Shown here in pieces: positions 1 to 33,053 of a stretch of 33,053 nucleotides of DNA. This DNA is from Hyphomicrobiales bacterium. Its GTDB lineage: Bacteria > Pseudomonadota > Alphaproteobacteria > Rhizobiales > Xanthobacteraceae. The stretch spans positions 1-33,053 of the forward strand of contig JAFAHL010000227.1 in NCBI GenBank assembly GCA_019237215.1, given 5' to 3'. Within the stretch, counting starts at the first letter, position 1. Each line of letters opens with the position of its first letter. The translations under genes and the position numbers were made by a program. The notes under the pieces were generated by a model, which worked only from the letters and a program-made list of their open reading frames with translations, was not told where the DNA came from and ran no database searches.

Positions 1-65
1 GGAATATTCGGCCTGAGAAGGTGTCGCGTTTGTCCATCGCTGCCTGCGCGGACGACGGCCGGCGA

Positions 66-1082
66 TCATCCCAGCTTTCCGACCTCGGCCTCGAGCAAGC
101 TCCAGCACTTGTTGCCGAGCTTGTCCTTCCAGGTCGCATAGACGCTAGGGAGACGCGCACGGAACGCCGCCTGGTCGACCTCGTTGAACGCGATCCCACG
201 CGCGGCAAAAGTATCCCGCAGGCTGGCATTGAGCCTGCCCTGATCCTCGCGCTGCTGGCGCACATATTTTGCCGCGTTGTTCTCGATCACGCCCTTGATC
301 TCGTCGGGTAGCGCCGTCCACGTGCTCAAGTGCGCCATCAGGTTGAAGCCCGACCACATATGATTGGTCATGCTGACATACCTCACCATCTCGTCGAGCC
401 TGTATCCCTGCATGATCGCGAGCGGATTCTCCTGCGCCTCGACTTTACCGCTCTTGAGCGCGCCGTAGATTTGATTGGCGGGCGTCGTGATCGGCTGGGC
501 CCCGAACGCCGCGAAAGTGTCGAAGATCATCTGCCCCGGTGGAACACGGATCTTCATCCCGGCGAAATCGTCCGGCTTGGCGATCGGACGGTTGACGGTC
601 GTCACCTGCCGCATGCCGTTGTCGAAGCCGGCAACGGGGAAAAGATACATGCCCCTGGCCGCCATCTCCTCGCCGATATAGCGGCCGAACGGCCCATCGA
701 TGGCCTTGTGCGCCTCCGGCGCCGACTTGAAGGCGAACGGTACCTGTTGCGCCTCCGCCACCGGCACGACCGTGCCGATGATGCCGCCCATGAGCGTGAA
801 GAACTGGATTTCGCCGGCGAGGAGCTTCTTCAGCGCCTCGGGATCGCCGCCCGCGATCTTGTTGTTTTCGGCGAACACGGTCGTTTCGACGCGCCCGTTG
901 GTCTCGGCGCGAACCGCATTCCACATGGCGACGAGATTCTCGTGCAGCGTGCCGCCGGCCGGCTGGTTGTGATACTGCACGAACTTATGGTCGGCGGCGC
1001 GCGTCGGCTTCACGCCGATGGTGATCGGTCCAAGCGCGCCGGCGGCCGCAATGACGGACCGGCGGGACAATTGAGTTGCCAT
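66..1082 (-). CDS. TRAP transporter solute-binding protein, DctP family
   Basis: Tat/Sec-like N-terminus (MATQLSRRSVIAAAGALG). DctP-type body (GGDPEALKKLLAGEIQF, GMKIRVPPGQMIFDTFAAFGAQP, YGALKSGKVEAQENP). The ORF track starts at a GTG at 1103; ATG 1082 has a better SD-like GGAGA. Confidence 0.9.
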   Translation of the reverse strand: MATQLSRRSVIAAAGALGPITIGVKPTRAADHKFVQYHNQPAGGTLHENLVAMWNAVRAETNGRVETTVFAENNKIAGGDPEALKKLLAGEIQFFTLMGGIIGTVVPVAEAQQVPFAFKSAPEAHKAIDGPFGRYIGEEMAARGMYLFPVAGFDNGMRQVTTVNRPIAKPDDFAGMKIRVPPGQMIFDTFAAFGAQPITTPANQIYGALKSGKVEAQENPLAIMQGYRLDEMVRYVSMTNHMWSGFNLMAHLSTWTALPDEIKGVIENNAAKYVRQQREDQGRLNASLRDTFAARGIAFNEVDQAAFRARLPSVYATWKDKLGNKCWSLLEAEVGKLG

Positions 1083-1152
1083 CGGCTGTCTCCGGCTGAA
1101 CACCCGCTGGCAGGCTCGCCCGCGGGCAGGCCCGGGATGGACCTGAAAGATG

Positions 1153-3000
1153 TTAATGAATGCCGAGGCTCGCGTCAGCCGGCGCTATATCAATCATCCG
1201 GAGCTGCACCCGTTCGACACCGTTCCAGCGGTCGAGGCACAACGTGCCGGCGGCGTGCACAGATCGCCCACGGCTCTGCTCGAGCCCGATCCCGAGCTTT
1301 TGTCCGGCGGCGCGAAACGCAATGGCGTTGATGATCGAGCCGTCGCCGGCACGCAAGCGCGCACGCATATGGGACTGCCCTACCTCTTCGGCATAGACGA
1401 GGGTATGGGCAGGCAGCGCGATGATCGGTTCCGGATTGCCCGCGCCGAACGGACCCGCGCACGCGATCGTCGCCACGACGTCGTCATTGGCGGCAGCGGC
1501 GGTGAGCGCCCCGTCGATCAGCAGCGCATCCTCGCGCCGCGCAGCTTCGACCGAGCTTGCGAGCGCATCTTCGAGATAGGCGCGGAACGCGCTCAGCGTA
1601 TCCTTGCGCAGCGTGACGCCGGCTGCCATGGCGTGGCCGCCGCCTTTGATGACGAGACCCGTGCTCACGGCGTGGCGCACGGCGCGGCCGAGGTCGACGC
1701 CGGCGATCGAACGCCCGGACCCGGTGCCGATGCCGCCCGGCTCGAGCGCGATGGCGAAGGCGGGCCGTCCGAACCGCTCCTTCAATCGCGCGGCGACGAG
1801 GCCGACCACGCCCGGATGCCAGCCATCGGCGGCGGTCACGACGACGGCGCCCTTCTCCTCGACACCGAGCGCGGCCATGGCTTCGGCCTCGGCCTGCGCC
1901 AAGGTGGCGAGCTCGATCGCTTGACGTTCGCGGTTGAGTCGATCGAGCTCGGCCGCGAGGCGCGCGCATTCGGACGCATCGTCCTGCATGAGCAGATCCA
2001 CCCCGAGGGTCGCTCGGCCGATGCGGCCTCCGGCATTGATGCGCGGTCCCAGGAGGAAGCCGAGATGCCAAGGCTCGGGCGGGCCGCCGAGCCGCGCGAC
2101 ATCCATCAAGGCGGTGAGCCCGGCATTGTCGCGGCGGCGCAGCGCCAACAGACCCTTGGCGACGAAAGCGCGGTTGAGACCCTTGAGCGGCACCACGTCG
2201 GCGACCGTTCCGAGCGCCACCAGATCGAGGAACCCGAGGAGGTCTGGTTCCGGCCGCTCCGGCGTCCAAAATCCACGCGCGCGCAGTTCGCGATTGACCG
2301 CGACCACGGTCATGAACACGAGGCCGACGGCCGCGAGGTGGCCGAGCGTCGATAGATCGTCGAGTCGGTTGGGATTTACCACCGCGAGCGCCGCAGGCAG
2401 CCGTTCGTCGGCCTGGTGATGGTCGATCACGATGACGTCGAGGCCGAGCTTGCGCGCCTGCGCCAGCGGCTCGTGGCTGGTGGTGCCGCAATCGACGGTG
2501 ACGAGAAGGTTTGCCCCTCGTGCGGCGAGCGCGCCAACCGCCTCGGTATTGGGGCCGTAGCCTTCGAACAGACGATCGGGGATGTGGACGATGGGGCGCA
2601 GGCCGCAATAGTGCAGATATCGCCCGAGCAGCGCCGCCGATGTCGCTCCATCGACGTCATAGTCGCCCAAGATGGCGATCGTTTCACCGCGCGTGACCGC
2701 GTCAGCCAGTCGCGTCGCGGCGCCGCGCATGTCGGCGAGTGTGTGCGGATCCGGCATCAGCGCGCGCACCGTCGGATCGAGGAAGCTTGCAACCTCGTCC
2801 ACCTCGACCCCGCGACCGGCGAGAATGCGCGCCAGCAACTCGGGTACATCCTGGTGGCGCTGTGCGATCGCGAGCGCGCGCGCGGCGTCTCGCTCGTCGA
2901 GCCGGTCGCGCCAGGCGCGTCCGCAGGCCGAGCGCTCGACCCCGAGAAAGAGGCGCCGCGTCGGAACGATCGGTGCCGTCAAGGCGATGGTCATGCTCAT
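1153..3000 (-). CDS. recJ: Single-stranded-DNA-specific exonuclease RecJ
   Basis: DHH motifs (ILGDYDVDGATSAALL, VIDHHQ) and DHHA1 region (IKGGGHAMAAGVTL). The ORF track extends to 3414, but the extra 138 aa are out-of-frame GNAT sequence; MSMTIALTAP at 3000 is the likely start. Confidence 0.95.
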   Translation of the reverse strand: MSMTIALTAPIVPTRRLFLGVERSACGRAWRDRLDERDAARALAIAQRHQDVPELLARILAGRGVEVDEVASFLDPTVRALMPDPHTLADMRGAATRLADAVTRGETIAILGDYDVDGATSAALLGRYLHYCGLRPIVHIPDRLFEGYGPNTEAVGALAARGANLLVTVDCGTTSHEPLAQARKLGLDVIVIDHHQADERLPAALAVVNPNRLDDLSTLGHLAAVGLVFMTVVAVNRELRARGFWTPERPEPDLLGFLDLVALGTVADVVPLKGLNRAFVAKGLLALRRRDNAGLTALMDVARLGGPPEPWHLGFLLGPRINAGGRIGRATLGVDLLMQDDASECARLAAELDRLNRERQAIELATLAQAEAEAMAALGVEEKGAVVVTAADGWHPGVVGLVAARLKERFGRPAFAIALEPGGIGTGSGRSIAGVDLGRAVRHAVSTGLVIKGGGHAMAAGVTLRKDTLSAFRAYLEDALASSVEAARREDALLIDGALTAAAANDDVVATIACAGPFGAGNPEPIIALPAHTLVYAEEVGQSHMRARLRAGDGSIINAIAFRAAGQKLGIGLEQSRGRSVHAAGTLCLDRWNGVERVQLRMIDIAPADASLGIH

Positions 3001-3014
3001 GCCCGCGAATCGGG

Positions 3015-3467
3015 TCAGAAAAGCTTGCGATATTGGATGAAGCCGGAGCGCTCCGCCAGCTTGTCGTAGAGCGCTCGGGCGACCGCATTGCTCTCCTGGG
3101 TGAGCCAATAGACGCGGCTCGCACCCGCGCGTCGCGCGCGTTCTTCCACCGCCGCAATCAACGCACGCCCGACCCCCAGATGGCGTGAGTTTTCGGCGAC
3201 GAACAGGTCCTGCAGATAGCAGTAATTGCCGATCGTCCAGCACGAGCGGTGGAAGAGGTAGTGCACGATGCCACAGAGGCGCCCGCCCACATAGGCGCCG
3301 AGCACGGCCATCGGTTCCGCCGGATCGTGCAAGCGCGCCCAGGTTACGGTCGTGGTCTCGTCCGAGATCACGACCTTGTAGAAGGCCTGGTAGCCCTTCC
3401 ACAGCGGCTCCCAATCGGCGCGCTCGTCTACGCGCAGGGGCCGGACCTCAACATCGGATGCAGCCAT
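3015..3467 (-). CDS. GNAT family N-acetyltransferase
   Basis: GNAT acetyl-CoA binding pattern (LQDLFVAENSRHLGVGRALIAAVEERAR) and C-terminal NAVARALYDKLAERSGFIQY. Confidence 0.9.
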   Translation of the reverse strand: MAASDVEVRPLRVDERADWEPLWKGYQAFYKVVISDETTTVTWARLHDPAEPMAVLGAYVGGRLCGIVHYLFHRSCWTIGNYCYLQDLFVAENSRHLGVGRALIAAVEERARRAGASRVYWLTQESNAVARALYDKLAERSGFIQYRKLF

Positions 3468-3494
3468 GCAGCGACCCGGGCAGTTTGCTTTCCG

Positions 3495-4532
3495 CTATTC
3501 AGCCGCTGCGGCATGGATCCGCAACAGCTCCGGTATAGTATCCGCCGGCCGGCGCCCGAACCCGCATTCCGTCGCGATCGAGAAGTTTTTCACATATTTT
3601 TCTGCCGTTGCCAGGCGCCGGCGCGTGCCGATCAGTCCGTCGGTGTAATGCACGAGGCCGAGACACAGCTCGGTCTCGGGGCGAAGTTCGAGCCGATCGA
3701 GCGGCGCGAAGTACCCATCATCCGCGCGATTGCGCGGAACCGGCATATGGACCAACTGGATGGGGCGGCTGATCGCGCGCGAAAGATAATTGGCGAGCGC
3801 AACCATGTCGTCCATGTCGATAGGCTCGACGACGTGACGATGATTGGAATCGCCGTAGCAGAAGTGAAACAAGAGCTCGATGTCGGCCGGCACGTGATCG
3901 GCGAGCTCAACCAAAATCGTTCCGAATGTCTTGAGCATCTCCTCCTTGTTTTGCCCATAGGCATTGGATTCATTCCGCTGCAGCCGGGCGAAGACGGCGG
4001 CGGCGACGTCGAACTGGATGGCAAGTTGATTGTGCGGAATCACTGCCGCGAGCCGATCGATCTCGCGCTGCACCGCGTCGTTATAGATCGGATCGAGCGC
4101 GCGATGCAGGTGCTCCTGCACGAATAGCCAAATCACCGAATGCGCGGGGACGAGATCGACCTGGAAACGGCAGTGGGCCGGAATGGTCCCCCGCTGTTTC
4201 AGTTCAGAAAACTCTCGGTATGATCGGATCGCGGTCTCCGCGTAGAGCAGATTGTCGAACATCACGTCCTTCGTCGACGCGCCGGATTTGAGCCGGTAGC
4301 GCGTCCGCGGCGGCGCAGTCGAGTGCAGGCGGAAGACCTCATCCGATTTCTCAAATGCCGGATGATTTGCGAATACCGGCTCGAGGTGCGCGATCCAGTC
4401 GCTGCGCTCGCCGGTCTCGCCATCGGGAATGCGCAGAAGCCGCGGCCCGAGCGCGGCACTCACGGTCGTGAACACGTCACGCGCATTGGCAAGCGGAACG
4501 CTGCCGACGAGATGAATGTTGCGAGACGGCAC
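3495..4532 (-). CDS. UROD/MetE-like (MetE C-terminal core-like) protein, putative zinc-dependent methyltransferase fold
   Basis: 345 aa. HxC-type motif (LLFHFCYGDSN) followed by a late Cys motif (ATECGFGRRP) resembling MetE zinc-ligand spacing; N-terminal HLVGSVP. Confidence 0.6.
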   Translation of the reverse strand: MPSRNIHLVGSVPLANARDVFTTVSAALGPRLLRIPDGETGERSDWIAHLEPVFANHPAFEKSDEVFRLHSTAPPRTRYRLKSGASTKDVMFDNLLYAETAIRSYREFSELKQRGTIPAHCRFQVDLVPAHSVIWLFVQEHLHRALDPIYNDAVQREIDRLAAVIPHNQLAIQFDVAAAVFARLQRNESNAYGQNKEEMLKTFGTILVELADHVPADIELLFHFCYGDSNHRHVVEPIDMDDMVALANYLSRAISRPIQLVHMPVPRNRADDGYFAPLDRLELRPETELCLGLVHYTDGLIGTRRRLATAEKYVKNFSIATECGFGRRPADTIPELLRIHAAAAE

Positions 4533-4552
4533 GCCCCGTCACCTCTTCAAGC

Positions 4553-5086
4553 TCAGTCGATGGTCCTGAACACCGTTATGAAAGGCGCAAAGCCGATCCA
4601 TCGCTCGCATTGGGGCATGGCCTGTGCATAAAGCTGCTTCGATGCGGTAGTGGCGCCTCCAGCCGCCTGCTCCGCGATCAAACTGACCAGCGCTTGCGCT
4701 GCCTCGGCGCAAACGCGCCGCACCGGCGGAATGGTCTGCGGGCATCGGCTGAGCGTCTCCTCCGCCGCCAAGGCGTCTTTATCGGCGATGACGGCTGCCG
4801 TGGCGCGCGCCCGGCCGACGAGATAGTCGAACGGACGCGTATCGAGGCCCTTGAGCCGATCGGTCGCCTCGTGCTCGAGGGCTCGTAGCGCCTCGACGTG
4901 TTTCTTGATCGCGGCGCGCACGTCCTGCGGATGGCCGCGGCACGACGCGGCCTTCACATCAAAGGGAAACAAAACCAAAGCGGCAAGCGCCGCTACGCTG
5001 GCGCGAAATCGTGATCGTGGGCGGTTACAACGATTGCGCAGCTGGTCGGGGCGCGCGTGACGCTTGAAAACCGTTTGATGTTCCAT
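4553..5086 (-). CDS. Hypothetical exported protein
   Basis: Hydrophobic signal-like segment (ASVAALAALVLFPFDVKAAS) then a Cys-containing helical domain. Start MEHQTVFK at 5086 avoids the overlap with glpX. Confidence 0.6.
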   Translation of the reverse strand: MEHQTVFKRHARPDQLRNRCNRPRSRFRASVAALAALVLFPFDVKAASCRGHPQDVRAAIKKHVEALRALEHEATDRLKGLDTRPFDYLVGRARATAAVIADKDALAAEETLSRCPQTIPPVRRVCAEAAQALVSLIAEQAAGGATTASKQLYAQAMPQCERWIGFAPFITVFRTID

Positions 5087-5114
5087 TGCGGCAAAATGAG
5101 CCACGGCACTGTCG

Positions 5115-6134
<1,020 letters not shown>

Positions 6135-6215
6135 GTCTTCATCCTCGCGCCTGTCTTGCCGCTTGCTCGTGCTGCGCCTCGCCGCGCGGGGTGGCGACGA
6201 TGGGGCATGATTGTA

Positions 6216-7541
6216 TCAGTTTTTCTCGATCCGAATGACCTGCGGTTTGCCCAAGATCACCTTATCGCGGCCGACCGCGGCGAGGGCCTTGCGCACGGCG
6301 TCCTCGGTGGTCGCATAGGTGATCAGGATCACCGGCACCGGCTGACCCGAACTGCCGGCGACATCGCCGCCATGCGGGGGCTCGCCGCGGTGACGCTGCA
6401 CGATCGACTCAAGCGAGATGTTCTGCTGCGCCAGCCGCCTGGCGATGGTCGCGGCGGTGCCCGGTTTGTCGACTGCAAGCAGACGGATGTAGTAGCCGCC
6501 TTCGTGACGTTGCATCGGCGCCTTCTTGCTGGTGGTCAGCCGCGCCGAAGGCCGCCCGAACGGCGCCGTGCGTATCCCGCGGGCGATGTCGCCGATATCG
6601 GAGACGACGGCGGACGCGGTCGCCAAACCACCGGCCCCAGGGCCGACCAGCGTGATCGGTGCGATCGCATCGACGTCGACGGTGACGGCGTTGGTGACGC
6701 CCATCACCTGGGCGATCGCGGTCTCCTTCGGCACCATGGTCGGATGCACGCGCTGCTCGATGCCCTTCTCGGTTTTGACCGCAACGCCCAGCAATTTCAC
6801 GCGGTAGCCGAGCTCGGCTGCCCATTCGAGGTCTTCGGGCGCAATCGACGATATGCCTTCGACATACACGGCGCTTTGATCGACCTTGGTACCGAAAGCC
6901 AGGCTCGCCAGGATTGCGAGTTTCTGCGCGGTATCGTGGCCCTCGATGTCGAAGGTGGGATCGGCCTCGGCATAACCGAGCTGCTGCGCCTCCTTCAGGC
7001 AGTCCGCGAACGCGAGCTTCTCCTCCTCCATGCGCGTCAAGATGTAGTTGCAGGTGCCGTTGAGGATTCCGTAGATGCGCGCCAGCGAATTGCCGGCCAA
7101 ACCCTCGCGCAACGCTTTCACGATCGGGATGGCACCGCCGACTGCGGCCTCGAAATTCAGCGCCACATGGTTCCTCTCGGCAATGGCCGCCAGCGTGACG
7201 CCGTGGCGGGCAAGCAGCGCCTTGTTGGCGGTGACGACCGATTTTTTCGCCGCCAGCGCAGCCGAGACCGCGGCTTTGGCCGGATCGCCCTCGCCGCCGA
7301 TCAACTCCACGAAGACGTCGATCTCAGGGTCGGTCGCAAGCGTGACGGGGTCGGCGACCCAGCGCGGTTTCTGGTGACCGATGTCGCGTTTCTTGCCGCG
7401 CGAGCGCGCACTGACCGCGACAACCTCGATCGGGCGGCCGCAACGGGCGGCGAGCGCGTCACGTTGGCGCTCGAGAAGCCGGGCGACGCACGCCCCGACG
7501 GTGCCCAAGCCGGCAATACCGAGTTTCAGTGGAGCGGACAT
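6216..7541 (-). CDS. hom: Homoserine dehydrogenase with C-terminal ACT-like domain
   Basis: GIAGLGTVGACVARLL nucleotide-binding motif, VVTANKALLARHG, GILNGTCNYILTRM, C-terminal YYIRLLAVDKPGTAATIARRLAQQNISLESIVQ. Confidence 0.96.
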   Translation of the reverse strand: MSAPLKLGIAGLGTVGACVARLLERQRDALAARCGRPIEVVAVSARSRGKKRDIGHQKPRWVADPVTLATDPEIDVFVELIGGEGDPAKAAVSAALAAKKSVVTANKALLARHGVTLAAIAERNHVALNFEAAVGGAIPIVKALREGLAGNSLARIYGILNGTCNYILTRMEEEKLAFADCLKEAQQLGYAEADPTFDIEGHDTAQKLAILASLAFGTKVDQSAVYVEGISSIAPEDLEWAAELGYRVKLLGVAVKTEKGIEQRVHPTMVPKETAIAQVMGVTNAVTVDVDAIAPITLVGPGAGGLATASAVVSDIGDIARGIRTAPFGRPSARLTTSKKAPMQRHEGGYYIRLLAVDKPGTAATIARRLAQQNISLESIVQRHRGEPPHGGDVAGSSGQPVPVILITYATTEDAVRKALAAVGRDKVILGKPQVIRIEKN

Positions 7542-7567
7542 CGTCGGCCTGCGTGGAAACGGAGCGT

Positions 7568-8785
7568 CTAGCGCCGCTGGGCCAGGGGGACGACGTTGTG
7601 CAACTTTTTGAGGCCGGTTTCAAGAAAGCGGCGGATGTTGCGCGCGGCTTGACGGATGCGCTGCTCGTTCTCCACCAACGCGATGCGCACGTATACTTCG
7701 CCATGTTCGCCGAAACCGATGCCAGGCGAGACCGCGACCTCGGCCTTTTCGACCAGGAGCGTGGAAAATTCGACGCTGCCGATGCTCTGGAAGGGCTCCG
7801 GAATCGGCGCCCAAGCGAACATGGAGGCGCGCGGAGGAGGAACCTCCCAACCCGCACGACCGAATGACTCCACCAGCACGTCGCGCCGGCGCTTGTAGAT
7901 CGCTCGCATCTCGCGGATACAGTCATCGGAGCCATTGAGCGCAGCGGTTGCCGCCACCTGCACCGGCGTGAAGGCGCCATAATCGAGATAGGATTTCACC
8001 CTCGCCAACGCCGCGATGATGCGCTCGTTGCCGACGGCAAAGCCGATGCGCCAGCCGGGCATCGAATACGTCTTCGACATCGAGGTGAACTCGACCGCGA
8101 CTTCCATTGCGCCGGGTACCTGCAACACCGAAGGCGGCGGATCATTGTCGAAATAGACCTCCGCATAAGCAAGGTCCGAGAGCACGAACACACCATGCTT
8201 CTTCGCAAACGGAATCAGCTCTTTGTAGAAATCGAGGTCGGCGACCGCGGCGGTGGGATTGGAGGGATAGCAGACGACGACCGCAATCGGTTTGGGAATG
8301 GAGCGGATGATGGCCCGCTCCAACGTCTCGAAGAACGCCGGCGTCGGCTCCGACGGTACGGCGCGGATCACGCCGCCCGCCATCAAGAAGCCGAAGGCGT
8401 GGATCGGATAACTGGGATTGGGGACCACGACGACGTCGCCCGGCGCCGTGATCGCCTGCGCCACGTTGGCGAAGCCTTCTTTCGAGCCCAGCGTGGTGAC
8501 GATCTGGGTCTCGGGATTGAGCTTCACGCCGAAGCGGCGCCCGTAATAGGCCGCCTGCGCGCGGCGCAATCCCGCAATCCCGCGCGAGGAGGAATAGCGG
8601 TCGGTGCGCGGCTTGCCGATCGTCTCCTTGAGCTTCTCGATGACGTGCGCAGGCGCCGGCAGGTCGGGATTGCCCATGCCCAGGTCGATGATGTCGGCAC
8701 CAGCATTACGTGCCGCGGCCTTCGCGCGATTGACCTGCTCGAAGACGTAGGGCGGCAGACGCCGAATGCGGTAAAATTCTTCCAT
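7568..8785 (-). CDS. PLP-dependent aminotransferase, AlaC / LL-DAP aminotransferase-like
   Basis: Class I/II aminotransferase signatures (DLGMGNPDLPAP, NPSYPIHAFGF, SMSKTYSMPGWRIGFAVG). Start MEEFYRIRRLPPYVFEQ at 8785; the upstream ORF extension is non-coding. Confidence 0.9.
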   Translation of the reverse strand: MEEFYRIRRLPPYVFEQVNRAKAAARNAGADIIDLGMGNPDLPAPAHVIEKLKETIGKPRTDRYSSSRGIAGLRRAQAAYYGRRFGVKLNPETQIVTTLGSKEGFANVAQAITAPGDVVVVPNPSYPIHAFGFLMAGGVIRAVPSEPTPAFFETLERAIIRSIPKPIAVVVCYPSNPTAAVADLDFYKELIPFAKKHGVFVLSDLAYAEVYFDNDPPPSVLQVPGAMEVAVEFTSMSKTYSMPGWRIGFAVGNERIIAALARVKSYLDYGAFTPVQVAATAALNGSDDCIREMRAIYKRRRDVLVESFGRAGWEVPPPRASMFAWAPIPEPFQSIGSVEFSTLLVEKAEVAVSPGIGFGEHGEVYVRIALVENEQRIRQAARNIRRFLETGLKKLHNVVPLAQRR

Positions 8786-8846
8786 CACCCCGGCTCCATT
8801 GGCGTGCGCGCCGATACCGCGCGAACAGGCCGGCGCGCGCCTTCTA

Positions 8847-9197
8847 TCACGGCTTGTCGGCGTCGCCAGCGGGCTTGTCGGCGTCGGCAGCGGGCTTGGC
8901 GGCGGCTTCCGCAGCACGGTTGCGCGCTGCGACCAGATCGCTTTCGAGCTTTTTCGTCTCGGCGTCGGTGAGCACCGTGGTCGCACGCGGGGGCGGCAGG
9001 TTGTTGACCGCCGGATAAGGCATCGAACTCGCCGGGCGTTCCGGCGTGCCATCGGGCAAGCCGCCAACCGCGTTTGGCAGGTGATCGGCGACCATGCTGC
9101 CGGCCGAACAACCCGCAAGAACGATGGCGCCCGCGGCGAGCGCCGCCGCAAGGGCACACCTCGGCGCGGGCCGTCGTGAGCGCGATGTCAACATCAT
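8847..9197 (-). CDS. Small putative lipoprotein with Ala/Asp/Lys/Pro heptad repeats at the C-terminus
   Basis: Start MMLTSRSRRPAP at 9197; signal peptide with lipobox (AAGAIVLAGCSAG); C-terminal KPAADADKPAGDADKP encoded by tandem 21-nt repeats. Confidence 0.75.
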   Translation of the reverse strand: MMLTSRSRRPAPRCALAAALAAGAIVLAGCSAGSMVADHLPNAVGGLPDGTPERPASSMPYPAVNNLPPPRATTVLTDAETKKLESDLVAARNRAAEAAAKPAADADKPAGDADKP

Positions 9198-9480
9198 GCC
9201 GATTCGATCCCCGCCGGATGGCAACGCCAAGCGCCGACCAGCCCCTCCCCTCCACGGCAAAATTGCTGCCAGTTCAAGCAATTGGGGGCAAGTTGTATGC
9301 CCGCAATATGACCAAAGCAAGGTTAAGGCGGACGGTTTCACGGCCGACGCTCGGCCGCGCCCGCGCGCTGGCTCGCAGCGAAGGCCCATGATGCGTCTTG
9401 CGGCGGTTATGAGTAAAGTCCATCTGCGGTCTGGAAAGGCCAAAGCCGGCCTGCGCCGGAACCCGATTTGAGGCGTTGCC

Positions 9481-11280
9481 GTGAGAGCCCCGTCCGAACC
9501 AGTCAAAGGCGGCTCCGCAGACGTGGAGGAGTTTGCCCGCAACATCGCCCGCATGATCGAAGAAGGCGGCAAGGCCTTGGCCGCCTACCTCAAGCCGCGC
9601 GAAGAAGGCCGCCACGACGATCAATATGCCGAGGTCACCGATGTGGTGAAAACGATCGGCCAGGTGGCGGATTATTGGCTGCGCGATCCGCAGCGCGCGC
9701 TCGAACTGCAATCGAGCTTGGGCAAAGCTTATCTCGACCTGTGGGCGAACACGGTCAAGCGCATGGCCGGCGAGCAGGTGCAGCCGGTCGTCCGGCCCGA
9801 GCCCAGGGACGAGCGCTTTGCCGACCCCGAGTGGTCGAGCAACCAGTTCTTCGATTTTCTCAAGCAGGCCTATCTCTTGACGGTGCAATGGGCGAACCGG
9901 CTGGTGCGCGACGCCCAAGGGATCGATCCCCATACCCGGCAGAAGGCGGATTTCTACGTGCGCCAGATCGCCAACGCGATCGCGCCCTCCAATTTCGTCC
10001 TCACCAACCCGGAGCTTTTGCGCGAAACACTCGCCTCGAACGCCGGCAATCTCGTGCGGGGAATGCACATGCTGGCCGAGGACATCGCGGCCGGGCGCGG
10101 CGACCTCAAGATCCGTCAGTCCAGATCCGAAATGTTCGAGGTCGGCCGCAATCTCGCGCTCACGCCCGGCAAGGTGATTTTCGAAAACGAGCTGATGCAA
10201 CTGATCCAATACGCGCCCACGACCCCAACCGTGCTCAAGCGGCCGGTTCTGATCGTGCCGCCGTGGATCAACAAGTTCTACATCCTCGACCTGATGCCGG
10301 AAAAATCCTTCATCAAGTGGTGTGTGGACCAGGGACTGACGGTATTCGTCATTTCCTGGGTAAATCCGGACTCAAAGCTCGCCCAGAAGAGCTTCGAAGA
10401 CTACATGCGCGAGGGCCCGCTCGCCGCGCTCGACGTCATCGAAAGGGCGACAGGCGAGCGCGAGGTCAACGCGATCGGCTATTGCGTCGGCGGGACGCTT
10501 TTGGTCGTCACGCTCGCCTACATGGCGAGCACGCGCGATCAACGCGTCGCTTCGGCGACCCTTTTCGCCGCGCAGATCGATTTCACCCATGCCGGCGATC
10601 TCAAGGTCTTCGTCGACGAGGAGCAGATCGCGGCGCGCGAGCGTGAAATGAGCGAGCGGGGCTATCTCGAAGGCAAGAAAATGGCAACCGCCTTCAACCT
10701 GCTGCGCTCGAATGATCTGATCTGGCCTTACGTCATCAACAACTATCTCAAGGGCAAGGAGCCGGCTCCATTCGACCTCTTGTACTGGAACTCGGATGCG
10801 ACGCGGATGCCGGCCGCGAACCACTCATTCTATCTGCGCAATTGCTATCTGGAGAACCGGCTCAGCAAGGGCGAGATGGTGATCGGCGGCAAGAAGCTCG
10901 ACCTCAAGAGCGTGACGGTTCCGATCTACAATCTGGCCACGCGCGAGGATCACATCGCGCCCGCGCGCTCGGTGTTGCTCGGCTCGAAGTTCTTCGGGGG
11001 ACCCGTGCGCTTCGTGCTGGCCGGTTCGGGTCACATTGCCGGGGTCGTCAATCCTCCCGACAAGATGAAGTACCAGTACTGGACCGGACCAAAACCGACC
11101 AGCGCCAACCTCGACCGGTGGCTCGCCAAGGCGAAGGAGCATGCGGGCTCGTGGTGGCCGGACTGGCTCGCGTGGATCAAAGCCCGCAATTCGGCCGAGG
11201 TCCCCGCGCGCGAGCCCGGCGGCGGCAAGCTCGCTGCGCTGGAGGACGCGCCGGGAAGCTATGTTAGGGTCAGAGATTGA
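9481..11280 (+). CDS. phaC: Class I poly(R)-hydroxyalkanoate synthase
   Basis: Lipase-like box [11 protein letters not shown] with catalytic Cys, [19 protein letters not shown]-terminal [12 protein letters not shown] and [14 protein letters not shown] start. Confidence 0.96.
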
Positions 11281-11350
11281 AGCCCGGATGCCATTGCGCC
11301 GACCGACCGGGCGTGCAGGATCTTACATCTGTTCACAGCGGAGACCCCCA

Positions 11351-12256
11351 ATGCATCGCAAAATGCTGCTCTCGATGATCGCGACGGCGACCTTCGCCGC
11401 CGGTCCAACGCTCGCGCAGGACCTCACCGGCACGCTCAAGAAGATCAAGGACACCGGCACGATCACGCTCGGCCACCGCGAGTCCTCGGTGCCGTTCTCC
11501 TACTACGACGACAAGCAGCAGGTCGTGGGCTACGCCATGGATCTGTGCGCGCGGATCGTCGATGGGGTGAAGAAAGACCTCAAGCTTGCGAACCTTGAAA
11601 CCAAGCTCAACCCGGTCACATCCGCCACGCGCATCCCGTTGATAGCCAACGGCACCGTCGACCTCGAATGCGGCTCGACCACCAACAATTTCGAGCGCCA
11701 GAAGCAGGTCTCGTTCACCATCACGCATTTCGTCACCGCGAACCGCTTCGTGTCGAAGAAGTCGGCGAACCTGAAGACGGTCGACGACCTCAAGGGCAAG
11801 ACCATCGTGTCGACCTCCGGCACCACCAATATCAAGCAGATCACCGAGATCGGGGCACAGAAGGGCCTCAACCTCAACATCCTCGCCGCCAAGGACCACG
11901 CCGAGGCGTTCCTGATGGTCGAGACCGGCCGCGCGGCTGCCTTCGTCATGGACGACATTCTGCTCTACAGCCTGGTCGCCGGATCGAAGTCGCCGAACGA
12001 TTATACGATCTCCGCCGACGCGCTTTCGGTCGAGCCCTACGCCATCATGCTCCGCCGCGACGATGCTCCATTCAAGAAAGTCGTCGATGAGGCCATGATC
12101 GCCACCTATCGCAGCGGCGCGATCAACCCGATCTACGACAAGTGGTTCCTCCAGCCGATCCCGCCCAAGGGGCTCAACCTGAACGTGCCGATGAGCGACG
12201 CCTTCAAGAAGGTGGTTGCCAGCCCGACCGACAGCGGCGACCCGGCGGTGTATTGA
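11351..12256 (+). CDS. gltI: Amino-acid ABC transporter substrate-binding protein, glutamate/aspartate type
   Basis: Signal peptide MHRKMLLSMIATATFAAGPTLAQ; HRESSVPFSYYDDKQQVVGYAMDLC, ECGSTTNNFERQKQVSF, YAIMLRRDDAPFKKVVDEAM; followed by permease and ATPase genes. Confidence 0.9.
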   Translation: MHRKMLLSMIATATFAAGPTLAQDLTGTLKKIKDTGTITLGHRESSVPFSYYDDKQQVVGYAMDLCARIVDGVKKDLKLANLETKLNPVTSATRIPLIANGTVDLECGSTTNNFERQKQVSFTITHFVTANRFVSKKSANLKTVDDLKGKTIVSTSGTTNIKQITEIGAQKGLNLNILAAKDHAEAFLMVETGRAAAFVMDDILLYSLVAGSKSPNDYTISADALSVEPYAIMLRRDDAPFKKVVDEAMIATYRSGAINPIYDKWFLQPIPPKGLNLNVPMSDAFKKVVASPTDSGDPAVY

Positions 12257-12275
12257 CCGCCGTCATCAGCCATCG

Positions 12276-12320
12276 GACATCGCTGATCAGGCACACCGTC
12301 TCGTCTTGATCACCGATGTC
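12276..12320 (+). other. Intercistronic stem-loop between gltI and gltJ
   Basis: GACATCGCTGATCA (12276-12289), 17-nt loop, TGATCACCGATGTC (12307-12320): 14-nt arms with one mismatch, 20 nt after the gltI stop. Confidence 0.65.
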
Positions 12321-12351
12321 GGGTGAGCACTCCGTGGTGAGGGGGGGCTGC

Positions 12352-13101
12352 ATGAATTACAACTGGAACTGGGGCATCTTCTTTCAGACGTCGCCGGATG
12401 GGGTGCATACCTATCTGGAGACGCTCCTCATGGGCACCGGGTGGACGCTCGCAACCGCGCTCAGCGCGTGGTGCCTGGCGCTCGCCATGGGATCGCTGAT
12501 TGGCGTCATTCGCACCACGGCCAATCCGTGGCTGGTCCGGCTCGGCAACGCCTACGTGGAATTGTTCCGCAACATCCCGCTGCTGGTGCAGATGTTCCTG
12601 TGGTATTTCGTGCTGCCCGAGCTCCTGCCGACCAGCCTGGGAGATTGGCTCAAGCAGCTTCCCGACGCCTCGTTCTACACGGCGGTGGTTTCGCTAGGCT
12701 TCTACACCTCGGCACGCATCGCCGAGCAGGTGCGCGCAGGCATCTTGAGTCTCGCTCGCGGCCAGGGCTGGGCTGCCCTCGCGCTTGGCCTCACGCCGGC
12801 GCAGTCCTACGTCCATGTGCTGTTGCCGATGGCATATCGCGTCATCCTGCCGCCGCTGACGTCCGAATTTCTCAACATCATCAAGAACAGCGCGGTCGCG
12901 CTCACCATCGGGCTCATGGAGCTCACCGCACGGGCGCGGGCCATGCAGGAATTCTCGTTCCAGGTATTCGAGGCCTTTACTGCCGCCACCGTCATCTACC
13001 TCATAATCAACATCGTGGTGACCTTCGGCATGCGCTGGGTCGAGCGGCGGGCAGCCGTGCCCGGCTTCATCGGCGCCGCACCCGCGGCGGCCGCGCACTG
13101 A
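12352..13101 (+). CDS. gltJ: Amino-acid ABC transporter permease, GltJ-type
   Basis: MNYNWNWGIFFQTSPDG start; HisMQ-type permease (NAYVELFRNIPLLVQMFLWYFVLPELLP, EQVRAGILSLARGQGWAALALGLTPAQ). Confidence 0.88.
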   Translation: MNYNWNWGIFFQTSPDGVHTYLETLLMGTGWTLATALSAWCLALAMGSLIGVIRTTANPWLVRLGNAYVELFRNIPLLVQMFLWYFVLPELLPTSLGDWLKQLPDASFYTAVVSLGFYTSARIAEQVRAGILSLARGQGWAALALGLTPAQSYVHVLLPMAYRVILPPLTSEFLNIIKNSAVALTIGLMELTARARAMQEFSFQVFEAFTAATVIYLIINIVVTFGMRWVERRAAVPGFIGAAPAAAAH

Positions 13102-13109
13102 GGCGATCG

Positions 13110-13802
13110 ATGTTCGCGGATTTCGACTTCGACGTCATCATTCGCTCGCTGCCCTACCTGTTCTACGACGGCATGACCTTCACGCTGATGCTGACCGCGC
13201 TGGCGACATGCGGCGGCATCATTTTCGGCACGCTGCTCGCCATGATGCGGCTGTCAGGCGTTGCTCCGCTCTCGCTGCTCGCCGCCGGCTACGTGAACCT
13301 GATGCGAGCGGTGCCGCTGGTGCTGGTGATCTTTTGGTTCTACTTCCTCGTTCCTTTCATCGGTCAGTGGGTCACCGGCGCCTCGCGGCCGATCCAGGTC
13401 GGAGCGTTCGCCTCCTCCCTCGTGACCTTCACGCTGTTCGAAGCCGCCTATTTCGCCGAGATCATGCGCGCGGGGATCCAGTCGATCCGGCGCGGTCAAG
13501 TGCAGGCGGCGCAGGCGCTCGGCATGACCTACTTGCAGACGATGGGCTACATCGTGCTGCCGCAGGCGTTCCGCAACATGCTGCCCGTGCTGCTCACCCA
13601 AACCATCATCCTGTTCCAGGACACGTCGCTCGTTTATGTGCTCTCGATCACGGACTTCCTCGGCGCAGCATCGAAGGTAGCGCAGCGCGACGGGCGCCTG
13701 GTAGAGATGTATTTGTTCGCCGCATCGGTCTATTTCGTGATCTCGTTCGCGGCCTCGCTGCTCGTGCGTCGGCTGCAGAGGCGGGTCGCGATCATCCGCT
13801 GA
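13110..13802 (+). CDS. gltK: Amino-acid ABC transporter permease, GltK-type
   Basis: MFADFDFDVIIRSLPYLFYDGMTFTLMLT; GYVNLMRAVPLVLVIFWFYFLVPF; EIMRAGIQSIRRGQVQAAQALGMTYLQTM. Confidence 0.88.
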   Translation: MFADFDFDVIIRSLPYLFYDGMTFTLMLTALATCGGIIFGTLLAMMRLSGVAPLSLLAAGYVNLMRAVPLVLVIFWFYFLVPFIGQWVTGASRPIQVGAFASSLVTFTLFEAAYFAEIMRAGIQSIRRGQVQAAQALGMTYLQTMGYIVLPQAFRNMLPVLLTQTIILFQDTSLVYVLSITDFLGAASKVAQRDGRLVEMYLFAASVYFVISFAASLLVRRLQRRVAIIR

Positions 13803-13811
13803 GGACCTGCC

Positions 13812-14540
13812 ATGATCACGCTCAGCAAAGTCAGCAAGTGGTATCCCAACTTTCAGGTGCTAAATCAGTGCTCGACGGAAGTCGCCAAGGGCGAAGTCGT
13901 CGTGGTGTGTGGTCCATCGGGTTCCGGCAAGTCGACGCTCATCAAATGCGTCAACGGGCTCGAACCGTTCCAGGAGGGCGCCATCACGGTCGCCGGCATT
14001 TCCCTGAACGACCCCAAGACCGACCTGCCGAAGCTGCGCGCCCGCATCGGCATGGTATTTCAGCATTTCGAGCTGTTCCCGCATCTCACCGTGACGCGCA
14101 ATCTCGAACTGGCGCAGATCAAGGTGCTCGGCCGCAGCCAGGATGAGGCGGCGGCGAAAGGCATGCGCCTGCTCGAACGTGTCGGTTTGAGCGCGCACGC
14201 TCGCAAGTATCCGGGCGAGCTTTCCGGCGGACAGCAGCAGCGGGTCGCGATTGCGCGTGCGCTCGCCATGGATCCGATCGCCATGCTGTTCGATGAGCCG
14301 ACTTCCGCGCTCGACCCCGAGATGATCAACGAGGTGCTCGACGTCATGGTGGCGCTCGCCAAGGAAGGCATGACCATGATGGTGGTCACCCACGAAATGG
14401 GTTTTGCACGCAGGGTGGCCCACCGGGTGGTGTTCATGGACAAGGGCCAGATCGTCGAAGACGCGCCGACGCCCGAATTCTTCGGCAAGCCGCGCAGCGA
14501 GCGCGCCCAGGCTTTTCTGTCGAAGATTTTGCAGCATTGA
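13812..14540 (+). CDS. gltL: Amino-acid ABC transporter ATP-binding protein, GltL-type
   Basis: Walker A GPSGSGKSTLIKC, signature LSGGQQQRVAIARALAMDP, Walker B AMLFDEPTSALDPE. Confidence 0.93.
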   Translation: MITLSKVSKWYPNFQVLNQCSTEVAKGEVVVVCGPSGSGKSTLIKCVNGLEPFQEGAITVAGISLNDPKTDLPKLRARIGMVFQHFELFPHLTVTRNLELAQIKVLGRSQDEAAAKGMRLLERVGLSAHARKYPGELSGGQQQRVAIARALAMDPIAMLFDEPTSALDPEMINEVLDVMVALAKEGMTMMVVTHEMGFARRVAHRVVFMDKGQIVEDAPTPEFFGKPRSERAQAFLSKILQH

Positions 14541-14571
14541 AGCGCGCGGCCGGCGCTGCGTGCGACGGCCT

Positions 14572-14595
14572 CGCGTTCCCGCGATCGAGAACGCG
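14572..14595. terminator. Candidate bidirectional hairpin between convergent gltL and argC
   Basis: CGCGTTC-ccgcgatcga-GAACGCG perfect 7-bp arms in the 74-bp convergent intergenic region; no T-run. Confidence 0.4.
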
Positions 14596-14614
14596 CGCAG
14601 AGCCACTCAACTCA

Positions 14615-15670
14615 TCACGGAAACAGCGCGACCTGCTCGAGCCCCAGCGTCTCAGGAAAGCCGAGCATGAGGTTCATGTTCTGCACGGCTTGGCCGGAGG
14701 CGCCCTTGGCAAGGTTGTCGAGCGCCGAGCAGATGATGGCGCGGCCTTCGACCCGGTCGTTCGCCACTCCGATGAACGTCATGTTGGAGCCGCGCACATG
14801 GCGGGTTTGCGGCATTTCGCCGAACGGCAGAACATGCACGAACGGCTCCCCCGCGTAAGACTTCAACAGGATCGCATGCAGATCTTGGGGCGAGGTCCTG
14901 AGCCCGCGCACGTAGATCGTCGACAGGATTCCCCGGTTCATGGGCACGAGATGCGGCGTGAAGCTGACGATGACGTCGCGCCCCGCAGCCTTGGAAAATT
15001 CCTGATCGAGCTCCGCCATGTGGCGGTGATGGCCCACGCCGTAGGGATGGAAGCCCTCCGAGACCTCCGAGAACAGCATCTCCTCTTTCGCCGCCCTCCC
15101 CGCCCCGGTCATGCCCGATTTGGCGTCGATCACGATCTCGTCGGGATCGATGGCCTTCGCGCGCAAGAGCGGGATGAGGGGCAGCTCCGCGCAGCTCGTG
15201 TAGCAGCCGGGGTTGGCGACCAGCCGCGCGGTCTTGATCTTGTGGCGGTAGATTTCCGTAAGCCCATAGACCGCCTCCTTTTGCAGGTCCGAGGCATGGT
15301 GCTCGTGGCCATACCAGCGGGCATAGGCGGCGGTGTCGCCGAGGCGAAAATCGGCGGAGAGATCGACCACCTTGGTGGTCGGAGCCTTGGCGAGCAAGTC
15401 CTTGATGACCGTCTGCGTGGTCGCGTGCGGCAGCGCGCAGAAGGCAAGGTCGAGCGCGGCCTTCTTCCAATCGACGCCATCGATCGCAACGAGCTTCGGC
15501 AGCGCATAGGGCGAGAACTGCGGGAAGACTTGACGCATGTGCTGGCCGGCGCGGCGCTCCGCGGTGAGCAGCGCGATCTCGACCCGCGGATGGGGAATGA
15601 GGAGCCGCAGCAGCTCCGCACCGGTATAGCCGGACGCGCCGAGCACGCCGATCTTAGCCTTGTCAGCCAT
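14615..15670 (-). CDS. argC: N-acetyl-gamma-glutamyl-phosphate reductase
   Basis: GVLGASGYTGAELLRLL, FCALPHATTQ, active-site region LVANPGCYTSCAELPLIPLL, GVGHHRHMAE. Confidence 0.96.
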   Translation of the reverse strand: MADKAKIGVLGASGYTGAELLRLLIPHPRVEIALLTAERRAGQHMRQVFPQFSPYALPKLVAIDGVDWKKAALDLAFCALPHATTQTVIKDLLAKAPTTKVVDLSADFRLGDTAAYARWYGHEHHASDLQKEAVYGLTEIYRHKIKTARLVANPGCYTSCAELPLIPLLRAKAIDPDEIVIDAKSGMTGAGRAAKEEMLFSEVSEGFHPYGVGHHRHMAELDQEFSKAAGRDVIVSFTPHLVPMNRGILSTIYVRGLRTSPQDLHAILLKSYAGEPFVHVLPFGEMPQTRHVRGSNMTFIGVANDRVEGRAIICSALDNLAKGASGQAVQNMNLMLGFPETLGLEQVALFP

Positions 15671-16337
15671 GGCTCAAGTCCTTCCCGTCGGTCGCCTGTT
15701 CGTATGCCAAGTGCGGCCGCAACGCGACCATCCGTGCTGCAATCGCGTGCGCGGACGGCCTGTTCTGCTCGCGCAGCGCGCGGACAACGGCGACGTGATC
15801 GGCATCGGCCTTGTGCTGATTGAGCTTGAAGCTGCCCTCGACGGTCTCGATCGTCATCTCGATCGCGACAATCGACTCCATCAGCGTCGCGCGACGTTGC
15901 GATGACAACATGCCGTCAGCGACCCAGGGCGGCTTCGGCGCCAGGGCCGATTCGAATTGCGCCGCAAGACGATCGAGATGGTCGGCCGTGTGGGAGGCCG
16001 GGACAACATGCACGGGCCCGGAGAGCTGCACGGTCTCGTAGAGCCAAGTCGGCACCTGCTCGGCACTCGCGTACCAATGCGGCGATACATAAGCATCGTC
16101 GCCGGCAACGGCAATCAGCCATGGTCCACCTTTGGTCGCGAGATGGGCGAGCGGATTGGGGCGTGCGACATGAAATTGGAGGCGCGGCAGCCGGCCGTTC
16201 GCTTCCATCACATGGAACGGCAGCAGCGCCGCCACCGGGCGGCCGCCTTCACAAGCGATCACTTGGCCGAAGCCGCGCGCGGCCGCAAACGCAAGGCCGA
16301 CGGCGTGGTGAATCTTGAAAGCGGGGTGGACGTACAT
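15663..16337 (-). CDS. PaiB-like FMN-binding regulatory protein
   Basis: MYVHPAFKIHH start; HVARPNPLAHL, GGPWLIAVAGDDAYVSPHWYAS, VPTWLYETVQLSGPVHVV are typical of PaiB. Overlaps the argC start by 8 bp. Confidence 0.88.
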   Translation of the reverse strand: MYVHPAFKIHHAVGLAFAAARGFGQVIACEGGRPVAALLPFHVMEANGRLPRLQFHVARPNPLAHLATKGGPWLIAVAGDDAYVSPHWYASAEQVPTWLYETVQLSGPVHVVPASHTADHLDRLAAQFESALAPKPPWVADGMLSSQRRATLMESIVAIEMTIETVEGSFKLNQHKADADHVAVVRALREQNRPSAHAIAARMVALRPHLAYEQATDGKDLSHG

Positions 16338-16399
16338 GGTCGCGCTCCGATGCGAGAGGCGGCCGGAGCTCGGTCATGGCGCGGGGGTCGAGAGACGAT

Positions 16400-16465
16400 G
16401 TGCCGCGGAGCCGAGTCCGGCGGCACGGGTGATGATCACGCGCGATCGCGCGCCCGTGCCGCGGA
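16400..16465. promoter_or_regulatory. Three-segment competing inverted-repeat structure in a divergent intergenic region
   Basis: GTGCCGCGGA (16400-16409), TCCGGCGGCACGGG (16416-16429), CCCGTGCCGCGGA (16453-16465); 14-bp palindrome CGCGCGATCGCGCG (16439-16452) inside the second loop. Confidence 0.6.
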
Positions 16466-16634
16466 AGCGCGGCGGCGCAACAATGCGTGGCGAGCGATCA
16501 TCGTCATGGGCCGCCGCTATAGACGCCAACACGGTGTCCGTCAAGCGCACGCGCACACCCGCGCGGCCCAGCCATGGACGACGACCGAAGCGCCCGCTAT
16601 TTCGCCCACCAACGCAACGCGATAAGGCTAGGAG

Positions 16635-18890
16635 ATGGGGATCGCCGACCAGCCAGCGAGCCAAACGACCCAGGGCGCGACGTCCAGGCGCGCCATGCTG
16701 CTCGCGACGTTTACCGCCGCCATCACCCTCAGCGCCGCGTTGCTGTTCATGGTGCAGCCGATGTTTACCAAGATGGTGCTGCCCCGTTTTGGCGGCGCGC
16801 CGTCGGTGTGGTCGGTGGCCATCGTGTACTTCCAGACCGCGCTGCTCGCGGGCTACGCCTACGCCCACTTGCTGACGCGCTACGCGGGCCCTCGCGTGTC
16901 GGTCGTGATCCATCTCGCTGTGATGGTCGCCGCTGCATTCGCGCTGCCACTGTCGATCCCCACCGGCTGGGACCGCCCGCCGGCAGCAGCCGAAGCGCTG
17001 TGGCTGATGGGATTGTTCACGGCCTCGATCGGCCTGCCGTTTTTTGCGCTCGCCGCCAATAGCCCTTTGCTGCAGGCCTGGTTCGCGCGCACCGACCACC
17101 CCGCCGCGAAAGACCCCTATTTCCTCTATGCCGCCAGCAATGTCGGAAGCTTCCTCGCGCTCGTATCCTATCCGATCGTGATTGAGCCCTTCGTGCGGCT
17201 CGGCGACCAAGCATTGTCGTGGTCGATCGGCTTTTGCTCGCTCATTGCACTGCTCGCCGGCTGCGGGGCGCTGCGATGGCATTCGCCGCACGAAAATGTG
17301 CCTGCCGACAGCACTGCAGAGGCCCCGCCGAGCTGGAAGGACGCCGGCTTTTGGATGGCGCTCGCGGCGGTGCCCGCGGGCCTTCTCGTCGCGGTGACCG
17401 CGCATATTTCAACGGATGTGGCGGCGGTGCCGCTCCTTTGGGTTCTTCCGCTCGCGCTCTATCTCTTGACCTTCGTCATCGTGTTTGCACGCCAGCCGAT
17501 CATTCCGCACCGGCTCGTGGTCGCCGTGCAGCCTTTGTTCATCATCGCGCTCGTTGCCGTCATCATCTTCGATCCGATCAAGACCATCGTCGGGATCCTC
17601 GCCGTGCACCTCGCGGTGTTTTTCGTCAACGCGTTGATGTGCCATGGCGAGCTTGCGCGCACGAGGCCGGCGCCGCGATACCTCACCGCCTTCTACCTCT
17701 GGATATCGGCGGGCGGCGTGATCGGCGGCATCGGGGCCGGATTGATCGCGCCTTATGTGTTCAACTGGGTGGCGGAATATCCGATCCTGATTGCGCTTGC
17801 GGTGCTGTGCCGGCCGGGTATCGCGCTGCCGGGCCAGCGCCTTCAGCGCTACTTCCTCTTCGGCGGCCTTGCAGCCGCCGTGCTCGTCCTCATCGTCTGC
17901 GCGCTATATCCGGTCGTGCTCAGCGAGACCGCCTTCAACTGGACCGTGGCCACGCTCTTGGCCGCGAGCGCGTTGTTCTGGCGCGCGCCATTGCCGTTCG
18001 CCGCGACCATCGCCTTCATCCTTCTCGCCTATCACAGCATCGTCGAGCAACCCGGCACGACGTCGGTGCGCAGTTTCTTCGGCGTCGCCAAGATCACGGA
18101 GACCGCGGACGGCCAGTTCCGTCTTCTACAGCACGGGACCACGCTTCATGGCGGGCAGCGTATCCGCGAAGCCAACGGTCGGCTGGCGGCGATCGATCCG
18201 CCGGAACTGCTGCTTTACTACTGGGATGGTTCCGCCATCTCGGAGACCTTCGCGGCGGTGCGCGCGCGCCTCGACCGGCCGATCCGTTTTGCGGTGATAG
18301 GCCTTGGCGCAGGCTCGTTGGCCTGCCGCGCCGCGCCGGACGATACCGTGCATTATTATGAGATCGACCCTGCCATCATCCGCATTGCTCGCGACCCATA
18401 TCTGTTCAGTTTTCTGTGGGTGTGTCGCCCGGACGTGCCGATTATCCTCGGTGACGCGCGGCTCACGCTCGCCGAAGCGCCCGACGGCGCCTACGACCTC
18501 ATCGTCGTCGATGCCTTCTCCTCCGACGCGATCCCCATCCATCTGCTCACGCGTGAAGCCATGGCGATGTACCTCAAGAAGCTCAGTCCGCACGGGATGG
18601 TGGCGATGCACGTGTCGAACCGGCACCTCGAGCTCGCCTCGGTGGTCACCGGCATCGCCGCGGCGAACGGCCTGATCACGCGCGTCAGCGACAGCTCCGA
18701 CCTCGACGAGGCAGCCAATCCCTACAAGTTCGTCGGCACGGTCGCGGCGGTTGCGCGCAGCGAAGAGGATTTCGGCACGCTCAGGCAGGCGCGGGATTGG
18801 GCGCCCGCGGCGCCCGATCCGAGCCAATGGGTGTGGACCGACGATTATTGCAATATCGTCGGCGCGTTGCTGCGCAAGCTCAACGAGTGA
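16635..18890 (+). CDS. Fused multi-TM membrane protein / spermidine-synthase-like methyltransferase-fold protein
   Basis: About 450 aa of hydrophobic TM segments, then a Rossmann-like domain (FAVIGLGAGSLACRA, VHYYEIDPAIIRIA, ILGDARLTLAEAPDGAYDLIVVDAFSSDAIPIHLLTREA). Confidence 0.88.
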   Translation: MGIADQPASQTTQGATSRRAMLLATFTAAITLSAALLFMVQPMFTKMVLPRFGGAPSVWSVAIVYFQTALLAGYAYAHLLTRYAGPRVSVVIHLAVMVAAAFALPLSIPTGWDRPPAAAEALWLMGLFTASIGLPFFALAANSPLLQAWFARTDHPAAKDPYFLYAASNVGSFLALVSYPIVIEPFVRLGDQALSWSIGFCSLIALLAGCGALRWHSPHENVPADSTAEAPPSWKDAGFWMALAAVPAGLLVAVTAHISTDVAAVPLLWVLPLALYLLTFVIVFARQPIIPHRLVVAVQPLFIIALVAVIIFDPIKTIVGILAVHLAVFFVNALMCHGELARTRPAPRYLTAFYLWISAGGVIGGIGAGLIAPYVFNWVAEYPILIALAVLCRPGIALPGQRLQRYFLFGGLAAAVLVLIVCALYPVVLSETAFNWTVATLLAASALFWRAPLPFAATIAFILLAYHSIVEQPGTTSVRSFFGVAKITETADGQFRLLQHGTTLHGGQRIREANGRLAAIDPPELLLYYWDGSAISETFAAVRARLDRPIRFAVIGLGAGSLACRAAPDDTVHYYEIDPAIIRIARDPYLFSFLWVCRPDVPIILGDARLTLAEAPDGAYDLIVVDAFSSDAIPIHLLTREAMAMYLKKLSPHGMVAMHVSNRHLELASVVTGIAAANGLITRVSDSSDLDEAANPYKFVGTVAAVARSEEDFGTLRQARDWAPAAPDPSQWVWTDDYCNIVGALLRKLNE

Positions 18891-18967
18891 CGGGGGTCCG
18901 TCAGCGGAGGCAGGAGCCGGGCGGCGCAACCTGTCTGACCCCTGCGGCCGGAGGCTTGATCGTTCGA

Positions 18968-19504
18968 CTACCTCCAGACCCACCTGAGAACCTTGCTCAC
19001 CACATCGCCCAAGGTAAGCAGCACGGCAGCCCAAACGAACGCCGAGCTGAAGTTCGCAGTCTGGAATTGCAACGAGGGCATTCGGAAGATGCCGGCGACC
19101 AGCGGGACCGAGGCGCGCAACGGTCCGAAGAAACGGCCGACGAAGATCGCAAGTACGCCCCAGCGCTTCACGAACGCTTCGCCCTTCGGCAGCAGTTCGG
19201 GATGGCGCGACAGCGGCCACATATGCGCGACTGGTGGTCCAAGCTTGACGCCAATCCAGTAGGACAGCCAGTCACCGAGCGCGGCCCCGATCGACCCGGC
19301 AATCCAAATCGGCCAGAAATTGAGGTTGCCGGAGCTAATCAGGACACCGATTCCAACCAGCGCCGCCCAGGCCGGAATGAGCAGGGAAATGAATGCAAGC
19401 GATTCGCCGAAGGCGAGCGCAAAAACAACGGGCGCCGCCCACGCCTCGTGGACACGCACAAACTCCACCACCTGTTGGGCGTGAGCTTCGAGGCTCTCGA
19501 ACAT
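18968..19504 (-). CDS. DedA family membrane protein
   Basis: FALAFGESLAFISLLIPAWAALVGIGVLI, GAALGDWLSYWIGVKLG, FVKRWGVLAIFVGRFFGPLRASVPLVAGIFRMP. Confidence 0.92.
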   Translation of the reverse strand: MFESLEAHAQQVVEFVRVHEAWAAPVVFALAFGESLAFISLLIPAWAALVGIGVLISSGNLNFWPIWIAGSIGAALGDWLSYWIGVKLGPPVAHMWPLSRHPELLPKGEAFVKRWGVLAIFVGRFFGPLRASVPLVAGIFRMPSLQFQTANFSSAFVWAAVLLTLGDVVSKVLRWVWR

Positions 19505-19586
19505 GCGGGAGGCAGCCCGGTTACCGGACCGGGTCTAGCGCGGCTTGCCCGGTAAGACCAGAGCGCCTGCGGCGCCGTCCTCACGT

Positions 19587-20384
19587 TCAGGCTGCGAGCA
19601 CATCTCCCCGATGCGGGGCCTCGGACGACGTCTGCTTGGCTGCGGTCATCCGTTTGGCGACGGCATCCATGCCGGTGGCGTCTGCCTGCTTTCCGATCGC
19701 AATTGCCGCGTCGAGGATAGCGGCTGCTTGCCGATAGACCTTTTCGACGAGGCGATCGCCTTCGAGCGAGGCGATTTCCCGTATCGCGGAGAACGTGCAG
19801 AATACGACCTCGTTCGGCAGGCCGGACAGCCAGTGTCGGCCGGCATCGGCGGCGTGCTCGAGCGCAGACTGCAGCGGCCGGTGCAGCGCTGAACCATCGC
19901 AGCCGCGCAGGCAGCGCGCGATTGCTACCAGCTCCGTCGGCGTACGAAGCGATCGACATCGTTGCGCGATCTCGAGGTAACCTGAGCGTGCGAGTGCCGG
20001 CGCCAGAATTTCCACCACGGTTCGCTTGAGCATGAGTTCCGCCCGCATCATCTCGATCTTGGATGCATCCGCAGAGCCGGCAAGACGCGTGACGAACGGC
20101 ATCAGCAGCTGTTGACGCAGTTCATCGCCGAGGGTGTCGTTCAGGCACAGCGCAAACATCGCGATAGGGCGCGAGAAAGAAGCCGGCAAATCCTTGGCCC
20201 GGTAAATCGCGCGATAGGGATAGCCGGCGGCGACGACCGCCGCCTCGTTGACACAGGTCCCGCCATCCGGTCCTGGAAACTCGTGACTGCCGCGCAATAG
20301 CTTCCACTCGAGCATGCGCTGGAATCGGGCGGTGGTACCGGCGCGGGCTGATAGCGCGTTCAGCAGGCGATTGAAATCGAACAT
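19587..20384 (-). CDS. Conserved hypothetical protein
   Basis: 265 aa from MFDFNRLLNALSARAG with a strong SD (GAGGAGG) upstream; WKLLRGSHEFPGPDGGTCVNEAAVVAAGYPYRAIY looks like a conserved signature; no recognised domain. Confidence 0.75.
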   Translation of the reverse strand: MFDFNRLLNALSARAGTTARFQRMLEWKLLRGSHEFPGPDGGTCVNEAAVVAAGYPYRAIYRAKDLPASFSRPIAMFALCLNDTLGDELRQQLLMPFVTRLAGSADASKIEMMRAELMLKRTVVEILAPALARSGYLEIAQRCRSLRTPTELVAIARCLRGCDGSALHRPLQSALEHAADAGRHWLSGLPNEVVFCTFSAIREIASLEGDRLVEKVYRQAAAILDAAIAIGKQADATGMDAVAKRMTAAKQTSSEAPHRGDVLAA

Positions 20385-20584
20385 GGCGGCCTCCTCTCGG
20401 CTTCGGTAAAGCTTTGGCAACAGGATCGGGCGAATATCCGGCGAGTCAACGGCCATCCGACGGCATCAAGTTGAATTGATGGTAAGGTTCGACCATATGA
20501 AGCGGCGCGGTCGCGCTGCCGCGGTATCACGCTGCGGCCACGGCCGTGGCATAGTCACAGCTGATTCGTTTACCCTCGTCGATC

Positions 20585-22675
20585 ATGAGACGCATGGCCA
20601 AAACGGCTAAAGCGACAGCCAACACTCCCGCCCAAAATTCGGGCAAGGACTTGTTTTCGGATTTGCCAGAGGCCGCGCCGCGCCGTCTCTCGGGCAAGGT
20701 AACGCGCGCTGGCAGGCCCGCGACCGCAGCCGAGGCTCGCTACACTGCCCGCGACATCGAGGTGCTCGAAGGCCTCGAGCCGGTGCGCCGGCGTCCGGGC
20801 ATGTATATCGGCGGCACCGACGAAAAGGCGTTGCATCACCTGTTCGCGGAGGTGATCGATAATTCCATGGATGAGGCCCTCGCCGGACATGCGAGCTTCA
20901 TCGACGTCGAGATGGAGGCCGACGGCTTCGTCACCGTAACCGACAACGGGCGCGGCATTCCCGTCGATCCTCACCCGAAGTTCAAGAACAAGTCCGCGCT
21001 CGAAGTGATCATGTGCACGTTGCACGCAGGGGGAAAGTTCGACTCGAAGGTGTACGGGACGTCGGGGGGTCTGCATGGCGTCGGCGTCTCGGTCGCCAAT
21101 GCGCTGTCGGAGCGCATGGAGGTGGAGGTCGCGCGCGAACAGACGCTGCACCGCATGGTGTTCGAGCGCGGCAAACCGAAAGGCAAGCTGAGCAAACTCG
21201 GCCGCGTGCCCAACCGGCGCGGCACCAAGGTGCGCTTCCGGCCCGATCCCGACATCTTCGGAGCGAAGGCGCATTTCAAGCCGGAACGCGTCTTCAAGAT
21301 GGCGCGCTCCAAGGCCTACTTGTTCGGCGGCGTAGAAATCCGCTGGTCCTGCGCCAAGGAGCTTCTGCGTGGGGTGGAGGACGTGCCGGAGGAGGCCACC
21401 TTCCATTTCGCCGACGGGCTCAAAGAATATTTGTCCGCGACCATCAACGGTGCCGCCCTCGTCCACCCCGACATCTTTACCGGCAGTGCGGGTAAGATCG
21501 GCGTCCACGGCGCCGCGCAATGGGCGGTCGCGTGGACCGCCGATAGCGACGGATTTCTCTCCTCCTATTGCAACACCATCCCGACGCCGGACGGCGGCAC
21601 GCACGAATCGGGTCTGCGCGCCGCGCTTCTGAAGGGCATCAAGGATCATGCCGAGCGCGTGGGCCAAGGCAAGCGCGCGACCGCGGTGACCGGTGATGAC
21701 GTGATGAACGGCGCCGCCTGCATGGTCTCGGTGTTCATCCGCGAGCCAGAATTCCAGGGCCAGACCAAAGATCGGCTCGCAACCGGCGAAGCGACGCGCA
21801 TCGTCGAGAACGCGATCAGGGACCCATTCGACCACTGGCTTGCCGCCAATCCCATGCAGGCCAACAGGCTTCTCGAGTTCGTGATCGAGCGCGCGGAGGA
21901 ACGCATCCGCCGCCGCCAGGAGAAAGAGAGTTCGCGCAAGAGCGCGGTGCGCAAGCTACGCCTTCCCGGCAAGCTCGCCGACTGCACCAATACCGCCGCT
22001 CAGGGGGCCGAGATATTCATCGTCGAGGGCGATTCGGCCGGCGGCTCGGCGAAACAAGCGCGAGATCGCGCCTCCCAGGCAGTGCTGCCGTTGCGCGGTA
22101 AGATTCTCAACGTCGCATCCGCCGGCAAGGACAAGCTCGCCCAAAACCAGCAACTGGCCGATTTGATGCAGGCGCTCGGCTGCGGGACGCTCGCGCACTA
22201 TCGCGACGATGATCTGCGCTACGCGAAGGTGATCGTGATGACGGACGCCGACGTCGACGGCGCCCATATCGCCTCCTTGCTAATCACCTTCTTCTACCGG
22301 CAAACGCCGAAGCTGATCGAAAACGGCCACCTTTATCTCGCCGTGCCGCCGCTCTACCGCCTGAGCCACGGGGGCAAGAATTTTTATGCGCGCGACGACA
22401 AACACAAGGATCAACTGCTGAAAAAGGAATTCCACGCCAACGCCAAGGTCGAGATCGGCCGCTTCAAGGGGCTGGGCGAGATGATGGCCAATCAGCTCAA
22501 GGAGACCACCATGGATCCGAAGACGCGCACCCTGTTGCGCGTCGTGGTGGTCGAGGACGAACGCAAGAAGACCGACAGCTCGGTCGAGCGGCTGATGGGC
22601 AACAAGCCGGAAGCGCGCTTCGAGTTCATCCAGGAGCGGGCTGAGTTCGCCGACGAGGAATTGCTGGACGTATAG
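20585..22675 (+). CDS. parE: DNA topoisomerase IV subunit B
   Basis: GLEPVRRRPGMYIGGTD, NSMDEALAGHA, TSGGLHGVGVSVANALSE, EIFIVEGDSAGGSAKQARDR, MTDADVDGAHIASLL. ATG 20585 or 20594. Confidence 0.96.
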   Translation: MRRMAKTAKATANTPAQNSGKDLFSDLPEAAPRRLSGKVTRAGRPATAAEARYTARDIEVLEGLEPVRRRPGMYIGGTDEKALHHLFAEVIDNSMDEALAGHASFIDVEMEADGFVTVTDNGRGIPVDPHPKFKNKSALEVIMCTLHAGGKFDSKVYGTSGGLHGVGVSVANALSERMEVEVAREQTLHRMVFERGKPKGKLSKLGRVPNRRGTKVRFRPDPDIFGAKAHFKPERVFKMARSKAYLFGGVEIRWSCAKELLRGVEDVPEEATFHFADGLKEYLSATINGAALVHPDIFTGSAGKIGVHGAAQWAVAWTADSDGFLSSYCNTIPTPDGGTHESGLRAALLKGIKDHAERVGQGKRATAVTGDDVMNGAACMVSVFIREPEFQGQTKDRLATGEATRIVENAIRDPFDHWLAANPMQANRLLEFVIERAEERIRRRQEKESSRKSAVRKLRLPGKLADCTNTAAQGAEIFIVEGDSAGGSAKQARDRASQAVLPLRGKILNVASAGKDKLAQNQQLADLMQALGCGTLAHYRDDDLRYAKVIVMTDADVDGAHIASLLITFFYRQTPKLIENGHLYLAVPPLYRLSHGGKNFYARDDKHKDQLLKKEFHANAKVEIGRFKGLGEMMANQLKETTMDPKTRTLLRVVVVEDERKKTDSSVERLMGNKPEARFEFIQERAEFADEELLDV

Positions 22676-23022
22676 CGCAAGCGCACGCCGCGCCAGTGTT
22701 TAAACCGGCGCTGCGTGCGACTTTGTCGACAAAGATTTGGCGCTCGGGCGCCACATGCCGGAGGCGCGTCGTGGGGCGGCGCGGCAGAGCTTACACTCCG
22801 TGCTCTACTCTTCGCCCGCGTGGTCACCCGAGCAACCCAAACTTAACGCAAGTCCGGCGGCTCTTCCACCGCCGCAGGATATTCATCCCCGCTTTGCACA
22901 GGTGCGGACGCGTGCTCGCACCCATCGGGAGAATCGAATTCACCCGGCCAAGCGGTGGAGTGCGCGCCCCGAGTGCGCCGCAACAAAACCTTAGGCGTTT
23001 GCGGCAGGGCGGATGACGAATA

Positions 23023-23223
23023 TCACCTCGCGGCTTGCTTGCTGGCTTTCGGCTCGGTCACCTTCACCGCCAGCAGCCAAGCGATCCACAGGAAGACAAA
23101 GTAGAGCGCCAAAAAGATCAGCAGGCTCGCCTGCGGCCAAACGCGCTCGACAATGAGCCCGATGAGATAGTCGGCGACGTCGCCGAGCGCCATGAAGCCG
23201 ACGTAGTAGAAGATGAGTTGCAC
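23023..23223 (-). CDS. Small integral membrane protein
   Basis: 66 aa with two hydrophobic segments (LIFYYVGFMALGDVADYLIGLIV, LLIFLALYFVFLWIAWLLAV); GTG start preceded by GGAGGG. Confidence 0.65.
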   Translation of the reverse strand: MQLIFYYVGFMALGDVADYLIGLIVERVWPQASLLIFLALYFVFLWIAWLLAVKVTEPKASKQAAR

Positions 23224-23330
23224 GATGCCCTCCGCAGGACAGGCATCGCCCCTGCCCTCCTCCTACCACAGGTCGACGCTGACCGGAGCATTTTTCGCGG
23301 CCGCGGGGTTCGACTTTCGTCCCGACAAGT

Positions 23331-23346
23331 GCGGCCCGCGGGCCGC
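23331..23346. terminator. 16-bp perfect palindrome just downstream of the Bug/TctC gene; hairpin/terminator candidate
   Basis: GCGGCCCGCGGGCCGC equals its own reverse complement, 12 bp past the stop of the minus-strand gene; no U-tract. Confidence 0.35.
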
Positions 23347-23358
23347 GAGGAGCCAACG

Positions 23359-24357
23359 CTACTCCTCGAACTTCAAATGGGCGGCCTCGACGACGCCGGC
23401 AAAGACCTTGATGTCGCTATCGATCGCCTTGCGGAACTCTTCGCCGGGACCGCCGCCGGGGTTGACCGCCATCGCCTTGAGTTTGTCGCGCACCCCCGGA
23501 TCGGCCAGTGCGCGCCGGGACTCCGTGCCAAGCTTGTTGGCGACCGCCGGCGGCGTGCCGGCTGGGACGAATAAACCGCTCCAGAGGCCGATATTCACCT
23601 CCGGATAGCCTGCCTCCGCCATGCTCGGGACGTCCGGAAGTTCCGAGCAGCGCTGCGATCCGGTCACTGCCAGGGCGCGGATCTTACCGCCCTGCACCAG
23701 CGGCATCGTGGGCGGACCGTCGGCGATGGAAAACAGCGTGTTCCCGCCCGCGACGCTGAGCATCATCTCGTTGCTGCTCTTGTAGGGCACTGCCACGGCC
23801 GGCATTCCGGTCTTGAGCTTGAACAGCTCGGTGGTGATGGTGAAGGCTGGCGAGGAGGTGGCGTAATTGGACTTGTCGGGATTGGCTTTGCCGTAGGCGA
23901 CAAGATCTTTGACCGACTTGATCGTGTCCTCGGCCGGACCGGCGAGGATCAGCGGAAACGACGCGATCATGGTCAGCGGCAGGAAGTCGCGGGTCGGATG
24001 GTAGGACAATTTGGGATAAATCGCCGCCGCGATCGCCATCTGGCCGCTCGCGGCCACCATGATCGTGTAGCCGTCCGCAGGCTGGCTCTTGACATACTCG
24101 ATCGCGATTCGCCCGCCCGCACCGGGCTTGTTCTCGATGATCACGGGTTGTCCGAGGTTCTCCGACAGTTTCTGCCCGACGAGCCGCGCGAAAAGATCGT
24201 TGCCACCGCCGGCCGCGAAACCAACGATCAAGCGGATCGGCCTGTTGGGATAGTTCGCCGCGGGATCGCCTTGTGCGCTCGCCGCATCGGCGGCAATCGC
24301 GGCCAGCGCCGCGATGGCGGCCCTCAGCAAGCCGCGTTTGAACCCGATCATGGGCAT
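23359..24357 (-). CDS. Tripartite tricarboxylate transporter substrate-binding protein, Bug/TctC family
   Basis: Start MPMIGFKRGLLRAA with SD GGAGGA; YPNRPIRLIVGFAAGGGNDLFARLVGQKLSENLGQPVIIENKPGAGG is the Bug signature. Confidence 0.95.
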   Translation of the reverse strand: MPMIGFKRGLLRAAIAALAAIAADAASAQGDPAANYPNRPIRLIVGFAAGGGNDLFARLVGQKLSENLGQPVIIENKPGAGGRIAIEYVKSQPADGYTIMVAASGQMAIAAAIYPKLSYHPTRDFLPLTMIASFPLILAGPAEDTIKSVKDLVAYGKANPDKSNYATSSPAFTITTELFKLKTGMPAVAVPYKSSNEMMLSVAGGNTLFSIADGPPTMPLVQGGKIRALAVTGSQRCSELPDVPSMAEAGYPEVNIGLWSGLFVPAGTPPAVANKLGTESRRALADPGVRDKLKAMAVNPGGGPGEEFRKAIDSDIKVFAGVVEAAHLKFEE

Positions 24358-24479
24358 TCCTCCGCCGTCATTTTCTCGATAAGCGTTTTTCGCAGATCGC
24401 GGCAGCGTCAAGTGTAGCAACGCCGCGCTCGGCCCGCGACCACCGGGCGGGGTCGCCGCCTGCTGCCCAACGTCGCGGT

Positions 24480-24509
24480 TTGACGTCAACGCGAGCCGCG
24501 TTCTAGGGT
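24480..24509 (+). promoter_or_regulatory. Candidate sigma-70-like promoter upstream of the POT transporter gene
   Basis: TTGACG (24480-24485), 18-nt spacer, TAGGGT (24504-24509); the -35 lies in the palindrome TTGACGTCAA. Confidence 0.3.
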
Positions 24510-24577
24510 CGCGCGCCTCAGCCGCGGCAGCCCGTCCCGCCGCGGATAACGTTTTTGACTGGCGGCGGCAAGCGGCA

Positions 24578-26011
24578 ATGGCCCAGAAACGGCAGCAGCG
24601 TCGCACCATGGCCTTCTCAACTGCCGAGCAACGTCGTCGCACCGGCAAAGCGGCGAACGAGCTCTTCGGCCACCCGCGCGGGCTGACCTTCCTGTTCGCG
24701 ACCGAGATGTGGGAGCGCTTCTCCTACTACGGAATGCGCGCCTTGCTCGTCCTCTACATGGTGAAGGTGCTGTTGCTGCCCGGGCATTCCGACAACGTGA
24801 TCGGGCTCGGCGCGCTCAGGTACGTGCTCGAATCGATGTCGGGGCCCCTCGACGTGCAGCCCTTCTCTTCGCACATCTACGGGCTCTATACCGGGCTCGT
24901 CTACCTCACACCGGTGTTTGGCGGCATGCTCGCCGATCGCGTGCTCGGCCAGCACCGCACCATCCTCCTCGGCGCGGCGATGATGGCGATCGGCCATTTC
25001 ATGATGGCTTTCGAGCCGCTGTTCCTGCTCGCCTTGACCATGCTCATTCTGGGCAATGGAGCGTTCAAGCCCAACATGTCGGCGCAGGTGGGCGGGCTCT
25101 ATGCGCCCGGCGATCCGCGCCGTGACCGCGCCTATTCGATCTTCTACGTCGGCATCAATCTCGGCGCGTTTCTCGCGCCGCTCGTCTGCGGCACGCTCGG
25201 CGAACAACTGGGCTGGCACTACGGTTTCACCGCCGCCGGCGTCGGGATGACGATCGCACTAGCAATCTATCTCTATGCAATGCCTGCGCTGCCGCCGGAC
25301 GAGTTGCACAGGGCCAAGGCAGCAGGCATCGAAAAAAAGCCGCTCGATCGCAACGAGCGGCGCGGCATCCTGGCGCTGATCGCGCTATTCGTGCCGACGA
25401 CCTTGTTCTGGGCGACCTACGAGCAGCAAGGCAACACCATTGTGCTGTGGGCCGACGACCATACCGACCGCATGATCAATCTCATTTTCTGGCATGGTGA
25501 AATTCCGATCACCTGGTTCCAGGCCTTCAATCCGTTCCTGATCTTCGTCTTCACGCCGTTCGTCATCGCGCTATGGGCCTGGCAGGCCAGGCGCGGCAGG
25601 GAGCCCTCGACCGTCACCAAGATGTCGATCGGTTGCTTCGGCGTGACGCTCGCCAACCTGATCATGGTCGCCGCCGCCTGGCAGGCGGCGGGCGACGAAG
25701 CGAGCTGGCTGTGGCTGCTCGGGTATTTCGTCGTCATCACCATCGGCGAGCTCTACCTGTCGCCGATCGGCCTGTCGCTGGTGTCGAAGATCGCACCGGC
25801 ACGCATGGTCTCGATGTTGATGGGACTATGGCTGGCGACGAGTTTCGCCGGCAATCTCATCGCCGGCTGGCTCGGCAGTTTCTGGAGCGCCATGGACAAG
25901 ACGACGTTCTTCCTGATGATCGCCGGCATCGCGTTGATTGCCAGCGCCGTTATCCTGGCCTTCGACCGGCCGCTCAGGAACGTGCTCAGCGACCAAGCCG
26001 CCGCACCATGA
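24578..26011 (+). CDS. POT/PTR2 family proton-dependent oligopeptide transporter
   Basis: FLFATEMWERFSYYGMRALLVLYMV (POT ExxER-type region), GGMLADRVLGQHRTILLGA, FYVGINLGAFLAPLVCG. Start 24578 or 24608. Confidence 0.94.
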   Translation: MAQKRQQRRTMAFSTAEQRRRTGKAANELFGHPRGLTFLFATEMWERFSYYGMRALLVLYMVKVLLLPGHSDNVIGLGALRYVLESMSGPLDVQPFSSHIYGLYTGLVYLTPVFGGMLADRVLGQHRTILLGAAMMAIGHFMMAFEPLFLLALTMLILGNGAFKPNMSAQVGGLYAPGDPRRDRAYSIFYVGINLGAFLAPLVCGTLGEQLGWHYGFTAAGVGMTIALAIYLYAMPALPPDELHRAKAAGIEKKPLDRNERRGILALIALFVPTTLFWATYEQQGNTIVLWADDHTDRMINLIFWHGEIPITWFQAFNPFLIFVFTPFVIALWAWQARRGREPSTVTKMSIGCFGVTLANLIMVAAAWQAAGDEASWLWLLGYFVVITIGELYLSPIGLSLVSKIAPARMVSMLMGLWLATSFAGNLIAGWLGSFWSAMDKTTFFLMIAGIALIASAVILAFDRPLRNVLSDQAAAP

Positions 26012-26718
26012 ATTCCTCGACCCGTCCCGCGCCGCGCACCTTCGGTCACGTGGAGACCTGGGTGTTCGACCTCGACAACACGCTCTATCCGCATCACGTC
26101 AACCTTTGGCAGCAGGTGGACGAACGCATCCGCGACTATATTGCGCGCTATCTCAAGGTCACGCAGGAGGAGGCGTTCCGGCTGCAGAAAGACTACTACA
26201 GACGCTACGGCACCTCGATGCGCGGCCTGATGACCGTGCATGGGATGAAGCCCGATGACTTCCTCGACTTCGTGCATCAAATCGATCATTCGCCACTCAC
26301 GCCGAACGCAGCGCTGGGAGCGGCGATCGAGGGCCTGCCGGGGCGCAAGCTGATCTTGACCAACGGCACACGCCGACACGCCGATGCGGTGCTGGCGCGG
26401 CTAGAACTCGACCACCACTTCGATGACGTTTTCGATATCGTCGCAGCCGAGCTCGAGCCCAAACCTTCGCCGCAAACCTATGACCGCTTTCTCAAGCTGC
26501 ACGCCATCGATGCGGGCAAGGCCGCGATGTTCGAGGACCTCGCGCGCAACCTGGCTGTGCCGCACGCCCTCGGCATGACCACCGTGCTGGTGGTGCCCGA
26601 GCACACCCGCGAGGTGTTTCGCGAAGGCTGGGAGCTCGAAGGGCGCGACGCGCCGCACGTCGACCACGTCACCGACGATCTCGTCGGATTTCTGGAACAG
26701 CTCGGCCGCGGCCGTTGA
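26008..26718 (+). CDS. HAD-superfamily pyrimidine 5'-nucleotidase-like hydrolase
   Basis: VFDLDNTLYPH (HAD motif I), ILTNGTRRHADAVL (motif II), MFEDLARNLAVPHALGM (motif IV). ATGA overlap with the POT stop. Confidence 0.9.
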   Translation: MNSSTRPAPRTFGHVETWVFDLDNTLYPHHVNLWQQVDERIRDYIARYLKVTQEEAFRLQKDYYRRYGTSMRGLMTVHGMKPDDFLDFVHQIDHSPLTPNAALGAAIEGLPGRKLILTNGTRRHADAVLARLELDHHFDDVFDIVAAELEPKPSPQTYDRFLKLHAIDAGKAAMFEDLARNLAVPHALGMTTVLVVPEHTREVFREGWELEGRDAPHVDHVTDDLVGFLEQLGRGR

Positions 26719-26841
26719 GGCGAACTCATCGACGACAGCAGGCCGGACTTGCCCGAACGCGCACCGCGTGGCGGGCGGGACCTGCTTGACTCCCCCCGTC
26801 CTATTCTCGACAACCCAGCACGCGGTTTGAGGGTTCGCCAT

Positions 26842-27687
<846 letters not shown>

Positions 27688-27737
27688 GGTAGCCGGCGTC
27701 CCATCACAATCCCGATTGGTCCGCACAGGAGAAGGTC

Positions 27738-28058
27738 ATGCAAGCCGAGCTTCCCCCAGGCACCCGGCAGACAATTCAGCAGCACGGCGGCCTGTCGAGC
27801 GACACACGCGCGATGATGCTGTTCGAGGCCAACAAGAAGACTGCGTTGGTCGCCTACATTCTGTGGTTTTTCCTTGGGCTATTCGGCGGTCACAATTTTT
27901 ATCTCAAACGCATCGGCGTCGCCGTCGCCCAACTCATCTTGACGCTTACAATTGTGGGGATGTTGATCACGGTCGTTTGGGTCCTCGTCGATGCATTCTT
28001 GATCCCAGGCTGGGTAAGAAACCAGAACAATCTCCTCGCTATGCAGCTCGGGGCGTAG
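27738..28058 (+). CDS. TM2 domain-containing membrane protein
   Basis: KKTALVAYILWFFLGLFGGHNFYLKRIGVAVAQLILTLT...VVWVLVDAFLIPGWVRNQN is the TM2 pattern. Confidence 0.92.
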   Translation: MQAELPPGTRQTIQQHGGLSSDTRAMMLFEANKKTALVAYILWFFLGLFGGHNFYLKRIGVAVAQLILTLTIVGMLITVVWVLVDAFLIPGWVRNQNNLLAMQLGA

Positions 28059-28101
28059 GCCGCCACCAGCCTGCCTCGCGGGCCCAATCGCCACGGCCCC
28101 G

Positions 28102-28131
28102 ACCCGCTGAGCGCGCCGGCGCAGAGCGGGT
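28102..28131 (+). terminator. Strong stem-loop between the TM2 gene and dapE; terminator or attenuator candidate without a clear U-tract
   Basis: ACCCGCTGAGCGC-GCCG-GCGCAGAGCGGGT: 13-nt arms with 11 of 13 positions paired and a 4-nt loop. Confidence 0.45.
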
Positions 28132-28190
28132 AACATTCCTCGCAGCAGACGCATTGACGCCACCGTGCGGGGCCAGGTAAAGGCGCGACG

Positions 28191-29357
28191 ATGAGCACCA
28201 CGACCGCCGACCCAACCGCGCTCGCCCGCGATCTCGTCCGCTGCCCGTCGGTGACGCCGGCGGAAGGCGGCGCGCTCGGTCTCATCGAACGCGTGCTGAA
28301 AGGGGCGGGCTTCGAGGTCCATCGCGTCACCTTCGCCGAACCCGGCACGGCGCCGGTCGAAAACCTTTATGCCCGCATCGGCGAGAAAAGCCCGCACCTC
28401 GCGTTCGCAGGTCACACCGACGTGGTGCCGCCAGGCGAGCAGGCGAAATGGACCCATGCGCCGTTTGCCGGCGAGATCGCCGACGGCACGCTCTACGGCC
28501 GCGGCGCGGTCGATATGAAGGGGGCGATCGCCTGCGCGCTCGCCGCCACGCTCGATCATCTTGCCGCGCGCGGGGGCAAGCCGAAAGGATCGATCTCGTT
28601 CCTGATCACCGGGGACGAGGAAGGCATCGCGGTGAACGGCACGGTGAAGCTCATCAAGTGGGCGGCCGAGCGCGGCGAGACCTTCGACCACTGCATCCTC
28701 GGCGAGCCGAGCAATGCGGCGATGATCGGCGACACCATCAAGATCGGCCGGCGCGGCTCGCTCAACGGCACCCTCGTCGTCACCGGCAAGCAGGGCCACG
28801 TCGCCTATCCCGAACGCGCCGACAATCCCGTGCGTGGGCTGGTCACATTGATGAGCGCGCTGATGACGGCAGCGCTCGACCACGGCAGCGCGCAGTTCGA
28901 CGCGTCGAACCTGGAATTCACCTCGATCGACATCGGCAACACGGTCGTCAATCTCATCCCGGGCGAGGCGCGCGCGCGCTTCAACATCCGCTTCAACGAT
29001 TGTCACAGCCAGACTTCGCTCAAGGTGTTGGTCGAGAAGCGCGCCGCCGACGCGGCGGCGGGGCGTATTCGCTGGCACATCGAGTGGGAGCCCTCGAACG
29101 CAGACACGTTCGTGACCAAGCCGGGGCCTTTCGTCGATCTGGTGTCCGCGGCGATCAAGGAGGTGACCGCCAAGGAGCCGCGGCTCTCGACGACCGGCGG
29201 CACGTCGGACGCGCGCTTCATCAAGAACTATTGCCCGGTGCTCGAATTCGGCCTGGTCGGGCAGACCATGCATCAGGTCGACGAGCGCACCACGGTCGCG
29301 GATCTCACGACGTTGACGGCGGTCTATCGCAAGGTTCTCGACCGCTATTTCGCCTAA
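28191..29357 (+). CDS. dapE: Succinyl-diaminopimelate desuccinylase
   Basis: [79 protein letters not shown]. Confidence 0.97.
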
Positions 29358-29406
29358 GAACTCTCTGGTACCAAGTTGCGGGTGGCAGTCGCCGCATGCG
29401 CGGGCA

Positions 29407-29432
29407 GTCGCCGGCCGCCTGACCGGCGCGAC
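29407..29432. terminator. Candidate bidirectional hairpin between convergent dapE and truA
   Basis: GTCGCCGG-ccgcctga-CCGG(cg)CGAC-type inverted repeat with a 2-nt bulge in a 99-bp convergent intergenic region; no T-run. Confidence 0.3.
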
Positions 29433-29456
29433 GCGCAATCTCCGTGGGCGCGGCCA

Positions 29457-30197
29457 TCACGCGTAGTCGACCCTGGCCAGATAGAGCCCATCGGGTGGAG
29501 CAACGGGAGCACAAGCGGCGCGGTCGCGTTTTGCGAGCGCGACCGAAACGTCATCGACCGTCCACTTGCCCTCGCCGACGAGCGCGAGCGCTCCGACCAT
29601 CGAACGCACCTGGGAGTGCAAGAACGAGCGCGCCGAAGCCATAACTTCGACTTCGTCCGCGCGCCGATGCACGTCGAGCTGGTCGAGCGTCTTCACCGGC
29701 GATTTCGCCTGACATTCGACATTGCGAAAGGTGGTGAAATCATGCCGGCCGATGAGGCGTTGCGCCGCCGCCTGCATGGCCGCGATATCGAGCGGCTTGG
29801 CGATGCGCCAGGCACGGCCGCGTTCGAAGGTGAGATCGGCGCGGCGGTTGATGATGCGATAGAGATAATGGCGCCGAATGGCGGAAAAGCGCGCGTCGAA
29901 CGAATCGTCCGCGCGCTCGGCCGCGATCACGGCAACAGGATGCGGACGCAAATGCGCGTTCAAGGCGTCGCGCACCGTGTCTTCATCCCAGTCCTTGGCG
30001 AGATCGACGTGGCCGACCTGGGCGAGCGCATGCACGCCGGCGTCGGTGCGCCCCGCCCCCTGCACGCTCACCTTCTCCCCGCAGAATGCCTCGACCGCGG
30101 CCGCCAACACGCCCTGCACCGAGGGACCGTTGTCCTGGATCTGCCAGCCCACGAACGGTCCGCCGTCATATTCGATGGTGAGCTTGTAGCGAGGCAT
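29457..30197 (-). CDS. truA: tRNA pseudouridine(38-40) synthase
   Basis: [62 protein letters not shown]. Confidence 0.96.
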
Positions 30198-30203
30198 GGG
30201 GGA

Positions 30204-31133
30204 TTAACCGAACCGCGTGCCGGCGGCAATGCTCGTGCCGCGCAGGAATTCGTGCGCCTTCATTGCCTGGCGGCCCGCGCGCTGCAATTCGAGGATGCGC
30301 ACCGCGCCCTCGCCGCAGGCCACCGTGAGCTCGTCGTCGAGCACGGTGCCGGGCAGGCCGGCACCTTCGCCCTTGGTTGTGCGCAGCGCCTTGACGCGCA
30401 CACCTTCACCCGCGATCTCGAACCAGGCGCCCGGAGCCGGCGACAAGCCTCGAATGTGGTTATGCACCTCCTGCCACGGCCGCTCCCAGGCAACTCGAGT
30501 CTCCTCTTTTGCGATTTTGTGCGCATAGGTGACACCGGCCGGCGGCTGCGGCGTGAGCGTGAGCGTGCCGCGCTCGAGCGCGCCAAGCGCGCGCACCATG
30601 AGGTCGGCACCGAGGCGGGCGAGCCGATCGTGCAAATCGCCCGCCGTGGCCTCGAAGGGGATCGGCACGCGTTCCTTCATCGCAATCGGGCCGGTGTCCA
30701 GCCCTTCCTCCATTTTCATCACCATCACGCCGGTTTCCGCATCTCCCGCCATGATCGCGCGATTGATCGGCGCGGCGCCGCGCCAGCGCGGCAGAAGCGA
30801 GGCATGCAAATTGAATGCGCCCAACGGATAGGCTTCGAGAATCGGCTTGGGCAGGATCAGTCCATAGGCGACGACGACCGCCACATCCGCGCCGTGGGCG
30901 CGCGCGCTGTCTGCCGCCTGCGTTGTGCGCAGCGTCGCGGGCGTGAACACCGGCAGGGCGAAACGGCGCGCCTCGCGTTCGATCGGGCTCGGCGTGAGAT
31001 CGAGGCCGCGCCGGCCGCCGGGCTTGGGCGCGCGCGTGTAGACGGCCACGACCTCGTGACCGCGCCCGACGATCTCGAGGAGCGTCGGGACGGCGAAGTC
31101 CGGCGTGCCCATGAACACAATGCGCAGCGACAT
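30204..31133 (-). CDS. fmt: Methionyl-tRNA formyltransferase
   Basis: [63 protein letters not shown]. Confidence 0.97.
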
Positions 31134-31159
31134 TTCACCAACCCGTCACGAATCGGAAC

Positions 31160-31230
31160 TCGGGCTTGCCCGAATCCCACATCTTGAAGCGCCGCAAGTC
31201 GGGTAAACGCGACTTGCATCTTGAAGTGCC
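31160..31230. repeat. Compound direct-repeat/inverted-repeat intergenic element between def and fmt
   Basis: CATCTTGAAG(C/T)GCC at 31180-31193 and 31217-31230 flank GCAAGTCG-ggtaaacg-CGACTTGC (31194-31217); adjacent dyad TCGGGC-tt-GCCCGA (31160-31173). Confidence 0.7.
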
Positions 31231-31271
31231 AACCACAGCCAGGTCGCGGGACGAAAGTCGGCAGCTGCGAA

Positions 31272-31787
31272 TTACTCGGCTGCTCGCCTTGCTGCCTTGG
31301 TGAATTTCTTGAGCACGCGGTCGCGCTTGAGCTTGGACAGGTGATCGATGAACAAAATGCCGTTCAAGTGATCGATTTCGTGCTGCAGGCAAGTAGCGAA
31401 AAGCCCATTGGCCTCGATCTCGCGCGGCTCTCCCTCGCGATCGAGATATTTCACCCTCACCTGCGCCGGACGCTCGACGTCGCTATAATATTCCGGGATC
31501 GAGAGGCACCCTTCCTCGTAAGTCGCCTTTTCCTCCGAGGTCCAAAGGATTTCGGGATTGATGAAGACTTGCGGGTTCTTCGGCTCCTCCTTCTTGGCGA
31601 GGTCCATCGTGATGATGCGCTTGGGCGTCCCGACCTGAATGGCGGCGAGCCCGATTCCGGGCGCCTCGTACATGGTCTCGAACATATCCTCGATGAGCTT
31701 GCGGATGCCGGCGTCGATTTTTTTCACCGGCTCGGACACCTGCCGCAACCGCTTGTCCGGCAGGATGAGAATGTCGCGCAGCGCCAT
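31272..31787 (-). CDS. def: Peptide deformylase
   Basis: Start [66 protein letters not shown] motifs. Confidence 0.96.
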
Positions 31788-31953
31788 GGTCGCGATGTAA
31801 GCGGTCGCCGGAACCCGGTCAATGCGCGGAAGCGGCGTGGCGACGGCGCGAGCTGTCCCGCCAAGCGCCGGCGGCGGTGGCCCGGCCTGCCACGGCATTG
31901 ATTTCTCGTTCACATTTTGTTCTTATGCGGCGAATCGATGTAGGGTGGGCCGG

Positions 31954-33053
31954 ATGGCCGATAATCTCCTCCCTCTCGTCGCCGCGATCGTCGTTGCGGG
32001 GCTTGTGGCCCTGGCCGTGCTCGTCGTGATCGCGCTGCGGGCGCTGCGCCGGCGCGATGCGCAAGCGGCCGACCCGCAGTTGCTCGAGCTTGCGCGGCTG
32101 CAGGCCGAGACTGCCGTGCGCATCGAGGCCATGCGCGACATGCTCGCCGGCCGTCAGGCCGAGCTTCACCGCGCGGTGAACGAGCGGCTCGACTCGGTGA
32201 CGCACCATCTCAACCAATCCATGACCACGACGCGCCAGCATACAGTCGAGAGCCTGCAAAGGCTCAACGAGCGGCTCGCCGTCATCGATAACGCGCAGAG
32301 AAACATCACCGACTTGGCCTCGCAGGTGACCTCACTGCAAAGCGTGCTCGCCAACAAACAGCAGCGCGGCGCCTTCGGTCAGGGGCGCATGGAGTTCATC
32401 GTGCAGGATGGGTTGCCGAAGGACTGCTACGAATTCCAGTTCACCCTCTCGAATAAATGCCGGCCCGATTGCGCGGTATTCCTGCCCGATCGACGCCCGC
32501 TGACGATCGACGCCAAGTTCCCGCTCGAGGCCGTCACCGCCTTGCGCGAAGCCAAGACCGAGGACGAGCGCAAGCAGGCCGCCGCGCGGCTGCGCCAAGA
32601 TCTTGCAAGGCACGTCGGCGACATTGCCGAAAAATACCTAATTCCGGGCGAGACCCAGGACTTGGCGCTGATGTTCGTGCCCTCCGAGTCCATCTTCGCC
32701 GAGTTGCATGACGGCTTCGACGACATCGTGCAAAAGGCGTTCCGCTCCAAGGTCGTCATCGTCTCGCCATCGCTGCTGATGCTCGCCATCCAGGTCATTC
32801 AGCAGATTCAAAAAGATGCGCGCATGCGCGAGGCTGCCGACCAAATTCATGCCGAGGTCGGCCATCTCATGGACGACCTCAAACGCCTGCACGAGCGGGT
32901 GCTGAAGCTGCAACAGCATTTCGGCCAAGCCAACGAAGACGTGCGGCAAATTCTCATTTCGGCGGAAAAGATCGAAAAGCGGGGAGCGCGCATTCAGGAG
33001 GTCGAGTTCGATGGCGAGGACGTCCCCGCTGCCGATCCGGTCGTCATCCCCGC
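31954..33053 (+). CDS. rmuC: DNA recombination protein RmuC (truncated by the window end)
   Basis: Read by hand because it is open at the window edge: MADNLLPLVAAIVVAGLVAL TM segment, coiled coil, GRMEFIVQDGLPKDCYEFQFTLSNKCRPDCAVFLPDRRPLTIDAKFPLEAV. Confidence 0.9.
   Translation, partial: MADNLLPLVAAIVVAGLVALAVLVVIALRALRRRDAQAADPQLLELARLQAETAVRIEAMRDMLAGRQAELHRAVNERLDSVTHHLNQSMTTTRQHTVESLQRLNERLAVIDNAQRNITDLASQVTSLQSVLANKQQRGAFGQGRMEFIVQDGLPKDCYEFQFTLSNKCRPDCAVFLPDRRPLTIDAKFPLEAVTALREAKTEDERKQAAARLRQDLARHVGDIAEKYLIPGETQDLALMFVPSESIFAELHDGFDDIVQKAFRSKVVIVSPSLLMLAIQVIQQIQKDARMREAADQIHAEVGHLMDDLKRLHERVLKLQQHFGQANEDVRQILISAEKIEKRGARIQEVEFDGEDVPAADPVVIP

Follow-up and report, generated by a model that had tools for sequence, protein, structure and literature searches.

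The 297-bp region at positions 16338 to 16634 of the window, the whole stretch of 33,053 nucleotides that was analysed, very probably (probability roughly 0.86) carries a ribosome-mediated, arginine-sensing transcription attenuator in the 5' leader of a paiB-argC operon on the minus strand. A short leader ORF with consecutive arginine codons is followed there by two mutually exclusive helices, and both the codons and the helices are conserved in the family, as in classical amino-acid transcription attenuators.

Genes and anatomy of the leader

The first structural gene of the operon is a paiB-like gene (15663..16337, minus strand; Pfam FMN_bind_2, E = 9.9e-36). It overlaps by 8 bp with argC (14615..15670, minus strand), the second gene, which encodes the arginine-biosynthesis enzyme N-acetyl-gamma-glutamyl-phosphate reductase (TIGR01850 equivalog; score 410.7 bits, cut-off 233.6) and is the conserved target of the leader. 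On the other side of the region, a fused MFS/spermidine synthase gene is located on the plus strand (16635-18890; NF037959). The first-pass annotation had named a PaiB-like and a spermidine-synthase-like gene as neighbours, and both do flank the region, but the latter is not a conserved partner. A plus-strand leader of the spermidine-synthase-like gene was rejected because this neighbour varies among relatives while paiB or argC is constant. The minus strand, the leader ORF with its arginine run, the promoter and the argC gene behind paiB were absent from the first reading. ORFs resembling an amino-acid-type ABC transporter were seen at 11141-14540 (plus strand), convergent towards argC; the ATPase was recognised by Pfam, and the binding protein and permeases were judged from their translations.

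The predicted promoter on the minus strand has the sequence TTGACG-N17-TATAGC, with the -35 box at 16539..16544 and the -10 box at 16516..16521. The pair was missing from a generic promoter scan because the scan requires T as the sixth -10 position. The ATG of the leader ORF (16507) follows 8 nt further on, and transcription would start at or beside it. The ORF (16436..16507, minus strand) is probably leaderless and has 23 codons, with the translation MTMIARHALLRRRASAARARDRA up to the stop. Arg11 to Arg13, encoded by CGC CGC CGC (16469..16477), are the putative sensing codons. Region 1 (16453..16465), the 5' arm of the antiterminator, sits inside the ORF a few bases past the arginine run. Region 2 (16416..16429), the arm common to both hairpins, starts just past the stop codon of the ORF and contains the core TGCCGC(C/T)GGA, which is near-invariant among relatives. 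Region 3 (16400..16409), the 3' arm of the terminator-like hairpin, comes next and is followed by a pyrimidine-rich tail (16386..16399) with a weak T tract. A generic scan called no intrinsic terminator in the window.

Regions 3, 2 and 1 are segments 1, 2 and 3 of the first-pass annotation, and a check of the sequence reproduced their positions exactly, together with all the pairings described. Segment 2 pairs with segment 1 or with segment 3 and never with both, since it is common to the two pairings. The remaining elements were also found at the positions given for them. The GC block GCGGCGGC (16469-16476) is the complement of the arginine-codon run, and the block GCCGCCGC (16510-16517) covers part of the -10 box and the bases downstream of it, so that neither is a structural part. 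The palindrome CGCGCGATCGCGCG (16439-16452), in the loop of the hairpin of segments 3 and 2, is absent from the conserved features of relatives and was rejected as a functional site on that ground.

When the 297-bp region was shuffled 2000 times with its dinucleotides preserved, a comparable competing triple arose in 42 cases (2.1%); by composition alone the triple is only mildly unusual, which is weak evidence in such GC-rich sequence. The whole region folded about as its shuffles did on both strands (z of -0.96 and -0.42). For the minus-strand leader alone (16385-16508) the folding z was -2.77, a value reached by 2 of 200 shuffles. It is conservation, not composition, that raises the competing segments clearly above chance.

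Conservation of the leader in the family

A DNA search of the window's own genome and 60 relatives gave a match in 11 of these 61. A covariance model built from ten leaders matched 122 of 200 family genomes, which represent 36 of the 47 genera sampled. Almost all of the 122 had a single strong match, and 78 of the 200 had no match. Among 110 family loci that were fetched, 108 contained a short leader ORF with an arginine run. The next gene after these 108 leaders was paiB in 52, at a median of 176 nt from the leader ATG, and argC directly in 56, at a median of 187.5 nt. Independent samples matter here because the covariance model itself contains the CGC run. In a search with ArgC only, 17 named loci had an ArgC identity of 76% or more, and 16 of them carried the leader (lists judged by eye). 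The leader-bearing loci found in this way include Rhodopseudomonas, Afipia and Pseudolabrys, and the family was therefore taken as Xanthobacteraceae in the sense of GTDB. An Ancylobacter-like branch (ArgC about 65% identical) was without the leader. As the 2.1% of shuffles with a comparable triple are set against an element found across so many genera, with covarying helices, the probability that the repeats are chance palindromes in GC-rich DNA is practically negligible.

Several further observations were made in these loci. A PaiB-like FMN-binding protein, such as that encoded at 15663-16337 (minus strand), recurs within an arginine operon, between leader and argC, in the 52 paiB-containing loci out of 108. 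Large complete genomes inferred from genome features and gene order to be Bradyrhizobium have the order leader, paiB, second argC-like gene, argC; in loci L058, L065 and L070 this second, distant gene between paiB and the standard argC has a product about 30% identical to ArgC. One genome (G004; loci L005 and L013) has an unusually long leader of 36 amino acids with two arginine clusters, a truncated region 3 and an argC start very close behind. The Rfam COG3860 RNA (RF02940) was found near the argC leader in two relatives (L041:1332-1385 and L053:737-790, both minus strand).

Three consecutive arginines are read in frame 0 of the leader in 103 of the 108 cases; the other two frames contain them in 5 and 3. 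The arginine run begins at codon 8 to 15 (median 11), and the leader peptide has a length of 16 to 48 amino acids (median 24). In 78 representatives the run was encoded by 222 CGC and 57 CGT codons; the basic residue is arginine and hardly ever lysine. The interchange of CGC and CGT within a conserved arginine run points to selection on the amino acid. Arginine codons are GC-rich and so are also suited to pairing. For 100 of the 108 leaders a -35/-10 pair could be recognised upstream, and its spacer was 17 bp in 94 of these 100. In 97 of the 100 the leader ATG lies 6 to 8 nt past the -10 box, which is the usual position of the start site; this makes a leaderless ORF probable, as in trpL of Sinorhizobium.

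These results also bear on the multi-site operator that had been proposed as another option, in which the repeats would serve paiB and the divergent spermidine-synthase-like gene as a DNA operator. Palindromes between divergent genes would suit such a function, but the element goes with paiB or argC and not with the other neighbour, which varies, conservation follows the codon frame and RNA-like pairing, the repeats lie downstream of the promoter and the predicted start site, and the central palindrome is unconserved. A DNA operator is thus very improbable. The riboswitch option found no support either. No Rfam match above threshold was obtained at the leader, in the window or in the relatives' leaders, and a riboswitch or known RNA family was rejected.

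Pairing of the competing regions

The pairing of each region with its own partner was compared with its pairing with foreign partners in 74 representatives of less than 80% identity, using 5000 permutations. Region 1 with its own region 2 gave -24.57 kcal/mol, compared with -21.93 kcal/mol for foreign partners, and region 2 with its own region 3 gave -16.72 compared with -15.88 kcal/mol. Neither value was reached in any of the 5000 permutations. The part of the ORF before the arginine run, used as a negative control, showed no effect (4386 of 5000 permutations). Columnwise pair counts on 28 leaders showed 95.2% paired cells for regions 2 and 3 and 76.8% for regions 1 and 2, both clearly above every slid version. 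The scores for paired cells or covariation of the two helices were reached by at most 5 of 500 shuffles. Since much of each helix is invariant, the compensation rests on few columns, and kinship among the sequences remains a caveat of the covariation statistics. The comparison of orthologous regions, which the first-pass annotation had named as a check, thus found its segments conserved and covarying in relatives.

Behind the hairpin of regions 2 and 3, the frequency of T at tail positions 5 to 8 was 0.50 to 0.69 in the 74 leaders, compared with 0.18 in promoter and ORF. The T tract is weak in the window and in many family members, so that intrinsic termination may be inefficient.

A second family with the same plan

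One weak match of the covariance model lay directly upstream of argC in another family of the same order, and a second family of leaders, believed to be that of Phreatobacter, was found in this way. An arginine-run leader was present before argC in 12 of 12 genomes, so that consecutive codons for the end product, a mark of classical attenuators, were found in the leader ORF in both families (108 of 110 and 12 of 12 cases). The plan includes a TTGACA-type promoter, an ATG at the expected start and a leader peptide of typically 16 amino acids (for example MNMIATSTRRRRLILR). A canonical terminator (for example GCCGCGCTCCACAGCGCGGC), followed by T6 to T8, precedes argC. The sequence 5' of the terminator can pair with its left arm; this region 1 is located directly past the stop codon and would be covered by a ribosome terminating there. 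No other weak model match outside the window's family lay beside argC. About 70 further argC upstream regions from Alphaproteobacteria were scanned without yielding a convincing leader; in many of them argC lies directly behind rpsI. If the attenuator is real, attenuation may have arisen where the link between argC and rpsI had been lost.

The guess of an attenuator-type leader, made in the first-pass annotation, gained support from conservation, covariation and this second family with its canonical terminator. The arginine-codon switch could also be real with a different outcome, in which the hairpin of regions 2 and 3 acts via Rho-dependent termination, RNA decay or blocked translation of paiB. 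Such an outcome would fit the T tract, which is weak in the window and in many other members of the family, and the speF leader of Salmonella provides a precedent (PMC6386406). Against it, the second family has canonical intrinsic terminators at the same position, and the tail is enriched in T in the window's family too. The start of paiB or argC is far from the hairpin (176 to 188 nt from the leader ATG), so that a direct block of the start is not obvious. A non-intrinsic outcome is considered rather unlikely.

Model of the switch

The switch was modelled by equilibrium folding, with no kinetics, of the RNA downstream of a ribosome that was placed codon by codon with its edge at 13 nt. For the window, the occupancy of the terminator did not exceed 0.09 as long as the A site was no further than Arg codon 12; with the A site anywhere between Arg codon 13 and the stop codon it was 0.87. 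The switch point thus lies between codons 12 and 13, and the last arginine codon no longer blocks the terminator. With edges of 11 and 15 nt the switch point moved by about one codon. The free RNA of the window had only 0.56 terminator. In the 74 leaders the occupancy was 0.40 at the first arginine codon and 0.83 at the stop; shuffling the letters of region 1 increased the former value to 0.65. In the second family a minimum of 0.51 to 0.55 was found exactly at the first two arginine codons, and values of about 1.0 were found well before and after them. In this equilibrium model, a stall at the arginine codons prevents the terminator, and reading to the stop codon allows it.

From the computed anatomy, conservation, covariation and switch, we infer a start site, termination and a response to arginine as follows. 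Transcription would start at or beside the ATG of the short, probably leaderless ORF. With ample Arg-tRNA, the ribosome would pass the arginine run, proceed to the stop codon and cover region 1; region 2 would then pair with region 3, and the resulting terminator-like hairpin would stop transcription before paiB-argC. Under a shortage of Arg-tRNA it would wait at the arginine run, leaving region 1 free to capture region 2. The antiterminator formed by regions 1 and 2 would block the terminator, and paiB-argC would be transcribed. Since the target includes an arginine-synthesis gene, the signal is likely charged tRNA-Arg and not polyamine or FMN.

Arginine regulation

The arginine repressor ArgR (TIGR01529, PF01316) was found in none of 20 genomes, including that of the window, while each model was positive in 9 of 14 control genomes. 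ArgR is reported to be conserved in gammaproteobacteria and absent from other classes (PMC5343134). No arginine-rich leader was present at argG, argD-argF and argJ in eight genomes. Control may thus act at argC itself, or the remaining arg genes are coordinated in some other way. By analogy with the trans functions of the trp leader of Sinorhizobium meliloti, the terminated leaderless mRNA (about 100 to 130 nt) or the arginine-rich peptide might also act in trans and convey the arginine signal to the other arg genes; this reading seems doubtful.

In five loci (L294, L295, L297, L299 and L300) a promoter-like TTGAC-N17 element was seen some 1.3 kb ahead of argF, a position that seems to precede argD. 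It is followed by a similar stretch with a GTG start (GTGCC.CC...) in several genomes, with peptide readings of MPPFGAAVFF, MPPEEAAHFI, MPPFRAARFV and the like. This element had no Rfam match and could be another conserved leader of an arginine operon.

Strings of basic residues can slow ribosomes. The arginine run might accordingly stall the ribosome as a basic nascent peptide or through slow codons, and sense general translation speed or ribosome-targeting drugs rather than the supply of arginine; a Sinorhizobium leader peptide has drug-linked functions (PMC7298713). The constant target, however, is an arginine-synthesis gene, the run consists of arginine and hardly ever of lysine, mostly as CGC and CGT, and the 20 genomes searched had no ArgR to control arginine otherwise. 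A general stall sensor is quite improbable on these grounds.

If real, the proposed attenuator offers a point of arginine control that can be tested directly, in the family of Rhodopseudomonas, Afipia and, judged from genome features, Bradyrhizobium.

Comparison with known systems

Classical attenuators are known for His, Leu, Ile/Val, Thr and Phe besides Trp, and attenuation in bacteria has reportedly been surveyed by Vitreschak et al. (2004) and Lopatovskaya et al. (2010). No description of the element was found in the open-access literature, a scope outside which such older surveys fall, so that priority is uncertain. Open-access text likewise contained no earlier report of a classical attenuator with arginine codons on an arginine-biosynthesis gene. 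The mechanism itself is known for other amino acids.

The fungal arg-2/CPA1 arginine attenuator peptide is a nascent peptide that stalls the ribosome at high arginine. As proposed for the argC leader, an arginine-biosynthesis gene is tuned there through a short ORF upstream of it, but the system is eukaryotic and works without competing hairpins or transcription termination. The uORFC-8-2 motif before cysS in Rhodobacterales is a tandem-codon uORF with the features expected of ribosome-mediated attenuation (PMC8632094). Like the argC leader it is alphaproteobacterial and repeats the codons of a single amino acid, but it has cysteine codons, an aminoacyl-tRNA synthetase as target and a host in another order.

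In the speF leader of Salmonella, the consecutive arginine codons of orf34 (SpeFL) sense arginine and switch the RNA structure; they set RNA stability, and speF output is controlled via Rho, RNase G and translation (PMC6386406). The argC leader is predicted to share the sensing of arginine by consecutive codons in a leader ORF. The Salmonella leader controls polyamine synthesis, encodes a DUF2618 peptide with a Shine-Dalgarno start and is not homologous to the argC leader. The latter is not a DUF2618-type leader before speF, as its peptide matched no NCBIfam model and its target is argC or paiB-argC.

The trpLE(G) attenuator of S. meliloti (rnTrpL/peTrpL) has been proven by experiment, including its trans functions (PMC7298713, PMC10117765). 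It senses tryptophan while the argC leader would sense arginine, and the leader sequence and target differ. Both are alphaproteobacterial and have a run of codons for the end product and two mutually exclusive structures before a biosynthesis gene, and the argC leader probably shares the leaderless short ORF at the 5' end of the transcript.
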